In this document: positions 1 to 64,000 of the stretch, piece by piece
Position numbering within the stretch: the stretch's first letter is position 1
Layout of the letters: each line of letters starts with the position of its first letter
Assembly: GCF_003024805.1 (NCBI RefSeq)
Contig: NZ_PUEC01000012.1
Location: 1 to 64,000 of the forward strand
Direction: 5' to 3'
DNA length: 64,000 nt
Origin: Duncaniella muris
Lineage (GTDB): Bacteria; Bacteroidota; Bacteroidia; Bacteroidales; Muribaculaceae
Translations under genes and position numbers: made by a program
Notes under the pieces: generated by a model
Database searches by the model: none
What the model was told of the DNA's origin: nothing
The model's input: the letters and a program-made list of their open reading frames with translations, nothing else

Positions 1-284
1 TGAAAAAAATAAGATTTTGATACCAGAATAACTCTTTGATATACAGACATGGAAAAATTACCCGATTCTCAATGAACCGGGTAAGGGAAGATATGCTATT
101 TATTTTAGGTTAAATGAAAGAGCCGTGATTTTCAGCGGGATTGACAAGGTGGATAATTAAAGCAATATGGCGGGATGGTGAATGTTTCGCACCTACGGCG
201 CTCTTGTTATTGTGGGGATGCTATGATACCACAGCTGCGGACTCCTCTGGAGCCCTTGCAGTGGCCTGGATTCGCCCCGCCGCT

Positions 285-475
285 ACGCGGCTCGCCTGGA
301 AAGTCCCGTTTCGGGAGGGCTTTGAGGTCCTGAGTTCCTCCAACCCCCACGCGGCTCGCCTGGAAAGTCCCGTTTCGGGAGGGCTTTGAGGTCCTGAGTT
401 CCTCCAACCCCACGCGGCTTGCCTGGAAAGTCCCGTTCCAATATGGCATGAAGGGCCTGAACTCCCCTGACTGCT
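285..475. repeat. Tandem repeat, 64-bp unit, 2 full copies plus 1 partial
   Basis: Unit 1 (285-348) and unit 2 (349-411) are almost identical and differ by one C in a C-run. Unit 3 starts at 412 and diverges after about 25 bases. Each unit carries an internal short palindrome (tcccgtttcggga). There are no unique spacers, so this is not a CRISPR array. Confidence 0.8.
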
Positions 476-516
476 ACGCGGCCAGACTTACCCGGCCCTC
501 TCAGCTGCGTTTTCCT

Positions 517-589
517 ATCATTGGTCTGTAATGGGCGGATTCATCATTGATCTATAATGGAGAGATGAACTGTCATTGATCTGTAATGG
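517..589. repeat. Three direct copies of a 17-base motif
   Basis: The motif tcattgatctgtaatgg occurs at 518-534 (one mismatch), 544-560 (one mismatch) and 573-589 (reference). Spacing is irregular at 9-12 bases. It could be a protein-binding cluster or the remains of a repeat end. Its function is unknown. Confidence 0.65.
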
Positions 590-882
590 TGGTGGGAGTC
601 CATCCCCGCCATCCCGAACACCGCGATTTTCCAGGCAAGCCGCGTAGCGGTCAGGAGAGTTCAGGCCACTGCAAGGGCTCCAGAGGAGTCCGCAGCTGTG
701 GTATCCCTAAAGCCATCTCCACCACCAAGAGCGCCGTAGGTGCGAAACTCATCGTCCATCTCAAATCATCGCAGCAAAAACATGTAGATGCGGAACAAGC
801 GGGATGACTGCGGGTGTGCGGGTGGCGATAAAGGACTATTAACCTATTTTATAGCAGGTTTTAACATTTTTGACGCGTTTTC

Positions 883-913
883 TTTGTTATTTCCGTAAAA
901 GGCCGTAATTTTG
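883..913 (+). promoter_or_regulatory. Bacteroidota-type promoter of the mutase gene
   Basis: The -33 element TTTG is at 883-886 and the -7 element TAATTTTG at 906-913, with a 19-base spacer. This fits the TTTG / TAnnTTTG consensus of the Bacteroidota primary sigma factor. Transcription would start near 920, leaving a leader of about 90 bases before the ATG at 1010. Confidence 0.7.
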
Positions 914-1009
914 CCTTATCACCATAGAAAAACTATCTGTCCGGCAAATGCGGCCTTTCCGCAGTGCCGCCAACATGAAAAATCATTTATACTTTCCCCT
1001 ATAATTAAT

Positions 1010-2761
1010 ATGGAAAACGAACAACTGCTTAAAGAAGTTACCGCCAAAGCCCAGGTATGGCTCGGTGACGGTTATGATGAAGAAACACGTCTGGAAGTAA
1101 AGCGCATGCTTGACGCAGATGACAAGACAGAACTTATCGAATCGTTCTACAAGGATCTGGAATTCGGCACCGGCGGTCTCCGCGGTATCATGGGAGCCGG
1201 TTCAAACAGAATGAATATCTACACCGTAGGCGCTGCCACCCAGGGCCTTGCAAACTATCTTAAAGAAGCTTTCAAGGATCTGCCCGAAATCAGCGTGGCC
1301 GTGGGCCATGACGTGCGCAACAATTCGCGCAAGTTTGCTGAAATCGTAGCCGATATCTTCTCGGCCAACGGCATCAAGGTTTATCTTTTCGACAGTTTCC
1401 GCCCCACCCCGGAACTTTCATTCGCCATCCGTCACTTCGGCTGCCAGAGCGGCGTGAACATCACCGCATCGCACAATCCGAAGATCTACAACGGCTACAA
1501 GGCTTACTGGGAAGACGGCGCACAGATCATCGCGCCGCATGATGTCAATATCATCGACCACGTGAACCGCATCAAGAGCGTCAAGGAAATCAAGTTCGAG
1601 GGCGACAAGTCCAAGATCCAGATCATCGGCGCCGATGTCGACAAGGTGTATCTCGACAAGATCAAGGGCCTTTCACTCAGCCCCGATGTGATCGAACGCC
1701 ACAAAGACCTGAAGATCGTCTACACTCCGATCCACGGCACCGGCGTTGAACTGATTCCCGCATCGCTCCGCAACTACGGCTTCACAAACATCATCCACGT
1801 TGACGAGCAGGACGTGCCCAGCGGAGATTTCCCCACCGTGGAATCGCCCAACCCCGAAGTACCCTCGGCTATGGCAATGGCTATCGCCAAGGCCAAGGAG
1901 GTCAACGCCGACATCGTCATGGCATCCGATCCTGACGCTGACCGCATCGGCTGCGTCATCCGCGACAACAGCGGTGAATATGTGCTGCTCAACGGCAACC
2001 AGATCGTGATGATTCTTCTCAACTACATCATCACCCGCAACAAGGAACTCGGTCTGCTCAAGGGCAATGAGTTTGCCGTGAAGACCATCGTGACCACCGA
2101 GACCATCAAGGCAATCTGCGAGGCCATGAACGTGCGCCTGTTTGACTGCTACACCGGCTTCAAGTGGATCGCAGCCGTGATGCGCGACAATGAAGACGTG
2201 CTCCGCTATCTCGGCGGCGGCGAAGAAAGCTACGGCTTCCTGGCTGAGACATTCTGCCGCGACAAGGACGCCGTGTCAGCTATCTCGCTCATGGCCGAGG
2301 CCTGCGCATGGGCCAAGGACAAGGGCATGGACTTCCAGGCCATGCTTGCCGACATCTATCTGAAGTATGGCTTCAGCCACGAAGTAGGTGTCTCTGTGGT
2401 ACGCCCCGGCAAGACCGGCGCCGAAGAGATCCAGGCCATGATGAAGAGCTTCCGCGAGAATCCGCCCAAGGCTCTCGCAGGTAGCCCCGTCAAGACTATC
2501 AAGGACTACGGCACACTCAACGTGACCGATGTGGAAAGCAACACTACCGAGAAACTCGATTTTCCCTGCACCTCAAACGTTCTCCAGTATTTCACTGAAG
2601 ACGGATCGAAGGTCTCTGTTCGCCCCTCAGGCACAGAGCCCAAGATCAAGTTCTACATGGAAGTCAAGGTTCCGATGGAAAAGATCGAGGACTATGACAA
2701 GTGCGGCAAACTCGCCGAGGAGAAGATCGAGGCACTCAAGAAGGATCTCGGCATCGCCTGA
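1010..2761 (+). CDS. Phosphoglucomutase/phosphomannomutase (phospho-sugar mutase)
   Basis: Cytosolic enzyme that interconverts hexose-1- and hexose-6-phosphates through a phosphoserine and a bis-phosphate intermediate, linking glycolysis to nucleotide-sugar synthesis. The 583-residue length fits the long PgcA/PGM2-like branch of the alpha-D-phosphohexomutase superfamily. The phosphoserine loop TASHNP has its serine at residue 154. The metal loop DPDADRIG, the sugar-binding GGEESYG and the phosphate-binding RPSGTEPK near the C-terminus all appear in order, so the enzyme looks complete. The reading frame is open upstream to 911, but the ATG at 1010 is preferred: it begins with the typical MENEQLL start, lies downstream of the predicted promoter, and the extra 33 residues look non-coding. 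A terminator follows. Confidence 0.93.
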   Translation: MENEQLLKEVTAKAQVWLGDGYDEETRLEVKRMLDADDKTELIESFYKDLEFGTGGLRGIMGAGSNRMNIYTVGAATQGLANYLKEAFKDLPEISVAVGHDVRNNSRKFAEIVADIFSANGIKVYLFDSFRPTPELSFAIRHFGCQSGVNITASHNPKIYNGYKAYWEDGAQIIAPHDVNIIDHVNRIKSVKEIKFEGDKSKIQIIGADVDKVYLDKIKGLSLSPDVIERHKDLKIVYTPIHGTGVELIPASLRNYGFTNIIHVDEQDVPSGDFPTVESPNPEVPSAMAMAIAKAKEVNADIVMASDPDADRIGCVIRDNSGEYVLLNGNQIVMILLNYIITRNKELGLLKGNEFAVKTIVTTETIKAICEAMNVRLFDCYTGFKWIAAVMRDNEDVLRYLGGGEESYGFLAETFCRDKDAVSAISLMAEACAWAKDKGMDFQAMLADIYLKYGFSHEVGVSVVRPGKTGAEEIQAMMKSFRENPPKALAGSPVKTIKDYGTLNVTDVESNTTEKLDFPCTSNVLQYFTEDGSKVSVRPSGTEPKIKFYMEVKVPMEKIEDYDKCGKLAEEKIEALKKDLGIA

Positions 2762-2803
2762 AACTGACCAGAGCAATCCCCTGCCTGCCCGGCAGGTAAT
2801 ATA

Positions 2804-2895
2804 GAGGGCACCTGATGTGGAGAGATCTGACGCGGACCGAAAACCTTGCAAGGCTTATATCCGTTATCTCTACATCAGGTGCTCTCTGTTTTTTC
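2804..2895 (+). terminator. Long-stem terminator
   Basis: Arms 2804-2824 and 2866-2887 are inverted with about two mismatches and enclose a loop of about 41 bases that contains its own small palindrome (ccttgcaagg). A T-run (2889-2895) follows. It would end the mutase transcript before the symporter gene. Confidence 0.7.
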
Positions 2896-2959
2896 TCCTC
2901 CTCTCCGACGCACCTTAAACACCATCCATCAACCTACAAACTCCTGATATAATCATCAT

Positions 2960-4408
2960 ATGGATCCTTCCTCAGGTTTCAGCACCGCTCTCCAGAACGC
3001 GGTCAACGCTGTCAGCGGTGTGCTCACCGACTATGTATTAGTTACAGTGCTGCTGATCGTGGCCGTGGTTTTCACAGTCAGGACCCGCGGCGTGCAGTTC
3101 AGAATGGCAGGCGAGATGCTGCATCTGCTTGTCAGATCAGGCAGGCGCGACAACGACCGCCGCCAAAACGACGCTCCTGCTCACGGCAACATCAGTTCAT
3201 TCCAGGCATTCGCGCTGTCGATAGCCTCACGCGTCGGCACCGGCAATCTTGCCGGCGTGGCTTCGGCGATAGCTCTCGGCGGACCGGGAGCGGTGTTCTG
3301 GATGTGGGTCATCGCCATACTCGGCGCCGCAAGCGCGTTTGTCGAGTCGACACTCGCCCAGCTTTTCAAGGTCAAGGGCGACAAGTCGTTCCGGGGCGGT
3401 CCGGCCTATTACATACTCAAGGGTCTGCACAAACGCTGGTGGGCGGTGACTTTCGCCGTGCTGATCACGCTGACTTTCGGCTTTGCGTTCAATTCAGTGC
3501 AGTCAAACACCATTTCAGATGCACTCAATGCCTCGTTTGCAATTCCTCGCGAGGCGACGGCCGGGGTTCTCTGCCTGCTGACTCTCGCCATTATCTGCGG
3601 CGGTGTGCAGCGCATCTCACGGGTGAGCGAGATAGTGGTGCCTGTGATGGCTATCGCATATATAGTGCTGGCTCTGGTGATCATAGCCATGAACATAGGC
3701 CGCTTTCCGGAGATCATGATGCTGATTGTCAGCAATGCTTTCGGGGCCGATGAGATTCTTGGCGGCTCGGTGGGCGCGGCAATGGTGATGGGCATAAAGC
3801 GCGGCTTGTTCAGCAACGAGGCCGGCGAGGGGTCAACTCCGAACGCCGCTGCGACCGCCTCGGTGAGCCATCCGGTGAAACAGGGGCTGATTCAGACTCT
3901 CGGTGTCTATACAGACACTCTGCTGGTGTGCACAGCCACGGCTTTCATCATACTCTGCAGCGGAATCTATACCGGAGGCCATGACGGAATAGTGCTGACC
4001 CAGCAGGCCATAGACGCCGGACTTGGCGGAGACCATCGTTTCGGCTCGATCTTCGTCAGTGTGGCCATCTTCTTCTTTGCCTTCACAAGCATAATAGCCA
4101 ACTATTACTACGGCGAGACCAACATCCGCTTTATACGCAACAGCGACCTTGCAGTCAGGATCTATCGCCTGCTGGTGGCAGCCATAGTCTATGCCGGGGC
4201 CGTGGTGTCACTTGACCTCGTCTGGGGTTTCGCCGATATCACTATGGCGCTCATGACTCTCTGTAACCTCGCGGCCATCATCATGCTCGGCAAATATGCC
4301 ATACGCCTGCTCAAAGACTATCAGGATCAGAAGCGAGAGGGCAAAGATCCGGTCTACAGGTCTTCGACAATACCCGAAATCGCCTCCGAGACGGAATGCT
4401 GGGAGTGA
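2960..4408 (+). CDS. Alanine/glycine:cation symporter (AGCS family)
   Basis: Inner-membrane sodium-coupled importer of alanine or glycine. The 482-residue protein is strongly hydrophobic with about ten or more membrane segments. It carries family-typical stretches: GTGNLAGVASAIALGGPGA followed by FWMW near residues 93-116, and GLFSNEAGEGSTPNAAA in the middle, a conserved AGCS signature. The start is the first ATG after the upstream terminator; the N-terminus (MDPSSGFSTALQNAV) leads into the first membrane helix. The C-terminal tail is short and charged. It appears to be a single-gene unit between two terminators. Substrate preference cannot be read from sequence. Confidence 0.9.
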   Translation: MDPSSGFSTALQNAVNAVSGVLTDYVLVTVLLIVAVVFTVRTRGVQFRMAGEMLHLLVRSGRRDNDRRQNDAPAHGNISSFQAFALSIASRVGTGNLAGVASAIALGGPGAVFWMWVIAILGAASAFVESTLAQLFKVKGDKSFRGGPAYYILKGLHKRWWAVTFAVLITLTFGFAFNSVQSNTISDALNASFAIPREATAGVLCLLTLAIICGGVQRISRVSEIVVPVMAIAYIVLALVIIAMNIGRFPEIMMLIVSNAFGADEILGGSVGAAMVMGIKRGLFSNEAGEGSTPNAAATASVSHPVKQGLIQTLGVYTDTLLVCTATAFIILCSGIYTGGHDGIVLTQQAIDAGLGGDHRFGSIFVSVAIFFFAFTSIIANYYYGETNIRFIRNSDLAVRIYRLLVAAIVYAGAVVSLDLVWGFADITMALMTLCNLAAIIMLGKYAIRLLKDYQDQKREGKDPVYRSSTIPEIASETECWE

Positions 4409-4443
4409 GACCACGCCTATTCCATTGACTTGTGAAGTTGAAA

Positions 4444-4499
4444 AAATATCATAGCCCTTGGCTCCTAACGGCATGCAGGAGCCAAGGGCTATGATATTT
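4444..4499. terminator. Bidirectional terminator between convergent genes
   Basis: A perfect 23-base inverted repeat (4444-4466 and 4477-4499) with a 10-base loop has A-runs on one side and T-runs on the other. It lies between the convergent symporter gene and prfB and would serve both strands. Confidence 0.88.
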
Positions 4500-4539
4500 T
4501 CGGTCCGGAGGCTTTCCGAGTGCCTCTCAGAGGTTGCTC

Positions 4540-5656
4540 TTATTCTTCGGTTCCGGCGAATTCCATGAGGTAGGCTTTGATGAAGGCATCGAGATCGCCG
4601 TCCATCACACCTCCCACGTCACTGGTCTGATAGTTGGTGCGGTGGTCTTTGACGCGACGGTCGTCGAAGACGTAGCTGCGGATCTGCGATCCCCATTCAA
4701 TCTTCATCTTTCCGGCTTCAATCTTGGCCTGCTCCTGGAGGCGGTGCTGGAGCTCTTTGTCATAGAGTATAGAGCGGAGCTGACGCATGGCGTTTTCCTT
4801 GTTCTTGGGCTGGTCACGCGTCTCGGTATTCTCGATGAGGATTTCTTCCTGCTCGCCGGTGTAGGGGTCGGTGAACTGGTAGCGCAGGCGCACACCTGAC
4901 TCCACCTTGTTGACGTTCTGACCGCCGGCACCTCCCGAACGGAATGTGTCCCATGAAAGCAGGGCGGGATCGACCTTGACTTCGATAGTGTCGTCGACAA
5001 GCGGGGTGACAAACACGGATGCGAATGAGGTCATGCGCTTGCCCTGGGCATTGTAAGGCGACACGCGCACCAGACGGTGGACGCCGTTCTCGCTCTTGAG
5101 ATAGCCGTAGGCGAAGTCGCCCTCAACGTTGATGGTGCATGACTTGATGCCGGCCTCGTCGCCTTCGAGAAGGTTGGCGATCGAAGTCTTGTAGCCGTGG
5201 TCCTCACACCAGCGGAGATACATGCGCATGAGCATCGAGGCCCAGTCCTGGCTTTCGGTACCGCCGGCACCGGAGTTGATCTTGAGCACTACTCCAAGCT
5301 TGTCTTCCTCGCGGCGGAGCATGTTGCGCAGTTCGAGATTCTCGATCTTGGTGATGGCTTCGGCATAGAGAGCGTCGATCTCCGATTCCTCTACAAGACC
5401 TTCCTTGAGAAAGTCCCATGCGATCTGGAGTTCGTTGACAATCTTGTCAATCTCTTCATAACCTACGATCCACGCCTGAAGATCCTTGATTTTTTTCATC
5501 TGTGCCTGGGCTTCCTTGGGATGCTCCCAGAAGTCGGGCACGTGTGTGCGGAGTTCTTCCTCCTCTACCTGGATTTTCTTGCTGTCGATGTCAAAGATAC
5601 CTCCTCAGCGCCAGCTTGCGCTCAAAAGTCTCTTTTAATTGTTCCTGAGTAATCAT
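4540..5656 (-). CDS. prfB: Peptide chain release factor 2, programmed +1 frameshift
   Basis: Recognises UGA and UAA stop codons and releases the nascent peptide. The gene is in two frames. The first 21 codons start at the ATG 5656-5654 (MITQEQLKE...) and run to an in-frame TGA at 5593-5591. The main frame, one base forward, begins at GAC 5592 and continues to 4540. Reading through the shift gives 371 residues, the usual RF2 length. The GGQ motif (RSGGAGGQ) falls at residues 244-246. The codon-recognition tripeptide position holds SPY (199-201) where E. coli RF2 has SPF. Starting at the ATG of the open frame (5541) would lose the N-terminal helix. The shift is autoregulatory: low RF2 leaves TGA unread and favours slippage. 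Confidence 0.95.
5590..5605 (-). promoter_or_regulatory. prfB: prfB programmed frameshift site
   Basis: On the minus strand an internal Shine-Dalgarno-like AGGAGG (5605-5600) is followed by TAT and then the slippery CTT-TGA-C (5596-5590). The ribosome slips from CTT to TTT, skipping one base, and enters the main frame at GAC. Spacing and bases match the classical prfB site (AGG-GGG-TAT-CTT-TGA-C in E. coli), with AGGAGG an even closer match to anti-SD. Confidence 0.95.
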
Positions 5657-5730
5657 ATTTTAATCAGTCGCTTGGTGAATATTTCGTTTATTTTTGGCGG
5701 AAAAAGCACTGCGGGGTGATTTTCCGGCTG

Positions 5731-5738
5731 CAAAGGTA
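5731..5738 (-). promoter_or_regulatory. -7 element upstream of prfB
   Basis: TACCTTTG on the minus strand matches TAnnTTTG. The -33 region is poor. It would give a leader of about 70 bases before the prfB ATG, so prfB probably has its own transcript although the permease gene lies only 133 bases upstream. Confidence 0.5.
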
Positions 5739-5789
5739 AGCATTATTTTCCACCTGCGAAAACGCCACGTGTAACGCAGGCGGGGCCGG

Positions 5790-6830
5790 TCAGCCGAAGA
5801 GGTTGAGCCGGTGGCGGTTGAGTATGACATAGAGGATGACAGGGACACCTATGACCGGGGTGATGGCGTTGATCGGAATTATGCCGCGCGAACCTGGCAT
5901 CACGCTCAGAAGCACGCATAGCAGTCCTAAGGCGGCTCCGGCAAGAGCCGTGGCGGGTATCAGTATCAGGTGACGGGAACTGCGGGTGAGCAGACGGGCC
6001 ACGTGGGGGACCACCATGCCGACAAAGGCTATAGGTCCGCAAAAGGCTGTGACAACCGCTGTCAGTACTCCTGACAGAATGAGGAGTCTGTTGCGCGAAC
6101 GGCGCACATCGACTCCGAGGTTGGCAGCATATGCATCGCCGAGGAGCATGGCATCAAGGGGCTTGACCATGAGCATGGAGAGCGCGATGAACACAAGCGC
6201 AAGCGGGGCAAACACCAGCAAACGCGGCTGCGAGACCCCCGAAAAAGATCCGAGTCCCCAGATAACGAACGAGTGGACTCCCTCCTGAGTGGCGAAGAAG
6301 TTCAGAAGCGAAACGGCCGAGGAGCTGAGATAGCCCACAAGGATTCCGACTATCAGAAGCATAACCGAGGAGTTGAGAATGCGTGAAAACAACAGCAGCA
6401 GCACCAACACGAGCATGGCTCCGGCTATGGCGGCAAGGACTATGCCAAGCGATTCACCAACGAAGCCGAGAGCTCCGCCGAAGGCAAGCATCACAATGGC
6501 CACCCCAAGGCTCGATCCGGTAGAGACTCCGAGTATCGAGGGCCCGGCAAGCGGATTGGCAAAAGTGGTCTGGAGCATCAGGCCGGCTATGGCGAGTGCC
6601 GAGCCGGAAAGCAGCGCCACTATGGCCGTGACAAGCCGTGAGCCGATTACTATCACTGCCCACGACTCTCTGGAAGGTTCTCCGCCGGTCAGCACCGTCA
6701 GCACTTCACTGGCAGGAATGCAGACTGAGCCGATGAATAGGCAGAGCACGAAGAGTGCGAGTGTCAGGAACAGCAGTCCCCAGAGCGAAATCCGCTCGCG
6801 GCGGGAGGAAAGCGCAGGCAGGCCGGTCAT
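5790..6830 (-). CDS. FecCD-family ABC transporter permease
   Basis: Inner-membrane permease of the iron-siderophore/heme/cobalamin importer class. The 346-residue protein has about ten membrane helices and family-typical segments: GSRLVTAIVALLSGSALAIAGLMLQ near residues 62-86, NPLAGPSILGVSTGSSLG after it, and the GPIAFVGMVVPHVAR signature (coupling region facing the ATPase) near residue 265. It starts 9 bases after the stop of the binding-protein gene, so the two are cotranscribed and should form one importer. No ATP-binding subunit follows; the next gene is prfB. The substrate (corrinoid, heme or ferric chelate) cannot be fixed from sequence. Confidence 0.9.
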   Translation of the reverse strand: MTGLPALSSRRERISLWGLLFLTLALFVLCLFIGSVCIPASEVLTVLTGGEPSRESWAVIVIGSRLVTAIVALLSGSALAIAGLMLQTTFANPLAGPSILGVSTGSSLGVAIVMLAFGGALGFVGESLGIVLAAIAGAMLVLVLLLLFSRILNSSVMLLIVGILVGYLSSSAVSLLNFFATQEGVHSFVIWGLGSFSGVSQPRLLVFAPLALVFIALSMLMVKPLDAMLLGDAYAANLGVDVRRSRNRLLILSGVLTAVVTAFCGPIAFVGMVVPHVARLLTRSSRHLILIPATALAGAALGLLCVLLSVMPGSRGIIPINAITPVIGVPVILYVILNRHRLNLFG

Positions 6831-6839
6831 GGTGCTATA

Positions 6840-8006
6840 TCATTTTTCTATACGTTGATAATACTGCGTCTTGTCCGTGCCGGCATAGTCAGGGCCAAGA
6901 AAAAGAAGGATGTATTCGCGCAGCAGTTTTTCAGGATGAAAGGGGAAGTCATCGAAGAGAGTCGACGTAGAGGTGTCGGCCACGTAGACATCGCCGTTTT
7001 CAAAAGCCTTGATCCTGGAGTTCAGGTCATAGGAACTTTTAAGTTCCGAGAGAGTGAGTTCCGGGCCGTAGTTGCGTATGAGCCATATGTCGGCGTCATG
7101 GGCTTTGTCAAAAACAGATGCGAAATCAAGCTGTATGGAACCTGCGTCAGGAGTGTCAGCCCAGGGATTCACACCTCCGGCATCGGTTATGATGCTCGAC
7201 ATGTAGCTGCGGCCTCCGGGCACAAACCACACGCCGTTGGTCAGCCGCTCGGTAATCACTTTGGGATGCGAGCTTGCGGAGGCGGCACGTGTGGCAAGGC
7301 GCGAATATTCCGCCGAGACTTCCTTATAGATGCTGTCGGCCTCATGGCGGCAACCGTAGAGTTCTCCGATAAGCTTTATCCACTCGGCACGCCCCAGGGG
7401 GGTTGATTCCATATAGTCGGCACACTCGATAATCGGTATGCCCAGACGTTCGATAAGTCCGTAGGATGAATTCTGATAAGGCGATGCGAGTATGGCATCA
7501 GGTCCGAGCACCGTGACTCTTTCAATGTCAGGCGACATCGAGGAGCCTACGTCCATCACCGCGCCGGATTTCAGCCCGGCTTTCACTTCAGCTACGGTGA
7601 AATAGCCTGCATCGGCCACACCCCTGACGGCATCAATGGCACCAAGGTCGCGGATGGCTCCGGCATGAACGCCTGAATAGACCAGCGAATTGCGCAAAGG
7701 AGTGCGCACCACCGTACCTTCGGGCAGTCCTTCGGGATTTCCGGCAGAGTCAGGCACAAGCACGTAGCGCTGAAGCAGGCGGGTGCTGTCCCACGGATTT
7801 TTAATGTCAGCCACTACATAACTTCCACAGTCGACCAGCGTCAGAAGATCAGCTCCAGCAGTAAGAGTGTCGCCTGACACTTCAGCCCCGGCAGAAGAGC
7901 CGGCACCGCTGCATGACGTCAGGATGGCGGCTGCGGCTGACAAAGCAAGAGAGAGAGACAAGAAACTCTTCACAATCAAGAAGGTGTTTAATAGGTTGTT
8001 TGACAA
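6840..8006 (-). CDS. ABC transporter substrate-binding lipoprotein (BtuF/FepB type)
   Basis: Periplasmic binding lipoprotein that delivers a metal chelate or corrinoid to the FecCD permease encoded next. The N-terminus is a lipoprotein signal with lipobox LTSC, followed by a serine/glycine/alanine-rich linker. The rest fits the TroA/helical-backbone fold: an N-lobe with LGPDAILASPYQNS and a C-lobe ending near the HPEKLLREYI segment. The frame opens with TTG at 8006, two bases after the truA stop, with GGGAGG about 13 bases upstream. A GTG at 7973 would give a more ordinary signal peptide (MKSFLSLSLALS...), so the start is uncertain. No ATG is available. It is part of the speA-truA operon. Confidence 0.85.
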   Translation of the reverse strand: MSNNLLNTFLIVKSFLSLSLALSAAAAILTSCSGAGSSAGAEVSGDTLTAGADLLTLVDCGSYVVADIKNPWDSTRLLQRYVLVPDSAGNPEGLPEGTVVRTPLRNSLVYSGVHAGAIRDLGAIDAVRGVADAGYFTVAEVKAGLKSGAVMDVGSSMSPDIERVTVLGPDAILASPYQNSSYGLIERLGIPIIECADYMESTPLGRAEWIKLIGELYGCRHEADSIYKEVSAEYSRLATRAASASSHPKVITERLTNGVWFVPGGRSYMSSIITDAGGVNPWADTPDAGSIQLDFASVFDKAHDADIWLIRNYGPELTLSELKSSYDLNSRIKAFENGDVYVADTSTSTLFDDFPFHPEKLLREYILLFLGPDYAGTDKTQYYQRIEK

Positions 8007-8008
8007 GA

Positions 8009-8740
8009 TCAGTATCTGACCTCCCAGAGAAACAGAGCCTCTCCGGGCATCGAGGTCCCGGCCGCACAGCGGTCGCGGCGGTCAATCACTTCACGGAACT
8101 GCCCGATGGTCATTTTACCGCGGCCCACGTCGACGAGAGTTCCCACTACGGCGCGGACCATGTTGCGCAGAAAGCGGTCGGCAGTAATGACGAAAACCCA
8201 TTCATGCTCGCCGAGCCTCTCCCATCTGGCATAGGTCACACGGCAGATGTTGGTCTTGACATCGGTATGAAGCTTTGAGAATGATGTGAAATCAGAGGTC
8301 TCAAGCAGTATTTCGGCCGCACGATTCATGGCATCGAAATCAAGCATGGCCGGGGCTTTCCAGCTCAGGGGGTAGAAAAACGGGGTCTTCTCAGTGACCG
8401 CATAATAGTGGTAAGTGCGGCTGACGGCATCGAAGCGCGCATGGCGGTCAGGCTCGACCTCATAGATTTTCTGCACGGCAATATCTTTGCCGACAACCGC
8501 ATTGAGCCTCCTGACAAGCTCTCCGGCATCGCCCAGAGGGGTGTCAAGATCAAAATGGGCCACCATCATGCGCGCGTTGACTCCGGCATCTGTGCGTCCG
8601 GCGCCGGTGATTTTCATTTCGCGGCGCAGGATCATCGACAGAGCGTCTTCGAGAACCGACTGGACTGTCACCTCGCCCGGCTGACACTGCCAGCCGTGGA
8701 AAGGCGCACCGCGGTAAGAGAGCTGCATGAAATATCTCAT
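8009..8740 (-). CDS. truA: tRNA pseudouridine(38-40) synthase
   Basis: Converts uridines 38-40 in the anticodon stem of several tRNAs to pseudouridine. The 243-residue length matches TruA. The N-terminal YRGAPFHGWQ and the catalytic loop GAGRTDAGVNA (nucleophilic Asp in RTDAG) are clear, as are the C-terminal FLRNMVRAVVGTLVDVGRG and the final FLWEV. It lies 33 bases downstream of speA and 2 bases upstream of the binding-protein gene on the same strand, so it probably sits in one transcript with them. Confidence 0.95.
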   Translation of the reverse strand: MRYFMQLSYRGAPFHGWQCQPGEVTVQSVLEDALSMILRREMKITGAGRTDAGVNARMMVAHFDLDTPLGDAGELVRRLNAVVGKDIAVQKIYEVEPDRHARFDAVSRTYHYYAVTEKTPFFYPLSWKAPAMLDFDAMNRAAEILLETSDFTSFSKLHTDVKTNICRVTYARWERLGEHEWVFVITADRFLRNMVRAVVGTLVDVGRGKMTIGQFREVIDRRDRCAAGTSMPGEALFLWEVRY

Positions 8741-8773
8741 AGGCTGAATCCGTATCGGCGCATCGGCGGGTTA

Positions 8774-10675
8774 TCAGTCTTTTTCAATATAGGTATAGCC
8801 ATAAAGGCCCGAACGGTAGTTGCTCAGGAACTCGCGTCCTTCTTCGGGAGTGATGCGTCCGGCTTTCATAGACGATGTCACCCAGGCTTCCACGTTGCGC
8901 ACAAGTTTCTTCGGGTTGAACTGCACATAGTCGAGCACATCGGCCACGGTTTCGCCGTCGATGATACGGTCGATCTCATAACGGTCTTTATAGACCGAGA
9001 TATGGACGGCGTTGGTGTCGCCGAAGAGATTGTGCATGTCACCGAGAATCTCCTGATAGGCACCTACGAGGAAAACTCCGAGATAGTAGGGTTCGCCTGG
9101 CTTCACGGGATGAACCGGGAGAGAACTTGCCGTGCCTCCCTGCGAGGATATGAAGTTAGAGATTTTGCCGTCGCTGTCGCAGGTGATGTCCTGGAGGGTG
9201 CATGTACGTGAGGGCTTTTCGTCAAGGCGCGACAGAGGAATGATCGGGAACACCTGGTCGATGGCCCATGAATCGGTCAGCGACTGGAAGAGCGAGAAAT
9301 TGCAGAAATACTTATCAGGTACCATCTTGGCCACCTTGCGCAGCTCTTCGGGAGCGTGTTTCATATTGTCAGCGATCTCTCCTACCTCGCGGGCTATGCT
9401 CCAGAAAAGTTCCTCGATCTGGGCACGGGTGCGGAGATCGAGCATGCCGAGGCTGAACAGGTCAAGAGCCTCCTCGCGGATCTGCAGGGCGTCATGCCAG
9501 CTTTCGAGAAGACGCTGCTGGTTGAGCTTGTCCCAGATCTCATAGAGTTCTTTGGCAAGTTCGTGGTCTTCTTCCTGAATATCTTTAGAGTCTTTCCAGA
9601 TGGGAAGCTGCGTTGTCTCAAGCACTTCAAACACCAGTACGGAATGATGGGCGGTCAGCGAGCGGCCGCTCTCGTTGATGATGTTGGGCTGCTTGAGGCC
9701 GTTTTTCTCACAGGCATCCACGATGGCCGACACTGCGTCATTGGCATACTCCTGGATAGAATAGTTCATCGAACTGCCCGATGCGGAGTTGCGGGTTCCG
9801 TCATAGTCCACGCCAAGGCCACCGCCTATGTCCATGAATTCTATGTCAAATCCCATGTTGGTGAGCTGCACGTAGAACTGGGTGGCCTCGCGGATGGCAT
9901 TCTTGATGCGGCGGATCTTGGTGATCTGGCTGCCGATGTGGAAGTGGATCAGTTTAAGGCAGTGTTTCATCTTGTTTCGCTCCATGAAGTCAAGCGCTTC
10001 AAGAAGCTCCGAAGAGTTGAGACCGAATTTCGACTGGTCGCCGCCGCTTGTCTCCCACTTGCCTGAGCCTGAGGAGGCGAGTTTGATGCGGATGCCTACA
10101 TTTGGGTCTATGCCGATTCGCTTGGCCACTTCCGAGATGATGCGCAGTTCATTGAGCTTTTCAACCACGAGATAGATGCGGCGTCCCATCTTCTGGGCAA
10201 GCAGAGCCAGCTCGATATATGTCTGATCCTTGTATCCGTTACAGATGATCAGCGCGTTTTCCTTGATGTTGGTGGCAAGCACAGCGTGGAGTTCCGGCTT
10301 GGACCCGGCCTCAAGACCGATGTTGAATTTTTCGCCGTGAGTGACGATCTCCTCGACTACAGGACGCATCTGATTGACCTTGATGGGATAGATTATATAG
10401 TTCTGTGCCTTATAGTCATACTGCTTTGAAGCTAAAGCGAAACAGTTGGAAATCTTCTCGATGCGGTTGTCAAGAATATCGGGGAAGCGCAACAGCACTG
10501 GCGAGGTAATGTCTCTGACCTGCAGTTCGTCCATGACCTCACGCAGATCAACCGAAGCATAACCCTCACGAGGAGTAACGGCCACGTTGCCTTTCTCGTT
10601 GATGGAGAAATACTGTCGACCCCAACCTTGAATGTTGTACAGCTCTGAGCTGTCTTCAATACGCCATCTTCTCAT
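8774..10675 (-). CDS. speA: Biosynthetic arginine decarboxylase
   Basis: PLP enzyme converting arginine to agmatine, the first step of the agmatine route to putrescine and spermidine. The 633-residue length is typical of the SpeA (fold III, alanine-racemase-like) class. Visible landmarks are YPIKVNQ (PLP-lysine region, near residue 98), the HFHIGSQ segment, DIGGGLGVDYDG, NESGRS, and LFLVGAYQEILGDMHNLFGDTNAV in the C-terminal sheet domain. The C-terminus reads YGYTYIEKD. It is first in an operon with truA and the ABC importer genes. The start ATG (10675) follows a leader of about 85 bases with a small GC-rich hairpin. Confidence 0.96.
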   Translation of the reverse strand: MRRWRIEDSSELYNIQGWGRQYFSINEKGNVAVTPREGYASVDLREVMDELQVRDITSPVLLRFPDILDNRIEKISNCFALASKQYDYKAQNYIIYPIKVNQMRPVVEEIVTHGEKFNIGLEAGSKPELHAVLATNIKENALIICNGYKDQTYIELALLAQKMGRRIYLVVEKLNELRIISEVAKRIGIDPNVGIRIKLASSGSGKWETSGGDQSKFGLNSSELLEALDFMERNKMKHCLKLIHFHIGSQITKIRRIKNAIREATQFYVQLTNMGFDIEFMDIGGGLGVDYDGTRNSASGSSMNYSIQEYANDAVSAIVDACEKNGLKQPNIINESGRSLTAHHSVLVFEVLETTQLPIWKDSKDIQEEDHELAKELYEIWDKLNQQRLLESWHDALQIREEALDLFSLGMLDLRTRAQIEELFWSIAREVGEIADNMKHAPEELRKVAKMVPDKYFCNFSLFQSLTDSWAIDQVFPIIPLSRLDEKPSRTCTLQDITCDSDGKISNFISSQGGTASSLPVHPVKPGEPYYLGVFLVGAYQEILGDMHNLFGDTNAVHISVYKDRYEIDRIIDGETVADVLDYVQFNPKKLVRNVEAWVTSSMKAGRITPEEGREFLSNYRSGLYGYTYIEKD

Positions 10676-10734
10676 CGGCTCTGTTCTTTTTTTCTGAATT
10701 GTTTCTGAATTTTATAGGTTTAACTGTCTGTAAA

Positions 10735-10768
10735 GCGCGTTATCGCGCGTTATTATCCGGCAAAAGTA
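10735..10768 (-). promoter_or_regulatory. speA -7 element and leader hairpin
   Basis: On the minus strand TACTTTTG (10768-10761) fits the -7 consensus; no good -33 box is at the right distance. Just inside the predicted transcript is a perfect 5-bp GC stem with a 4-base loop (gcgcg-ttat-cgcgc, 10735-10748). The hairpin may affect speA translation or stability, but that is inference. Confidence 0.45.
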
Positions 10769-10817
10769 CAACTAATTCGCCAAATCGGGATCTTTTTGCA
10801 ACAATTATTTTCATTAT

Positions 10818-10850
10818 TTTGGGATATTAACAATAAAGATTGTAACTTTG
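10818..10850 (+). promoter_or_regulatory. Promoter of the TPR lipoprotein gene
   Basis: The -33 TTTG (10818-10821) and -7 TAACTTTG (10843-10850) have a 21-base spacer. The ATG is at 10904, so the leader is about 45-50 bases. Confidence 0.75.
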
Positions 10851-10903
10851 CTACATAAAAATCACATCAAAACTCCTATCACATAATTTTATTAAATTTT
10901 GCT

Positions 10904-12589
10904 ATGGATAAGAAATCTGCTTTCTCACTCCTCTTCGGTTCGGCTATCGTGCTGACCGGTTGCAGCAAGAAGATGAATCAGTTTGCAGCTGATTACTTCA
11001 GCACCAATCCCAATCCGCTCGAAGTAGTGGGCCAGAATGTTCCCGCTACCGTTACCGGTAACATTCCTCCGAAATTCTTCGTGAAAAACGCCACTGTGAC
11101 AGTGACCCCCTACCTCACATTCAACGGCACTGAAGTGGCCGGCACCGCCCAGGCATTCCAGGGTGAGAAAGTACGTGGCAACAACCGTGTCATCTCCTAT
11201 GACAACGGCGGCACAGTGACAATCCCCGTAAACTATGCCTATCAGCCCGAAATGCAGCGTTCGGAACTGTATCTCGGCTTCACTGTCGATCAGAAAGGCA
11301 AGCAGTATGTGCTTCCCCGCGTGAAAGTGGCTGACGGCATCATCGCCACAGCAGCTCTCGCCGATGCCGGAACCGTAGATCCCGCTACCGCAGCTGACAA
11401 ATTCCAGCGCATCATCAACGAAAAATATTCTGCCGACATCCACTTCCTCATCAACCAGGCCAACCTCCGCGAAAGCGAACTCAAGAGCGATGAAGTGCTC
11501 CGCCTCAACCGCGACATCAAGGCCGCTGCCGGCGATGAAAGCCGAAAGATCGAGGAAATCAACATCCAGTCATACGCTTCACCCGACGGTTCGCTCGACT
11601 TCAACACCAAACTCGCTCAGAACCGCGAGACAAACACCCAGGGCTATCTGACCAATCAGCTCAAGAAGGACAAAGTGACTGAATTCGGCGAACTTACCGC
11701 AAACTTCACTCCCGAAGACTGGGAAGGCTTCCAGAAGCTCGTGGCCGCAAGCAACATCCAGGACAAGGAGCTCATCATCAGCGTGCTCTCAATGTACAAG
11801 GACCCTGAACAGCGCGAACGTGAAATCCGCAACCTCTCAAGCGTGTTCGACCAGCTCGCCGACGAAATCCTCCCGCAGCTCCGCTACTCTCGCATCACTG
11901 CCAGCGTCAACGTGATCGGCAAGAGCGATGAAGAGATCAACAAGGCATTTGACACCGATCCCTCTACCCTCAGCGTAGACGAACTTCTCTACGGAGCAAC
12001 CCTCACTGACGACCTCAACCGCAAGAAAGCCATCTACACTGCCGCCACCAACCTCTATCCCAACGACTACCGCGGCTACAACAACCTCGGCAAGGTGCTC
12101 TATCAGCAGGGTGACTATGACGCAGCTATGGCAAGCTTCAAAAAAGCAGCCCGCGTGAACTCTTCGGCCCCTGAAGCCCAGATGAACCAGGGCCTTGTGG
12201 CTCTTGTCAACAACGATCTCCGCGCTGCCAACCAGTCATTCGGCAAGGCCGGCGGTGTTCCCGAACTCGGCTCGGCTCTCGGTGTATATTACCTCCAGCA
12301 GGGTGATGTAAACGCCGCTGTAAAGGCATTCGGAAATGACAAGAGCAATAATGCCGCTCTCGCCCAGATCCTCTCCAAGGACTACAGCAAGGCCAAGTCA
12401 ACCCTCGCAGCCATCCAGGCTCCCGACGCCACCACCTACTATCTCATGGCCATTCTCGGTGCCCGCACCAACAATGAACAGATGGTGACTTCAAACCTCC
12501 GTCAGGCCATCAAGCTTGACAACAAGCTCGCCAAGCAGGCTGCCAACGACCTCGAATTTTCCCGCTTCAATCTTTCAAGCGTTCTCTGA
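10904..12589 (+). CDS. OmpA-like/TPR outer-envelope lipoprotein
   Basis: A 561-residue lipoprotein. The signal peptide ends in lipobox LTGC (Cys about 20), followed by a conserved region (KKMNQFAADYF...NPLEVVG...) seen in a Bacteroidales family annotated as OmpA/TPR proteins. Residues about 200-235 (YASPDGSLDFNTKLAQNRE) resemble the peptidoglycan-binding core of OmpA domains. From about residue 370 onward there are TPR-like helical repeats (NDYRGYNNLGKVLYQQGDYDAAMASFKKA and following). It probably anchors to peptidoglycan and organises envelope proteins; the precise role is unknown. Codon use is strongly biased to C-ending codons and the promoter is near-consensus, both suggesting high expression. 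It is a single-gene unit with its own terminator. Confidence 0.8.
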   Translation: MDKKSAFSLLFGSAIVLTGCSKKMNQFAADYFSTNPNPLEVVGQNVPATVTGNIPPKFFVKNATVTVTPYLTFNGTEVAGTAQAFQGEKVRGNNRVISYDNGGTVTIPVNYAYQPEMQRSELYLGFTVDQKGKQYVLPRVKVADGIIATAALADAGTVDPATAADKFQRIINEKYSADIHFLINQANLRESELKSDEVLRLNRDIKAAAGDESRKIEEINIQSYASPDGSLDFNTKLAQNRETNTQGYLTNQLKKDKVTEFGELTANFTPEDWEGFQKLVAASNIQDKELIISVLSMYKDPEQREREIRNLSSVFDQLADEILPQLRYSRITASVNVIGKSDEEINKAFDTDPSTLSVDELLYGATLTDDLNRKKAIYTAATNLYPNDYRGYNNLGKVLYQQGDYDAAMASFKKAARVNSSAPEAQMNQGLVALVNNDLRAANQSFGKAGGVPELGSALGVYYLQQGDVNAAVKAFGNDKSNNAALAQILSKDYSKAKSTLAAIQAPDATTYYLMAILGARTNNEQMVTSNLRQAIKLDNKLAKQAANDLEFSRFNLSSVL

Positions 12590-12621
12590 TAAGACGCCGG
12601 ATTAAAGCTTCACAATCCAAC

Positions 12622-12667
12622 AGCCCCGCCACACCGCGTTTCATGCAGTGTGGCGGGGCTGACTTTT
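12622..12667 (+). terminator. Terminator after the TPR lipoprotein gene
   Basis: A perfect 13-bp GC-rich stem (12622-12634 and 12648-12660) with a 13-base loop is followed by gacttttt. Confidence 0.85.
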
Positions 12668-12798
12668 TCATGGATACCACCGGCTGACACCGCCACAGAC
12701 TCAAACATCCTTGCCTCGCCGGGCGTTTTAATTCCAGAGGGCGGCATCTGCCCGGCCATCTTCATCCATTCCACAAACTGCGCTTACCATTATATAAT

Positions 12799-13521
12799 AT
12801 GAACGAGGGAACAACGGCACAAAAACACCGGCACCATTACCGGCTCGACATACTGCACTGGATCATAATAGCGCTTTCAGTTCTGCTGATAGTATTCATC
12901 TCGATCGACACCTTCAACGGCATCAACTTTCTTGATGACGGATTCTACATGCACTTCCAGTTCTGGGTCTGCATAGTGTTCATGGCAGATTTCTTCATCG
13001 AACTGGCCCTGGCTCCCGACAAACTCCGCTACACGCGCAACCGCCTGCTGTATCTGCTGCTGTCTATCCCCTATCTCAACATCATCAGTGTGCTCGGCAT
13101 CAGGCTCACACCGGAGCAGCTGTTTTTCATCCGCTTCATACCCCTGGCCCGCGGCATCATGGCGATGGTGATAGTTGTGGGCGCGTTTTCGCGAAACAGA
13201 CTGACATCGTTCCTTTCGTCCTACATAGTCATCCTCGCCGCCTTCATCTATCTCGGCAGCCTCATATTCTTCTACTTCGAGCAGGGAGTCAACGCCGATG
13301 TCAACAATTTCGGCACCGCTCTCTGGTGGGCCTGCATGAACGCCACCACCCTCGGCTGCGACATCTATCCCGTCACGGTGGCCGGAAAAGTGCTCGGCTG
13401 CATCCTTTCGGTCGGCGGCATAATCATGTTTCCGCTCTTCACAGTGTTTATCACCTCACTCATACGCCAGTACACACGGACACTGAAAACAGACTCCGGC
13501 GCGGCCACGCAAAAAAGTTAG
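12799..13521 (+). CDS. Voltage-gated-like ion channel with non-canonical filter
   Basis: A 240-residue membrane protein with the layout of a six-helix cation channel: a histidine-rich cytoplasmic N-terminus, two hydrophobic helices (about 20-75), a helix pair with basic residues (about 80-130), then S5, a pore loop and S6. The pore loop WACMNATTLGCD (filter TTLGCD, residues 183-188) takes the place of the potassium filter T(V/I)GYGD, with Cys where Tyr/Phe-Gly is expected. S6 follows with a GG hinge (SVGGIIMFP). The family resembles Bacteroidales proteins annotated as ion transporters. Ion selectivity is unknown; potassium selectivity should not be assumed. No cytoplasmic RCK domain is present. 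Confidence 0.75.
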   Translation: MNEGTTAQKHRHHYRLDILHWIIIALSVLLIVFISIDTFNGINFLDDGFYMHFQFWVCIVFMADFFIELALAPDKLRYTRNRLLYLLLSIPYLNIISVLGIRLTPEQLFFIRFIPLARGIMAMVIVVGAFSRNRLTSFLSSYIVILAAFIYLGSLIFFYFEQGVNADVNNFGTALWWACMNATTLGCDIYPVTVAGKVLGCILSVGGIIMFPLFTVFITSLIRQYTRTLKTDSGAATQKS

Positions 13522-13530
13522 GTAATTATT

Positions 13531-13560
13531 TTTGTACCCTATCCAAAAATCGTAACTTTG
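13531..13560 (+). promoter_or_regulatory. Promoter of cysE
   Basis: The -33 TTTG (13531-13534) and -7 TAACTTTG (13553-13560) have an 18-base spacer. The ATG is at 13589. The promoter begins just after the channel gene stop, so cysE is transcribed independently. Confidence 0.75.
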
Positions 13561-13588
13561 CAGACATCTCACGGACAAAAATGAAATC

Positions 13589-14506
13589 ATGGAAAAGGAC
13601 CCGGACAAGCGGTTTGAAATCGACGAGGTGATAGGTCGCCTTTGCAGCATGGAAGACATGCGCCACGTGTGCCCGACCCGTTCAGGCGAAGGGGAGCCAC
13701 TGCTCTCCAACTCAGCCGTGCGCCGTATAGTCGAGCTTGCCTCACGCCTCATGTTTCCGGGATTTCTAACAGACTCTGACCGCGGGCCGTCCGTGATGCG
13801 CTCGGTCATGACAATCGAATGCCATGAACTGCGCGGTCTTCTGGCCAGCCAGATCTCCGCAGGACTCTGTTTCGACAAAAACCAATCAGCAATTCCTGAT
13901 GCTGACATAAGCCGGCATGCCGGATCACTGGCCGATTCTTTTATAGACAGCCTGCCCGACCTGCGCCACATCCTCGACACTGACATTGACGCCACCTATC
14001 TCGGCGACCCTGCCGCAACCTCTACCCATGAGGTAATAATCTGCTATCCCGGCTTCAAGGCCACGGTAAGCTACCGCATAGCCCACCGCCTGCTGGAGCT
14101 TGGGGTCCCGGTGGTGCCTCGCATGATCACCGAGCAGGCCCATTCCGACACCGGAATCGACATCCACCCCGGAGCCCGCATAGGCAAAGGCTTCGTCATT
14201 GACCACGGCACCGGTGTGGTTATCGGAGCCACAGCAATTATCGGCGATAATGTCAAGATCTATCAGGGCGTGACCCTCGGAGCCAAGAGCTTTGTCACTG
14301 ACGACTCCAACAATCCGGTCAAAGGAATTCCCCGCCACCCGATACTCGGCAACGGAGTGGTTGTCTACTCCAACTCCACGATACTCGGCCGCGTAAACAT
14401 AGGTGACGGAGCCGTCATCGGCGGCAACCTCTGGGTCACACGCGACGTAGAGCCCGGAGAAAAACTCATCCAGGCCCGCGCCGACAACTTCCGGTCGGCA
14501 CGCTGA
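13589..14506 (+). CDS. cysE: Serine O-acetyltransferase
   Basis: Transfers acetyl from acetyl-CoA to serine to make O-acetylserine, the carbon skeleton for cysteine. The 305-residue protein has an N-terminal helical domain (about 1-160) and a C-terminal left-handed beta-helix of hexapeptide repeats (from about IDIHPGARIGKGF, through VIGATAIIGDNVKIYQGVTLGA, to VIGGNLWVT). The catalytic DHGTG (His with the preceding Asp) lies at the start of the helix, as in SAT enzymes. The length suits the longer EpsC/SrpH-like form seen in Bacteroidales. No O-acetylserine sulfhydrylase gene is adjacent. Confidence 0.9.
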   Translation: MEKDPDKRFEIDEVIGRLCSMEDMRHVCPTRSGEGEPLLSNSAVRRIVELASRLMFPGFLTDSDRGPSVMRSVMTIECHELRGLLASQISAGLCFDKNQSAIPDADISRHAGSLADSFIDSLPDLRHILDTDIDATYLGDPAATSTHEVIICYPGFKATVSYRIAHRLLELGVPVVPRMITEQAHSDTGIDIHPGARIGKGFVIDHGTGVVIGATAIIGDNVKIYQGVTLGAKSFVTDDSNNPVKGIPRHPILGNGVVVYSNSTILGRVNIGDGAVIGGNLWVTRDVEPGEKLIQARADNFRSAR

Positions 14507-14571
14507 CCCAAGGACTGCGCCTGAGGCCTAAAAACAACTGAACAAACCAAGGAAACTATATAAATTGCCAC

Positions 14572-16140
14572 ATGGAACATCGTTTTGAAATGGTTGCCAA
14601 GACCTTCAAGGGTCTTGAAGAAATTCTTGCTGAAGAACTCCGGCAACTCGGAGCGGTCAATGTCGAGCCCGGCCGACGGATGGTATCATTCGAAGGTGAT
14701 CTCGCCATGCTCTACCGCGCCAACATCTGCTGCCGCACCGCACTCTCTATCCTCAAGCCGATCTACAAGTTTATCGCCAAGGACACCGACTCGCTCTACG
14801 AGATGGTGAAAGAGTACAACTGGAGCGATGTAATGTCGATCGAAAAGACTTTCTCTATCGACACCACCTCACACTCCTCGGAGTTCACTCACTCGCGTTT
14901 TGTCACCTATCGTGTGAAAGACGCCATTGTCGACTATTTCAAAGACCGTTTCGGCCAGGACAAACGCCCCGGCGTGCGTCTGAACGATGCCGACGTGATG
15001 ATCAACGTCCACATTGACGGTGACCGCGTCACCCTCTCGCTCAACTCATCGGGCGAGTCGCTCCACAAACGCGGATGGCGCGTGGCACAGACCGAAGCCC
15101 CGATCAACGAGGTTCTCGCCGCCGGCATCATCCTCAAAAGCGGATGGCGCGGCGACAGTCCGCTGGTCGATCCCATGTGCGGCTCAGGCACCTTCCTAAT
15201 CGAAGCCGCTATGATAGCCGCCGGAATCAAGCCCGGCAGCTTCCGCAAGGATTTCGCCTTTGAACACTGGCGCGACTATGACGCCGAACTGTTTGAAAAG
15301 GTGATGGCCGAAGATTCAGGCCTCCGCGAAGTGCCGTTCAAGATCTACGGATCAGACATCTCGCCGAAAGCCGTGGCTATCGCCGAACGCAACATTCTTT
15401 CAGCCGGTGTCGACGAATATATCAACCTCCGCATAAAGCCTCTCCAGCTCTGGGAAGAGGCTCCGGCAGGGGGAGCGCCCGGTGTGCTCATCACCAATCC
15501 TCCTTACGGCGAGCGAATCAATGTCCAGGACATGGAGCAGCTCTACAAGACGCTCGGCACCAAGTTCAAGCGTGTCTTCCTCGGCTATCACGCCTGGGTC
15601 ATCTCCTCAAACATCGACTATCTCACAGCCATCGGACTGACTCCTTCGGTCAAAGAAGCCATGCAGAACGGAGGCCTCGACTGCGAACTGCGCGAATACG
15701 TGATCTTCGAAGGCACCAAAAGTGACTTCCGTCGTGAAGGCGGTGTGCTAAAGGAAGAAACCCCTGACCGCAAGGAACGCCGCCAGCCCGCACGCAAGAG
15801 CGACAGCGAATGGCGCCGCGACGCCCGCGAAAAGGGCATGGGCGGCAAAGATGCCGGAGCCGCACGCCGCAAACCCAACAAGCTTGAAGACAGATACCGC
15901 CCGCAGAAAGGCGGCTATGCCCGCAGCGAGGAACGCAGACGCAAGTTCAAGGAAGAGACGGCCGCACAGAGTGAAGCCGAACAGCTCCTCTCGCGCCACC
16001 GCAATCCCCACGCGCTCAAATCGCTCGGCGAATCGCCCAAGCGTCCGTCAATACCCGCGCCTGACGGCCCGTTCATGAGAACCCGCCGCCGCTGGAAGCG
16101 TCCGGATGCCGACAATTCGTCTTCCGAAGGAGAGGCATAA
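14572..16140 (+). CDS. THUMP-domain class I RNA methyltransferase (RlmL N-half type)
   Basis: SAM-dependent rRNA guanine-N2 methyltransferase similar to the N-terminal half of RlmL/YcbY, which modifies 23S G2445. Order: N-terminal ferredoxin-like/THUMP region (about 1-160), then a Rossmann methyltransferase with VDPMCGSGTFLIEAA (SAM motif I) and NPPYGER (catalytic NPPY motif for N-methylation of guanine). After about residue 385 comes a tail of roughly 135 residues rich in Arg, Lys, Glu and Ala, predicted disordered, ending in a run of serines and acids. The tail is probably an RNA-binding extension. The start ATG has no clear promoter box close by. Confidence 0.87.
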   Translation: MEHRFEMVAKTFKGLEEILAEELRQLGAVNVEPGRRMVSFEGDLAMLYRANICCRTALSILKPIYKFIAKDTDSLYEMVKEYNWSDVMSIEKTFSIDTTSHSSEFTHSRFVTYRVKDAIVDYFKDRFGQDKRPGVRLNDADVMINVHIDGDRVTLSLNSSGESLHKRGWRVAQTEAPINEVLAAGIILKSGWRGDSPLVDPMCGSGTFLIEAAMIAAGIKPGSFRKDFAFEHWRDYDAELFEKVMAEDSGLREVPFKIYGSDISPKAVAIAERNILSAGVDEYINLRIKPLQLWEEAPAGGAPGVLITNPPYGERINVQDMEQLYKTLGTKFKRVFLGYHAWVISSNIDYLTAIGLTPSVKEAMQNGGLDCELREYVIFEGTKSDFRREGGVLKEETPDRKERRQPARKSDSEWRRDAREKGMGGKDAGAARRKPNKLEDRYRPQKGGYARSEERRRKFKEETAAQSEAEQLLSRHRNPHALKSLGESPKRPSIPAPDGPFMRTRRRWKRPDADNSSSEGEA

Positions 16141-16215
16141 GCAACACTTACAGCCCCCTCCATACTTTTTCAAAATAAAATTCTCAAATCACGCTAATCC
16201 ATATAACCAAAAGCC

Positions 16216-17616
16216 ATGTCACTCCAACAGAATCTCAACACTCTGCGCCATCCCGTCAGCAACGCGCCTGAAAAAAGTCCTTTCAACGCCGGCGAAACCC
16301 TCGCCTGCCAAGGTGAGAAGCTCAGAGTGTTGCTCCTCGGATCGGGCGGACGCGAATGCGCCCTCGCATGGAAAATATCACTCTCTCCCCGCCTTGAGAA
16401 ACTTTTCATAGCTCCCGGCAACGGCGGAACAGATGCCTACGGTGAAAACGTGGCCCTCTCGCCGCTTGATTTCGCCGCTATAGCCGCTTTCTGCAAGGAG
16501 AATTCGATCGACATGATCATAGTCGGCAACGAAGACCCGCTTGTGGCCGGAATCTATGACTACTTCCTGAGCGTGGAAGGTGCTCCGCTGATCGTAGGGC
16601 CCTCTCAGGCAGGTGCAGCACTCGAAGGCAGCAAGGATTTTGCAAAGCAGTTCATGGTGCGCCACTCTATACCCACCGCAGCCTACCGCAGTTTCACTGC
16701 CGAGACCGTTGAAGAGGGTTGCGCGTTTCTTGAATCACTCAAAGCCCCCTATGTGCTCAAAGCCGACGGCCTTGCAGCCGGAAAAGGTGTACTCATAATC
16801 GACTCTCTCGAAGAAGCCAAAGCCTCGCTGCGCGATATGCTGGGCGGAATGTTCGGCAAGTCATCGGCCACAGTGGTTATCGAAGAGTTCCTCAAGGGAA
16901 TCGAATGTTCGGTTTTCGTACTCACTGACGGCAACGGCGGCTACCGCATCCTCCCCGTGGCAAAAGACTACAAGCGCATCGGCGAAGGCGACACCGGCCC
17001 CAACACCGGAGGCATGGGAGCAGTCAGCCCCGTTGTGTTTGCCGACAGTGAATTCATGCGCAAGGTAGAGGAACGCATCATTCTCCCGACTGTCAACGGC
17101 CTGATAGCCGAAGGCATAACCTACCGCGGCTTCATCTTCCTCGGTCTGATTGAAGTTGACGGCGAGCCGATGGTGATAGAATACAACGTCCGCATGGGCG
17201 ACCCTGAGACCGAAGTCGTGATGCTCCGCATCGCATCTGACCTGCTTCCTCTGCTCGAAGCAGCGGCCAAAGGCAACCTCGGCGCTCTTCCCCTCGCTGA
17301 AGATCCACGCTATGCCACAACAGTCATGATAGTGTCAGGCGGCTATCCTGGAAGCTACACCAAGGGTGAGACCATAACCGGAGCCGACACTCCGATGAGC
17401 AACGCCATTCTCTTCCACGCAGGCACACGCCGCGAGGCCGACGGCGAGCTCGTCACTTCAGGCGGACGTGTGATTGCATGTAGCGCCTATGGCGATTCGA
17501 TCGACTCGGCTCTCGCCAACAGCTATGCAGCCGCCGATGCTGTTGAATTCAACGGTAAATACATGCGCCGCGACATCGGCCAGGACCTTAAAAAATTGAG
17601 TGAAAACCGCGGATGA
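16216..17616 (+). CDS. purD: Phosphoribosylamine-glycine ligase
   Basis: ATP-grasp enzyme that joins phosphoribosylamine and glycine to make GAR, the second step of purine synthesis. The core starts with LLLGSGGRECALAWK and contains GPSQAGAALEGSKDFAK, KADGLAAGKGV, EEFLKGIECSVF, the GDTGPNTGGMG loop and YNVRMGDPETEV, all in order. The 466 residues exceed the usual 420-430 because of about 36 extra N-terminal residues ahead of the usual first strand. There is no later ATG before the core; a GTG two residues before the LLLG strand could be a shorter start. It overlaps the next gene by 4 bases (ATGA), indicating translational coupling. Confidence 0.92.
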   Translation: MSLQQNLNTLRHPVSNAPEKSPFNAGETLACQGEKLRVLLLGSGGRECALAWKISLSPRLEKLFIAPGNGGTDAYGENVALSPLDFAAIAAFCKENSIDMIIVGNEDPLVAGIYDYFLSVEGAPLIVGPSQAGAALEGSKDFAKQFMVRHSIPTAAYRSFTAETVEEGCAFLESLKAPYVLKADGLAAGKGVLIIDSLEEAKASLRDMLGGMFGKSSATVVIEEFLKGIECSVFVLTDGNGGYRILPVAKDYKRIGEGDTGPNTGGMGAVSPVVFADSEFMRKVEERIILPTVNGLIAEGITYRGFIFLGLIEVDGEPMVIEYNVRMGDPETEVVMLRIASDLLPLLEAAAKGNLGALPLAEDPRYATTVMIVSGGYPGSYTKGETITGADTPMSNAILFHAGTRREADGELVTSGGRVIACSAYGDSIDSALANSYAAADAVEFNGKYMRRDIGQDLKKLSENRG

Positions 17617-18599
17617 CCCGTAAAGAACTCACATTTACCCGAATAATCCGTTCGCGAGGCATGGGCGTGCTCATAGGCCTCGCGGCGGTTTTTATGACCC
17701 TGCAGGCTCAGTTCGCAGGCAAGATCGCGCACATAGGCGATTTCCGCACCGTGGCCTTCCCAACACCATCGGCATGGTTGCCCGAAGGCAGCATCTCGAT
17801 GTGGGCCAACATCATCGTGGTCCTGGCCACAGGGGCGGTAATGATCATCATCAACCGCCACTTCAATCTGCTGCGCACCACCTCGGCCTTCTTCGCGGCC
17901 TATTTCGTGTTTGTCACAGCCTGCACCCCGGCTGTGATGGGCCAGTTAGGAGCGTCATCGCTGCTTGCGCTGATCATGATGGGAGCCGTATGGCTGATTT
18001 TCAGCATCTACAATCAGCGCATCAGCTCGCGCCGGGTCTTTCTTGCCTTCTTTCTGATCGGACTGGGGCAGCTGACTGAATATACATTCGCGCTCTACAT
18101 TCCGGTATTCATCGCCGCACTCGGACAGATGCGAGTGTTCACGTTCAAAAAAATCCTTGCCGCGATTCTGGGCAACATCACTCCTGCGTGGATCACCTGG
18201 GGACTCGGCCTGATACCTGAGCCGGAAATCCCACAGTTCTGCTTCACACCTCCATCAATGCTGCTGGCCGATGGTGCCGACTGGCCCATGCTTTCGGCCG
18301 CGGCTCTGACGCTGCTGGCCGGATTTGTGTTCGGCAACCTGAATCTCATAAAGATCATAGGATTCAACGCACAGGCCCGCGCCTATAACGGAGTGCTGAC
18401 CCTTCTCTCGATCGCGACCGGCATTTTCGCCATTGTCAACTTCACCAATCTTCCGCTCTACATCACCCTCCTGAATGCCTGTGTGGCCTTCCAGGTGGGA
18501 CATTTCTTCCGCTTCACCGTCATGCGCCGTGGCTACATTGCCGTAGTGGTCCTGATGGCCGCCTATTTCGGTATATACATGTGGGGAATGTTGAGCTGA
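17613..18599 (+). CDS. Multi-pass membrane protein of unknown function
   Basis: I do not recognise a functional family. The 328-residue protein is almost entirely hydrophobic, with roughly eight to ten membrane helices separated by short loops, a basic N-terminus (MTRKELTFTRIIRSRGMG) and a region rich in aromatic residues (GQLTEYTFALYIPVFIAAL). The ATG overlaps the purD stop (ATGA), so it is translated with purD. Its position after purD resembles Bacteroidota-specific hypothetical membrane proteins that sit in housekeeping operons. No catalytic motif is visible. Confidence 0.75.
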   Translation: MTRKELTFTRIIRSRGMGVLIGLAAVFMTLQAQFAGKIAHIGDFRTVAFPTPSAWLPEGSISMWANIIVVLATGAVMIIINRHFNLLRTTSAFFAAYFVFVTACTPAVMGQLGASSLLALIMMGAVWLIFSIYNQRISSRRVFLAFFLIGLGQLTEYTFALYIPVFIAALGQMRVFTFKKILAAILGNITPAWITWGLGLIPEPEIPQFCFTPPSMLLADGADWPMLSAAALTLLAGFVFGNLNLIKIIGFNAQARAYNGVLTLLSIATGIFAIVNFTNLPLYITLLNACVAFQVGHFFRFTVMRRGYIAVVVLMAAYFGIYMWGMLS

Positions 18600-18676
18600 G
18601 ACTGAAGCCACCGCTGCCACACAAACGCATCCATACACCGGCTTAGACAACTTAGCCAACAGACCACCATACGCAC

Positions 18677-19726
18677 ATGAAAATTGTAGCCGACCGCAAT
18701 ATTCCCTATATAGCCGATGCAGTCCGCCCTCTCGGAGAAGTAGTGCTCCTGCCGGGCGATGCCATCTCGGCTGAGACTGTAAAAGATGCCGACATTATTC
18801 TTACACGCACACGCACACGCTGCAACGCCTCGCTGCTCGGCAGGTCCACGTGCTCGTTCATCGGTACAGCTACAATCGGCACCGACCACATTGACCTCGA
18901 CTATTGCCGCGAGCGGGGCATCACGGTGGCAAACGCTCCAGGCTGCAATGCTCCGGCAGTGGCACAATACGTGCTTTCAGCCATCAGAGCGTTTCTGCCC
19001 CCCGAAGAAGCGCTTGCCGGAAAAAGGCTTGGCATAATCGGAGTGGGCAACGTCGGCACTATACTCAACCGCTGGGCCTTAGGCCTCGGCATGACCACAA
19101 TCCTCAACGACCCCCCACGTCAGGAAAACGGCGACACAACCTACATCTACAGCACCCTTGAGGAAATCGCTGCAGAAAGTGATTTCATCTCGATCCACAC
19201 ACCATATTCCAAGACCGGACCCCACTCCACTCGCCATCTGCTGAATTCGGAATTCCTCTCAGCCGTGAGACGGCGGCCACTGATCATAAATGCCGCCCGC
19301 GGACCAGTGGCCGACACGCAGGCGCTCAAGACCGCCCTCAGCCGGAATCTCATATCAGGAGTGGCCATCGACTGCTGGGAAAACGAGCCTGACATTGACC
19401 TCGAACTGCTTTCAGAAGCATTCGTAGCCACACCGCATATTGCAGGCTATTCCAACGAAGGAAAGATCAGAGCCACCCGCATGGTGCTCGATGCCCTTGC
19501 CGGCCATCTGCAGGACCATTTCGGTCTTGACATCACAGCCGAGACCCTATCAGCCGGACTTCCGGCAATAGGCCCCATACCGGAGACAATCACCGAACAG
19601 CAGCTCGGCTATGACATCAATGCCGACCACATAGCCCGCAATCTGCCCACTCCCGATGCCGCCGTAAGCAGATATTTCGAATCTCTGCGCAACAACTACA
19701 GTCTCCGGCCGGAACCTCACATCTGA
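18677..19726 (+). CDS. pdxB: 4-phosphoerythronate dehydrogenase
   Basis: NAD-dependent oxidation of 4-phosphoerythronate in the DXP-dependent pathway to pyridoxal phosphate. The 349-residue protein follows the D-2-hydroxyacid dehydrogenase plan. It has a substrate domain starting KIVADRNIPYI (PdxB-like), ATIGTDHIDLDYC, the Rossmann motif GIIGVGNVGTILN, the active-site arginine region INAARGPVAD, a Glu in WENEPDID, and the final His in ATPHIAGYSNEGK. The C-terminal extension of about 80 residues beyond the catalytic domain is the PdxB dimerisation region, which separates it from SerA. It follows the membrane protein gene by 77 bases on the same strand. Confidence 0.92.
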   Translation: MKIVADRNIPYIADAVRPLGEVVLLPGDAISAETVKDADIILTRTRTRCNASLLGRSTCSFIGTATIGTDHIDLDYCRERGITVANAPGCNAPAVAQYVLSAIRAFLPPEEALAGKRLGIIGVGNVGTILNRWALGLGMTTILNDPPRQENGDTTYIYSTLEEIAAESDFISIHTPYSKTGPHSTRHLLNSEFLSAVRRRPLIINAARGPVADTQALKTALSRNLISGVAIDCWENEPDIDLELLSEAFVATPHIAGYSNEGKIRATRMVLDALAGHLQDHFGLDITAETLSAGLPAIGPIPETITEQQLGYDINADHIARNLPTPDAAVSRYFESLRNNYSLRPEPHI

Positions 19727-19780
19727 GACTCCGGCCCCACACGTTTTTCCAGACCTCTTTTCGGTCCGGACCATGCCAAA

Positions 19781-19813
19781 ATTCGGTTTAAATTCGGTTT
19801 AAATTTGGTTTAA
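19781..19813. repeat. Three tandem 11-base repeats
   Basis: The unit attcggtttaa is repeated exactly at 19781-19791 and 19792-19802 and with one change at 19803-19813. It sits about 100 bases upstream of the amidase-like gene, at one helical turn per unit, so it may be an operator or a site for a repeat-binding regulator. This is inference from spacing only. Confidence 0.7.
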
Positions 19814-19916
19814 ATTTACAGAAACTTCCTGAAAACAAGTAAAAACCGGTTCATAACAAAGCCGTAAAACCAACTCCCCGGATGTTATAATACAATAGCA
19901 CCGGAGGACCTTGCTT

Positions 19917-22799
19917 ATGAAACAGATTCTTACCATACTCATGATATTCTGCGCCCTTGCCGCAGGCGCAGCAGGCAAAACCCCAAAAAGGAGCAAAGCA
20001 AAAAAGGCCAGAACCACCAAAGTTGTCTCGGCCCCAGCCGTGCCGCGTCCGGCCCGCGAAGCGTTTGTCACACGTGTGGACGCACCGTCTGTCAAAAAAG
20101 GGCTTGCCGGCAAGAACATAGCCCTCTGGCAAAGCCACGGCCGATATTTCGACCAGAATGAAGAGCGATGGATGTGGCAGCGCGCACGGCTCATGGGCAC
20201 GGTAGAAGACCTGTATCCCCAGGCCTACGTGCTCCCCTACCTCATCCCGATGCTCGAAAATGCCGGGGCCTATGTGATGACTCCGCGCGAACGTGACACC
20301 TCGACTCAGGAAATAATCGTCGACATGGACGGAGGCTTCGCTCAGAAGGACTATAACGAGAAAAACGGACAACAGAAATGGACAGCCGCTGCCGGCATCA
20401 AAGGTTTCGGATATAAGAAAGAGATATTGGAAACCGGCGACAATCCCTTCCGCATGGGCTCTGTCCGCGAAGTGACCACCGTCACCGACCCGGCCAAAGC
20501 ATCCACGGCATCCTGGTATGCCGATTTCCCCAAAGGCGGCAACTATGCGCTCTACATCAGCTATGCCTCGCTCCCAAACAGCGCCCGCGACGCGCGCTAC
20601 ACCGTGAACTCTCTCGCCGGAAGCGAGGAGTTTGACGTGAACCAGCGCATCGGCGGAGGCACATGGGTCTATCTCGGCACCTTCCCCTTTGCGGCAGGCA
20701 AAAGCGACACCCCGGTGGTGGAACTCTCAAACGTCTCGACCGAAAGCGGCAAGGTGGTCACGGCCGATGCCGTCAAGATAGGCGGCGGCATGGGCAATGT
20801 CAGCCGCTCGGCTGCAGGCGGCGAGCCTGTGGTTAGCACCTATCCGCGTTTCACCGAAGGCGCGCGCTACTGGATGCAGTGGGCCGGTGTCCCTTCGTCG
20901 GTCTATAGCATCACCAACGGCGAAAACGACTATGAGGACGACTACAAGAGCCGCGCCCTCTGGGCCAACTACCTTGCCGGAGGCTCATCGCAGCTTCCGG
21001 GAGAGAAAGGCCTCGGAATTCCCGTTGACCTCTCGTTTGCATTCCATACCGACGCCGGCACCACATCTGACCCCGGCGAGACTGTGGGCACGATGCCTAT
21101 TGTCTACACCAAGGGCGCCCGCCTGGGAAGCGGCGAGGCCCGCACCACCTCACGCCGCTATGCCGACATTGTAACCGATCAGATTGTCAGCGACATCCAG
21201 ACCCTCTACGAGCCGACATGGACCCGCCGCAAGCTGCGCGACAAACCCTATCGTGAGGTGATGGACACCAAAGTGCCCGCAATGCTGATCGAGCTTATGA
21301 GCCATCAGAACTTCGCCGACATGCGCTATGGCCTCGACCCCACATTCCGTTTCACCGTCAGCAGAGCCATCTATAAAGGCATTCTGAAATACCTCCATGA
21401 AAAAGACGGTGTGCCCTACGTGGTAGAGCCACTGCCCGTCAGCCATTTCCGCATCGCGGGAAGCGGAGGCGAATATCTTCTCACCTGGCAGGGTGTCGAT
21501 GATCCTCTGGAGCCCTCGGCCAAACCCACATACTATATTGTCTATGAACGTATTGACAACGGAGCCTTCACCGAACTGGCCGTGACTGACGATCCGCAGC
21601 TCACGGTCCGCGTCAAGGATGACCGCATCTACAGCTACAAGGTTGTCGCGGCCAATGACGGAGGCATCAGCTTCCCCTCCGAGATTCTATCACTGTGCGA
21701 CACCGGCACCGACAGACCTCAGGTGCTGATTGTCAACGGCTTCACCCGCATCTCAGGCCCGGCCGAAGTCTATGCCTCAGGCCGCGTAGGCTTCGACTAT
21801 GAGGAAGACCACGGAGTGCCCTACATCAGCGACATCCACTTCACCGGCCTCCAGACCGAATTCCGCCCCGGAGTAGAATGGACATCCAATGACTCTCCCG
21901 GCCACGGCGCCAGCCGCGCGACCCATGAGACCGAAGTCTTCGCCGGCAACACCTTTGACTTCGTCTATGTCCACGGCACCGCCATACGCGCCGCCGGCCA
22001 CTCCTTCATCTCGGCCGGAGTCGACGCCTTTGTCGACAACATGCCCGAAGCCCGCATCATCGACCTCATACTCGGCAAGCAGAAAGAAATCACCGTAGGC
22101 ACCTCGCAGGAACGCAAGTTCAAACCCTTCACCGACGAACTCAAGCAACGCCTGAGCCAATTCTGCGACGCCGGCGGCTCACTCTTCGTGTCGGGCAGCT
22201 ACATAGGCAGCGACCTCTTTGACAACCGCCACTCCATAGGCTCGCAGCGGGTAGCCGACGGACAATTCGGCCACTCGGTGCTCGGCCTCCAGTGGCGTCA
22301 GGCAAAAGCCACAGTCACAGGCAAAGTCCGCGAAGTCAAATCGAAATACGCCGAATTCCATCCGGGCCTCTCGTTCACCTTCCGTCAGCAGCTCAACGCC
22401 GACTGCTACGCCGTGGAATCGCCTGAATCATTCAGCCCCATCGACCCGTCGAACGGCTCCGCCATACTGCGCTACACCGAAAACGACTACATAGCCGGCG
22501 TGGCCTTCGACCCCGGCACCCACCGCGCCGTGACCCTCGGCTTCCCCTTCGAGACCATCACCGGCAGCTACGAGCGTGACGCGCTTATGAAACAGATCCT
22601 CGACTTCTTCACCGCCCCTGAAGGCGTGCATCCCGGCGCACGCCCCAAAGTGCAGCCGGAAACCATCATAGGCCACGAACCACCCACCACACCGACGCAG
22701 ACCCGCACCCCGCGCAACCTGCGCCCACGCGAAGCAGCTGAACTCGCCGAAAACACCGAAGCCCGCAAACCCCGCAAAGGCCCCGCCCGCCAAGCCTAA
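19917..22799 (+). CDS. Secreted amidase-like protein with golvesin-like domain
   Basis: A 960-residue secreted protein: signal peptide ([20 protein letters not shown]), a basic linker, then a region (about 60-470) resembling N-acetylmuramoyl-L-alanine amidase (Amidase_3 fold). It has an [10 protein letters not shown] start, a SFAFHTDAG segment where the SxHxNA motif of amidases would fall, and [13 protein letters not shown] as the late active-site Glu region. A beta-sandwich insert (about 135-290, [19 protein letters not shown]) resembles the golvesin C-terminal/xanthan-lyase module. A fibronectin-like segment and a long C-terminal part follow, ending in a Pro/Arg-rich tail. Such proteins in Bacteroidales are often labelled xanthan lyase; I favour a peptidoglycan-related hydrolase. 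The ATG at 19917 is chosen over the upstream TTG (19911) because GGAGG sits 9 bases before it. Confidence 0.7.
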
Positions 22800-22953
22800 G
22801 GCCGCCCAACAGCCCTTTTCACATACCGGAGAGTCTATTTTCAATCAAAGACCGGGATTCATTGCGGTTTATCGGGGGAAATTTACGAACTTTGCAGTGA
22901 GGCGAGGTGTGTGGCTGTCACACTCTGATTTCAAGCGCCTTTCTGTAAAAATC

Positions 22954-24285
22954 ATGAAATCCCGTTTTTCAACCAAAACCATGAAGGATCTGGCCGCTCA
23001 GGCCGGCCGGAGTCCGATATTCATACATCTGTCAGACGATGACGTGACCTTTGTAAACGGCGGTGACCACAGACTGATACAGGTGCTCCGCGAGACCGGT
23101 GCGGCAATGGTGTATTCCGACTTCCTTACACCTGCCGACGGCGGCGATCCTTTGCCCCATCGGCTGATCGACTGCCAGTTCGGGGCAATACGCGATGATT
23201 TCGACTTCGGCCGGGTCGTGGCTGTTGACCCCGCCATGATGCGCCGTGCGGTGGAGGATATGACCGACGATTTCGAGGCTGCCGGCTGGTATGACCTGCG
23301 CCTGCGCCTCTCGCGTCTCGGCAGGATTGTGCACGTCCCGGAGACTCTCTACATGGCTTCGCCCAAGGCATCAGTCTGCGCCGATGAGGGAGAAGAGCAG
23401 TTCCGCTACGTGGACCCGCGCAACCGCAGTTCGCAGATCGAGATGGAAAAAGCCGCCACGGCCCATCTCAAGGCCCTCGGCGCTCTGGTGACACCCGCCG
23501 GAATCACGCGCCCGGACCTCGATGAAGGCTCCTTCCCGACAGAGGCTTCGGTGATCATCCCCGTGCGCAACCGCCACCGCACCATAGCCGATGCCGTCAG
23601 GAGCGCTCTGGCTCAGCAGACATCATTCCCGTTCAACGTCATTGTGATAGACAACCGCAGCACCGACGGCACATCAGAGATTCTTGCCGAAATCGCGGCC
23701 TCAGACCCGCGTCTTAAGATCATAAGCACCGCCCCGGCTCCCGCGCCGGCTCCGGGCATAGGCGGATGCTGGAACCTCGGCATCAACAGCCCCGACTGCG
23801 GACGTTTCGCCGTGCAGCTCGACAGCGATGACATCTACAGCCGCCCCGACACTCTTGAAATGATCGTCGGCAAGTTCCGCGAGACCGGTGCGGCAATGGT
23901 CATCGGCTCTTATATGCTCACCGACTTTAAGGGCAATCCGCTGCCCCCCGGACTGATAGACCATGCGGAATGGACCGATGACAACGGGCCCAACAACGCC
24001 CTGCGCATCAACGGCCTCGGCGCGCCGAGGGCTTTCTTCACCCCCGTGGCCCGCGAGATAGGCTTTCCGGATGTCAGCTACGGCGAAGACTACTCGATGG
24101 GGCTTGCCGTCAGCCGCCGCTACCCGATAGGGCGCATCTATGAACCTCTCTACTCATGCCGCCGCTGGGAAGGCAACTCCGACCACGCCCTCAGCCCTGA
24201 GCGCATCAACGCCAACAACACCTACAAGGACCGTATGCGCACCCTCGAACTCATCTCACGCCAGAAGCTTAACCATGAATCCTGA
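22954..24285 (+). CDS. Family 2 glycosyltransferase with duplicated domain
   Basis: A 443-residue cytosolic or membrane-associated transferase. The C-terminal half is a recognisable GT2/GT-A domain: [18 protein letters not shown] (198-215), DNRSTDGT, and the nucleotide/metal DxD-like QLDSDD at 288-293. The N-terminal half repeats the second part of the fold in degenerate form: LSDDD (26-30) and [13 protein letters not shown] (46-58) parallel [16 protein letters not shown] (309-324). The two copies share an identical 24-base stretch at 23088-23111 and 23877-23900, so the duplication or gene conversion is recent. An odd Pro-Ala run (PAPAPAPG) lies in the transferase domain. The ATG at 22954 is chosen; an upstream start at 22897 would add unconserved-looking residues. 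It overlaps the DUF4922 gene by 11 bases. Confidence 0.82.
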
Positions 24286-25216
24286 AAGTTTCTTCCGGTC
24301 TGAACTTGCGGCGTGGCCTCTAGCTGCTGAAAACTTCCGCAATCTTGAAAAGGCATCGTCCCAGGCAGTAAGCCTGACTGACAGCGAGCCGTGGAGAATC
24401 CGCAAGCTCCTTGTCAGCCACCGGCGCGCCTCCATCACAGCCAAGACAGACCCGCAGAGCATAGCCGCCCGACCCTGCTTCCTCTGCGAGGCCAACCGGC
24501 CGCCGGAACAGAGCGCCATCACCGGCCACGGCTTTCAGACTCTTGTCAACCCCTATCCCCTCGCCCGGCGGCACTACACCATAGCATCCGCGCGCCATGG
24601 ACCGCAGCGCATCAGCGGACACCTGCAGGAGATGGCCCGGCTCACGCGTGAATTCCGCGACCTATGCGTCTTCTACAACGGTCCGCTCTGCGGAGCCTCC
24701 GCTCCTGACCATCTGCACTTCCAGGCTATCTCTACGGAGGTTGCCGCCGGTCTGACCGATCCGAGACTGCCTCTGGAGACTATTGACCCGTCAGACGGAT
24801 GCAAACTGCTGCGCAGCGTCTGCGGCGCGGTCCCCTATCCGTTCTTCATCATTGATTCCACAGACACAGCCGCCATTGTCCGCTGCGCCGACCTGCTGCT
24901 CGACTCGCTGCCGCAGGCTGAGCCGGAACCGATGGTCAACGTGGCTATGGTGATGCTCCCCGACGGCAGACTCCGCACATTCATAGCCCCGCGCCGCCGC
25001 CACCGCCCGGCTGTCTACGGCTCCGGACCCGGTAAGATGCTCATAAGCCCCGCCACAATCGAAATGCTCGGCACCATAGTCTGCTCACGCCCTGAAGACT
25101 TCGAGAGGCTCGACCTTGCCACCGCCACCGCCATACTGAGCGAAGTCAGCCTCGACGAACAGCAATTCGCCGCCACAATTCACCGCTACCAACAACTCAA
25201 CACCCCACAGCAATAA
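24275..25216 (+). CDS. DUF4922 protein, HIT/GalT-like nucleotidyl-transfer fold
   Basis: A 313-residue cytosolic protein of the DUF4922 family. It has a CFLC pair at 68-71 and, at 146-150, HLHFQ preceded by GASAPD. The same H-L-H-F-Q string is, as I recall it, the active-site histidine motif of GDP-hexose phosphorylases of the VTC2/GDPGP1 type and is close to HxHxQ in GalT and Ap4A phosphorylase. A nucleotide-sugar phosphorylase or nucleotidyl-transfer role is therefore plausible but unproven. The ATG lies inside the end of the glycosyltransferase gene (11-base overlap), and the stop overlaps the next ATG (TAATG), so all three genes are translationally coupled. Confidence 0.75.
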
Positions 25217-26550
25217 TGCCCCAGGAACCACGAGTCAGAGTCGGCATCCTCTCAGCCCCGACCATAAGTTTCACCCTCACCGGTCTCTACTCCACGCCCT
25301 CAGGCGAGATGGTCACCGGGCGTCAGGAAGTAAGCCTCAGCGAATCAGGCCTCGCCGTCAGCTGGAACGGCCGCGTCAGCCAGTCGCTCGAATTCGAACC
25401 CACCTCCTATGCAGGCGACAGTTTCGAACTCGAAGGAGTGACCATCGGAGTAGATTTCCATTGGGAGCGCAAAGAAAACCAGCGCTTCCGCGGAGCCTTG
25501 CGCGTGATAGTTGAAAACGGCAGACTAACGGCCGTCAACGAAGTCAATGTCGAAGACTATCTTGTCAGCGTCATCTCAAGCGAAATGAGCTCCACCTCCT
25601 CGCTGGAACTGCTGAGGGCACATGCCGTGATCTCGCGCGGATGGGTGCTGTCAATGATGTCACGAGGCAAGGAGCCCATCCCTCCGGCCGACCGCCGCCC
25701 CGATGTCAGAGCCCTGAATCCCGGACCCTCGCTCATCAGATACTGGGACCGCGAAGACCATCTCAATTTCGACGTCTGCGCCGACGACCACTGCCAGCGC
25801 TATCAGGGCATCAGCCGTGTCTCTACCCCTGTGGCCGCCGGAGCCGTGGCCGACACCCGCGGCATGGTCCTCACCTTCGACGGCGAGCTCTGCGACACCC
25901 GCTTCTCTAAATGCTGCGGCGGAGTCTTCGAAGTCTTCGAGACATGCTGGAATGACACTCCGCGCCCCTATCTCCAGCCCCGGCGCGACGGCGTAGACCC
26001 GACTGACTTCCCCGACCTTACAGTGGAAGAAAACGCCGTCAGCTGGATACTCGGCAAGCCGGAAGCCTTCTGCAACACCACCGACCGGCGAGTGCTCTCA
26101 CAGGTGCTCAACGGCTATGACCGCGAGACTCCCGATTTCTACCGCTGGACAGAGACACTGCCGCAGGAAAAAATTGCACGCCTCGTGGCCGACCGTCTCG
26201 GCGAAGATCTCGGCCGCATACTGAGTCTGACGCCCCTGACCCGCGGCACCTCCGGACGAATCCGTGAACTGAAAATCACCGGCACAAAGGGAGAACGCAT
26301 CATAGGCAAGGAACTGATGATACGCCGCACTCTCTCTGACAGCCATCTCTACAGCTCGGCCTTTGTGGTCGAGCCTTTGGCTCCGGAAGCCGACGGCACC
26401 CCTTCAGGCTTCACTCTCCACGGAGCCGGATGGGGCCACGGCGCAGGCCTGTGTCAGATCGGAGCCGCTATCATGGGCGAACGCGGCTATGGCTACTCCG
26501 AAATCCTCGCCCGCTACTACCCCGGCTCAACCCTCACAAAACTATATTAG
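25216..26550 (+). CDS. SpoIID/LytB-domain protein without signal peptide
   Basis: A 444-residue homologue of the SpoIID/LytB fold, whose founding member cleaves glycan strands lacking stem peptides. The core has VNVEDYLVSVISSEM (general-acid Glu at residue 123), LLRAHAVISRGWVL, and the C-terminal GWGHGAGLCQIGA (405-417), matching the GxGHGxGxSQxGA signature with Cys for Ser. A middle insert holds a CADDHCQRY segment and SKCCGG, so cysteines are frequent. The N-terminus ([12 protein letters not shown]) starts directly in the domain; there is no secretion signal, so the protein should stay in the cytoplasm, unlike SpoIID. It is third in the overlapping operon. Bacteroidota do not sporulate. Confidence 0.85.
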   Translation: MPQEPRVRVGILSAPTISFTLTGLYSTPSGEMVTGRQEVSLSESGLAVSWNGRVSQSLEFEPTSYAGDSFELEGVTIGVDFHWERKENQRFRGALRVIVENGRLTAVNEVNVEDYLVSVISSEMSSTSSLELLRAHAVISRGWVLSMMSRGKEPIPPADRRPDVRALNPGPSLIRYWDREDHLNFDVCADDHCQRYQGISRVSTPVAAGAVADTRGMVLTFDGELCDTRFSKCCGGVFEVFETCWNDTPRPYLQPRRDGVDPTDFPDLTVEENAVSWILGKPEAFCNTTDRRVLSQVLNGYDRETPDFYRWTETLPQEKIARLVADRLGEDLGRILSLTPLTRGTSGRIRELKITGTKGERIIGKELMIRRTLSDSHLYSSAFVVEPLAPEADGTPSGFTLHGAGWGHGAGLCQIGAAIMGERGYGYSEILARYYPGSTLTKLY

Positions 26551-26682
26551 AACAGTGTTTAGCAACACTTTGCTTATAAATATCGGTTAATTTTGAAGAG
26601 CTACTTAAGATTTAGAGGGTGTTTCATAACAATTGCTCTTCTGCATATGCCACGTTAATTTTACCTCTTAACAGAACAGACC

Positions 26683-28182
26683 ATGAAAAGAATCGTCACT
26701 TGCCTTTTTGCCGGAGCGGCGGCCGCTGTCGCAGCAGCTGCTTTGCCCGAAGTATGGCCAGCCGCCGGAGCGGAGGTCTCGCCAGACACACGCCTCACCA
26801 TCTGTTTCCCCTCTACGCCGACCCTCGGCACCTCCGGGGTGATACGCATCTTTGATGCCGCGACAGACGCTCAGGTAGACTCGCTGGACCTCTCGATACC
26901 TGCCGGCCCGACTGAAAAGACCAAACTCCCCAAAGCTCCATACACCCTTGAGCCTTACAACTATCACACTCCGCGCCTGACCAACGCCACCTGTGAGCCG
27001 GGCACTCCATCGGGCACTGCCGCACGCGACACTTCGCGCTATCAGCTGACAATAATAGGCGGATTCACTGACGGATTCCACTTCTATCCCGTGATGCTAT
27101 CGGGCAACACCGCTGAGATATATCCTCACCACAACCTGCTCGAATACGGACGCGAGTACTATGTCACCGTCCCGGCATCAGCCTTCACCCTTGCCAAAGG
27201 AAAGTTCAAGGGTATAAGCAAGAAAGACGGTTGGAAATTCAGGACACGGCCCGAAGCACCCGCTCAGGAGCATCGGCAGCTGACCGTGGCCCGCGACGGT
27301 TCAGGCGACTTCCTCACCCTCCAGGGCGCCCTCGACCATGTGCCTGACTTCAGCGCCGAACCGTGGAAGATTTTCATCAAGAACGGAGACTATGAGGAGC
27401 TGGTCTACTTCCGCAACAAGACCAACCTCACCATCGAAGGGGAGAGCCGCGAGGGGGTCTATGTCCACTATCCCAACAATGAGGTGTTCAATCCCCACCC
27501 CGCTGATGTCAGCACCAACGAGTGGCTCGGCACTTTCCCCTCACGCCGCGCCGCATTTGCCGCAGACCACTGCTCAGACCTCACGCTCAGGAATTTCACC
27601 GTGGCCACCACTGTCACAGGTCAGGCCGAAGGCCTCCTGCTCAACGGCAACCGCATATATCTCGAAGACATGATCATCAGAGGTTCCGGCGATGCGCTGC
27701 AGTCCAACGGCCCGGCATACTTCAGAAACTGCCGGCTCGAAGGTCATGGCGACACCGTGCTCGGCCGTGGTCCGGCATACTTCAAGAACTGCACCATCGT
27801 CACCTCCGGCCCGTTTGCCTACATACGCAACGGATCTTCCTGCCACGGTGACGTCTTTGTGGACTGCACGATGATAGGCAAGGGCGACAAGGCGGTCTTT
27901 GCCCGGACCAACGGCACCTATCCCAACGCCGAGTTTGTGCTCATCGACTGCCGCCTCGACGGCATCCGTCCTGAGGGATGGAGTGGTCTTGAGAAAGATG
28001 GCAACACCTACGTGCGCTATTGGGAGGCCGGATCGGTCAACCTCTCAGACGGCAAGCCAGCCGACACCTCGCGCCGCGCCCCCGGCTCGCGTGTGCTCGA
28101 CCCCGTGAAAGACAAGGCCCTTATAGAACTCTACCGCAACCCCGCATGGGTGCTCGGCGGATGGGACCCCATGAAGAAGTGA
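26683..28182 (+). CDS. Divergent CE8 pectinesterase with N-terminal Ig-like domain
   Basis: Exported esterase expected to remove methyl groups from homogalacturonan. The signal peptide (MKRIVTCLFAGAAAAVAAA) is followed by an SbsA/Big_5-like beta-sandwich (about 25-190). The right-handed beta-helix catalytic domain starts at LTVARDGSGDFLTLQGALD. Active-site positions are altered but traceable: Gln314 in QAEG (for QAVA), Asp337 in GSGDAL (for YQDTL), Asp357 in GHGDTVLG (for TVDFIFG), and Arg408 in FARTNG where LGRPW is usual. All four key residues are present, so activity is likely, perhaps on a different ester. It opens the pectin locus, 132 bases after the SpoIID-domain gene. Confidence 0.85.
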   Translation: MKRIVTCLFAGAAAAVAAAALPEVWPAAGAEVSPDTRLTICFPSTPTLGTSGVIRIFDAATDAQVDSLDLSIPAGPTEKTKLPKAPYTLEPYNYHTPRLTNATCEPGTPSGTAARDTSRYQLTIIGGFTDGFHFYPVMLSGNTAEIYPHHNLLEYGREYYVTVPASAFTLAKGKFKGISKKDGWKFRTRPEAPAQEHRQLTVARDGSGDFLTLQGALDHVPDFSAEPWKIFIKNGDYEELVYFRNKTNLTIEGESREGVYVHYPNNEVFNPHPADVSTNEWLGTFPSRRAAFAADHCSDLTLRNFTVATTVTGQAEGLLLNGNRIYLEDMIIRGSGDALQSNGPAYFRNCRLEGHGDTVLGRGPAYFKNCTIVTSGPFAYIRNGSSCHGDVFVDCTMIGKGDKAVFARTNGTYPNAEFVLIDCRLDGIRPEGWSGLEKDGNTYVRYWEAGSVNLSDGKPADTSRRAPGSRVLDPVKDKALIELYRNPAWVLGGWDPMKK

Positions 28183-28280
28183 GATCCAGCATCACACCTC
28201 AAAAGAGAATTCAGATGAAGAATCCGATGAATTTTAAGATTTTATCACTCTGAATATTTCGATCTTACAGGCGAAAAGGC

Positions 28281-28288
28281 TATATTTG
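28281..28288 (+). promoter_or_regulatory. Possible -7 element upstream of the GH28 gene
   Basis: TATATTTG fits TAnnTTTG, with a weak TTTC 20 bases upstream. It would give a leader of about 145 bases before the ATG at 28438. I see no riboswitch-like structure in this 255-base gap. Confidence 0.4.
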
Positions 28289-28437
28289 TGGTTTAAAATC
28301 ATTCGCTTGAACGTCAGGCGGTGGATTTTTGAGTATTGACCACAGTGTTTTCACAGCGGGGAATACATATACCTTGATATCTCTTTAACCGAACAATATA
28401 ATTTTTCAACCAAATCATATTTTTTCACATCTAAATC

Positions 28438-29940
28438 ATGAAACTTAAAAGTCTTTCAGCCTACGCGGTAGGCTTGTTTGTGGGTCTCGCCCAGATGACA
28501 AGCGCCACCGCCCAGACCACTGACTACAGTTCCTACTACAAGAATCTCCCCATCAACCAGCCTCAGGTCTCGGCCCCGGTGATTCCGGCCTATGAGATCA
28601 AGATCACTGACTTCGGCGGTGTCAACGATGGTGTCACTCTCAACACCGAAGCCTTCGCCAAAGCAATGGCCCACCTCGCCTCCAAGGGCGGCGGCCGCCT
28701 CGTGGTTCCGGAAGGAATCTGGTACACCGGCCCGATTGCATTTGAAAACAACGTCGAACTTCATCTCGAACGCGGCGCGCTGGTGCTTTTCAGCGAAAAC
28801 CTCGCCGACTATCCCGCAGTAGCCTCTGACTGGGAAGGTCTCACGACTCACCGCGCCACATCTCCCCTCTCGGCCCGCGGCAAACATGACATCGCAATCA
28901 CCGGCGACGGCACTTTCAACGGCAACGGCCAGAAATGGCGCCCTGTAAAGAGAGGCAAAATGACTGACAACCAGTGGAAAGCGCTCCTGAAGAGCGGCTG
29001 CGTCAACGCCAAGGGCGATGTGTGGTTTCCCAACGAACGCATCCGCGAGGTCTATGAAAACAAGGCACTCCAGGCCAAGGTGCACCACGGTGACAAAGAA
29101 ACCGTTGACTATGCCCATGACTTCCTCCGCCCGGTGCTCCTCTCGTTCATCGACTGCAAGAATGTGCTACTCAAAGATGCCACATTCGAAAACTCTCCCG
29201 CCTGGAACCTTCACCCGCTCCTGTGCGAGAATCTGATTGTAGACAACATCAACGTCCGCAACCCCTGGTATGCGCAGAACGGTGACGGCATCGACATCGA
29301 GTCGTGCAACAAGGTGCTCGTCATCAACAGCCGCTTCGATGTGGGCGACGACGCCATCTGCATCAAATCAGGCAAGGACAAGGACGGCCGCGAACGTGGC
29401 ATTCCCTGCCGCGACGTAGTGATAGAAGGCTGCACTGTCTATCACGGCCACGGCGGCTTCGTGATCGGCTCTGAAATGTCTGGCGGCTGCAAAGACATTG
29501 TGATCCGCAACAGCGTGTTCATCGGCACCGACGTGGGCCTGCGTTTCAAATCTACCCGCGGTCGCGGCGGCGTGGTCGAAAACATATATGTGGACAATAT
29601 CAAGATGACCGACATTGCCGGCGAGGCTCTGATCTTCGACATGTACTACGGCATCAAGCCGGGCGCTCCTGTTCCTCCGGTGACAGAAGAGACCCCCTCG
29701 TTCCGCAACATCTACATCAAAGACGTGACCTGCCGCTCGGCCAAACGCGCGGCGCTCTTCAACGGTCTGCCTGAGATGCCGATGAAAAACGTGGTCATCA
29801 CCGACTCCCGTTTCCGTGCCGACGCAGGCTTCCTGCTCAACCACGTGGACGGCCTGACGCTCGACAATGTCACAGTAGATGTGGCCGGCGACAAGATCAC
29901 CGAAGGCGAGGGTGTCAAGAATGTAAAAATCAAAAAGTGA
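28438..29940 (+). CDS. GH28 polygalacturonase
   Basis: Exported glycoside hydrolase family 28 enzyme that hydrolyses alpha-1,4-galacturonan (inverting). The 500-residue protein begins with a signal peptide ending near TSATAQ, then a parallel beta-helix starting at ITDFGGVNDGVTLNTEAF. All four catalytic signatures are intact: NGDGID (Asn281, Asp283, Asp286), GDDAIC (Asp304, Asp305), GHGGFVIGSE (His338) and RFKSTRGRGG (Arg369, Lys371). It is followed 19 bases later by an MFS transporter gene. With the two CE8 genes it forms the pectin-cleaving part of the locus. It could act exo or endo; the QAKVHHGDKE-type insert near residue 215 hints at an exo-acting pocket, which is inference. Confidence 0.92.
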   Translation: MKLKSLSAYAVGLFVGLAQMTSATAQTTDYSSYYKNLPINQPQVSAPVIPAYEIKITDFGGVNDGVTLNTEAFAKAMAHLASKGGGRLVVPEGIWYTGPIAFENNVELHLERGALVLFSENLADYPAVASDWEGLTTHRATSPLSARGKHDIAITGDGTFNGNGQKWRPVKRGKMTDNQWKALLKSGCVNAKGDVWFPNERIREVYENKALQAKVHHGDKETVDYAHDFLRPVLLSFIDCKNVLLKDATFENSPAWNLHPLLCENLIVDNINVRNPWYAQNGDGIDIESCNKVLVINSRFDVGDDAICIKSGKDKDGRERGIPCRDVVIEGCTVYHGHGGFVIGSEMSGGCKDIVIRNSVFIGTDVGLRFKSTRGRGGVVENIYVDNIKMTDIAGEALIFDMYYGIKPGAPVPPVTEETPSFRNIYIKDVTCRSAKRAALFNGLPEMPMKNVVITDSRFRADAGFLLNHVDGLTLDNVTVDVAGDKITEGEGVKNVKIKK

Positions 29941-29959
29941 CCACAAGCACTACCCGACT

Positions 29960-31246
29960 TTGAAAAGCAATCCGAAACAACCGAACGTGAGTCGGAATCC
30001 CTGGACGTGGATTCCGACTCTCTATTTTGCCCAAGGGCTCCCCTACGTTGCCGTGATGACTATTTCGGTGATCATGTACAAACGTCTGGGCATTTCCAAC
30101 ACCGACATAGCCCTCTATACCGGATGGCTCTACCTGCCGTGGGTCATCAAGCCCTTCTGGAGTCCCTTTGTTGACATCATCAGCACCAAACGGCGCTGGA
30201 CTCTCACCATGCAGTGGCTCATAGCCGCCGCTTTTGCCGGCATAGCCTTCGCGCTTCCCACTCCGCTGTGGTTCTCTCTGACACTGGCCGTGTTCTGGAT
30301 GGTAGGATTCACCTCCGCCACCCACGACATAGCTGCTGACGGCTACTATATGCTTGCTCTGAGCGAACACCAGCAGTCGCTCTACGTGGGCATACGCTCC
30401 ACGTTCTACCGTGTGGCCACCGTAGTGGGCCAGGGGCTGCTCGTCATCATAGCCGGAGCGCTTGAAACCGCCACCGGTGACATTCCGCTCTCATGGGCCA
30501 TAGTCTTCGCCATACTGTCGCTGCTCTTCCTCGGTTTCGCCCTCTACCACTCATGGGCCATGCCCAAGGTGGAAAGCAAGGCCGGAAAACTGCGCTCGGC
30601 TTCTGATGTGTGGCGTGAATTTGTCGATGTCTTCACCGAATTCTTCAGAAAGAAGCAGGTCGGGGTGGCAATTATCTTCATGCTCCTCTACCGCCTGCCT
30701 GAGGCCCAGCTGGTCAAGCTCATCAACCCCTTCCTCCTCGACCCTGCGGAGGCCGGAGGGCTCGGTCTGAGCACCGCGCAGGTCGGGGTGGTCTACGGCA
30801 CTGTGGGAATCATCGGGCTCACACTCGGCGGCATCGTTGGCGGCATCGTGGCCGCGCGCCGCGGACTCGGCTTCTGGCTGCGCCCTATGGCATGGAGCAT
30901 GTCGCTCACCTGCCTGACATTCGTGTATCTCAGTTTCGCCACAGACGCTCCGCTGGCGGTTGTCAACATCTGTGTCTCCATCGAGCAGTTCGGCTACGGC
31001 TTCGGCTTCACGGCCTATATGCTCTATCTGATCTACTTCTCCGAAGGGCGTCACCGCACGGCCCACTACAGTATCTGCACCGGATTCATGGCCCTCGGCA
31101 TGATGCTTCCGGGCATGGCCGCCGGTTGGATTCAGGAGGCAGTTGGCTACCAGAACTTCTTCATCTGGACTATGATCTGCTGTCTGGCCACTATCGGCGT
31201 CACATATCTTATCAGGATCGACCCTTCATTCGGGGTGAAGAAATAG
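29960..31246 (+). CDS. AmpG-like MFS transporter
   Basis: A 428-residue 12-helix permease. The N-terminus (WTWIPTLYFAQGLPYVAVMTISVIMYKRLG) is typical of the AmpG/acetyl-CoA transporter branch of the major facilitator superfamily; THDIAADGYYM and the loop after helix 2 (DIISTKRRWT) also fit. The start codon is TTG (29960); no ATG precedes the first helix. It lies 19 bases after GH28 and probably shares its transcript, so an oligogalacturonide or sugar substrate is as plausible as muropeptides. A bidirectional terminator follows. Confidence 0.82.
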   Translation: MKSNPKQPNVSRNPWTWIPTLYFAQGLPYVAVMTISVIMYKRLGISNTDIALYTGWLYLPWVIKPFWSPFVDIISTKRRWTLTMQWLIAAAFAGIAFALPTPLWFSLTLAVFWMVGFTSATHDIAADGYYMLALSEHQQSLYVGIRSTFYRVATVVGQGLLVIIAGALETATGDIPLSWAIVFAILSLLFLGFALYHSWAMPKVESKAGKLRSASDVWREFVDVFTEFFRKKQVGVAIIFMLLYRLPEAQLVKLINPFLLDPAEAGGLGLSTAQVGVVYGTVGIIGLTLGGIVGGIVAARRGLGFWLRPMAWSMSLTCLTFVYLSFATDAPLAVVNICVSIEQFGYGFGFTAYMLYLIYFSEGRHRTAHYSICTGFMALGMMLPGMAAGWIQEAVGYQNFFIWTMICCLATIGVTYLIRIDPSFGVKK

Positions 31247-31295
31247 CGGCAGACGTTGCCGGAGGGTATCAGACACCCCGCGCCGGAGACAATAC

Positions 31296-31354
31296 AAAAC
31301 AGACATCCACCCTTGTTGCCGCACAAAGCGGTTTCCAGGGGTGGATGTCTGTTT
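31296..31354. terminator. Bidirectional terminator between MFS gene and rnfA
   Basis: Perfect 17-base arms (31296-31312 and 31338-31354) enclose a 25-base loop. The T-run (gttttt) is good on +, and TTTT follows the stem on -. It separates two convergent transcripts. Confidence 0.85.
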
Positions 31355-31402
31355 TTATGCGGTCCTGCAAAGGGGATGCAGGAGCTATTCCGGAGTGGGA
31401 TA

Positions 31403-31984
31403 TCAGCCGATCTTGATGCCAGAGAAGCCCATGAAAGCCATAGCCAGAAGGCCGGCGCAGATCATGGCGATGGGCACTCCGCGCATTGCCTTGGGAACAG
31501 AGGTCCAGGCAAGCTGTTCGCGGATGCCGGCGAAGATGGCTATAGCCATTGTGAATCCTACGGCGGTTGCGAGGGCATAGACGATGCTTTCGCCGAGATT
31601 CATGCCTTTCTGCACCACTGTGATGGCCACGCCGAGCACGGCACAGTTGGTGGTGATGAGCGGCAGGAAGACTCCGAGGGCGCTGTAGAGCACCGGAGCG
31701 ATCTTCTTGAGGATGATCTCAAGCATCTGCACGAGGGCTGCGATCACGAGGATGAAGACGATAGTCTGCATGAAGCCAAGGCCGAAGGGGTTGAGGACGA
31801 GGTCCTGAAGTGCCCAGGTGATGGCTGTGGCGAGAAGCATCACGAATGTCACCGCCGCACCCATGCCTACCGCGCTCGACAGTTTGCGCGAAACTCCGAT
31901 AAACGGACAGATGCCGAGGAACTGGGCAAAGACAATGTTGTTGACAAAGATTGCCGTTATTATGATGGAAATATATTCGAGCAT
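31403..31984 (-). CDS. rnfA: Rnf electron-transport complex subunit A
   Basis: Membrane subunit of the ion-pumping ferredoxin:NAD oxidoreductase. The 193-residue protein has six predicted helices. RnfA signatures are visible: NNIVFAQFLGICPFIGVS near the N-terminus (conserved Cys of the membrane FeS site) and PLITTNCAVLGVAI in the middle (second conserved Cys, TTNC). Its inverted-topology partner is RnfE, encoded 56 bases upstream. It is last in the rnfDGEA order. Confidence 0.95.
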   Translation of the reverse strand: MLEYISIIITAIFVNNIVFAQFLGICPFIGVSRKLSSAVGMGAAVTFVMLLATAITWALQDLVLNPFGLGFMQTIVFILVIAALVQMLEIILKKIAPVLYSALGVFLPLITTNCAVLGVAITVVQKGMNLGESIVYALATAVGFTMAIAIFAGIREQLAWTSVPKAMRGVPIAMICAGLLAMAFMGFSGIKIG

Positions 31985-32040
31985 TTCGTTATTCTGTTAA
32001 AATAAGGTGGATGAGAGTAGAGATAGTGTGTGGAGGTGGA

Positions 32041-32634
32041 TTAACACTTGGCTGATCTGAGCTTGGTAAAGAGAGCGATGAGCAGGCCGAGGGCGATGAA
32101 CGCGCCGGGGGCGAGCACGAAGACAAGCGAGCCGAACTGTTCGGGATAGACGGTGAGATCAAACACCTTGCCGGTGCCGAGGAGTTCGCGGACGGCGCCG
32201 AGGATGGTGAGAGCCACAGTGAATCCGAGTCCGATGCCGATGCCGTCGAGACAGCTGTCAAGCACCCCGTGGCGCGAGGCGAAGGCTTCGGCGCGGCCGA
32301 GCACGATACAGTTAACCACGATCAGAGGGATGAAGATGCCGAGAGTGGCGTAGAGCGAGGGCACGTAGGCTTCCATCACGAGCTGGAGCACCGACACGAA
32401 GGCGGCGATCACGACGATGTAGGCAGGGATTCGCACCTTGGAGGGCACGAAGTTTTTGATCAGAGAGATTACCACGTTGGAGCAGATGAGCACTGCCATT
32501 GTGGCGAGCCCCATGCTCATGCCGTTGATGGCGCTGCCGGTGGTGCCAAGCGTGGGACACATGCCAAGCATCAGCACGAAGGTGGGGTTTTCGGCGATGA
32601 TACCGTTGAAAAGTATTTTAAGTTTATCGTTCAT
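32041..32634 (-). CDS. rnfE: Rnf electron-transport complex subunit E
   Basis: Membrane subunit paired with RnfA. The 197-residue protein carries the family motifs NPTFVLMLGMCPTLGTT (Cys site 1) and PLIVVNCIVLGRAEAFAS (Cys site 2), which with RnfA bind the intramembrane [2Fe-2S] cluster. The length and the RAEAFAS motif identify RnfE rather than NqrD with good probability given the neighbouring RnfD and RnfG. It starts 15 bases after rnfG ends. Confidence 0.94.
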   Translation of the reverse strand: MNDKLKILFNGIIAENPTFVLMLGMCPTLGTTGSAINGMSMGLATMAVLICSNVVISLIKNFVPSKVRIPAYIVVIAAFVSVLQLVMEAYVPSLYATLGIFIPLIVVNCIVLGRAEAFASRHGVLDSCLDGIGIGLGFTVALTILGAVRELLGTGKVFDLTVYPEQFGSLVFVLAPGAFIALGLLIALFTKLRSAKC

Positions 32635-32649
32635 GGCTTGGAGTCGGTT

Positions 32650-33228
32650 TTATTGGCGGTCAGCGAATTGTTTTGAGGCTTTGTCGGCAAGGGTGAGCGC
32701 GCGCAGGAATGCGCGTGACGAGATGGTGGCTGCGGTGATGGCATCGACATCGCCACCGTCTTTGCTGACCGTGAGGTTCGAAGTGGCGGCATTGAGACCG
32801 ATGATGCTGTGGGCGGGGTTGCAGAACCACTCTCCCATCTTCGATCCGAGGCCTGGGGTCTCGGCATGCTGCATCACGGCATAGCCGGTGATGTCACCTG
32901 AGGGGTTGAAGCCATACATCACTGTGATGAGGCCTGAGAAGCCGTTTGTGTCGTGGCTTTCAACCGCGAGGCCAACGAGCTCGCCGTCCTGACGGGCGGG
33001 GAACACGGTTACGGTCTCGCCGTCTACGGTTACTTCCGCGGCTTCCTCGGCGGGATTATTGTTGAAGCTGATCTCAGGAAGCACCTGGCCTATCGCGGCT
33101 TTCTGCTTTGCGGTCTTTGCTTCTTCGATGGGCTGCTTGGTGGCGGTGTAGACTCCGGCAAGCGCGCCAGCGGCCACTATCGTGATGACGCCCAGAGAGA
33201 GCACCATGTTTACGAGTGTAGATTTCAT
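32650..33228 (-). CDS. rnfG: Rnf electron-transport complex subunit G
   Basis: Periplasm-facing FMN-binding subunit with one N-terminal membrane anchor (LSLGVITIVAAGALAGVY). The flavinylation site is DAITAATISSR near residues 160-170; the second threonine would carry FMN by a phosphoester bond, attached by ApbE. The usual SGAT is TAAT here. GYAVMQHAETPGLGSKM is the conserved FMN-domain stretch. The 192-residue length fits RnfG, not the longer NqrC. The ATG overlaps the rnfD stop by 4 bases (ATGA). Confidence 0.94.
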   Translation of the reverse strand: MKSTLVNMVLSLGVITIVAAGALAGVYTATKQPIEEAKTAKQKAAIGQVLPEISFNNNPAEEAAEVTVDGETVTVFPARQDGELVGLAVESHDTNGFSGLITVMYGFNPSGDITGYAVMQHAETPGLGSKMGEWFCNPAHSIIGLNAATSNLTVSKDGGDVDAITAATISSRAFLRALTLADKASKQFADRQ

Positions 33229-34181
33229 GCTGCTACCCTCCCTTCTCCGAACTTGCGGGGTTTGAGATAACGGTTGATGAGCGGGGTGAGACCGTTCATG
33301 ATAAGGATTGCGAATGATACGCCTTCAGGATATGCGCCCCACTGGCGGATTACCACGGTGATGATGCCGATCATGACTCCGTAGAGTATCATGCCTGAGT
33401 GGCTCATCGGCGAGGTTACGTAGTCAGTGGCCATGAAGATTGCACCGAGCATCAGACCGCCGGTGACGAGCTGGACTCCGGGGTTCACTCCGATGCAGAG
33501 CGAGAAGAGGGCTACGGTGGCGAGGATCGACACGGGGATGTGCCAGGTGATGGTGCGTGTGCACAGAAGATATATAAATCCGATCAGGAGTGCGATGGCA
33601 CCCATTTCGCCCATCGAGCCGCCGGTGAATCCGAGGGCATGGGTGAGGATATCGACGTCAGCGCCGCTGATCTGGTCCATTTTGAGCTGGCCGAGGGTTG
33701 TTGCACCAGTTGTTGCATCGAGATATGCCATGCGGTTTTCCATAGGCAGCGGCCAGGTGGTCATCTGCACTGGGAATGAGAGCAGGAGGAACACACGGCC
33801 TACGAGGGCGGGGTTGAAGATGTTGCAGCCGAGGCCGCCGAAGGTCATCTTGCCGATGCCGATTGCGATCACGCAGCCGATCAGCACTGTCCAGATCGGG
33901 AGGTTAGACGGGAGGTTGAGTGCGAGCAGAAGGCCTGTGAGCACGGCTGAAAGATTGCCGATAGAGGGTTTCTCGCCAAGCATGTAGCGCGAGATGAGAT
34001 ATTCGACTACGACACATCCTGCGATAGATGTGGCTATCACTACTGCTGCTCCAAGACCGAAACAATAGAGAGCGAGGGCTACGGCCGGCAGCAGGGCTAC
34101 GATGACGTTAAGCATCAGCCTGCGCACCGTCACCGGCGTGTGCGCATGAGGGGACGGGGAAATGGTGATTAGTTGGCTCAT
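33225..34181 (-). CDS. rnfD: Rnf electron-transport complex subunit D
   Basis: Ten-helix membrane subunit that holds covalent FMN and is thought to form the ion channel. The 318-residue protein starts ISPSPHAHTPVTVRRLM, has KMTFGGLGCNIFNPALVGR, and the flavin site DATTGATTL (Thr of TGAT) near residue 156. The size fits RnfD rather than NqrB. It is the first gene of the cluster here: upstream is a promoter and then an unrelated gene, so rnfB and rnfC, normally just upstream in Bacteroidales, are not present in this window. Confidence 0.95.
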   Translation of the reverse strand: MSQLITISPSPHAHTPVTVRRLMLNVIVALLPAVALALYCFGLGAAVVIATSIAGCVVVEYLISRYMLGEKPSIGNLSAVLTGLLLALNLPSNLPIWTVLIGCVIAIGIGKMTFGGLGCNIFNPALVGRVFLLLSFPVQMTTWPLPMENRMAYLDATTGATTLGQLKMDQISGADVDILTHALGFTGGSMGEMGAIALLIGFIYLLCTRTITWHIPVSILATVALFSLCIGVNPGVQLVTGGLMLGAIFMATDYVTSPMSHSGMILYGVMIGIITVVIRQWGAYPEGVSFAILIMNGLTPLINRYLKPRKFGEGRVAA

Positions 34182-34208
34182 TAAGTTTTGTAATTGGTAT
34201 TAGTGGTG

Positions 34209-34241
34209 CAAAATTAATAATTTTTCAGTTAATGAGCAAAA
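34209..34241 (-). promoter_or_regulatory. Promoter of rnfDGEA
   Basis: On the minus strand TTTTG (34241-34237) and TAATTTTG (34216-34209) are separated by 20 bases, a strong match to the Bacteroidota consensus. Start of transcription would be near 34203, leaving about 20 bases before the rnfD ATG at 34181. Confidence 0.75.
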
Positions 34242-34261
34242 TGAAAAATTTTTAAGCAGCG

Positions 34262-34330
34262 GGAAGGTTGGGAGAATTGGGAGAGTTGGGAGAATTGGGA
34301 GAGTTGGGAGCTTTGGGAGAGGTGGGGGAA
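34262..34330. repeat. Short tandem TTGGGAGA(A/G) array
   Basis: Six or more near-perfect copies of a 9-base unit (ttgggagaa / ttgggagag) run from about 34266 to 34322 and then fade into ggtgggggaa. A diverged, inverted version lies at about 43155-43220 (ctcccaa units). It is next to the susCD-flanking repeat and belongs to the same duplicated block. Confidence 0.75.
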
Positions 34331-34335
34331 TTAGA

Positions 34336-34375
34336 CCAATGAGATCAAACCTCCAGTAGAATCAAAAAAAGCTTC
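34336..34375. repeat. Left arm of susCD-flanking inverted repeat
   Basis: These 40 bases are an exact reverse complement of 43110-43149. Weaker similarity extends both ways, to about 34262 on one side and into the 3' end of the DUF5123 gene (about 34460) on the other, giving a block of about 180-200 bp. It includes the terminator of the DUF5123 gene. Confidence 0.9.
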
Positions 34376-34402
34376 CCGGCCTTTTGAGGGGTCGGGAAGC
34401 TT
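34362..34402 (-). terminator. Terminator of the susCD-DUF5123 unit
   Basis: Ten-base perfect arms (34369-34378 and 34393-34402) enclose a 14-base loop; on the minus strand a run of T follows (34370-34364). It lies about 40 bases after the DUF5123 stop. Confidence 0.85.
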
Positions 34403-34439
34403 GCTATAAGGGGGATCTTTTCAGATCTTGTCAGCGGGA

Positions 34440-36728
34440 TTAATACCAACGGGGGTCGCCGACGCGGTTCTGATAGATTTCAGAAGCCTGCACTTTGGGA
34501 TCAGAGCTGCGGACTTTGAGTGCTTCAAAGATGTTGTCAGGAGCAGCGTGGTCTTCCTTATGAGGTTTGGCCTTGTCGAAGGTGGTGTGCTTCGGGTTCG
34601 GGTTCTGGAAGAATTCATCGGCGCGGAGAGGAGTTGAGCCGGTCTTGACAATGAGATCATTGGCATTTCCTGATACGAGACCGGGAGTCCAGTTCCACTT
34701 GTCACCTACGGAGTTCTTCTTGGCAGAGAATGCCGCTGAAGTGAAGATACCGTCATCTTTCATGTGGGCGTCACGGCTGCCGAGAGAGTAGTTGCCGCTG
34801 ATATCCCAGGTAACACGGCCTTCGCCTGCAACGTTGCGGAAGTCACATGCCGACTGGTTGAGGTCACGCTTGTCATTCGGATCGGCTGCAAGAACAATGA
34901 GGTTGTTCTTGAATGCGATTCTCGAATCATTAGGCATATAGCGGAACTCGAAAAGCATACGGCCTGAAGAACGGGTAGAGAAGTTGATGAAGGTACAGTT
35001 CTCAATTGTGATGTTGAAGTGGATGTCACTGCCCCAGAGGAGGTCTTTGTTGTTGTCAGAGAGGAGGGCGTGACGGGGCGAATCGTAGAATGTGCAACGA
35101 CGCATCTGGAAGTCATTGTAGAGGTTTGACTTCACATGTTTACCGTCACCTGCAAACCAGGAGTAGCCACGGCCGTTGTTGTCGTAATAACCCTGATTGT
35201 AGAAGAGACAGTCTTCAATGAGAATCTTCTTGAAGAACTTGTAGCGGGGGCCCTGAACGCGGAAGAAGCCACGGGTGAAGCCCTGGAATGTACAGTTCTT
35301 GAGCTGGAATGACTCGAAGGTCACTGCGAGACCGCCTGAGTACATGTTGGCGAAGTAGTTGCCGGTAGCGCTGCCGTCACCGAAGTTGCGGGCGAGCGGA
35401 CACTGGAAATCGATACCTTCGAAGATAACATCGCTGATTTCGATAGGAGCGTCAACGTCACCTGCCTCCTTGTTCTTGCCGAGCACCCAGTTGCCGGTCA
35501 CGGGGTTGCCGCCCTTGAGAGCGATACCGCCGAGATAAACCACGGCGCGCTTGCCTTCGGCGAGGTCATCGGGATGAGTTGCGAGGGTGAAGCCTTTCTG
35601 GACGAGCGGGTTGCCAGAAGTGTAGTAGTTGTGACCGCCACGGAGGTAGAACACCTGGCCTTCAGCAAGTTCGTTGGAGTTAACGAAGTTGGTGATGATG
35701 GTGTCGATACGGGTAGCGTTGTATTCAACAGCACCAGGGATGGTGTCATTGGGGTCAACGATCGGTTCGATAAGGATAGGAGCTGCGGGATCACCTTTGG
35801 TGCGGACGAACATCGGGTTGAAGTTGGCGTCAACATCAGAAGTAACCATCTGGCCTGACATGTTCTCATAAGAGATGATCTTGTCATCGTTGCGGAGATA
35901 GATGTAGTAGCCTGAGTTTTCAGACAGACCGGTCAGACGGATTTCGCCATTTTTCTTTTCATCATCTGTAAGGACATGCACACCGTTTACGAAACCGTCA
36001 GGCATCTGAGCTTCGGGGTTGAAGGGGGCGGGCTTGACCACGATTGAGGAAACAACGAAGTTGTTATTTGCATCAACCGGGAAGCGGGTTGTGATGCAGT
36101 CGGGGTTAGGGGTGCCGTCTTCAAGAGTTTCCAGAAGGTCTGATCTGTCATAGTCACTCGGATCATATGCAAGCTTGTAGAGGACGGTCACAGCAGTGTA
36201 GTCCTTGTCTTTCTGGCTGCAGATGGCAGGACGGGTATAGGATTTGTCGGTAGGGATTTCGCAAAAATCTTCCCATTCGCGGCCGCCGCCGAGACCATAC
36301 CACTCCGAGTGGTGGCCTTCGCCCTTGGGCGAAAGCACTCGGATGATGAAACGATAGTTGGTACCGTAGTTAAGATTGTGGATCTCACAAGAGGTCTGTT
36401 CAGGACCTACGATAAACGACTCTACAATTTTTGTGGGATCGCTCCAGTCTTCCATAAGACCGGTAGTGAGGTTTTCAGCATAGCGGATCTCATAGCCTGC
36501 CGCACCGCTGATGCCATACCAGTGGAGCTGGACAGAGTTGCGGGTGCCCGGTATGAGTTTTGATGAATATTCATCATTCTCAGGCTTGACGTTTGTAGTG
36601 TTCTCACTACGGAACATCGTTCTGGGCATGCGGTCAAGATCAGACGGCGAATATACCGAATCATCATCCTTACATGATGTCATGCCTGCGGCAATACACA
36701 GTGTAAGGGCATATATGAATTTTTTCAT
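34440..36728 (-). CDS. DUF5123/DUF4957-type surface lipoprotein of the pectin locus
   Basis: A 762-residue outer-surface lipoprotein in the SusE/F position. The signal peptide ends in lipobox MTSC, followed by KDDDS, an acidic lipoprotein export signal for surface display. An N-terminal fibronectin-like domain (about 45-150, VQLHWYGISGAAGYEIRYAE) is followed by a second beta region. From about residue 370 a right-handed beta-helix appears (VFYLRGGHNYYTSGNPL, LKNCTFQGFTRGFFRVQG, ILIEDCLFYNQGYYDNNG), as in pectate-lyase-like proteins. No calcium-lyase catalytic triad is obvious, so glycan binding is more likely than cleavage. The C-terminus ends IYQNRVGDPRWY. It follows susD by 21 bases. A truncated relative lies at 42744-43043. 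Confidence 0.85.
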   Translation of the reverse strand: MKKFIYALTLCIAAGMTSCKDDDSVYSPSDLDRMPRTMFRSENTTNVKPENDEYSSKLIPGTRNSVQLHWYGISGAAGYEIRYAENLTTGLMEDWSDPTKIVESFIVGPEQTSCEIHNLNYGTNYRFIIRVLSPKGEGHHSEWYGLGGGREWEDFCEIPTDKSYTRPAICSQKDKDYTAVTVLYKLAYDPSDYDRSDLLETLEDGTPNPDCITTRFPVDANNNFVVSSIVVKPAPFNPEAQMPDGFVNGVHVLTDDEKKNGEIRLTGLSENSGYYIYLRNDDKIISYENMSGQMVTSDVDANFNPMFVRTKGDPAAPILIEPIVDPNDTIPGAVEYNATRIDTIITNFVNSNELAEGQVFYLRGGHNYYTSGNPLVQKGFTLATHPDDLAEGKRAVVYLGGIALKGGNPVTGNWVLGKNKEAGDVDAPIEISDVIFEGIDFQCPLARNFGDGSATGNYFANMYSGGLAVTFESFQLKNCTFQGFTRGFFRVQGPRYKFFKKILIEDCLFYNQGYYDNNGRGYSWFAGDGKHVKSNLYNDFQMRRCTFYDSPRHALLSDNNKDLLWGSDIHFNITIENCTFINFSTRSSGRMLFEFRYMPNDSRIAFKNNLIVLAADPNDKRDLNQSACDFRNVAGEGRVTWDISGNYSLGSRDAHMKDDGIFTSAAFSAKKNSVGDKWNWTPGLVSGNANDLIVKTGSTPLRADEFFQNPNPKHTTFDKAKPHKEDHAAPDNIFEALKVRSSDPKVQASEIYQNRVGDPRWY

Positions 36729-36749
36729 TTTTCTGTTTAATTATTCAGG

Positions 36750-38831
36750 TTAAGAATTCGTGTAACCATACTTGTTTTCGTAACGGCCATGCGAACGGTC
36801 GATGACAGACTGAGGAATGGGAAGAATGTAACGTATAACCGGAAGGTTTGTGCGGTTGGGGAATGTAGCGAGGTCACGAGAGTCCATGCTCCATGTTCCG
36901 TTGTTGTTGATCATGATCACACCGTCGGCACCGTTTTCATCACCACCTTCCACAACCATGTAGATGTAGCCGCGGAGCGAGTTGCGGAGTTCGTTGCGGA
37001 TCTGACCTTCTTTCGACCATTCGATGATGTCCTGGCGAACGTTGTTCAAGCCGAGGTTATTGACTTCAGACGAAGACATCTGTCGGTAGGGGTTGATGAT
37101 GCGGCAGACTTTGACATCCTGGTTGGGGAAGACACTCTTTTCATAGATGGGCTTCTCAATACCATCTACAGTCATGATGTTGTCGACGTCACGGACATTG
37201 TAGATAGTGAAGGGCACATTTTCATATGCTTCGTCATTTCCGTCAAAGTCATAGGCTGCAACGGCAGAGAGATAAGAAGATGTGGACTCAGAAGCTTCTG
37301 CAAGAGCGATGTAGCGGTAGAAAGTCCAGTAGACAGTCTCTGACAGGAGATCGTGACGGACAAGGTCGCGCCAACGCATGTTCTCGCCTGCGAATTCAAA
37401 CTTACGTTCGTCAAGCACAGCCTTGCGGAAGTCCTCTTCAGAAGTACGGCTTGCGATGTAAGGCTCTACAAGTTCCGGATTGTTGGGGAATGCGCGCTTA
37501 CGTACCTGAGCGAGGGCATCGATAGCCTTGGCTCCGTTCGGGCCGCTGACACCGTGCTCGGTCTCGTTGACTGCTTCTGCATACATAAGGAGAACATCGG
37601 TATAACGCATGAAGGGGAAGTTGATACCGGTGTTTTCGGTGGTCTGATTACCGAGGCCACCGGTCACCCAAAGTTTCGACCATTTGCCGTTTGAAACAGT
37701 GTAGTTGTTGTCAAACATGGCTTCTCCAGCGGGTGCGTCATATTTGGTGAGCTGATTGACATAATCACGACGAACGTCGTTTTCGTTGAACATGTAGCGG
37801 TACACACCGTTGAGGCGAACATCAGATTTGGCTTCACCGTAGGGGTGGGGAGTCTCGCTCTGATAAGAATCGAGCTTAACGCCGTGAGAATAGCCAACCT
37901 TGCCGTTTGCAGTCTTGGCGAAGGGGATCTCCCAGATAACATCGTCACCTGAAGCGGGAAGGAAGTTACATTCGTCGAGGAACACCTGATAGAAAGGCTT
38001 TGCAAGCTTGTGTTTCTGCGAATCAATCACCTTGGCTGCATATTCCTTGGCGATTTCATAATATTCGGTGTAACGGGTGCCGTTCATGCGTTCCATCTTG
38101 CCGTAGGTGTTGCCGTCGGGGCGGAGAGTGTAGCCTGCGGCAGTCTGGGCGATACGGGCTATCATCGACCAGGCCATTTCCTTTGAGATGCGTTCAACAC
38201 CGTCAGGAAGTTCATCGGCGAATTTCATGTTTTCAGAAATTTCTTTCAGGTCTTTGATAAGTTCGTCGAGAATCTCGGCACGGTCTTTGATGGGATAGAT
38301 CTTATCTTCAGCGGTGCGGGTGGAGTTGAAAGAGAAGGGCACATCGCCGAACATCCAGATAAGGTCGTGGTAAACGATGGCACGGGCCACCTTGGCCTCA
38401 CCGATCATCTGGAGGATGTCTTCATCATATTCATCTTCACCGATCTTGTAGAGGTCTGAAGATTCGGCACCTTCCACAAAGAGGTTAGTGAGTTCGATGG
38501 TGGCATACTGCTGCTTCCAGGTAGAAGCGATGTTACCGCCCATCGGATTGCCGTCATAACGGCTCCAGTTGGAGCCGGTCAGTGTGCGGCCTGAGTTAGT
38601 CTTGAAGTCTACGTCAGTATTCATGACGTAGGTTGAGTAGATCTTGTCGCCATAGGTGTCGGCGCTCAACATGGCTTTGTAGATGCCGTTGAGAGCATTG
38701 TTCATCTCGGTTTTGTCAGAGAAGACGTAGCCCATTTCATTCTTTGAGGGAGCATCCACTTCCAGAAAGTCGGAGCATGATGCCAGGGCCACAGCCGAGA
38801 GACTTGCTATGAATATATTGCGAAATTTCAT
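36750..38831 (-). CDS. susD: SusD/RagB-family nutrient-uptake lipoprotein
   Basis: Surface lipoprotein that captures oligosaccharide and forms a lid over the SusC transporter. Lipobox LASC, then SDFLEVDAPSKNEM, the characteristic SusD N-terminus. The alpha-helical TPR-rich body includes NALNGIYKAML and EAKVARAIVYHDLIWMFGDVPF, and the C-terminal portion includes DALAQVRKRAFPN, EEDFRKAVLDERKFEFAGENMRWRDLVRHD and PIPQSVIDRSHGRYENKYGYTNS. The 693 residues are somewhat longer than the average SusD. It lies 33 bases downstream of susC. Specificity for pectic oligosaccharides is inferred from neighbours. Confidence 0.93.
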   Translation of the reverse strand: MKFRNIFIASLSAVALASCSDFLEVDAPSKNEMGYVFSDKTEMNNALNGIYKAMLSADTYGDKIYSTYVMNTDVDFKTNSGRTLTGSNWSRYDGNPMGGNIASTWKQQYATIELTNLFVEGAESSDLYKIGEDEYDEDILQMIGEAKVARAIVYHDLIWMFGDVPFSFNSTRTAEDKIYPIKDRAEILDELIKDLKEISENMKFADELPDGVERISKEMAWSMIARIAQTAAGYTLRPDGNTYGKMERMNGTRYTEYYEIAKEYAAKVIDSQKHKLAKPFYQVFLDECNFLPASGDDVIWEIPFAKTANGKVGYSHGVKLDSYQSETPHPYGEAKSDVRLNGVYRYMFNENDVRRDYVNQLTKYDAPAGEAMFDNNYTVSNGKWSKLWVTGGLGNQTTENTGINFPFMRYTDVLLMYAEAVNETEHGVSGPNGAKAIDALAQVRKRAFPNNPELVEPYIASRTSEEDFRKAVLDERKFEFAGENMRWRDLVRHDLLSETVYWTFYRYIALAEASESTSSYLSAVAAYDFDGNDEAYENVPFTIYNVRDVDNIMTVDGIEKPIYEKSVFPNQDVKVCRIINPYRQMSSSEVNNLGLNNVRQDIIEWSKEGQIRNELRNSLRGYIYMVVEGGDENGADGVIMINNNGTWSMDSRDLATFPNRTNLPVIRYILPIPQSVIDRSHGRYENKYGYTNS

Positions 38832-38864
38832 TGTGTATATTCCGTAATTGGTATTATGATTTTA

Positions 38865-41800
38865 TTAGAAGGTCAGATTGAGACCGAATACGTAGCTGCG
38901 TGAACGCGGGTAGCGGTTCATGTCGTAAGAGGGGGTCAGACCGCTCTGCACGTCAACTTCGGGATCATAGCCTGAGTAGCTGGTGATGATGAAGGGGTTG
39001 GTGACAGAGGCGTAGAAACGACACTTCGACATGCCGGCCTTCGAGATGATGTTGGCCGGGAGGCTGTAGCCGACAGTGATGTCGTTGCAGCGGAGGAACG
39101 AGCCGTCTTCAACGAAGCGTGAGATTGTGTATTCCTTGGTAACGTCAGCAGGGTTCCACTCGGTGCGGTTGCCGTTGACATACTGGTATCTCTCGAAGCC
39201 CCAGAGTTTCTTACGTTCAGATCCGTCGGGGTTGACCATAGGAACGCCGGAACCTTCGAAGTTGTCCCATTCGGTCTGAGCGTTGCCGAGCATGTGTTCC
39301 CAGCGCCAGTCAGTGTCGGTGTAAGTCCAGCGGTTGTCTTTGTTGAACTTGCTGAGGACGTTGTAGAAGTTGTTCTTGTTGTTCATTGAAGAAGAGAGAC
39401 GGTAAGCGGTGGCGTTGTAGACGTCGAAGTCAAGGAAGAAGGTGAAGTTGGCAGTGAAGTCGAAGTTCTTCCACTGACCGTTCAGACCGAAACCGCCCTG
39501 GAGTTTGGGAGTGGTGCGACCGATGACCTTCTTATCGTTCTGGTCGATGATGCCGTCGCCGTTGAGGTCTTTGAACTTGGGCTTGCCGGGCTGGGTCTGC
39601 GCACCCTGGTCGTTTGAGTTGTACATGCCGTCCATGAGCACTGTACCGGAAACGAGCTTGCCGTTTTCGTCAAACACCTGGGGAATGGGATCATATGCCT
39701 GCTTTGCGGAATTGTAGGTAAATTCATCGAAGCCATAGAGACCGTCATAGACGTAACCGTAGATGAGACCTACTTCGCCGCCGACTTTAAGACGGTAGTT
39801 GTTGCCGGCGTCAGTGTGGGCGCGGCCGTGGCGGAGGTCGAGATAATCTTCGTCGCCGGTGAGTTTGTCGACTTTCATCTTATTGGCGCCGAGGTTGAAG
39901 TTGGCAGAGAGCACATAGTCCTTGCCGCGGAGAATGTCGCCGCTGATCGAGAGCTCGAAACCGCGGTTGGTCACCTGACCGATGTTCTGATACTGCTTGC
40001 CGTAGCCGAGGGTGGTCAGCACGTCGGCCTCATAGATAAGGTCGGAAGTGGTGTTCCAATAGTATTCGGGGGTGATGCGCAGGCGGTTGTTGAACAGAGC
40101 GATGTCAAAGGCGAAGTTGCGGGTCAGGGTAGTCTCCCACTTGATGTCGGGGTTGGGGAGGTAGTTTGATGTATCATAGTAGATCTCGCCGTCGGGGTTG
40201 AGGGTCGATTCGCCGAAGTTGGGGCCGCCTGATGAGTTGGTGCTGTAGATATAGCGCCACATGTCGGCTTTGATTCGGTTGTTACCGGCCTTACCGATGG
40301 CCACGCGGAACTTGAGTTCGTTGAGCCAGGTGAGGTCTTTCATGAATTCCTCGCTTGAGATAACCCATGCACCGGATACGGATGGGAAATAACCCCACTG
40401 GTGGCCGGGGGCGAACATTGTAGAACCGTCGGCACGGAAAGTAGCCGAAAGGAGATACTTGTGATCGTAGTTGTAGCTGAGCTGTCCGAAGTAAGAAGTG
40501 GTGCGGTCAGCGGTACCGAGTTCGGTTGTCGAAGTCCAGGCTTTGCCGAGACCCATGTTGTCCCAGGCCTTGTCGGCTGTGATTTCGCGCGGGAAGTAAC
40601 GGTTTTTCTGATTTGACGACTTGGCCTGCTTGTGATAGAGTTCGAAACCTACGAGGGCGTAGAAGTTGTTCTTTTCCTTGATGGTCCAGTCATAAGAGGC
40701 AGTTGTAGTCCAGGTGTACTGGTTGGTCTGCTTCTTTTCTACCTGAGCCACGGGAAGGGTCTGGTTCTTCTTGCCGGTATCGGTCAGCGGACCCCAGAAG
40801 CGGTTGTCATCGCTGAATGCGAAGGTGAAGTTGCCTTCGGTGCGGAGGGTAAGACCGTTGATGGGCTTGTATTCGAGAGCGGCCTGGTTGGCGATGGTGT
40901 AAGCGTGTTTCTTTCTTACGTTGGTCTTGATGTCGTTGACAGGGTTGGTGTACTCGAACAAGGCTTCCTGGTCGGGGTCGGCTGCGCCGGGAGTCCAGAA
41001 GATGTCACCGAGTTCGCGGATACCGTTGGTGGGACGGTAGCGGAGCACGTCGATGATACCGCCGGTGCCCACGTTGTCACCGCCGGCACCTTCGTCGCGG
41101 CGATAAGATACTTTGGGGTTGAACTGGAGGGTAAGATTCGGGAGAATCTTGGTCTGCAGCTTGGTGTGGATATTGGTACGGCGAACACCTGAACCCATGA
41201 TGATACCGCGGTCATCTGACTGGGTAAGAGAGATGTTGTAGCGGGTCTTGTCATTACCGCCGCCGATCGATACGTTGGTAGAGTATGAGAAGGGATCGTT
41301 GCCCATCACTTCATCCTGCCAGTCATGGGTCGGAGCGCTGCGATAGAGGTCAAGGTCACGGATGTTACCGAAGTTGTAACGGAAAAGTTTTGCAGAGCTT
41401 GACGATTTCGAACGGCCTGTGGCGAAGTCCCACTGGTAGTCAACGAAATCATAAGCATTCATAAGATCGAGCTTCTTGGAGATGTGGCTGACAGAACCCT
41501 GGGCGTTGAACGAAACCTGGGTCTTGCCTTCCTGGGCTGACTTGGTGGTCACGATAACAACACCGTTACCACCCTTGGCACCGTAGATTGCTGTCAGTGA
41601 GGCATCCTTGAGGATGTCGATGCTCTGGATGTCGCTCGGCGGGATGTCGTTGATGTTGTCAACCTGGAAACCGTCGACGAGGTAGAGAGGGTCGTTTGAC
41701 TGGGTAACGGATGTCGCACCACGCACACGGATGTTGATGTCGGCACCGGGCTGACCGTCGACTGTGGTAACCTGCACGCCGGCTACCTTACCCTGGAGGG

Positions 41801-42275
41801 CTACGGCGGCCGAGGTCACGGGAACTGCGGCGAGTTTGGCGCCTGAAACCGAGCCTACAGAACCGGTGAGGTCGCGGCGGGCACGGGTGCCGCCATAACC
41901 GATAACTACGACTTCTTCAAGAGCCTCGGAGTCTTCCGAAAGTGTGATGTTGATGTGGGTCTGGCCGTTGACAGCCACTTTTTCTGTCTTATAACCAATG
42001 TATGACACTACGAGGGTGGCATTCTTGGCAACATTTTTGAGGGTAAAGTTACCGTCGATGTCAGTGGCAACGGCATTTTTGGTGCCTTCCACCGTAACGG
42101 TAGCTCCAATCATGGGTTCTTCGGTGCCGTCGACCACCGTACCGGATACGGTGATATTCTGTGCGTTGGCATTGAAGCCTACGCAGAGCACCAACAGGAG
42201 AAGCATGGTTTTCCAATGTGTCGCAAAGGAAAATTGCCGCAGCCGGAGACTACGACCTTGGATTAAGTCTTTCAT
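38865..42275 (-). CDS. susC: SusC/RagA-family TonB-dependent outer-membrane transporter
   Basis: A 1136-residue TonB-linked importer of oligosaccharides. The long N-terminus (MKDLIQGRSLRLRQFSF) leads into a signal peptide ending NANAQ (about 39). A carboxypeptidase-regulatory-like domain follows (ITVSGTVVDGTEEPMIGATV to about 115), then the TonB box/signature EEVVVIGYG, a plug (LQGKVAGVQV, IRVRGATS, DILKDASLTAIYGAKGGNGVVIVTTK) and the beta-barrel ending FGLNLTF. No anti-sigma STN domain is present, so regulation by an ECF sigma is not implied. No clear promoter box was found upstream. It forms one unit with susD and the DUF5123 gene and probably imports pectin fragments. Confidence 0.95.
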   Translation of the reverse strand: MKDLIQGRSLRLRQFSFATHWKTMLLLLVLCVGFNANAQNITVSGTVVDGTEEPMIGATVTVEGTKNAVATDIDGNFTLKNVAKNATLVVSYIGYKTEKVAVNGQTHINITLSEDSEALEEVVVIGYGGTRARRDLTGSVGSVSGAKLAAVPVTSAAVALQGKVAGVQVTTVDGQPGADINIRVRGATSVTQSNDPLYLVDGFQVDNINDIPPSDIQSIDILKDASLTAIYGAKGGNGVVIVTTKSAQEGKTQVSFNAQGSVSHISKKLDLMNAYDFVDYQWDFATGRSKSSSSAKLFRYNFGNIRDLDLYRSAPTHDWQDEVMGNDPFSYSTNVSIGGGNDKTRYNISLTQSDDRGIIMGSGVRRTNIHTKLQTKILPNLTLQFNPKVSYRRDEGAGGDNVGTGGIIDVLRYRPTNGIRELGDIFWTPGAADPDQEALFEYTNPVNDIKTNVRKKHAYTIANQAALEYKPINGLTLRTEGNFTFAFSDDNRFWGPLTDTGKKNQTLPVAQVEKKQTNQYTWTTTASYDWTIKEKNNFYALVGFELYHKQAKSSNQKNRYFPREITADKAWDNMGLGKAWTSTTELGTADRTTSYFGQLSYNYDHKYLLSATFRADGSTMFAPGHQWGYFPSVSGAWVISSEEFMKDLTWLNELKFRVAIGKAGNNRIKADMWRYIYSTNSSGGPNFGESTLNPDGEIYYDTSNYLPNPDIKWETTLTRNFAFDIALFNNRLRITPEYYWNTTSDLIYEADVLTTLGYGKQYQNIGQVTNRGFELSISGDILRGKDYVLSANFNLGANKMKVDKLTGDEDYLDLRHGRAHTDAGNNYRLKVGGEVGLIYGYVYDGLYGFDEFTYNSAKQAYDPIPQVFDENGKLVSGTVLMDGMYNSNDQGAQTQPGKPKFKDLNGDGIIDQNDKKVIGRTTPKLQGGFGLNGQWKNFDFTANFTFFLDFDVYNATAYRLSSSMNNKNNFYNVLSKFNKDNRWTYTDTDWRWEHMLGNAQTEWDNFEGSGVPMVNPDGSERKKLWGFERYQYVNGNRTEWNPADVTKEYTISRFVEDGSFLRCNDITVGYSLPANIISKAGMSKCRFYASVTNPFIITSYSGYDPEVDVQSGLTPSYDMNRYPRSRSYVFGLNLTF

Positions 42276-42743
42276 GTTTTGGTGTTAAATAATAATAAAT
42301 AAGATTTCGTTCATGCAAGTTTTTTTCGATATAGAAAGTACTAATTTTTGTCAAATGATTGGTATAACAGGTTAACTATTAAACTGATGGTATAAAACAA
42401 GGTTGGGCCGATCCAAGCTGGTCGGGCCGAATCAGCCACAAAATTATGAAAATAATCGGAAAGTGCAAAAAATTGGCGTGCTTTTAAGATTTCAATAATC
42501 CAATGCGTGGTAAATCAGGGAGTCTCGTATAAGAGGGGGACAGTGGAAGCAGGAGATAGATGGAGGTGTGTTTCGTAGTGTAAAGATAGTGGTTTTTAGG
42601 GGTGTCTGCAAGGGTCTGAGCGATGTTTAACATGATTTATGAATCTCGATTCTCTCTATATAATATAAGGTGTAAAAGGATTGGGCGCGGACTTGCCGGA
42701 GGCGCGCAACGGCATTTGTATCATCATGTGGATAGATAGATAG
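42276..42743. other. AT-rich intergenic region upstream of susC
   Basis: No gene is visible in these 468 bases. It contains the upstream side of the susC promoter (no clear -7/-33 pair seen on the minus strand) and a small direct repeat, ggttgggccga / ggtcgggccga near 42401-42430. No sRNA or antisense gene can be supported. Confidence 0.6.
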
Positions 42744-43043
42744 AGTTTCAGCGACATATACTTTCATATCGGAAAAAATTCTTTTGGCGCAAGTAAATTC
42801 GAGAATGGCAATCTTGGAACAAAAGACGATCTGAAAGTCAAAGTTCTGAAAGATGACAATGGCAATATTATGAAGGCAACAGATCTTTTCAATAGCCCCA
42901 ATGCTCCTTATACTCAGTATAACTCATCTGTTCCCAACCATCGCGACCACGAAGCTCCCGCTGACATCTTCAACGCCCTCCGCTACAAGACTCTTCCCTC
43001 AATTCTCACAGAGAAGAACATCGGCGACCCGCGCTGGCGTTAA
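42744..43043 (+). pseudogene. Remnant of a DUF5123-type lipoprotein gene (C-terminal end)
   Basis: Reading the + strand in the frame that stops at 43041-43043 gives about 99 residues that align with the last ~100 residues of the intact DUF5123 gene at 34440-36728. Shared features are KNS-G near the start, DLKVK / DLIVK, the phrase DHEAP-DIF-AL (DHAAPDNIFEAL in the intact gene), and the ending GDPRW. Just upstream an in-frame TAG (42741) ends the similarity, and there is no start codon. The sequence has diverged considerably, so this is an old fragment, not a recent copy. It is oriented opposite to the intact gene. Confidence 0.85.
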
Positions 43044-43109
43044 CCCCGCCGACAAGATCTGAAAAGATCTCCCGCTTATGACAGGCTTCCCGACCGCTCA
43101 AAAGGCCAA

Positions 43110-43149
43110 GAAGCTTTTTTTGATTCTACTGGAGGTTTGATCTCATTGG
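43110..43149. repeat. Right arm of susCD-flanking inverted repeat
   Basis: Exact 40-base reverse complement of 34336-34375. On the pseudogene side the terminator stem (about 43084-43114) is recognisable but broken by mismatches; on the other side the ctcccaa repeats continue to about 43225. The arms are about 8.7 kb apart and bracket the whole susC-susD-DUF5123 unit. Confidence 0.9.
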
Positions 43150-43257
43150 CCTAATTACCCCAACTCTCCCAATCCACCCAACTCTCCCAGTCCTCCCAAT
43201 CAGCCACAGCCCCCACCTCTCCCGGCTCCCACTTACGTTAATTATTTTAAAAGTTTG

Positions 43258-43287
43258 TTGAATATCGGGTGGAAATTATTACCTTTG
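43258..43287 (+). promoter_or_regulatory. Promoter of the GH43 gene
   Basis: The -33 TTG (43258-43260) and -7 TACCTTTG (43280-43287) have a 19-base spacer. The leader to the ATG at 43359 is about 65 bases. The region 43044-43257 otherwise holds only the flanking repeat block. Confidence 0.7.
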
Positions 43288-43358
43288 GCCTTTAAATACG
43301 CTGCAATCAGCAGCATCACATACCTGAAATCAATACTATCTTTACCTTATTGACCTAT

Positions 43359-45050
43359 ATGAATCTAAGCAAACGAATCAGTCTGCTGGGCCTCGCAGCC
43401 GCAGCTACTATCGGTGCGTGGGCAGATGGAAAGCCCTATGTATCTAAAGTCTGGTCGCCGGATCTCGGCAACGGACAGTATATAAATCCGGTTATCGACG
43501 CCGACTATTCCGACCCTGACGTAGTGCGCGTCGGCGATGACTTCTACATGACAGCATCAAGCTTCTGCGACATTCCCGGCCTTCCGATTCTCCACTCAAA
43601 AGATCTGGTCAACTGGACTCTTATAGGCCACGCAATCACCGAAATGCCCGAATACGCTCAGTCTGCCAAAGACCCCAGCCACGGCAACGCCGTATGGGCT
43701 CCCGCCATCCGCTACCACAACGGCGAATTCTATATATATTATGGTGATCCCGATCTGGGCATCTTCATGACCAAGGCAAAGAACCCCGCAGGACCCTGGG
43801 AACCGCTCGTCCACGTCTACAAAGCCAAAGGAGTCATTGACCCCTGCCCCATCTGGGACGAAGACGGACGCGCCTACATAGGCCACGGCTATGCCGGCAG
43901 CCGCGCCGGAGTCAAGAGCATCCTCGGCATGATCGAGATGACCCCTGACGGAACCAAGGCCATCGGCCAGGACAAAGTAATCTATGACGGACACCTCGAA
44001 AACGAAACCATCGAAGGCGCAAAACTCTACAAGCGCGACGGATGGTACTACATCTTCTCACCCGCCGGAGGCGTAGCCACAGGCTGGCAGGAAGTGCTCC
44101 GCTCGAAAAACATCTGGGGTCCCTATGAAACCCGCAACGTAATGGAACAGGGCTCTACCGACATCAACGGCCCCCACCAGGGCGGATGGGTCGACACCCC
44201 CGACGGAAAAGAATACTGGTTCCTCCACTTCCAGGACAAAGGCCCCTACGGCCGAGTGGTACACCTCCAGCCTATGGAATGGCGTCAGGACGGATGGCCG
44301 GTGATCGGTGTTGACCCCGACGGCGACGGCCGCGGCGAACCCGTCAGAAAATACCGCAAACCCAACGTAGGCAAAACCTACGCTGCCGTCAACCCGGCCG
44401 AGAGCGATGAATTCGACACCATCGAACTCGGCAAGCAGTGGCAGTGGAAAGGCAACCCCAACGCACTCTGGTACTACACCGACGCCAACGCCTCGACACT
44501 CCGCCTCTTCTCGCAGCACAACGAAGGCGCAAAGACCCTCTATGACGCCTCCAACCTCCTGCTCCAGAAATTCCCGGCCCAGAACTTCACGGCCACAGCC
44601 AAAGTCAAATTCTTCCCCCGCAAGAAAAACGGCAAGATCATGGCAGGCGAACGCGCCGGCCTCATCGTCACCGGCTATGACTTCGCAGCCCTCTCGCTCG
44701 TGAGCCGCGAAGACGGAGTCTATCTCACCGAAGCTGACTGCGTCAAAGCAAGCAAGGGTGCCGACGAAACTGAAGTAGCCTCTGTCAAGATCGACCCCGA
44801 AAAAGAAATCTATCTCCGCGTCCAGATCCGCATGGTAGGCCCCAAGAAACCCATGCAGAAATCAGACTACAAGACCGAAGCCACATTCTATTACAGCCTC
44901 GACGGCAAGAAGTTCACCAAGTTCGGCCGCCCCTTCAACGTGCGCGAAGGCCACTGGATCGGCGCCAAACTCGGCCTCTTCTGCACCCGCGACTGGGTCA
45001 GCAACGACAGCGGCTGGCTTGACATCGACTGGTTCCGCATCACTAAATAA
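43359..45050 (+). CDS. GH43 glycoside hydrolase (arabinosidase/xylosidase type)
   Basis: Exported family 43 hydrolase, 563 residues. A signal peptide ends near GAWADG. The five-bladed propeller begins INPVIDADYSDPDVVRVGDDFY (general-base Asp in the DYSDPD segment), continues with WAPAIRYHNGEFYIYYG, GVIDPCPIWDEDGRAYIGHGYAG (pKa-modulating Asp) and ENETIEGAKLYKRDGWYYIFSPAGG (general-acid Glu). From about residue 345 a concanavalin-like C-terminal beta-sandwich follows (AVNPAESDEFDTIELGKQWQWKGN), as in GH43 beta-xylosidase C2 modules. It probably trims arabinose or xylose side chains of pectins. The ATG at 43359 is chosen over the upstream TTG at 43350. It precedes CE8 and the uxa genes. Confidence 0.9.
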   Translation: MNLSKRISLLGLAAAATIGAWADGKPYVSKVWSPDLGNGQYINPVIDADYSDPDVVRVGDDFYMTASSFCDIPGLPILHSKDLVNWTLIGHAITEMPEYAQSAKDPSHGNAVWAPAIRYHNGEFYIYYGDPDLGIFMTKAKNPAGPWEPLVHVYKAKGVIDPCPIWDEDGRAYIGHGYAGSRAGVKSILGMIEMTPDGTKAIGQDKVIYDGHLENETIEGAKLYKRDGWYYIFSPAGGVATGWQEVLRSKNIWGPYETRNVMEQGSTDINGPHQGGWVDTPDGKEYWFLHFQDKGPYGRVVHLQPMEWRQDGWPVIGVDPDGDGRGEPVRKYRKPNVGKTYAAVNPAESDEFDTIELGKQWQWKGNPNALWYYTDANASTLRLFSQHNEGAKTLYDASNLLLQKFPAQNFTATAKVKFFPRKKNGKIMAGERAGLIVTGYDFAALSLVSREDGVYLTEADCVKASKGADETEVASVKIDPEKEIYLRVQIRMVGPKKPMQKSDYKTEATFYYSLDGKKFTKFGRPFNVREGHWIGAKLGLFCTRDWVSNDSGWLDIDWFRITK

Positions 45051-45119
45051 CGAACTCCACCTTCATGCCCCACACCTCTCTCCTCGCCTCAGTCCACACA
45101 ATATAATCATACCTTAGAA

Positions 45120-46082
45120 ATGAAATATCGTCTTGCCTCCCTGCTTCTGATGGTCTGCGCCCTGACAGGGCTCAAGGCATCAGCCGCCGAATGGAAACAC
45201 GACATCTACGTCAACCCCGACGGATCAGCCGACTACACCACCGTCACCGAAGCTCTTGACGGCATCCGTGCCTATATGGACTACAACGTCACAGTCCACA
45301 TAGCCAACGGAGTCTACAAAGAAAAGGTCGTCATTCCCTCATGGCTCAAAAACGTGACATTCGAAGGCCAGAACGCCGACTCGACCATAATCACCTTCGA
45401 CCATCACGCCAACATCGACAACATGGGCACCTTCCGCACCTACACCGTAAAGGTAGAAGCCTGTGACGCCACCTTCCGCAACCTCACCATCGAAAACAAC
45501 GCCCCTCAGCTCGGACAGGCCGTGGCGCTCCACACCGAAGGTGACCGCCTGCGCTTCATCAACTGCCGTTTCCTCGGAAATCAGGACACAATCTTCACCG
45601 GAGGCAAAAACAGCCGCCTCTACTTTGACAGCTGCTACATCGAAGGCACCACCGACTTCATCTTCGGCCCGGCCACAGCCTATTTCAGAAAATGCGACAT
45701 CCTCTCCAAACGCGATTCATACATCACCGCCGCATCGACTCCGGAAGACGTAAAATACGGCTACATCTTCGACTCCTGCACCCTGCGCGCACTGCCTGAA
45801 GTTACCAAAGTGTATCTCGGACGCCCCTGGCGCCCCTATGCCCACACCGTATTCATCAACTGCGAGATGGGTTCACACATCCGTCCCGCCGGATGGCACA
45901 ACTGGAACAACACCGACAACGAACGCACAGCCCGCTACGGCGAATACGGCTCGCGCGGAGCCGGCGCCTCCCAGGAAGGCCGTGTCAGCTGGGCCATGAA
46001 AGTCTCTGACACCGAAGCCGCTGACTGTCTCGACATCGCCAAGGTTTTCGCCGTCACCACCGGATGGAATCCCGCCGAATAA
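45120..46082 (+). CDS. Canonical CE8 pectinesterase
   Basis: Exported pectin methylesterase releasing methanol from methyl-galacturonate. The 320-residue protein has a signal peptide ending near LKASA and a single beta-helix domain. All active-site motifs are standard: GQAVAL (Gln133), GNQDTIF (Asp156), GTTDFIFG (Asp179) and LGRPWRPYA (Arg235), plus RPAGWHNW. Compared with the divergent CE8 at 26683-28182 it lacks the Ig-like domain. It is 69 bases after GH43. Downstream is a short inverted repeat, not a classic terminator, so the uxa genes may be cotranscribed. Confidence 0.94.
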   Translation: MKYRLASLLLMVCALTGLKASAAEWKHDIYVNPDGSADYTTVTEALDGIRAYMDYNVTVHIANGVYKEKVVIPSWLKNVTFEGQNADSTIITFDHHANIDNMGTFRTYTVKVEACDATFRNLTIENNAPQLGQAVALHTEGDRLRFINCRFLGNQDTIFTGGKNSRLYFDSCYIEGTTDFIFGPATAYFRKCDILSKRDSYITAASTPEDVKYGYIFDSCTLRALPEVTKVYLGRPWRPYAHTVFINCEMGSHIRPAGWHNWNNTDNERTARYGEYGSRGAGASQEGRVSWAMKVSDTEAADCLDIAKVFAVTTGWNPAE

Positions 46083-46083
46083 A

Positions 46084-46127
46084 AGGTTGTTTAAAACCAA
46101 GCGTAAACCATTGCTTTTAAACAACCT
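46084..46127. repeat. Short inverted repeat sharing ends with the 55.2-kb element
   Basis: Arms aggttgtttaaaa (46084-46096) and its reverse complement (46115-46127) enclose an 18-base loop. The same arm sequence forms the outer ends of the nested element at 55235-55555. With no T-run it is a poor intrinsic terminator; a solo or internally deleted copy of the same small repeat element is plausible. Confidence 0.75.
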
Positions 46128-46206
46128 CCAAACCCGCGACACCTCTCCGCTTTATACCTCTGACAATAGCAGAAATTAAAAAACAATCAACAATATCACT
46201 AAAATC

Positions 46207-47697
46207 ATGAAAGCTTTAAACAAACTCACCGCACCCAAAGCGGTTGCACCCGAAAGAATCATCCAATTCGGCGAAGGCAACTTCCTCCGCGCCTTCGTTG
46301 ACTGGATCATCAAGAATATGAACGACAAGACCGATTTCAACTCATCGGTTGTAGTCGTACAGGGTACCCCCGACGCATTCGTGATGCAGCTTCTCCAGGG
46401 TCAGGACTGCCTCTACCATGTAAACCTCCAGGGCCGTCTCGACGGCGAAGTGATCAACTCCTTCACCCGTGTCGACGTGATCAGCCGCGGTCTCAGCCCC
46501 TTCACCCAGTTCGACGCCTTCCTCGCGCTGGCCGACCAGCCCGAAATGCGCTTCGTCATCTCCAACACCACCGAAGCCGGCATCGCCTTCGATCCCGAAT
46601 GCAAGCTCAACGACCGCCCCGCCGCATCTTATCCCGGCAAGCTCACCCAGCTCCTCTACCGCCGATTCAAAACTTTCAACGGAGCAGCTGACAAAGGCTT
46701 CATCATCATGCCCTGCGAGCTTATCTTCGAAAACGGCCACCATCTGAAAGAAATAATCTTCAAATACATCGACCTCTGGAAAGAAGATCTCGGCTCTGAC
46801 TACGAGGCATTCCGCGCATGGTTCGAAAACCACTGCTACGTATGCGCCACACTCGTTGACCGCATCGTCCCCGGCTTCCCCCGCAAGGAAATCAACCAGA
46901 TCCAGGAAAAACTCGGCTACAAGGACAACATCGTGGTCCAGGGCGAAGCCTTCCACCTCTGGGTGATCGAACGCGCCTCAAACATGAGCCTCGAACAGCT
47001 CCGCGCCGAATTCCCCGCTGAAAAAGCCGGTCTCCAGGTACTCATCACCGACTCTGAGGCACCCTACCACGAACGCAAGGTGACCCTGCTCAACGGCCCG
47101 CACACCGTGCTCTCGCCCGTAGCCTTCCTCAGCGGAGTCAACATTGTCCGCGACGCCTGCAACCACCCCGTCATCGGCAAGTACATCCACAAAGTACAGT
47201 TCGACGAACTCATGCAGACCCTCAACCTCCCGATGGAAGAGCTCCAGAAGTTCGGTGCAGATGTCCTCGAACGCTTCAACAACCCCTATGTTGACCACCA
47301 GGTGACATCAATCATGCTCAACTCTTTCCCAAAATTCCAGACCCGCGACCTTCCTGGCCTCAAGACCTATCTCGAACGCAAGGGCGAACTCCCCAAAGGC
47401 CTCGTGCTCGGTCTCGCAGCCCTCATAACCTACTACAAGGGCGGCAAGCGTGAGGACGGCACAGAAATCGTGCCCAACGACGATCAGAAAATCATGGATC
47501 TCCTCACCCGACTCTGGTCAAGCGGCGACACCCGCAAGGTTGCCGAAGGAGTCCTCGCAGCCAAAGATCTCATCTGGGGCGAAGAACACGGCGATCTCAA
47601 CCAGATCCCCGGTCTCACCGACCTCGTCACCGAGTATCTCGACTCGATCGCATCGAAGGGCATGCTCGAAACAGTCAAGGAAGTTGTTGAAGCATAA
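46207..47697 (+). CDS. uxaB: Tagaturonate reductase (altronate oxidoreductase)
   Basis: NADH-dependent reduction of D-tagaturonate to D-altronate in galacturonate breakdown. The 496-residue protein belongs to the polyol/mannitol dehydrogenase family: N-terminal Rossmann region with IIQFGEGNFLRAFVDW, then SNTTEAGI, and in the C-terminal domain KVTLLNGPHTVLSPVAFLSG with the catalytic Lys/Asn/His region. FPRKEINQIQEKLGYKDNIVVQGEAFHLWVIE is typical of UxaB. It is followed 18 bases later by uxaA. Confidence 0.95.
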   Translation: MKALNKLTAPKAVAPERIIQFGEGNFLRAFVDWIIKNMNDKTDFNSSVVVVQGTPDAFVMQLLQGQDCLYHVNLQGRLDGEVINSFTRVDVISRGLSPFTQFDAFLALADQPEMRFVISNTTEAGIAFDPECKLNDRPAASYPGKLTQLLYRRFKTFNGAADKGFIIMPCELIFENGHHLKEIIFKYIDLWKEDLGSDYEAFRAWFENHCYVCATLVDRIVPGFPRKEINQIQEKLGYKDNIVVQGEAFHLWVIERASNMSLEQLRAEFPAEKAGLQVLITDSEAPYHERKVTLLNGPHTVLSPVAFLSGVNIVRDACNHPVIGKYIHKVQFDELMQTLNLPMEELQKFGADVLERFNNPYVDHQVTSIMLNSFPKFQTRDLPGLKTYLERKGELPKGLVLGLAALITYYKGGKREDGTEIVPNDDQKIMDLLTRLWSSGDTRKVAEGVLAAKDLIWGEEHGDLNQIPGLTDLVTEYLDSIASKGMLETVKEVVEA

Positions 47698-47715
47698 CAT
47701 CCCCCCGACTGACAG

Positions 47716-49227
47716 ATGAAAGACTTTCTCAAGATCAATCCCGCCGACAACGTAGCAGTGGCCATCAACGCGCTCAGCGCCGGAACAGCCCTCAACGTAG
47801 ACGGCGAAGAGATCACACTTGTGGCCGACATCCCCGCCGGCCACAAGTTCGCTCTCCGCGACATAGCCGAGAGCGAGAACGTGATCAAATACGGTTTCCC
47901 GATCGGTCACGCACGCCACGCCGTGAGCCGCGGTGCATTCCTCGACCACAACGACATCAAGACCAACCTCGAAGGCCAGCTCGACTACTCCGACATAGCC
48001 ATCGACAACCCCTCGGCTCCCGCCCCCGGATCGGCCCGCAAAGGCGCCGAAGCCACCTTCATGGGCTATGAGCGCGCCGACGGCCAGGTAGGCATCCGCA
48101 ACGAACTCTGGGTCATCCCCACCGTGGGCTGCGTCAACGGCATCGTGAAGCAGATTGTAGACCGCCTCAACGCCGAAACCAAGGCCGAGGGAGTGGACGG
48201 TATCTTCGGATTCCCCCACAACTACGGCTGCTCGCAGCTCGGCGATGACCACGAAAACACCAAAAAGATCCTGCGCGACATGGTGCACCACCCCAACGCC
48301 GGCGGCATCCTCGTGGTAGGACTCGGATGCGAAAACAACCAACCCAAGGTTTTCGAGGAATTCTGCGGCGACTATGACCGCTCCCGCGTGAAATTCATGG
48401 TATGCCAGGAAGTGGAAGGCGACGAAGTGGAAACCGGAGTAAGAATTCTCCGTGACCTCTACGATCAGGCCCGCAACTTCAAGCGCACCACCGTACCGGC
48501 CTCCAAACTCCGCATCGGCCTCAAGTGCGGCGGATCAGACGGATTCTCAGGCATCACAGCCAATCCGCTGCTCGGAGAATTCTCAGACTGGCTCTGCGAC
48601 CAGGAAGGCGGCACAACAGTGCTCACCGAAGTCCCCGAAATGTTCGGAGCCGAGACAATCCTCATGCGCCGCTGCGCCGACAACAGCCTGCTCGGCCAGA
48701 CCGTGTCACTCATCAACAACTTCAAGGAATACTTCCTCAGCCACGGCGAACCCGTAGGCGAAAACCCCTCTCCGGGCAACAAGGCCGGCGGCATCTCCAC
48801 CCTTGAGGAAAAAGCCCTCGGTTGCACCCAGAAGTCCGGCAAGAGCCCCGTATTCGGAGTGATGGAATACGGCGAACGCATCAGCAACCACGGCCTCAAC
48901 CTCCTGTCGGCTCCCGGCAACGACCTCGTGGCCTCCACAGCTCTCGCCGCCGCAGGCTGCCAGATGGTGCTCTTCACCACAGGCCGCGGCACACCGTTCG
49001 GCACCTTTGTCCCCACCATGAAGATCTCAACCAACTCCGGACTCGCAAAGCGCAAGCCCACCTGGATCGACTTCAACGCCGGACGCCTTGTGGAAGACAG
49101 CTCGATGGCCGACGTACTCGCCGACTTCATTGACTACGTGCTCAAAGTAGCCTCAGGCGAAGAAGTCAACTCTGAAAAGAGCGGCATCCACGAAATAGCC
49201 ATCTTCAAAAACGGCGTGACGCTCTGA
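47716..49227 (+). CDS. uxaA: Altronate dehydratase
   Basis: Iron-dependent dehydration of D-altronate to 2-keto-3-deoxygluconate. The 503-residue protein has an N-terminal SAF domain (about 1-90, DNVAVAINALSAG through HDIKTNLE-type segment) and a C-terminal dehydratase domain with GYERADGQVGIRNELWVIPTVGCVNG, FPHNYGCSQLGDDHENTKK, VVGLGCENNQ, and LKCGGSDGFSGITANP. Conserved cysteines in these stretches fit metal binding. It lies in the order uxaB-uxaA-uxaC-exuT, all closely spaced. Confidence 0.95.
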   Translation: MKDFLKINPADNVAVAINALSAGTALNVDGEEITLVADIPAGHKFALRDIAESENVIKYGFPIGHARHAVSRGAFLDHNDIKTNLEGQLDYSDIAIDNPSAPAPGSARKGAEATFMGYERADGQVGIRNELWVIPTVGCVNGIVKQIVDRLNAETKAEGVDGIFGFPHNYGCSQLGDDHENTKKILRDMVHHPNAGGILVVGLGCENNQPKVFEEFCGDYDRSRVKFMVCQEVEGDEVETGVRILRDLYDQARNFKRTTVPASKLRIGLKCGGSDGFSGITANPLLGEFSDWLCDQEGGTTVLTEVPEMFGAETILMRRCADNSLLGQTVSLINNFKEYFLSHGEPVGENPSPGNKAGGISTLEEKALGCTQKSGKSPVFGVMEYGERISNHGLNLLSAPGNDLVASTALAAAGCQMVLFTTGRGTPFGTFVPTMKISTNSGLAKRKPTWIDFNAGRLVEDSSMADVLADFIDYVLKVASGEEVNSEKSGIHEIAIFKNGVTL

Positions 49228-49277
49228 TCACCTCTCCTTATCACCAAAAACAATAACCATTAAAAATCCATTTCTGC

Positions 49278-50693
49278 ATGAAACCTTTCATGGACGAAAA
49301 CTTCCTGCTGCAGACCGAAACCGCACAGAAGCTATATCACGAACACGCGGCTAAGATGCCCATCATCGACTATCACTGCCACCTCATACCCAAGATGGTA
49401 GCCGATGACCACCGCTTCAAGTCAATCACTGAAATCTGGCTTGGCGGCGACCACTACAAATGGCGCGCAATGCGCTCCAACGGTGTTGACGAACGTTTCT
49501 GCACCGGCACCGACACTTCAGACTGGGAAAAATTTGAAAAATGGGCCGAAACAGTTCCCTACACCTTCCGCAACCCCCTCTACCACTGGACACACCTCGA
49601 ACTTAAGACCGCTTTCGGCATTGACAAGCTGCTCAACCCCGAAACCGCCCGCGAGATCTTCGATGAATGTAACGACAAGCTCCTCAACGACCCCAACATG
49701 ACCGCCCGCGGACTCATGCGCCGCTACAACGTGGAAGCCGTCTGCACCACCGACGATCCCGTCGACACACTCGAATACCACAAGCAGGTACGCGACAGCG
49801 GCTTCGAGATCAAGATGCTCCCCACCTGGCGTCCCGACAAAGCAATGGCCGTTGAAAACCCCGCCGAATTCCGCGCATATGTTGAAAAACTCGCCGAAGT
49901 TTCAGGCGTTGAGATCAACAAGTTCCAGGACATGATCGATGCCCTCCAGAAGCGCCACGACTTCTTCGAGGAAATGGGCTGCCGCCTGTCTGACCACGGC
50001 ATCGAGGAATTCTACGCCGAAGACTTCACCGACGGCGAAATCGAAGCCATCTTCGACAAAGTCTACGGAGGCAAGCAGCTCACAGCCGAAGAAATCAATA
50101 AATTCAAGAGCGCCATGCTCCTGGTGTTCGGCGAGATGGACTATGCCTCAGGCTGGACCCAGCAGTTCCACTACGGAGCCATCCGCAACAACAACTCCAA
50201 GATGTTCAAGCTCCTCGGCCCCGACACCGGCTTTGACTCAATCGGCGAATTCACCACTGCCAAAGCCTGCGCCAAATTCCTTGACACCCTCAACTCACGC
50301 GGCAAACTGACCAAGACCATCCTCTATAACCTCAACCCCTGCGCCAACGAAGTGCTCGCCACAATGCTCGGCAACTTCCAGGACGGCACCATCCCCGGCA
50401 AGATCCAGTTCGGCTCAGGCTGGTGGTTCCTTGACCAGAAAGACGGCATGGAGAAGCAGATGAACGCCCTCTCGCTTCTGGGCCTGCTCAGCCGTTTCGT
50501 CGGCATGCTCACCGACTCACGCTCATTCCTTTCATATCCACGCCACGAATACTTCCGCCGAACACTGTGCAACCTCGTGGGCAATGATGTGGAAAACGGT
50601 CTCATCCCCTACACCGGCTATGAAGAAAACCGGGTCAACCAGATGATCGAGGATATCTGCTACAACAACGCCAAAAACTACTTCAAGTTCTAA
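49278..50693 (+). CDS. uxaC: Glucuronate/galacturonate isomerase
   Basis: Converts D-galacturonate to D-tagaturonate (and glucuronate to fructuronate), the first intracellular step. The 471-residue amidohydrolase-like TIM barrel has the metal motif IDYHCHL near residue 35, TDDPVDTLEYH, PTWRPDKAM and, towards the C-terminus, RFVGMLTDSRSFLSYPRHEYFRR, all characteristic of UxaC. It lies 50 bases after uxaA and 3 bases before exuT. Confidence 0.96.
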   Translation: MKPFMDENFLLQTETAQKLYHEHAAKMPIIDYHCHLIPKMVADDHRFKSITEIWLGGDHYKWRAMRSNGVDERFCTGTDTSDWEKFEKWAETVPYTFRNPLYHWTHLELKTAFGIDKLLNPETAREIFDECNDKLLNDPNMTARGLMRRYNVEAVCTTDDPVDTLEYHKQVRDSGFEIKMLPTWRPDKAMAVENPAEFRAYVEKLAEVSGVEINKFQDMIDALQKRHDFFEEMGCRLSDHGIEEFYAEDFTDGEIEAIFDKVYGGKQLTAEEINKFKSAMLLVFGEMDYASGWTQQFHYGAIRNNNSKMFKLLGPDTGFDSIGEFTTAKACAKFLDTLNSRGKLTKTILYNLNPCANEVLATMLGNFQDGTIPGKIQFGSGWWFLDQKDGMEKQMNALSLLGLLSRFVGMLTDSRSFLSYPRHEYFRRTLCNLVGNDVENGLIPYTGYEENRVNQMIEDICYNNAKNYFKF

Positions 50694-50696
50694 TCT

Positions 50697-52199
50697 ATGG
50701 CAGCAGCAACCTCACCCCTCGCAGCAGCAAACCAGAAGATGACAAACTTCCGCTGGACCATCTGTGCACTGCTTTTCCTCGCAACGACTGTCAACTACAT
50801 GGACCGCCAGGTGCTTTCGCTCACCTGGAAAGAGTTCATCTCCCCTGAATTCCACTGGACCGACGCCAACTACGGTCTGATCACCGCAGTCTTCTCCATC
50901 GTCTATGCCGTGGCCAACCTCCTGGCAGGCCGCTTCATCGACTGGATGGGCACCAAGAAAGGCTACCTCTGGGCAATCGGCGTATGGTCAGCCGGCGCCT
51001 GCCTCCACGCAGCCTGCGGCATCGCCACCGAAGCCACACTCGGTCTTCATGACGCCACCGGCCTTGTAAAGGCCACCGGCGACCTTGCCATCACAATCGC
51101 CACCGTATCGGTCTACTTCTTCCTCGCAGCCCGCACCATACTCGCCCTCGGCGAGGCCGGCAACTTCCCGGCAGCGATCAAGGTGACAGCCGAATACTTC
51201 CCGAAACGCGACCGCGCATATGCCACCTCGATCTTCAACGCAGGCTCGGCCGTAGGCGCTCTTATCGCACCCTTCTCCATCGGCCCGCTCGCCAAATACT
51301 TCCAGAGCATCGGCTGGGGCAACGGCTGGGAAATGGCCTTCATCATCATCGGTGCCCTCGGCTTCGTCTGGATGGGCTTCTGGATTTTCCTCTATAAGAA
51401 ACCCGCTGAAAACCCGCGTGTCAACGCCGCCGAGCTCGCCTATATCGAGCAGGACGATGACGCTGCTGACGAAACAGCCAGAGAGAAAGCTGAGACCGAA
51501 GACAGCAAGACCGCTACCATCCCCTTCCTGAAATGCTTCAAATATCCGCAGACATGGGCCGTATTCTTCGGCAAATTCCTGACTGACGGTGTGTGGTGGT
51601 TCTTCCTCTTCTGGACACCCGCCTACATCACCGATGTCTTCAAACTGTCGACTTCATCGGGCGAAGGCATGATGATGATCTTCGTGCTCTACCTGATCAC
51701 CATGCTCTCGATCTACGGCGGCAAGCTCCCGACCATCTTCATTGACCGCGCCGCAAGCAAAGGCATCACCGTAGACCCCTACTCGGCCCGCATGAAAGCC
51801 ATGCTTATCTTCGCCGTGTTCCCCCTGCTTGCCCTTCTGGCCCAGCCCATGAGCTCAGTGTCGCCCTGGCTCCCGATCATCATCATCGGTATAGCCGGAG
51901 CCGCCCACCAGTCATGGAGCGCCAACATCTACTCAGTGGTAGGTGACATGTTCCCCAAATCGACCATCGCCACCATCATCGGTATCGGCGGCATGGCCGG
52001 CGGCATCGGATCATTCCTGATCAACCTCTGCTCAGGTGTGCTCTTCGACTATGCAGCCCAGACCAACATGTCGTTCATGAGCTATGAAGGCAAGCCCGCA
52101 GGCTACTTCATCGTGTTCTGCATCTGCGGCGTCGCCTACCTCGTAGGCTGGTGCATCATGAAGCTCCTCGTACCCCGCTACAAGAAGATCGAAGCCTGA
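50697..52199 (+). CDS. exuT: MFS hexuronate transporter
   Basis: Inner-membrane proton-driven importer of galacturonate/glucuronate, 500 residues with 12 helices. The N-terminal RWTICALLFLATTVNYMDRQVLS is the classic anion:cation symporter (ACS) family motif with the NYxDR element, followed by YAVANLLAGRFIDWMGTKKGY. The central loop carries an acidic stretch (EQDDDAADETAREKAETEDSK). The start is 3 bases after the uxaC stop, so it is cotranslated. An alternative start at Met15 (MTNFRW) would also give a complete protein. Confidence 0.93.
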   Translation: MAAATSPLAAANQKMTNFRWTICALLFLATTVNYMDRQVLSLTWKEFISPEFHWTDANYGLITAVFSIVYAVANLLAGRFIDWMGTKKGYLWAIGVWSAGACLHAACGIATEATLGLHDATGLVKATGDLAITIATVSVYFFLAARTILALGEAGNFPAAIKVTAEYFPKRDRAYATSIFNAGSAVGALIAPFSIGPLAKYFQSIGWGNGWEMAFIIIGALGFVWMGFWIFLYKKPAENPRVNAAELAYIEQDDDAADETAREKAETEDSKTATIPFLKCFKYPQTWAVFFGKFLTDGVWWFFLFWTPAYITDVFKLSTSSGEGMMMIFVLYLITMLSIYGGKLPTIFIDRAASKGITVDPYSARMKAMLIFAVFPLLALLAQPMSSVSPWLPIIIIGIAGAAHQSWSANIYSVVGDMFPKSTIATIIGIGGMAGGIGSFLINLCSGVLFDYAAQTNMSFMSYEGKPAGYFIVFCICGVAYLVGWCIMKLLVPRYKKIEA

Positions 52200-52239
52200 T
52201 CCTTAAGGGTTTCCATCAGACATAACTCACAATTACCGA

Positions 52240-52279
52240 CAGACTGCTTGAAACGCGCTTTCAGGCAGTCTGCTTTTTG
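52240..52279 (+). terminator. Terminator after exuT
   Basis: Fourteen-base arms (52240-52253 and 52259-52272, one G:T pair) with a 5-base loop are followed by cttttt. It ends the galacturonate operon. Confidence 0.85.
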
Positions 52280-52408
52280 TCAGTTCCGGTTGCCGGAAGC
52301 TGCAGGCCGCACACCCGAAAGCACAGACTGATGTCCGTCTGAAACAAAATAATTTCACCGGGGCCGATTTTTTCTGAGTTTTTTAGATGATAATTCAGCG
52401 AAAAGAGT

Positions 52409-52416
52409 TACTTTTG
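52409..52416 (+). promoter_or_regulatory. -7 element of the ferredoxin gene
   Basis: TACTTTTG fits TAnnTTTG; the -33 region is T-rich but has no clear TTTG. The leader to the ATG at 52502 is about 80 bases. Confidence 0.55.
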
Positions 52417-52501
52417 CATCATCTATCCGGTGGGCCTTCGGGTTGCGCCGTGTCCAAAAATTTTCGTATCAAATTATCTAACAACTCAAATTTATCAGAT
52501 C

Positions 52502-52672
52502 ATGGCTTACGTAATCACTGACTCTTGCGTGGCTTGTGGCACTTGCCAGCCCGTTTGCCCCGTTGACGCAATTTCTGAAGGCGACATCTACCACATCGAC
52601 CCCGATACTTGCATCGAATGTGGCTCTTGCGCTGAAGTTTGCCCCAGCGAAGCTATCATCCCCGGCGAATAA
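52502..52672 (+). CDS. 2[4Fe-4S] ferredoxin
   Basis: Small electron carrier of 56 residues. It has two clostridial-type cluster motifs, CVACGTCQPVCP and CIECGSCAEVCP, in near-symmetrical halves. The open frame extends upstream to 52430, but the ATG at 52502 starts the typical MAYVITDSCVACG ferredoxin, and the additional 24 residues lie in the predicted leader. It is a single-gene unit with its own promoter and terminator. Likely partners are pyruvate:ferredoxin oxidoreductase, hydrogenase or Rnf; none is encoded alongside. Confidence 0.95.
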   Translation: MAYVITDSCVACGTCQPVCPVDAISEGDIYHIDPDTCIECGSCAEVCPSEAIIPGE

Positions 52673-52700
52673 TCCGCCAGCGAGAAGTCTCAAGATTTTA

Positions 52701-52742
52701 CTGCCGCTGAACAGAATTCCTCTGTTCGGCGGCAGCTTCTTT
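52701..52742 (+). terminator. Terminator after the ferredoxin gene
   Basis: Fifteen-base arms (52701-52715 and 52721-52735, one G:T pair) with a 5-base loop are followed by ttcttttt. Confidence 0.87.
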
Positions 52743-53103
52743 TTATCCCAAGCTGAAGCAGTGAAGCATGGCGGCCCTCACTGAGTCAGGCATATCTCAC
52801 AGATCCATCTGTATTCCGGAATGCCACATAGCAATCTGATTCATTTTTCAGGAATATCCGGCATAATCCACCCTTTTGCCGCCTTAGACTGACACTTTCA
52901 TCTCAAAACTAGGCCAAGACTGACAAATAGTCAAGCCAAAGATGCCACTGAAATAGCTGAGAAGCCATTTTTATGTTCAATTCTTATGCTTTATAACATC
53001 AAAAAAATCTCGCTTTTTTGATCCACCATATTGAATTTAGTGTTACATTTGCAGCGTTAACCAAATCACCAATACCCTTTAAATCCATCAATTTCTTTTT
53101 ATC
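52743..53103. other. Intergenic region before gdhA, with a -7 element
   Basis: No gene is supported in 361 bases. A -7 element TACATTTG is at 53044-53051 on the + strand, with TTTTG ending at 53020, giving a longer than usual 23-base spacer. The leader would be about 45 bases. The upstream part (52743-53000) shows nothing recognisable. Confidence 0.55.
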
Positions 53104-54441
53104 ATGGATATTAACAATATTCTGAACAGCCTGGAAGCCAAGCATCCCGGCGAAAAGGAATACCTTCAGGCAGTGAAGGAAGTCCTTATCTGTGTTGAGG
53201 ACGTCTACAATCAGCATCCTGAATTCGAAAAAGCAAAAATCATTGAGCGCATGGTCGAGCCCGACCGCATCGTCACTTTCCGCGTGACCTGGGTCGACGA
53301 CAAAGGCGAAGTCCAGAACAACATCGGCTACCGCGTTCAGTTCAACAACGCCATCGGCCCGTATAAAGGCGGCATCCGCTTCCACGCATCCGTCAACCTC
53401 TCCATCCTCAAATTCCTCGGTTTCGAGCAGACTTTCAAAAACGCTCTGACCACCCTTCCGATGGGCGGCGCCAAAGGCGGCAGCGACTTCTCGCCCCGCG
53501 GCAAGAGCGACGCTGAAATCATGCGCTTCTGCCAGGCCTTCATCCTCGGCCTCTGGAAGAACCTCGGTCCTGACCGCGACGTGCCCGCAGGCGATATCGG
53601 CGTAGGCGGCCGCGAAGTAGGCTACATGTACGGCATGTACAAGAAGCTCGTCAACGAATGCACCGGCACTTTCACCGGCAAGGGCCTCGACTTCGGCGGT
53701 TCACTCATCCGCCCGGAAGCAACAGGTTTCGGCGCTCTCTACTTCGTTCAGAGCATGCTCGACGAAAAGAAAGACAACATCACCGGCAAGACTATCGCCA
53801 TCTCAGGCTTCGGCAATGTGGCATGGGGCGCAGCCCTCAAGGCCACCGAGCTCGGCGGCAAAGTAGTCACCATCTCCGGTCCTGACGGCTACATCTACGA
53901 TCCTGACGGCATCTCAGGCGAGAAGATCGACTACATGCTCTATCTCCGCGCCACCGGCGAAGACATCGTGGCACCTTATGCCGAAAAATATCCCAACGCC
54001 ACATTCTATCCCGGCCGCAAGCCCTGGGAACAGAAGGTAGACATCGCCCTCCCCTGCGCAACTCAGAACGAAGTCGACGGCGAAGACGCCAAGAAGCTCG
54101 TGGCCAACGGCGTTGAACTCGTAGCCGAAGTCTCCAACATGGGCTGCACACCCGAAGCCATTGACACCTTCCTCGCCGCCAAGGTAACCTATGCCCCCGG
54201 CAAGGCTGTCAACGCAGGCGGTGTGGCCACTTCAGGTCTCGAAATGAGCCAGAACGCCGAACACCTCCAGTGGAGCGCCGAAGAAGTAGACCGCCGTCTC
54301 CATGAGATCATGAAGAACATCCACACCCAGTGTGTGAAACACGGCACCGAGGCTGACGGATATATCAACTACATGAAGGGCGCCAACATCGCTGGCTTCA
54401 TGAAGGTTGCCAACGCCATGATGGGCCAGGGCATCATCTGA
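53104..54441 (+). CDS. gdhA: Glutamate dehydrogenase (hexameric, NADP-type)
   Basis: Reversible amination of 2-oxoglutarate, the main ammonia-assimilating route in many Bacteroidales. The 445-residue protein belongs to the 50-kDa class: RVQFNNAIGPYKGGIRFH, FEQTFKNALTTLPMGGAKGGSDF (substrate-binding Lys), RDVPAGDIGVGGREVGYM, then the Rossmann motif ISGFGNVAWGAALKA and ALPCATQNEV. The C-terminus reads GANIAGFMKVANAMMGQG. Codon use is strongly biased, suggesting high expression. A terminator follows at once. Confidence 0.96.
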   Translation: MDINNILNSLEAKHPGEKEYLQAVKEVLICVEDVYNQHPEFEKAKIIERMVEPDRIVTFRVTWVDDKGEVQNNIGYRVQFNNAIGPYKGGIRFHASVNLSILKFLGFEQTFKNALTTLPMGGAKGGSDFSPRGKSDAEIMRFCQAFILGLWKNLGPDRDVPAGDIGVGGREVGYMYGMYKKLVNECTGTFTGKGLDFGGSLIRPEATGFGALYFVQSMLDEKKDNITGKTIAISGFGNVAWGAALKATELGGKVVTISGPDGYIYDPDGISGEKIDYMLYLRATGEDIVAPYAEKYPNATFYPGRKPWEQKVDIALPCATQNEVDGEDAKKLVANGVELVAEVSNMGCTPEAIDTFLAAKVTYAPGKAVNAGGVATSGLEMSQNAEHLQWSAEEVDRRLHEIMKNIHTQCVKHGTEADGYINYMKGANIAGFMKVANAMMGQGII

Positions 54442-54477
54442 TCTCCCCGCTGACACTACTCATAACCAGATAGATAA

Positions 54478-54517
54478 CCGGAGGCTGTTTCGCAAGGAAA
54501 CGGCCTCCGGCGTTTTT
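54478..54517 (+). terminator. Terminator after gdhA
   Basis: Fourteen-base arms (54478-54491 and 54497-54510, one G:T pair) with a 5-base loop are followed by cgttttt. Confidence 0.87.
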
Positions 54518-54600
54518 ACGGGCTATTGAACGCCTCCCTTTACCCAAGACTCTGACAGGCAACTACATATTTCATACAAACCTCACCTCAGAAAGGCCCG

Positions 54601-55218
54601 CTACTTGTCGCCATACTCTTCGAGGTAGGCTTCGCAGGCCATTTTCAGTTCATCGTACCACTCGCGGCCGAAATGGGCCGTCAGAGGACCTTCGAGGAAC
54701 TGATAGAGCCTTACACCCAGTTTGCGTCCAAGCTGTTCGGCCGAACGGCAGATCTTCCAGCGGTGATAGTTCACGGCGGTGAAAGTCGGATACTTGGTCA
54801 GACGCACCGGATAGAGCGCACATGATGACGGCTTGCGGAATCCACCGGTCTTCCCCTCGTTGAAGGCGCACTCGATGGCACACTGACACACTCCGCCAGG
54901 AGCATAGCAGGTGTAGATGCAGTTGCGGCCATCCACAATCTGAGTGACCAGGTCACCGTCGGGGTCGAGATAGCTCGTGCCCTCCTCGGCTATGCGCTCC
55001 TTGGCCGAAGGGAGCAGCTTGTCTTCGAAACGCGGCAGCAGACAGTCTATCTCATCGCGTTCCTCCTCGGTAAGCGGCGCGCCGGCATCGCCCTCGATGC
55101 AGCATTCGCCCTTGCATTTCTCGATGTCGCAGCAGAAAAAGACCTCCGCAAGGTCAAGCGACACTAATGTATCCTGTATCTGTAGCATAATTTCTTCAGT
55201 TGTTTCTTCCATAATCAT
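54601..55218 (-). CDS. DUF3109 family cysteine-rich protein
   Basis: A 205-residue cytosolic protein of the DUF3109 family, common in Bacteroidota. Cysteines cluster at the N-terminus (FFCCDIEKCKGECC, residues 27-40) and in the middle (CIYTCYAPGGVCQCAIEC), then SSCALYP. The spacing suggests metal or Fe-S binding, like the YkgJ/zinc-iron chelating domain families, but no function is established that I know of. The first ATG (55218) is followed by another two codons later (MIMEE); either may be used. A repeat element lies immediately upstream, so its promoter may sit in that element. Confidence 0.83.
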   Translation of the reverse strand: MIMEETTEEIMLQIQDTLVSLDLAEVFFCCDIEKCKGECCIEGDAGAPLTEEERDEIDCLLPRFEDKLLPSAKERIAEEGTSYLDPDGDLVTQIVDGRNCIYTCYAPGGVCQCAIECAFNEGKTGGFRKPSSCALYPVRLTKYPTFTAVNYHRWKICRSAEQLGRKLGVRLYQFLEGPLTAHFGREWYDELKMACEAYLEEYGDK

Positions 55219-55234
55219 ATAATTCCGGCACTCA

Positions 55235-55555
55235 GAGGTTGTTTAAAAACAATAGTTAAAATCTGAGCGAAAGTTTTGAGGTGGATATGGCTCTGAATCG
55301 AAGGAGCATAGCGAGCTATGTGACTGAGATGAAGAGCCATAGGCGCCCAAAACTTTCGCAGGCGAGGGTATTGTCTTTTTTCCTTTCAATAATTTCATGT
55401 TTGAGTATTTTTTAAGTTACCTGAGCCTTGGTGTCTCTTTTGCTAAATTGTTGAAATTCGTCAGTCACATAGCTCGCTATGCTCCTTCCTCATTTGCAAC
55501 AATTTATCTAAAAGATACACCACTCAGATTTTAACTCTTGTTTTTAAACAACCTC
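55235..55555. repeat. Nested inverted-repeat (MITE-like) element, 321 bp
   Basis: Outer arms 55235-55267 and 55523-55555 are inverted over 33 bases with one mismatch. Inside, 55300-55327 and 55461-55488 are exact 28-base inverted copies, each containing the small palindrome catag-cgag-ctatg. The left part also folds by itself: gcgaaagtttt at about 55267 pairs with aaaactttcgc near 55363. There is no open frame. The outer end sequence gaggttgtttaaaa recurs at 46084-46127. The right end abuts the stop codon of the T9SS plug gene. No target-site duplication is obvious. The form is that of a non-autonomous repeat element or a structured RNA. Confidence 0.85.
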
Positions 55556-56827
55556 TTAGACTCCGGATTTTACAAGCGCCACTCCTATCAGCCGGTCGAA
55601 GCGCGAACCGCGCGGACGGTGATAGACCCTGACGGTATATTCGTTTACAGTCTCGTAATAATTGCCCTCTATGCTGTTCTCGCCTCTCGTAGCTCCAAAG
55701 GGCAGATAGAGATACTGATAGTTGTAGGCTCCCTGCTTGAGAAGCATCGACTGCTCGTAGGCTCCGGTGGCTTGATTGTAGACCATGTGCGAAGAGGTGT
55801 CGAAACGGCGCTGGGTCAGATCTCCGTCAATAAAAACATCGCCTCCGGTCATCTCAGGCATGGCAAGCGAGAAGTGGGTCATCACATAGTCGGCCTCCGT
55901 GTCGGAATTGTCTGACGACCATTCCCTGATGAAGAAACGCCCATGCTGGGTGCTGTCATAAAGATATTTGCCGTTGGCACGCGGCTCGTCGGTGTAGAGC
56001 TGCATATTGTAGACCGGAGCGTCATAGCGGACTTCGGCCACACCCATGCCGGGATAGGTAGTGGAGACGGTCTCGAAACGGCGATACTCGTTGCCGGCAG
56101 GAAATATCAGCGGCCGCATATGGGAATAGAACACCCTGCTGCCCACCACCCGCTGGGGTGTGGTCAGCACCACTTCATTGTCAGTGCGTCCGTTCTGGCT
56201 GATGACCACGGTCAGATCATTGTAAGGATCGGCCACTCCGCCCGTGCGGCTAAGGTCAAGGGCTATCTCAAGCTGCTGATGCGAACGGTTGGTGTCAATG
56301 TCGGTCTTCGAACTTACAGTAGCAACCACACCGGCTGAGAAGTCAGCCACACCAAAACGCGCCTGGAGCAAAGTCTCGTCGGGATCAGACTCATCATAGA
56401 CCCTCAGCAGATAGTTGCCCGGCTGAGTGATGCGTACATCTCCGTTCGGCACCGTTATTGTATAGTGGACATAATGCACCAGCGTGGCGCGCGAGAAATC
56501 GTAGTCCTCCACAATGCCCTCGTTGAATCCGTCGAGAAACTCCGACGCCACCAACCCTTCAGGACGCCAGCGGGCATCGCAGTGGACCAGCTCATAGCGC
56601 ATGAAACGCCGCTCGTCTGAAATTTCGTCAAACGAGATCTCGATGCGGCTGTCGCCGTCGCGGAGCGCCACCACCGGCGGAGCGAACTCATCTCCGGCAA
56701 GCGTCACTCTGAGCGACCTGAAAGCCGGGTGGAAAATGCCCTGCGACGTATCGGCAGACAGATCCTGCCCGGCCGACGCAAGAGCGGCAGCGAGCAGCAG
56801 CAGGAAAACCGACAGTCTACCTGCCAT
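55556..56827 (-). CDS. Type IX secretion plug-domain protein (DUF5103)
   Basis: A 423-residue secreted protein of the DUF5103 family, now linked to the plug of the SprA translocon in the type IX secretion system. A signal peptide (MAGRLSVFLLLLAAALASAG) is followed by an Ig-like N-terminal domain (about 25-150, SLRVTLAGDEFAPPVVALRDGDSRIEISFDEIS) and a larger beta-rich domain with PNGDVRITQPGNYLLRVYDE. The start at 56827 is preferred over the open frame at 56863 because it begins the signal peptide; it overlaps the C_GCAxxG gene by 11 bases. The stop codon directly touches the repeat element. Confidence 0.88.
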   Translation of the reverse strand: MAGRLSVFLLLLAAALASAGQDLSADTSQGIFHPAFRSLRVTLAGDEFAPPVVALRDGDSRIEISFDEISDERRFMRYELVHCDARWRPEGLVASEFLDGFNEGIVEDYDFSRATLVHYVHYTITVPNGDVRITQPGNYLLRVYDESDPDETLLQARFGVADFSAGVVATVSSKTDIDTNRSHQQLEIALDLSRTGGVADPYNDLTVVISQNGRTDNEVVLTTPQRVVGSRVFYSHMRPLIFPAGNEYRRFETVSTTYPGMGVAEVRYDAPVYNMQLYTDEPRANGKYLYDSTQHGRFFIREWSSDNSDTEADYVMTHFSLAMPEMTGGDVFIDGDLTQRRFDTSSHMVYNQATGAYEQSMLLKQGAYNYQYLYLPFGATRGENSIEGNYYETVNEYTVRVYHRPRGSRFDRLIGVALVKSGV

Positions 56828-57215
56828 CGGCCTCAAGCTGTCTGTGGAGAATCTCCACGGCATCGGTTATCAGTTCAAGGCAAGGCTTGCGGCCCGGACC
56901 TTTCAGATCGCGGCAGGAGCAGGACCCCTCAAGTTGCTCGAAAGCGCCCATCGCAGCCTTCACCTTGCCGTAGATATCCTTGCGGTCCATGCCGGCATAA
57001 GCCACGCCGCAGATCATAGTGGTCCCTGAAACGGCACCACACACCTCCTGACGGCCTCCGAAACCACTCCCGAAACCCTCGGCGAGACGGCCAACGGTCT
57101 CGCCGTCAAGACCTGTGACATCATCAAAGGCCATAGCCACCGACTGGCAGCAGTTACGCCCTTCGGCGCGAAGCCGGCGAGCCAGTTCTTTACGTTGCTC
57201 AATGCTGTATTTCAT
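56817..57215 (-). CDS. C_GCAxxG_C_C family protein
   Basis: A 132-residue protein of the redox-associated C_GCAxxG_C_C family (possible disulfide or metal-binding). It shows NCCQSVAMAF, the central GFGGRQEVCGAVSGTTM (here CGAVSG for GCAxxG), and a C-terminal C-x-C (SCSCRDL) followed by a final Cys. The function is not known; members occur mostly in anaerobes, sometimes encoded next to redox enzymes. It lies 44 bases downstream of ung and overlaps the plug gene, so the three are likely one transcript. Confidence 0.88.
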   Translation of the reverse strand: MKYSIEQRKELARRLRAEGRNCCQSVAMAFDDVTGLDGETVGRLAEGFGSGFGGRQEVCGAVSGTTMICGVAYAGMDRKDIYGKVKAAMGAFEQLEGSCSCRDLKGPGRKPCLELITDAVEILHRQLEADGR

Positions 57216-57259
57216 AATTCTTTTGTATTCTGTCTATTGCTGTTGCTTTCACTTATCGT

Positions 57260-57931
57260 TCAGCGGTCCGACCATCTGACCGGCTCTATGCCATGCTCTG
57301 CAAGATAGGCATTGGCTCTTGAAAACGGGCGGCTCCCGAAAAATCCGCGCGAGGCACTCAGAGGCGACGGATGTGGCGAGGAGATCACGCAGTGGCGCGA
57401 ACGGTCAATGAACTCCCCCTTGCGCTGTGCATAGGCCCCCCAAAGGATAAACACCAGATGTTCGCGCCTTTCGGCAAGACGGCGGATAGCCGCATCGGTG
57501 AATGTCTCCCATCCGTGGTTCTGGTGCGAGGCCGGAGCTCCGGCATCGACCGTGAGGGTGGAGTTGAGCAGCAAAACACCCTGACGGGCCCAGAAACTGA
57601 GGTCGCCCGACGAAGGAGGCTGACATCCGAGGTCAGCTGACAGCTCCGTGTAGATGTTGCGCAGCGAGCGCGGCAGATCCACCTCCGGATTGACCGAAAA
57701 ACTGAGTCCGTTGGCCTGCCCGGCACCCGGATAAGGGTCCTGACCGAGAATCACCACCTTGACATCATCAAACGGACAGGCATCAAAAGCGGCGAAAATG
57801 CGTCCGGCAGGCGGATAGACAATCCGTTCGGCATAACGCCCGCGCACAAAGCGGGTCAGTGTTTCGAAATAATCCTTGTCCCATTCATCGGCAAGCGCCT
57901 CTTTCCAGGAAGGTTCTATCTTTACGTCCAT
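57260..57931 (-). CDS. ung: Uracil-DNA glycosylase
   Basis: Removes uracil from DNA arising from cytosine deamination. The 223-residue length and motifs are those of family 1 UDG: VVILGQDPYPGAGQANGLSFSV (catalytic Asp in GQDPYP), GVLLLNSTLTVDAGAPASHQNHGWE, and HPSPLSASRGFFGSRPFS (catalytic His). It is the first gene of a small minus-strand group with the C_GCAxxG and T9SS plug genes. Confidence 0.96.
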   Translation of the reverse strand: MDVKIEPSWKEALADEWDKDYFETLTRFVRGRYAERIVYPPAGRIFAAFDACPFDDVKVVILGQDPYPGAGQANGLSFSVNPEVDLPRSLRNIYTELSADLGCQPPSSGDLSFWARQGVLLLNSTLTVDAGAPASHQNHGWETFTDAAIRRLAERREHLVFILWGAYAQRKGEFIDRSRHCVISSPHPSPLSASRGFFGSRPFSRANAYLAEHGIEPVRWSDR

Positions 57932-58038
57932 CTTGAAGTTTTTTTCATTTAAAGCATCGCCGGCAGCCGGCAGAGGCCCCTGAAACGATCTTGTTTAACA
58001 TTTTTATATGAAGAATAATTCATATCCGGTCATATAAC

Positions 58039-58070
58039 TTTGCAAAAATACGAAAATTTCACTAATTTTG
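58039..58070 (+). promoter_or_regulatory. Promoter of tRNA-Arg
   Basis: TTTG (58039-58042) and TAATTTTG (58063-58070) are separated by 20 bases; the tRNA begins 17 bases further on. Confidence 0.75.
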
Positions 58071-58087
58071 CACCTCGTAAACGCCAT

Positions 58088-58159
58088 GTTCCCGTAGTTC
58101 AATGGATAGAATATCGGATTCCGGTTCCGACGATTAGGGTTCGACTCCCTACGGGAATA
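58088..58159 (+). tRNA. tRNA-Arg (anticodon CCG)
   Basis: A full cloverleaf can be drawn: acceptor GTTCCCG (58088-58094) with CGGGAAT (58152-58158, one G:U pair), anticodon stem TCGGA/TCCGA with loop TTCCGGT and anticodon CCG, T stem TAGGG/CCCTA with loop TTCGACT, discriminator A at 58159. CCA is not encoded. It decodes CGG. Confidence 0.93.
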
Positions 58160-58170
58160 CAAGTAGACAC

Positions 58171-58220
58171 AAAAATCAGCCGCGAGCAAAACCCAGTGAT
58201 GCAGCCGGCTGATTTTTTAT
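58171..58220 (+). terminator. Terminator after tRNA-Arg
   Basis: Arms 58171-58182 and 58206-58217 (12 bases) with a 23-base loop are followed by a T-rich run. Confidence 0.75.
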
Positions 58221-58234
58221 TTTGCCCGCTCCTT

Positions 58235-58266
58235 TTTGCATTTAACAAAAAAAAGACATAACTTTG
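58235..58266 (+). promoter_or_regulatory. Promoter of tRNA-Leu
   Basis: TTTG (58235-58238) and TAACTTTG (58259-58266) are separated by 20 bases. The tRNA starts at 58302. Confidence 0.75.
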
Positions 58267-58301
58267 CAGCGCGAAAGCCATTTTCGCACCATTAAAGGTC
58301 A

Positions 58302-58385
58302 GCTCGAATGGTGGAATGGTAGACACGAAGGACTTAAAATCCTTTGGTCATTGCGACCGTGCGGGTTCAAGTCCCGCTTCGAGCA
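58302..58385 (+). tRNA. tRNA-Leu (anticodon TAA)
   Basis: Class II tRNA: acceptor GCTCGAA (58302-58308) with TTCGAGC (58378-58384), anticodon loop CTTAAAA with TAA, a long variable arm (ggtcattgcgacc), T stem GCGGG/CCCGC and discriminator A at 58385. CCA is not encoded. It decodes UUA (and UUG by wobble). Confidence 0.94.
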
Positions 58386-58394
58386 CCGGAAGAA

Positions 58395-58434
58395 ATCAGC
58401 CACTTAGCTCCGCGCTAACTGGCTGATCTTTTTT
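58395..58434 (+). terminator. Terminator after tRNA-Leu
   Basis: Arms 58395-58408 and 58414-58427 (one mismatch) with a 5-base loop are followed by cttttttt. Confidence 0.85.
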
Positions 58435-58534
58435 TATGCCGGTGTTGGCAGTTTGGCGAAGATTGACTACTTTTACATTGTCAAAATCAGACACACCCTT
58501 ACCAATCTCTCAATCCATCTACAAAACCAATCAA

Positions 58535-59896
58535 ATGTCACAGAAAAAAAGATACTTCCTCGAAGAGGACGAGATACCCCGCAACTGGTATAATATCCAG
58601 GCCGACATGCCGGTGAAACCGATGCCGCCGCTCAATCCCCAGACCCGCGAGCCGATGAAAGCCGAAGATCTCTATCCGATCTTCGCCCGCGAATGCTGCG
58701 ACCAGGAGCTGAACATGACCGACCGCTGGATTCCGATCCCCGATGAGGTCCGCGAGATGTACAAATACTACCGCTCCACTCCTCTGGTGCGCGCCTATGG
58801 CCTTGAAAAAGCGCTCGGCACATCAGCCCACATATATTTCAAAAACGAGAGCGTCTCGCCGATGGGATCACACAAACTCAACTCCGCCATCCCACAGGCC
58901 TACTACTGCAAGAAAGAGGGCGTGAAAAACGTCACCACCGAGACCGGCGCAGGCCAGTGGGGCGCGTCGCTTTCATATGCCGCATCGCTCTTCGGACTTG
59001 AAGCCGCTGTCTATCAGGTAAAAATCTCCTACGAACAGAAGCCCTACCGCCGCAGCATCATGCAGACATTCGGAGCTCAGGTAACTCCGTCGCCTTCCAT
59101 GTCGACCCGCGCCGGCAAAAACATTCTGACCGCCAACCCCAACTCACAGGGCTCGCTCGGCACCGCCATCTCCGAAGCCGTGGAACTCGCCCGCACCACT
59201 CCTGACTGCAAGTATGCCCTCGGATCAGTGCTCAGCCATGTCACACTCCACCAGACCGTAATCGGACTCGAAGCCGAGAAGCAGATGGAAATGGCCGGAG
59301 AGTATCCCGACATAGTGATAGCCTGCTTCGGCGGCGGCTCAAACTTCGGCGGAATCTCCTTCCCCTTCATGCGCCACAAGATAGCAGCCGAGAACGGAAA
59401 ATCACACACACGCTTCGTGGCAGCAGAACCCGCCTCATGCCCCAAGCTCACCAAAGGCAAGTTCTGCTACGACTTCGGCGACGAGGCCGGCTACACACCG
59501 CTGCTGCCCATGTTCTCACTCGGCCACAAATTCCAGCCCGCCAACATCCATGCCGGAGGCCTGCGCTACCACGGAGCAGGTGTGATAGTCAGCCAGTTGC
59601 TCAAGGACGGACTGATGGAAGCCGTTGACATCGACCAGATCGAGTCATTCGAAGCCGGCTGCCTCTTTGCCCGCGCCGAAGGCATCATCCCTGCTCCTGA
59701 ATCGTGCCATGCCATCGCCGCGACCATCCGCGAAGTCAGAAAACTGAAAGAGGGTGAAGAAAAAGTGATTCTCTTCAACCTTTCAGGCCACGGCCTTGTC
59801 GACATGGCCTCATATGACAAATATCTCTCCGGTGACCTGATCAACTACACTGTAACTGACGAAGAAATCGAAGCCAACCTTGCCAAGCAACAGTAA
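58535..59896 (+). CDS. TrpB2-like tryptophan synthase beta (PLP enzyme)
   Basis: A 453-residue PLP-dependent fold II enzyme of the TrpB2 branch, which condenses serine (or phosphoserine) with indole. It begins SQKKRYFLEEDEIPRNWYNIQADMP, typical of TrpB2 and not of TrpB1. The PLP lysine lies in SPMGSHKLNSA, and the catalytic region ETGAGQWG, the glycine-rich phosphate loop FGGGSNFGG and HAGGLRYHG are all present. No trpA or other trp genes are adjacent, so a role in indole salvage is possible. The ATG at 58535 is used; the frame extends back to 58436 through the tRNA terminator and is not credible there. The end overlaps porU by 17 bases. Confidence 0.92.
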   Translation: MSQKKRYFLEEDEIPRNWYNIQADMPVKPMPPLNPQTREPMKAEDLYPIFARECCDQELNMTDRWIPIPDEVREMYKYYRSTPLVRAYGLEKALGTSAHIYFKNESVSPMGSHKLNSAIPQAYYCKKEGVKNVTTETGAGQWGASLSYAASLFGLEAAVYQVKISYEQKPYRRSIMQTFGAQVTPSPSMSTRAGKNILTANPNSQGSLGTAISEAVELARTTPDCKYALGSVLSHVTLHQTVIGLEAEKQMEMAGEYPDIVIACFGGGSNFGGISFPFMRHKIAAENGKSHTRFVAAEPASCPKLTKGKFCYDFGDEAGYTPLLPMFSLGHKFQPANIHAGGLRYHGAGVIVSQLLKDGLMEAVDIDQIESFEAGCLFARAEGIIPAPESCHAIAATIREVRKLKEGEEKVILFNLSGHGLVDMASYDKYLSGDLINYTVTDEEIEANLAKQQ

Positions 59897-62800
59897 GCCC
59901 CTGTCACTCATAACCGCATCCCTGCTGGCGCTCAGCGCGCAAGCAAGCCATGCCGCCGACTATGCACCTTCATCCGTCCTGGCTTCCGGCCAGTGGGTGA
60001 AGGTACATGTCGATTCAACCTCAGTCTACCGCATCGACTACCCTACGCTCCGCAGCTGGGGATTCGACGAGCCGGAAAAAGTCCGCGTGTTCGGCTACGG
60101 CAGTGTCGAGCAGGCACATCCGCTCGACACCGCCCCTGACGACCTGCCTCCGGTTACCGTATGGCACACCGCCGATGCGATGTATTTCTATGGCGAAGGC
60201 GACGAGCGCACCGTCCCCTCCACATCATCGTCAATCATAAACTATCGCAACCACTACTCGCGCGGCTCAAATTACTTCCTGACAGCCTCACTGCCCGGCA
60301 TCACAATCGGCGACACCCTGTGCACAGCGCAGACCACTCCCGTAGAAACCCACCTGTCAATTGATCTGCGCCACCCTGAAGAGGTGAATTTCCACTCTGC
60401 CGGAGTCTTTTTCTTTTCTCAGGACCTCACCACCCTGCGCAATGGCTACACCTTTACATTCTCGGCACCTGATTTCGCCGGATACGCCAATCTGGCCTAC
60501 CGCTATGCCTATCTCCACAGCGAAAACACAGCCCAGAACATAGCCGTCACATTTTCCGGGCCGGTCACCCATTCGGCATTCACCCCTGCCACCCACAAGA
60601 ACAATACCATAGACAACCGCCTCTACTCACTCTCCACTCTTAAGAAAATCCCCGTGACCGCGGCCTCAGAGTTGCCGTTCAGCGTAAACTTCTCGATTCC
60701 GGCAGGCAAACAGTTCGACCGTCTCGCTCTCGCGGAAGTCTACTGGATGTATCAGCGGAAAAACAACTTCCGCGGGCCGGCCATGTTCATGAACTTCCTC
60801 CCCTCCACAACCCCGCTCGGAATCAACCTCAGCGGGCTCAGCGATGATGTGGAGATCTGGGACGTCAGCGATCCGCGCGCCATCAAGCGCCTGGGCCACG
60901 ATCCGCTCTCCGACGGCCGCACATTAGTCACACTCCCCGCCCGATCCACCACCGAAAAGAAACTGTGTCTCTTCACTCCGGGCAGTGACATCCCCAAACC
61001 TGCATTTGCCGGAAGCGTATCTGCCCGGAACCTCCACGCCATGCCAGCCACAGACTATCTGATAGTAACCACCACGGCCTTTCAGCCGGAAGCCGAGAGG
61101 CTCGCGGAAGCCCACCGCCTGATGCAGGGACTCGATGTCACGGTAGTGACACAGAATGATATCTTTGATGAATTTTCATCCGGATCGCCCCACCCCAACG
61201 CGGTGCGCAAGTTCGTCAGAATGCTCCGTGAACGACCCGCCAAACCGCTGCGCTACCTGCTGCTGATGGGAGCCGCCACATACGATCCGCGCCACAACGT
61301 CTCTGACGACGGCATAGACTATCTGACAGGCTACGAGGTAGAACGGCCTGACCACGCCGTCTCGATGGCCACGGACCATGCCACAGACCTCTACTTCGGC
61401 TTCATGACCGACCGCATTGCCGAAAACCTTAGCTCGACATTCATCGAAACCTCTGTCTCGATCGGACGCGCCCCCGTGCTGACTGCGGCTGAAGCCCGAA
61501 TCTTCGTAGACAAGTGCATAGCCTACCTGCAGGAGCCCCGCCTTGCCGGACGCCCGGACCTTGCCGTCCTTGTAGCCTGCGAAGGTGACAAAGATGCCCA
61601 TCTGAAAGGGTCGGAAAAACTGCGCGCCATACTCATGCGCAACATCCCCTCGGTCACTTGTCCGCGCATCTACAACGCGCTTTATCCATTCGACAAAAAG
61701 ATCGAGCGCAAGCCCACTTTCGCACCGATGGCCTCTCAGGTGGCCCGCGGACCCTTCCTGCTTAACTACACAGGCCACTCCGGGGCATATGAAATCGGAT
61801 CTGTAATGAGCATCTCGCACATCGACCGCCTGACATTCACCTCCATGCCGGTGACTTTCTTTGCAAGCTGCGAGACAACCCCCGTAGACGCACCTTTCCG
61901 CGGAATAGGCACCAAACTGTTCCTGCACCCCTCCGGTCCCATAGCGCTTGTGGGAACCGGGCGCGATGTATATCTCAACAACAACCAGACTCTCAACGAA
62001 GAATTCGCCCGGCAAATCTCCCTCCCCGACGGACCGGAGCGTCTCGGCGATGTCTGGCGCACCACCATCAACCTCTCAGGAAAAAACAGCAGTGTGCAGC
62101 GCACAAACAATTTCTGCTACAATTTTCTTGGCGACCCCGCACTGCCGGTGCGCCGCCCTGACCGCAGAGCCGCCGTCAGCTTCAGTTCTGAAACCGGTGA
62201 CGCAGAGTCTACCCTTGACGCACCCTCTCTCAGCCCTCTCATGCTCAACGGACGCATCACTCTGGCCGACGGTTCGACCGACACCGCATTTGACGGCAAC
62301 ATCACCCTCTCGCTCTACGACGCTCCACTCACCACCATGCGCTACGCCCATGCCTCCGGAGACTCCATCAAGCCGATGACACTCGACGAGAAACTGCTGT
62401 ATGAAACCTCCGCAGAAGTAAAAAACGGCCTATGGTCTGCTACGATCACTCCTCCTCTGAGCTCACGCGAAGGAAGAAACCGCCTCACTATGCTCGCCTA
62501 CTCCGATGACGGCCATATAGCCTGCGGAATAGACAGCACCCTGACTGTCAGACAGCCGCTCACACCAATTCCGACCGACACCACAGGCCCGCAGATCAAC
62601 CTCTATCTCGACTCGCCTGACTTCATCAACGGCAGCGAGACCGGGCCTTCGCCTGTGCTCTATGTCTCAATCCGCGACGATGAAAGCGGTATAGCCACCG
62701 GATCTGCCAACATCGGTGACTTGCCTACCGCCGTGCTCGACTCCTCGACACGCCTGGCCGACATAGGACCGGCAATGCGCTTCGGCACCGATGGCAGCGC

Positions 62801-63212
62801 CGAGGTGGCCTACACCCTGCGCAATCTCCCGGCAGGACGCCACACGCTTACCCTGAGCGCGCGTGACGTTGCCGGAAACACTTCACGCGAGACTCTGACA
62901 TTCACTGTGGTTGACACCATGTTCTCAGCCATACTCAGCACCGACAGCACCATCTGCCGCAAGAGTGTCGAACTTGATCTTGCCGGTCACCCTACCTCCG
63001 GACTGACCTCAAGGCTCATCATCCGCAATATGGAGGGAGCCACTGTGTTCACTCTCGACAACGCCTCCTTCCCATTCGCATGGGACTTCCGTGACTCCTC
63101 CGGAGCAGCCCTCCCTGACGGCACATACAGAGCATCGGTCCTCATCACCGACGGACTGCGCTTCGGATCAAGCAACGAGGCGGGATTCACACTCATACGC
63201 CCGCACTACTGA
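59880..63212 (+). CDS. porU: Type IX secretion sortase PorU (C25 gingipain-like)
   Basis: Outer-membrane-associated sortase that removes the C-terminal signal of T9SS cargo and attaches the protein to anionic LPS. The 1110-residue protein has a signal peptide (SLITASLLALSAQASHA), an N-terminal beta-rich region, and a caspase-like C25 domain from about 375 to 750. The domain includes LRYLLLMGAATYDPRHN, His633 in NYTGHSGAYEIG and Cys664 in FFASCETTPVD as the catalytic pair, and NFLGDPALPV. A long beta-rich C-terminal part ends in a FlgD-like fold (WDFRDSSGAALPDGTYRASV). It starts with TTG inside the end of the TrpB2 gene (17-base overlap). Confidence 0.9.
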   Translation: MPSNSKPLSLITASLLALSAQASHAADYAPSSVLASGQWVKVHVDSTSVYRIDYPTLRSWGFDEPEKVRVFGYGSVEQAHPLDTAPDDLPPVTVWHTADAMYFYGEGDERTVPSTSSSIINYRNHYSRGSNYFLTASLPGITIGDTLCTAQTTPVETHLSIDLRHPEEVNFHSAGVFFFSQDLTTLRNGYTFTFSAPDFAGYANLAYRYAYLHSENTAQNIAVTFSGPVTHSAFTPATHKNNTIDNRLYSLSTLKKIPVTAASELPFSVNFSIPAGKQFDRLALAEVYWMYQRKNNFRGPAMFMNFLPSTTPLGINLSGLSDDVEIWDVSDPRAIKRLGHDPLSDGRTLVTLPARSTTEKKLCLFTPGSDIPKPAFAGSVSARNLHAMPATDYLIVTTTAFQPEAERLAEAHRLMQGLDVTVVTQNDIFDEFSSGSPHPNAVRKFVRMLRERPAKPLRYLLLMGAATYDPRHNVSDDGIDYLTGYEVERPDHAVSMATDHATDLYFGFMTDRIAENLSSTFIETSVSIGRAPVLTAAEARIFVDKCIAYLQEPRLAGRPDLAVLVACEGDKDAHLKGSEKLRAILMRNIPSVTCPRIYNALYPFDKKIERKPTFAPMASQVARGPFLLNYTGHSGAYEIGSVMSISHIDRLTFTSMPVTFFASCETTPVDAPFRGIGTKLFLHPSGPIALVGTGRDVYLNNNQTLNEEFARQISLPDGPERLGDVWRTTINLSGKNSSVQRTNNFCYNFLGDPALPVRRPDRRAAVSFSSETGDAESTLDAPSLSPLMLNGRITLADGSTDTAFDGNITLSLYDAPLTTMRYAHASGDSIKPMTLDEKLLYETSAEVKNGLWSATITPPLSSREGRNRLTMLAYSDDGHIACGIDSTLTVRQPLTPIPTDTTGPQINLYLDSPDFINGSETGPSPVLYVSIRDDESGIATGSANIGDLPTAVLDSSTRLADIGPAMRFGTDGSAEVAYTLRNLPAGRHTLTLSARDVAGNTSRETLTFTVVDTMFSAILSTDSTICRKSVELDLAGHPTSGLTSRLIIRNMEGATVFTLDNASFPFAWDFRDSSGAALPDGTYRASVLITDGLRFGSSNEAGFTLIRPHY

Positions 63213-63274
63213 GCCTCTGCCCCCTCTCAGAAATTTCCACATACATCCAATCTTTATAAAGAGCCCCTTACTCC

Positions 63275-64000
63275 ATGACAAAAAATGATCTCAGAATAGT
63301 CTTCCTCGGAACCCCTGATTTTGCAGTTGAAAGCCTGCGGAGAATAGTAGACGGCGGCTACAACGTGGTAGGCGTGGTCACCATGCCTGACAAGCCGGCC
63401 GGACGCGGTCACAAACTCTACCAGTCGCCGGTCAAGGAATTCGCCCTTGCCCAAGGCCTGCATCTGATGCAGCCCGTCAGACTTAAAGATCCTGAATTCA
63501 TAGAAGAACTTCGCTCGCTTGAAGCCGACCTGTTCATTGTCATAGCCTTCCGCATGCTTCCTGAAGTAGTCTGGACCATGCCGCGCCTCGGCACCTTCAA
63601 TCTCCACGCCTCCCTCCTGCCCCGCTACCGCGGAGCCGCACCCATCAACTGGGCGGTGATCAACGGCGACACCGAGACCGGAGTCACAACCTTCTTCCTC
63701 AAACACGAAATCGACACCGGCGACATCATTGCCCAGGAACGCATCGAGATCCTGCCAACAGACAATGTAGGCCACGTACATGACAAACTCATGATGCTCG
63801 GCGCCGACCTCACCATCAAGACCATCGACGATATAATTGCCGGCACACTCAGCCCCATTCCCCAGGACCGGCTGACCGGAGGCACCGAACCAACCCCTGC
63901 GCCTAAGATCTTCAAAGAAACCTGCCGTATAGACTGGGGTGCCACAGCCGTGACAATCCACAACCTCGTGAGAGGTCTGTCACCCTACCCTGCCGCCTGG
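63275..64000 (+). CDS. fmt: Methionyl-tRNA formyltransferase, 5' part
   Basis: Formylates Met on initiator tRNA using 10-formyl-tetrahydrofolate. The first 242 codons are present and the gene runs off the window end without a stop. The sequence opens LRIVFLGTPDFAVESL, then VTMPDKPAGRGHKLYQSPVKEFA. The catalytic set is complete: FRMLPEVVW, TFNLHASLLPRYRGAAPINWAV (Asn and His of the N-x-H motif), and the Asp in HEIDTGDII. The last part begins the C-terminal RNA-binding domain (VRGLSPYPAAW). The ATG at 63275 is 62 bases after porU. A long antisense frame over it is not a gene. Confidence 0.95.
   Translation, partial: MTKNDLRIVFLGTPDFAVESLRRIVDGGYNVVGVVTMPDKPAGRGHKLYQSPVKEFALAQGLHLMQPVRLKDPEFIEELRSLEADLFIVIAFRMLPEVVWTMPRLGTFNLHASLLPRYRGAAPINWAVINGDTETGVTTFFLKHEIDTGDIIAQERIEILPTDNVGHVHDKLMMLGADLTIKTIDDIIAGTLSPIPQDRLTGGTEPTPAPKIFKETCRIDWGATAVTIHNLVRGLSPYPAAW

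What the first reader, a model, noticed from the sequence alone, without database searches (positions are those of the whole stretch)
22954..26550. Overlapping GT2-DUF4922-SpoIID gene set: a candidate undescribed glycan system
Three genes overlap by 11 and 1 bases: a two-domain glycosyltransferase, a DUF4922 protein with [11 protein letters not shown] and CFLC, and a SpoIID/LytB-domain protein with intact Glu123 and GWGHGAGLCQIGA but no export signal. SpoIID cleaves bare glycan strands; the HLHFQ string is that of GDP-hexose phosphorylases (VTC2/GDPGP1) as I recall it. A cytosolic pathway making or recycling a glycan or nucleotide sugar, with a lyase-like enzyme acting inside the cell, would be new. 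An amidase-like secreted protein is encoded just upstream.
Basis: partly seen in the sequence, partly recalled or inferred. Interest (0 to 1): 0.7.

Follow-up and report, generated by a model that had tools for sequence, protein, structure and literature searches.

The report
Cytosolic enzyme trio for wall-sugar salvage
Three adjacent bacterial genes, fused into one protein in some gut bacteria, look like the unstudied inside-the-cell step of a known pathway that recovers sugars from old or foreign cell walls.

Summary
In detail: GT2 (22954-24285), DUF4922 (24275-25216) and a SpoIID/LytB protein without a recognisable export signal (25216-26550) overlap by 11 and 1 bases. The trio is conserved: 73 of the 80 best named loci carry all three, and 31 carry them as one frame of 1221-1355 codons, 29 of these titled Prevotellaceae or kin. 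In 296 genomes of the phylum 41 have any of the three and 39 have all, even where they lie far apart. The setting is peptidoglycan salvage, not an unknown glycan: an AmpG-like permease gene is in 69 of 80 loci, often with NamZ, a kinase or MurQ. The same order is a published Tannerella forsythia operon (gtf-gtf-lytB-ampG); I saw no role given to gtf or lytB. DUF4922 has the Ap4A-phosphorylase fold; SpoIID keeps its catalytic Glu. In Bacteroidales trio and AnmK largely exclude each other (AnmK in 1 of 41 against 12 of 20), less so in another class (16 of 38). Best reading: a cytosolic set processing AmpG-imported GlcNAc-(anhydro)MurNAc, SpoIID handling the anhydro sugar. The pathway is well supported; the reactions are inference.

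The parts
19917..22799 (+). Secreted amidase-like protein with Golvesin_C insert (the kind annotated 'xanthan lyase' in Tannerella and Parabacteroides)
   Evidence: Golvesin_C 80.1 bits, Amidase_3 26.4 (cut-off 27); presumed metal and catalytic residues H74, E97 (50/50 each), H377, E459 (51/51 each); leader [20 protein letters not shown]; a relative is in the locus in 31 of 80 named loci, not always adjacent
22954..24285 (+). Family-2 glycosyltransferase, C-terminal GT-A domain with DSDD and GEDY motifs, degenerate N-terminal half
   Evidence: Glycos_transf_2 72.4 bits; D292, D293, E378, D379 in 153/153 rows; best solved relative chondroitin synthase 2z87, profile E 2.1e-23
24275..25216 (+). 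DUF4922 protein, Ap4A-phosphorylase/GalT fold with HxHxQ motif
25216..26550 (+). SpoIID/LytB-domain protein without recognisable export signal
29960..31246 (+). AmpG-like muropeptide permease, split from the trio here by two pectin genes
   Evidence: Best NCBIfam hit TIGR00901, 169.8 bits, E 7.5e-50, under its cut-off of 350; its blast cluster has members in 108 of 140 loci examined

Best explanation
The trio is the cytosolic processing unit of the Bacteroidota peptidoglycan-salvage pathway. A secreted amidase strips stem peptides from wall glycan; AmpG imports the bare disaccharides GlcNAc-MurNAc and GlcNAc-anhydroMurNAc; the GT2, DUF4922 and SpoIID proteins, acting together or as one fused protein, break these down to sugars or sugar phosphates for a MurK-like kinase, MurQ or UDP-MurNAc synthesis. 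I think it most likely that SpoIID handles the 1,6-anhydro bond of MurNAc (its known chemistry, or the reverse of it) and so stands in for AnmK, and that GT2 and DUF4922 act on the GlcNAc half. Shown here: conservation, co-occurrence, fusion, lack of a recognisable leader, folds, intact motifs, genomic setting, partial exclusion with AnmK. Inferred: cytosolic location, substrates, direction of each reaction, and that the three form a complex where they are not fused.
For: All three in 73 of 80 named loci; 31 triple fusions, 3 GT-DUF and 4 DUF-SpoIID fusions. In the 31 triple-fusion loci an AmpG-like gene is present in 31, and the amidase, NamZ, kinase, MurQ, FAD-oxidase and NagX relatives in none. 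In the 69 of 80 loci with an AmpG-like frame it is on the SpoIID strand in 69 and within 300 bases of the SpoIID frame in 60, median 4. Genome level: DUF4922 41, GT 40, SpoIID subfamily 40 of 296; 39 have all, 255 none. AmpG-like genes in 32 of 41 trio genomes against 51 of 255 others, Fisher p 6e-13. T. forsythia: same order in one transcript (PMC5388701, passages); its AmpG imports GlcNAc-MurNAc and GlcNAc-anhMurNAc (PMC7670621, abstract). Leader: 3 of 96 unfused SpoIID frames against 42 of 50 amidase frames pass a crude hydrophobicity test, the latter searched over a wider stretch. AnmK in 1 of 41 trio relatives against 12 of 20 without, and in 0 of 31 triple-fusion genomes.
Against: In the other class 16 of 38 trio genomes do have AnmK, one of them with a weak match (17 of 41 in the whole sample against 189 of 255); 3 of 10 further named trio genomes do, and so does the control genome Bacteroides ihuae. 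Of the 8 relatives with neither, 4 are under 90% complete. Nine of 41 trio genomes showed no AmpG-like gene at E 1e-30, and 8 of those 9 have AnmK; one of the nine (G283, L191) has a more distant AmpG relative beside the trio. In that class SpoIID often lies beside genes with no known tie to the wall. AmpG matches are all under the curated cut-off. T. forsythia grew on free anhMurNAc only to an OD of about 0.28 (PMC7670621, passage), which may be an uptake limit or may speak against ring opening. Genomes in a family are kin, so p-values overstate; by family in the order AnmK is in 1 of 9 trio families and 12 of 16 others, p 0.004. No substrate was tested.
Confidence: 0.6

Rival explanations
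1. SpoIID works in its ordinary forward direction as a lytic transglycosylase, but in the cytosol, on imported bare glycan pieces longer than a disaccharide; GT2 and DUF4922 do a separate nucleotide-sugar job in the same pathway.
For: Fold and catalytic Glu of SpoIID kept; SpoIID of Chlamydia is called a lytic transglycosylase and muramidase (PMC9928106, passages); the amidase would supply bare strands.
Against: The importer known for this operon is reported for disaccharides (PMC7670621, abstract), which contain no MurNAc-GlcNAc bond for a forward lytic transglycosylase to cut (established chemistry). Fusions tie the three reactions together.
Confidence: 0.2
2. The trio is biosynthetic: GT2 builds a glycan or glycosylates a protein, DUF4922 makes or recycles its nucleotide sugar, SpoIID trims it.
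For: The T. forsythia authors describe the operon as coding also for enzymes of protein glycosylation (PMC5388701, passage). GT2 catalytic motifs are intact and the best solved relative is a polymerase, chondroitin synthase. In the other class a GT4-type glycosyltransferase gene recurs beside SpoIID (17 of 50 loci).
Against: Among the recurring neighbours that I annotated there is no flippase or polymerase; in Bacteroidales they are mostly salvage genes. Several smaller recurring clusters were not annotated.
Confidence: 0.12
3. One reading: a GDP-hexose (or other NDP-hexose) phosphorylase pathway unrelated to the cell wall.
For: Fold of the Ap4A-phosphorylase/GalT kind; two plant papers on GDP-L-galactose phosphorylase contain the word DUF4922 (search listing only).
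Against: Genomic setting and genome-level link to AmpG.
Confidence: 0.05
4. SpoIID leaves the cell by a route that needs no leader and acts in the periplasm with the amidase, like LytB with LytC (recalled pairing).
For: Amidase gene in the locus in 31 of 80.
Against: Fused behind GT2 and DUF4922 in 31 of 80 loci; 93 of 96 unfused frames fail the crude leader test.
Confidence: 0.03

Closest known systems
Tannerella forsythia Tanf_08345-08385 operon (muropeptide and MurNAc salvage, PMC5388701)
   Same: Same gene order: xanthan lyase, gtf, gtf, lytB, ampG, ybbC (which I take to be NamZ), then murTKQ; one transcript
   Different: There lytB is labelled 'amidase enhancer precursor' and the second gtf is what I take to be DUF4922; I saw no role for either in the passages read. 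Here SpoIID is found leaderless, the three are found to fuse and to co-occur, and two pectin genes split the operon. The Tannerella DNA itself was not compared
SpoIID/LytB lytic transglycosylases (C. difficile 5i1t, B. anthracis 4rwr)
   Different: No recognisable export signal; own signature VCADDHCQRYQG and further invariant Cys; fused to partner enzymes
Ap4A phosphorylase Apa2 and the GalT superfamily
   Different: About 15% identity; keeps CxxC and His residues that I recall as the GalT zinc site; substrate unknown
AnmK/NagZ branch of peptidoglycan recycling (E. coli, recalled)
   Same: Would treat the same AmpG-imported anhydro-disaccharide
   Different: AnmK is in 0 of 27 genomes of the window's genus, the window's own included; a glycosyltransferase, a GalT-like enzyme and a SpoIID enzyme are there instead. 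NagZ was not searched

Membership tests
SpoIID/LytB family | Sequence and fold | tested here: met
SpoIID/LytB family | Catalytic Glu in the sEM motif | tested here: met
   E123 in 135 of 135 rows with a residue there; its identity as the catalytic Glu is recalled
SpoIID/LytB family | Metal-binding Cys pair of the clostridial enzyme (recalled) | tested here: inconclusive
   C188 and C193 in 136/136; they match CTDYKHC of 5i1t by eye, while HMMER aligned that stretch differently
SpoIID/LytB family | Export from the cytosol | tested here: not met
   93 of 96 unfused frames fail a crude leader test; others are fused behind GT2 and DUF4922. No dedicated signal-peptide predictor was at hand
SpoIID/LytB family | Lytic transglycosylase activity | not testable with these tools
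   No assay
GalT / Ap4A phosphorylase superfamily | Fold | tested here: met
GalT / Ap4A phosphorylase superfamily | HxHxQ active-site motif | tested here: met
   H146, H148 148/148; Q150 145/148
Ap4A phosphorylase proper | PF19327 over its cut-off | tested here: not met
   14.7 bits, cut-off 23.1; 22.6 in the fused L060
GDP-hexose phosphorylase (VTC2/GDPGP1) | GDP-hexose phosphorolysis | not testable with these tools
   No assay; no solved member appeared in the lists, which excludes nothing
AmpG muropeptide permease | TIGR00901 over its cut-off | tested here: not met
   169.8 bits, cut-off 350; still its best NCBIfam family. None of 296 genomes passes the cut-off, though the T. forsythia protein of this phylum is reported functional
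Amidase_3 | PF01520 over its cut-off | tested here: not met
   26.4 bits, cut-off 27
Amidase_3 | Metal and catalytic residues | tested here: met
   H74, E97, H377, E459 invariant; their assignment as ligands is recalled
Bacteroidota peptidoglycan-salvage operon | Gene order as in T. forsythia | tested here: met
   Amidase-GT-DUF4922-SpoIID-AmpG-NamZ in many loci against the figure legend; in the window two genes intervene before AmpG and no NamZ, kinase or MurQ was noted beside it

The most novel reading that the evidence does not exclude
An energy-conserving phosphorolytic relay for wall disaccharides. GT2 runs backwards and moves GlcNAc from GlcNAc-(anhydro)MurNAc to a nucleoside diphosphate; DUF4922 splits that NDP-GlcNAc with phosphate to GlcNAc-1-phosphate and returns the nucleotide; SpoIID opens the 1,6-anhydro ring of MurNAc or passes it on without hydrolysis. 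Net: phosphorolysis of a peptidoglycan disaccharide by one fused protein, replacing NagZ and AnmK.
Probability: 0.15. Interest if true: 0.85.

Novelty: new variant of a known kind. Interest (0 to 1): 0.62.

Why it matters
Gut and oral Bacteroidota live among wall fragments, and how they process imported muropeptides is largely open. A lytic-transglycosylase-type enzyme kept inside the cell and fused to a glycosyltransferase and a nucleotidyl-transfer enzyme would be a second solution to anhydro-MurNAc recycling. It makes three annotated but, as far as I saw, unassigned genes directly testable in laboratory strains, and gives DUF4922 a pathway.

Tried and rejected
DUF4922 as a MurU-like uridylyltransferase that fills a gap: less likely, since a MurU-like gene (NF045761, about 92-144 bits, none over the cut-off of 250) occurs in 54 of 61 relatives, with and without the trio. 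Trio as feeder of MurQ only: MurQ (over 200 bits) is in 11 of 61 relatives and in 0 of the 27 genomes of the window's genus, and in 13 of 31 triple-fusion genomes, so it is not the fixed outlet. A recurring GT4 gene beside SpoIID in the other class and its next neighbours (BatA/VWA, a GTP-binding protein, an aromatic amino acid lyase) gave no functional lead. The DUF4922 protein alone found nothing better than E 0.85 among solved structures; the profile found Apa2 only (best E 9.9e-5). Paper searches: DUF4922, SpoIID with Bacteroides, cytoplasmic and glycosyltransferase, a loose one of which 15 of 3,679 papers were listed, Tannerella+NamZ+AmpG, three of peptidoglycan recycling, Bacteroidetes, AmpG, DUF1343, B. 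thetaiotaomicron+AmpG+NagZ, amidase enhancer+Bacteroidetes, SpoIID+AmpG, lytic transglycosylase called cytoplasmic, cytosolic or intracellular. In the titles, abstract starts and passages that I saw none describes the trio as a cytosolic unit; NamZ papers of the subscription kind were not held.
Full report
Observation. The three frames, their overlaps of 11 and 1 bases and the quoted motifs are in the sequence as described. Pfam places the proteins as Glycos_transf_2, DUF4922 and SpoIID, all over cut-off. The SpoIID protein has no recognisable leader. The window's genome seems to be one of Muribaculaceae: same-genus contigs of G005, G006 and G023 have the exact length of records titled Muribaculaceae or Duncaniella (one, of G001, matches a record titled Bacteroides sp.).

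Conservation. DUF4922 of this kind is in 41 of 61 relatives. In the 41 loci read around it, GT2, DUF4922 and SpoIID are usually neighbours, often with the amidase gene in front; GT2 and DUF4922 are one frame in L036, L038, L044 and L069, DUF4922 and SpoIID in L060 and L063. Of the 80, 73 hold all three genes: 36 as separate frames, 31 as triple fusions of 1221-1355 codons, 3 of the 4 DUF4922-SpoIID fusions and all 3 GT2-DUF4922 fusions. Seven loci are incomplete: L106, L116 and L160 are cut next to DUF4922, L167 is a short contig, and L114, L130 and L174 lack a partner within longer loci. Of the 31 triple fusions 29 are titled Prevotella, Prevotellaceae, Xylanibacter, Segatella or Leyella (the last three being close to Prevotella as I recall), L129 only bacterium and L159 only Bacteroidales. 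Pfam confirms all three domains in the fused frames L111 (1332 aa) and L136 (1250 aa). The annotation of a Bacteroides finegoldii record shows DUF4922 in a long frame followed by SpoIID/LytB and an MFS transporter, that of Parabacteroides distasonis xanthan lyase, glycosyltransferase, DUF4922, with SpoIID not next door.

Genome-level link. In 296 genomes of the phylum, at least 90% complete, strong DUF4922 matches occur in 41 (three weak ones, G087, G119 and G220, were dropped), GT2 of this kind (E up to 1e-60) in 40, and SpoIID of this kind (over 500 bits) in 40. Thirty-nine have all three and 255 none; G216 lacks GT2 and G283 lacks SpoIID. Thirty-eight of the 41 belong to another class of the phylum; none of the sampled same-class genomes outside the order has DUF4922. 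In the other class the genes are often scattered: in G184, G244 and G248 DUF4922 and SpoIID lie on one contig about 0.59 Mb or more apart. Genomes within a family are kin, so the Fisher p-values are only a guide.

Setting. A blast cluster of AmpG-like genes has members in 108 of 140 loci, the window's stretch among them. In the 80 named loci an AmpG-like frame is in 69, on the SpoIID strand in 69 of 69, within 300 bases of the SpoIID frame in 60, upstream in one (L153), at a median of 4 bases between frames counted stop to stop. Other relatives in the 80 loci: amidase 31, NamZ 28, NagX-like 20, an FAD/4Fe-4S oxidase of the GlcD kind 17, a BadF-type kinase 14, MurQ 8. In the 31 triple-fusion loci the AmpG-like gene is in 31 and none of the others is found. 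In the window the permease (29960-31246) is cut off from the trio by a pectinesterase and a GH28 gene; in the near relative L032 three frames lie between. Among trio genomes 32 of 41 have an AmpG-like gene at E 1e-30, among others 51 of 255. In the other class, loci L191, L195, L196 and L199 keep an AmpG-like gene, and L196 and L199 a BadF-type kinase, beside trio genes.

Known operon. In Tannerella forsythia the genes Tanf_08345-08370 are xanthan lyase, gtf, gtf, lytB, ampG and ybbC, transcribed together with murTKQ (PMC5388701, passages). Its AmpG takes in GlcNAc-MurNAc and GlcNAc-anhMurNAc (PMC7670621, abstract and passages); the wild type grew on a lytic-transglycosylase digest to an OD of about 0.8, on a muramidase digest to about 1.3, and on free anhMurNAc to about 0.28. 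I read passages, not whole papers, and saw no role given to gtf, gtf or lytB. From PMC10465942 and PMC9928106 I saw passages only.

AnmK. The kinase that opens anhydro-MurNAc (established for E. coli) is in 1 of 41 relatives with the trio's DUF4922 and 12 of 20 without; 4 of the 8 with neither are under 90% complete; by family it is in 1 of 9 against 12 of 16. It is in 0 of 31 triple-fusion genomes and 3 of 10 other named trio genomes, whose completeness is not told. In the phylum sample it is in 17 of 41 trio genomes and 189 of 255 others, p 7e-5; outside the window's order that is 16 of 38, G276 with a weak match. So the exclusion is strong in Bacteroidales and partial elsewhere. Bacteroides ihuae among the controls has both.

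Mechanism. Shown: a conserved, co-occurring, fusing trio without recognisable leader, with intact motifs, tied to AmpG. Inferred: it works on what AmpG brings in. A salvage pathway must split GlcNAc from MurNAc and open the anhydro ring; AnmK is mostly missing where the trio is in Bacteroidales, and SpoIID chemistry makes or, run backwards, opens that ring, so I assign SpoIID to it (about 0.4 for that step alone). GT2 beside a GalT-fold phosphorylase-like enzyme suggests handling of GlcNAc through a nucleotide sugar; the reverse-GT relay is my boldest reading (0.15). I put 0.85 on membership in the salvage pathway and 0.6 on the statement as a whole.

Verdict. Not an undescribed glycan system but an uncharacterised, unusual part of a known salvage operon. 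New variant of a known kind; interest 0.62.

Noticed in passing
window 26683-28182 and 28438-29940: A pectinesterase gene and a GH28 gene sit between SpoIID and the AmpG-like gene, breaking an operon that is contiguous in many relatives.
   Followed up: partly
L102:12901-15750 and relatives in 17 of 80 named loci: An FAD/4Fe-4S oxidase of the GlcD kind lies beside NamZ in several loci; it could oxidise the D-lactate that MurQ releases.
   Followed up: no
L189, L192-L194, L198 and others: In the other class a GT4-type glycosyltransferase gene recurs beside SpoIID, in 17 of the 50 loci L181-L230.
   Followed up: partly
window 22954-23100 (N-terminus of the glycosyltransferase): About 55-60 N-terminal residues present in relatives outside the genus are missing here and in most same-genus rows (by eye).
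   Followed up: no
L229 and L230 (genome G290): Two copies of the GT2: one in a stretch with SpoIID, AmpG, NamZ and MurQ but no DUF4922, and one in a long frame with DUF4922 elsewhere.
   Followed up: no
MT836381.1, MT836053.1, MT835805.1: Records filed as bacteriophage from human faeces encode SpoIID of this kind at 53-58% identity; they may be bacterial pieces.
   Followed up: no
genomes G000-G026 (window's genus): Neither AnmK nor a strong MurQ match in any of 27 genomes, so where salvaged MurNAc goes there is open.
   Followed up: partly

What the first reader, a model, noticed from the sequence alone, without database searches (positions are those of the whole stretch)
22954..26550. Overlapping GT2-DUF4922-SpoIID gene set: a candidate undescribed glycan system
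Three genes overlap by 11 and 1 bases: a two-domain glycosyltransferase, a DUF4922 protein with [11 protein letters not shown] and CFLC, and a SpoIID/LytB-domain protein with intact Glu123 and GWGHGAGLCQIGA but no export signal. SpoIID cleaves bare glycan strands; the HLHFQ string is that of GDP-hexose phosphorylases (VTC2/GDPGP1) as I recall it. A cytosolic pathway making or recycling a glycan or nucleotide sugar, with a lyase-like enzyme acting inside the cell, would be new. An amidase-like secreted protein is encoded just upstream.
Basis: partly seen in the sequence, partly recalled or inferred. Interest (0 to 1): 0.7.

Follow-up and report, generated by a model that had tools for sequence, protein, structure and literature searches.

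The report
Cytosolic peptidoglycan-fragment salvage enzyme trio
Three overlapping genes, sometimes fused into one protein, travel with the importer of cell-wall fragments in Bacteroides-like bacteria and probably form an undescribed way of breaking those fragments down inside the cell.

Summary
In detail: GT2 (22954-24285), DUF4922 (24275-25216) and SpoIID/LytB (25216-26550) overlap by 11 and 1 bases and show no export signal. They are not an isolated glycan system. In 198 Bacteroidales genomes the trio co-occurs with an AmpG muropeptide importer: 46 of 48 genomes with this SpoIID type have all four; 0 of 150 others have the GT2 or DUF4922. Of 80 named loci, 24 fuse two or all three. The same genes lie in the published, co-transcribed Tannerella forsythia ampG-murTKQ operon; how its imported fragments are processed was called an open question. 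Within Bacteroidales the module nearly excludes AnmK (6/48 versus 130/150). DUF4922 has the Ap4A-phosphorylase/GalT fold with its motif residues invariant. Best reading: a cytosolic module processing AmpG-imported GlcNAc-(anhydro)MurNAc, doing the work of NagZ and AnmK. SpoIID may open the anhydro ring; the GT2/DUF4922 chemistry is a guess. Against strict replacement: outside Bacteroidales AnmK coexists with this SpoIID in 14 of 33 genomes. No enzyme was assayed.

The parts
19917..22799 (+). Golvesin-domain / Amidase_3-like protein, likely secreted; counterpart is the first gene of the T. forsythia operon (annotated xanthan lyase)
   Evidence: Pfam; on the same strand as SpoIID in 35 of 80 named loci
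22954..24285 (+). GT2 glycosyltransferase; catalytic domain ~195-443, N-terminal part a partial duplicate
24275..25216 (+). DUF4922 protein, Ap4A-phosphorylase/GalT-fold nucleotidyl-transfer enzyme
   Evidence: Cys68, Cys71, His100, His108, His146, His148, Gln150 invariant in 64 of 64
25216..26550 (+). Cytosolic SpoIID/LytB-domain protein, proposed (anhydro)MurNAc-acting enzyme
   Evidence: Glu123 and His182/Cys188/His192/Cys193 invariant in 14 of 14
29960..31246 (+). AmpG-type muropeptide permease (MFS), 59% identical to T. forsythia AmpG
   Evidence: present in 48 of 48 genomes with this SpoIID type and 2 of 150 others

Best explanation
GT2, DUF4922 and SpoIID form a cytosolic module that processes peptidoglycan sugar fragments brought in by AmpG. 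Steps SHOWN elsewhere: T. forsythia AmpG imports GlcNAc-anhMurNAc and GlcNAc-MurNAc, and MurK phosphorylates MurNAc (PMC7670621, PMC10465942, passages read). INFERRED from co-inheritance, fusions and location: the three proteins act together on those fragments, taking the place of the NagZ and AnmK steps of the E. coli pathway. INFERRED chemistry, lower confidence: SpoIID uses its acid/base Glu123 to open the 1,6-anhydro ring with water, the microscopic reverse of its usual lytic transglycosylase reaction (about 0.4). GT2 and DUF4922 together split the GlcNAc-MurNAc bond, with GT2 running backwards onto an NDP and DUF4922 phosphorolysing the NDP-sugar to sugar-1-phosphate and regenerating NDP (about 0.2). 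Freed MurNAc then goes to MurK/MurQ (with D-lactate oxidised by the adjacent dehydrogenase-like enzyme in some genomes) or to UDP-MurNAc.
For: Co-occurrence in 198 Bacteroidales genomes: SpoIID type 48, GT2 47, DUF4922 46, AmpG 50, all four 46; GT2 and DUF4922 in 0 of 150 others. In 13 of the 46 neither GT2 nor DUF4922 lies within 12 kb of SpoIID; some of these may be contig breaks, but in the single-contig genome G160 SpoIID is 1.4 Mb from the rest, so this is not only cluster hitch-hiking. Fusions in 24 of 80 named loci: 7 triple, 7 GT2+DUF4922, 10 DUF4922+SpoIID (the Segatella buccae one carries all three Pfam domains). Neighbours in the same 80: AmpG 74, NamZ 37, MurK/GlcK 30, MurT 29, MurQ 25, lactate-dehydrogenase-like 17. 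T. forsythia ATCC 43037 contig NZ_JUET01000082 has exactly this order (L084). AnmK in 6 of 48 module genomes versus 130 of 150 others; by family 6 of 28 versus 74 of 81. 0 of 198 genomes pass the NagZ model cut-off, and 10 of 48 module genomes lack even a NagZ-like GH3 at 1e-30 (8 of 150 others). The window's genome has no AnmK, no true MurQ, and its best NagZ-model match is 1.1e-6. A SpoIID homologue can use water on bare glycans (PMC6635528, passages). Fold and invariant residues.
Against: Outside Bacteroidales, AnmK coexists with this SpoIID type in 14 of 33 genomes (one match a fragment), and in 3 of 6 loci there that carry GT2 and AmpG: replacement of AnmK is not strict. Within Bacteroidales 6 genomes have both, and in one (G156, L070) AnmK lies about 8 kb from SpoIID. 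In two other families (f128, f146) SpoIID sits beside a GT4 in 10 of 15 loci and AmpG is nearby in only 1 of 15, which argues against an obligatory reverse-GT2 step. Two of 48 genomes lack DUF4922 (G126, G207) and one lacks GT2 (G126). In Bacteroidales AnmK also tracks absence of AmpG (6 of 50 AmpG genomes versus 130 of 148), so the exclusion may reflect import route, not function. T. forsythia grows only poorly on free anhMurNAc (PMC7670621). Only collapse to families, no tree, corrects for relatedness. I know of no lytic transglycosylase shown to run in reverse (recall; one search looked for it and listed none by title or abstract).
Confidence: 0.62

Rival explanations
1. The module modifies rather than degrades the imported fragments: GT2 glycosylates muropeptide sugars with an NDP-sugar made or recycled by DUF4922, and SpoIID trims the product, giving a signal, storage or detoxified form.
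For: GT2 looks fully competent as a forward enzyme (DxD and ED invariant in 46 of 46; nearest folds are polysaccharide polymerases). A GT4 (Pfam Glycos_transf_1 in the one tested) sits beside SpoIID in 10 of 15 loci of two other families. PMC5388701 passages call the operon glycosylation-related as well.
Against: Leaves unexplained how cells lacking AnmK and NagZ reach MurNAc from imported disaccharide, while T. forsythia grows on GlcNAc-anhMurNAc (PMC7670621). In the clustering of 21 loci no family beyond the trio, AmpG, NamZ, kinase, golvesin and dehydrogenase recurs in more than 2 loci, so no conserved export or polymerisation gene was seen.
Confidence: 0.2
2. One reading: a free-standing cytosolic glycan or nucleotide-sugar (GDP-hexose) pathway unrelated to peptidoglycan.
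Against: AmpG in 48 of 48 genomes with this SpoIID type and MurK, NamZ, MurT, MurQ neighbours.
Confidence: 0.08
3. SpoIID here is an ordinary secreted septal lytic transglycosylase or amidase enhancer whose signal is missed, and the adjacency is regulatory convenience.
For: SpoIID/LytB domain with catalytic Glu and zinc-type residues conserved; the operon also encodes likely secreted amidase-like and NamZ proteins.
Against: 2 of 103 relatives have a hydrophobic N-terminus versus 56 of 58 NamZ; 25 of 27 fusion chains lack one too.
Confidence: 0.05

Closest known systems
T. forsythia ampG-murTKQ operon (Tanf_08345-08385)
   Same: Same genes in the same order; shown co-transcribed and GppX-regulated (PMC5388701, passages)
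   Different: Published labels are xanthan lyase, glycosyltransferase, glycosyltransferase, amidase enhancer; by order the DUF4922 gene is labelled a glycosyltransferase; no function was given for the trio in the passages read
E. coli AmpG-NagZ-AmpD-LdcA-AnmK-MurQ peptidoglycan recycling
   Same: AmpG import of disaccharide; MurQ in 26 of 48 module genomes
   Different: No AnmK in 42 of 48 Bacteroidales module genomes, no match over the NagZ model cut-off in 198, trio instead
Rhodothermus marinus layout: periplasmic NagZ, no AmpG, intracellular AnmK (PMC6987092, passages)
   Same: Another answer to the same problem in a Bacteroidota-group bacterium; resembles the AnmK-positive, AmpG-negative Bacteroidales
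   Different: Splits the disaccharide outside the inner membrane
SpoIID of B. subtilis / C. difficile / Waddlia
   Same: Domain, catalytic Glu, C. difficile-type Cys/His zinc residues
   Different: No export signal, extra N-terminal region, fused to or overlapping cytosolic enzymes
Ap4A phosphorylase Apa2, GalT, ADP-glucose phosphorylase
   Same: Fold, HxHxQ motif, CxxC
   Different: 14-16% identity in the structural alignments; substrate unknown

Membership tests
SpoIID/LytB lytic transglycosylase | SpoIID/LytB domain over curated cut-off | tested here: met
   PF08486 76.2 bits (cut-off 23), TIGR02669 151.9 bits (cut-off 83.3)
SpoIID/LytB lytic transglycosylase | catalytic Glu and zinc-binding Cys/His | tested here: met
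   Glu123, His182, Cys188, His192, Cys193 invariant in 14 of 14. Glu is in register with solved SpoIID. Zinc residues H134, C140, H145, C146 of C. difficile are from PMC6221140 passages; I matched them by eye with one residue of spacing difference, the profile alignment does not place them in register
SpoIID/LytB lytic transglycosylase | acts outside the cytoplasm (signal or anchor) | tested here: not met
   2 of 103 relatives with hydrophobic N-terminus; fusions
SpoIID/LytB lytic transglycosylase | cleaves bare glycan to anhydro products | not testable with these tools
   needs assay
GalT / Ap4A phosphorylase superfamily | fold | tested here: met
GalT / Ap4A phosphorylase superfamily | HxHxQ nucleophile and CxxC/His residues | tested here: met
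   invariant in 64 of 64; their roles are recalled from GalT, not tested
GDPGP1/VTC2 GDP-hexose phosphorylase | GDP-hexose phosphorolysis | not testable with these tools
   Only link seen: plant GGP group I proteins carry the DUF4922 superfamily (PMC9871823, passages)
GT2 glycosyltransferase | PF00535 domain with DxD and catalytic Asp/Glu | tested here: met
   Asp290/292/293, Glu378, Asp379 invariant in 46 of 46
E. coli-type AmpG peptidoglycan recycling | AmpG | tested here: met
   59% identical to T. forsythia AmpG, whose function was shown in PMC5388701 (passages)
E. coli-type AmpG peptidoglycan recycling | AnmK in the window genome | tested here: not met
E. coli-type AmpG peptidoglycan recycling | cytosolic NagZ in the window genome | tested here: not met
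   best match to the NagZ model 1.1e-6, below the 207-bit cut-off
E. coli-type AmpG peptidoglycan recycling | MurQ in the window genome | tested here: not met
   best match 3.3e-9, 36.5 bits, in a 618-aa frame
E. coli-type AmpG peptidoglycan recycling | AmpD and LdcA in the window genome | not tested
   no search was made

The most novel reading that the evidence does not exclude
A SpoIID enzyme works backwards inside the cell as an ATP-free anhydro-MurNAc ring opener. With a reverse-running GT2 and an NDP-sugar phosphorylase (one trifunctional polypeptide in Prevotella/Segatella) it phosphorolytically dismantles AmpG-imported disaccharides, a complete alternative to NagZ plus AnmK that conserves the glycosidic-bond energy.
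Probability: 0.18. Interest if true: 0.88.

Novelty: new variant of a known kind. Interest (0 to 1): 0.66.

Why it matters
How AmpG-imported fragments are processed in T. forsythia, which has no predicted AnmK, is named as an open question in PMC7670621 (passages). This analysis names three candidate enzymes, shows that they form one inherited unit with AmpG across Bacteroidales (including Bacteroides, Prevotella and Muribaculaceae), and makes the question testable with purified proteins or single-gene deletions. It would also be a cytosolic use of a SpoIID enzyme and a role for bacterial DUF4922, for which one search found no bacterial paper.

Tried and rejected
A chance neighbourhood was rejected by co-occurrence. 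A missed signal peptide on SpoIID was rejected by N-terminal hydropathy across relatives and by fusions. I first read the anticorrelation with AnmK as a one-for-one swap. The AmpG survey showed that AnmK genomes mostly lack this AmpG, and the search outside the order showed coexistence, so I now claim only that the module does comparable work. I looked for AnmK standing in the operon in place of the trio: in the 12 AnmK regions fetched for this (L053-L064) none held a trio gene or this AmpG, and only L061 had a NamZ-like gene (33% identity); but in L070 (G156, fetched for SpoIID) AnmK and SpoIID lie about 8 kb apart. PDB sequence search with DUF4922 gave only chance-level hits. The family collapse used 113 families; four of these (f10, f12, f14, f18) are not in the 198-genome sample, so repeats it with 109, and only that is quoted. 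Papers: 'DUF4922' gives 2, both on plant GGP; the Tanf_08345/08350/08355/08360 tags give 2, both seen in passages; SpoIID with peptidoglycan recycling and AmpG gives 2; searches list no title or abstract start on this trio among the rows shown (20 of 313, 15 of 53, 10 of 11, 3 of 3). Subscription papers are not covered. GDPGP1 or VTC2 did not appear among the structural hits shown; that is no evidence against relation.

Limits: the lists behind searches were copied by hand. 'Strong' SpoIID means over 200 bits; weaker hits (1e-7 to 1e-15) were taken as canonical SpoIID and left out. GT2 was counted at 1e-60 or better and AmpG at 1e-30; one DUF4922 match of 25.5 bits (G191) was left out. Gene calls in the context scripts follow a simple longest-ORF rule and miscall some loci (for example L095, L105, L144), so neighbour counts are lower bounds.
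Full report
OBSERVATION. Pfam and NCBIfam confirm GT2, DUF4922 and SpoIID/LytB. The window lies in a Bacteroidales-type genome; the best named match to its SpoIID is a Muribaculaceae MAG, 76% identical. The upstream gene encodes a golvesin-domain protein with a sub-threshold Amidase_3 match. Downstream, after a pectinesterase and a GH28 gene, comes an AmpG-type permease (29960-31246).

CONSERVATION. In 61 genomes (own plus 60 relatives) DUF4922 was found in 41. Thirty of these hits came back as 2.5-3.5-kb loci, the window's own among them; with the window proteins as queries 24 of 30 showed both GT2 and SpoIID, 5 one of them and 1 (L010) neither. A profile of this SpoIID type run over 198 Bacteroidales genomes gave 48 strong matches. 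GT2 was then found in 47 of those 48, DUF4922 in 46 and AmpG in 48; outside them, GT2 and DUF4922 in 0 of 150 and AmpG in 2 of 150 (a 25.5-bit DUF4922 match in G191 left out). In 28 of the 46 genomes with all four, all lie within 12 kb of SpoIID; in 13, neither GT2 nor DUF4922 is near SpoIID, yet all are kept. Contig breaks may explain part of the 13, but in single-contig G160 SpoIID is 1.4 Mb from the other three. That points to functional linkage, not only shared transfer.

FUSIONS. Of 80 named loci, 24 carry fusions: 7 GT2+DUF4922+SpoIID (one cut by a contig end; the six complete ones 1251-1313 aa, all Prevotella or Segatella), 7 GT2+DUF4922, 10 DUF4922+SpoIID. Pfam finds all three domains in the Segatella buccae chain, and two domains in three unnamed fusions. 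Together with the scarcity of hydrophobic N-termini this places all three proteins in the cytosol, very probably on one metabolic route.

CONTEXT. On the SpoIID strand in those 80 loci: AmpG 74, DUF4922 67, GT2 65, NamZ 37, golvesin-amidase 35, MurK/GlcK-like kinase 30, MurT 29, MurQ 25, a FAD/Fe-S dehydrogenase of the D-lactate type 17 (that D-lactate is the MurQ by-product, and that this dehydrogenase type acts on it, are recalled). Pfam confirmed NamZ and FAD-oxidase domains in examples and an SIS domain in the MurQ reference; the MurT reference matches HGSNAT_cat; the kinase matches GlcNAc/MurNAc kinase structures 8oqk and 8ow9. L084 is T. forsythia ATCC 43037 contig NZ_JUET01000082 and shows golvesin-GT2-DUF4922-SpoIID-AmpG-NamZ-MurT-MurK-MurQ, the operon Tanf_08345-08385.

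WHAT IS KNOWN. PMC5388701 (passages) shows the operon is one transcript under GppX and that its AmpG works in E. coli. PMC7670621 (passages) reports that AmpG imports GlcNAc-anhMurNAc and GlcNAc-MurNAc, that T. forsythia grows on both (less well on the anhydro digest, and poorly on free anhMurNAc), that no AnmK is predicted, and that how the imported fragments are processed is still being addressed. No function for Tanf_08350-08360 was found in the searches named under Tried and rejected.

MISSING STEPS. AnmK occurs in 6 of 48 module genomes and 130 of 150 others (Fisher p 2.6e-21; collapsed to 109 families 6 of 28 versus 74 of 81, p 5.9e-12). In the 61-genome set, DUF4922 is in 41, AnmK in 13, both in one, G043. 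T. forsythia, S. buccae and B. bouchesdurhonensis genomes have no AnmK match (0 of 3). No genome of 198 passes the NagZ model cut-off. Of the eight best-scoring NagZ-like GH3 loci, six of the seven with a readable start have a strongly hydrophobic N-terminus, so these look secreted; the more common ~1000-residue ones were not checked. 10 of 48 module genomes lack a NagZ-like match at 1e-30, against 8 of 150 others. True MurQ (over 100 bits) is in 26 of 48 module genomes and 18 of 150 others; the window's genome has none. So Bacteroidales seem mostly to use one of two layouts: AmpG plus trio, or AnmK without this AmpG. The latter resembles Rhodothermus marinus: periplasmic NagZ, no AmpG, intracellular AnmK (PMC6987092, passages).

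COUNTER-EVIDENCE. In a phylum sample of 247 genomes, 36 have the SpoIID type, 33 of them outside the order. AnmK is present in 14 of those 33, and in 20 of 20 genomes of other Bacteroidia without it (the first 20 listed). Of six loci outside the order with GT2 and AmpG, three lie in AnmK genomes (G339, G343, G487) and three do not (G301, G324, G366). In two families (f128, f146) SpoIID stands next to a GT4 in 10 of 15 loci, with AmpG nearby in 1 of 15 (GT4 by Pfam in the one tested). AnmK exclusion is therefore a Bacteroidales pattern, confounded with AmpG itself (AnmK in 6 of 50 AmpG genomes versus 130 of 148), and GT2 is not an obligate partner everywhere.

MECHANISM. A lytic transglycosylase forms a reactive MurNAc intermediate that is normally closed by its own O6 (recalled); the Waddlia SpoIID lets water in and acts as a muramidase on bare glycans (PMC6635528, passages). 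The reverse, anhydro ring plus water to MurNAc, is chemically allowed and is the missing step. GalT-fold phosphorylases turn NDP-sugar plus phosphate into NDP plus sugar-1-phosphate (recalled), which would feed NDP to a GT2 working backwards on GlcNAc-MurNAc. I mark this last step as speculation; a forward GT2 is the main rival.

VERDICT. A new variant of a known kind: a Bacteroidota branch of peptidoglycan salvage with an unassigned three-enzyme core. Confidence is fair for the pathway, low for the individual reactions.

Noticed in passing
window 26683-28182 and 28438-29940: A pectinesterase (PF01095) and a GH28 gene sit between SpoIID and AmpG, which are usually adjacent in relatives; the operon seems to have taken an insertion of pectin-degradation genes.
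   Followed up: partly
window 23087-23111 and 23876-23900: 25-base exact direct repeat within the GT2 gene, in its partly duplicated region.
   Followed up: partly
L168, L169, L177, L178, L181-L186: In two other Bacteroidota families the cytosolic-type SpoIID is accompanied by a GT4 glycosyltransferase (10 of 15 loci; Pfam Glycos_transf_1 in L168).
   Followed up: partly
genomes (for example L031:9943-11811): In 17 of 50 genomes the AmpG profile matches in two pieces within frames of 545-780 residues, an insert of roughly 190 residues after about residue 174.
   Followed up: no
L068: Variant cluster in G207: divergent GT2, a kinase-like protein (no Pfam match), a GDSL lipase-family protein, SpoIID and AmpG, without DUF4922, in a genome that also has AnmK.
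   Followed up: partly
L070: In G156 AnmK lies about 8 kb from SpoIID on one contig, with a MurQ next to SpoIID.
   Followed up: no
   Followed up: partly
L084: Tanf_08355, labelled glycosyltransferase in PMC5388701 Figure 2, corresponds by order to the DUF4922 gene.
   Followed up: yes
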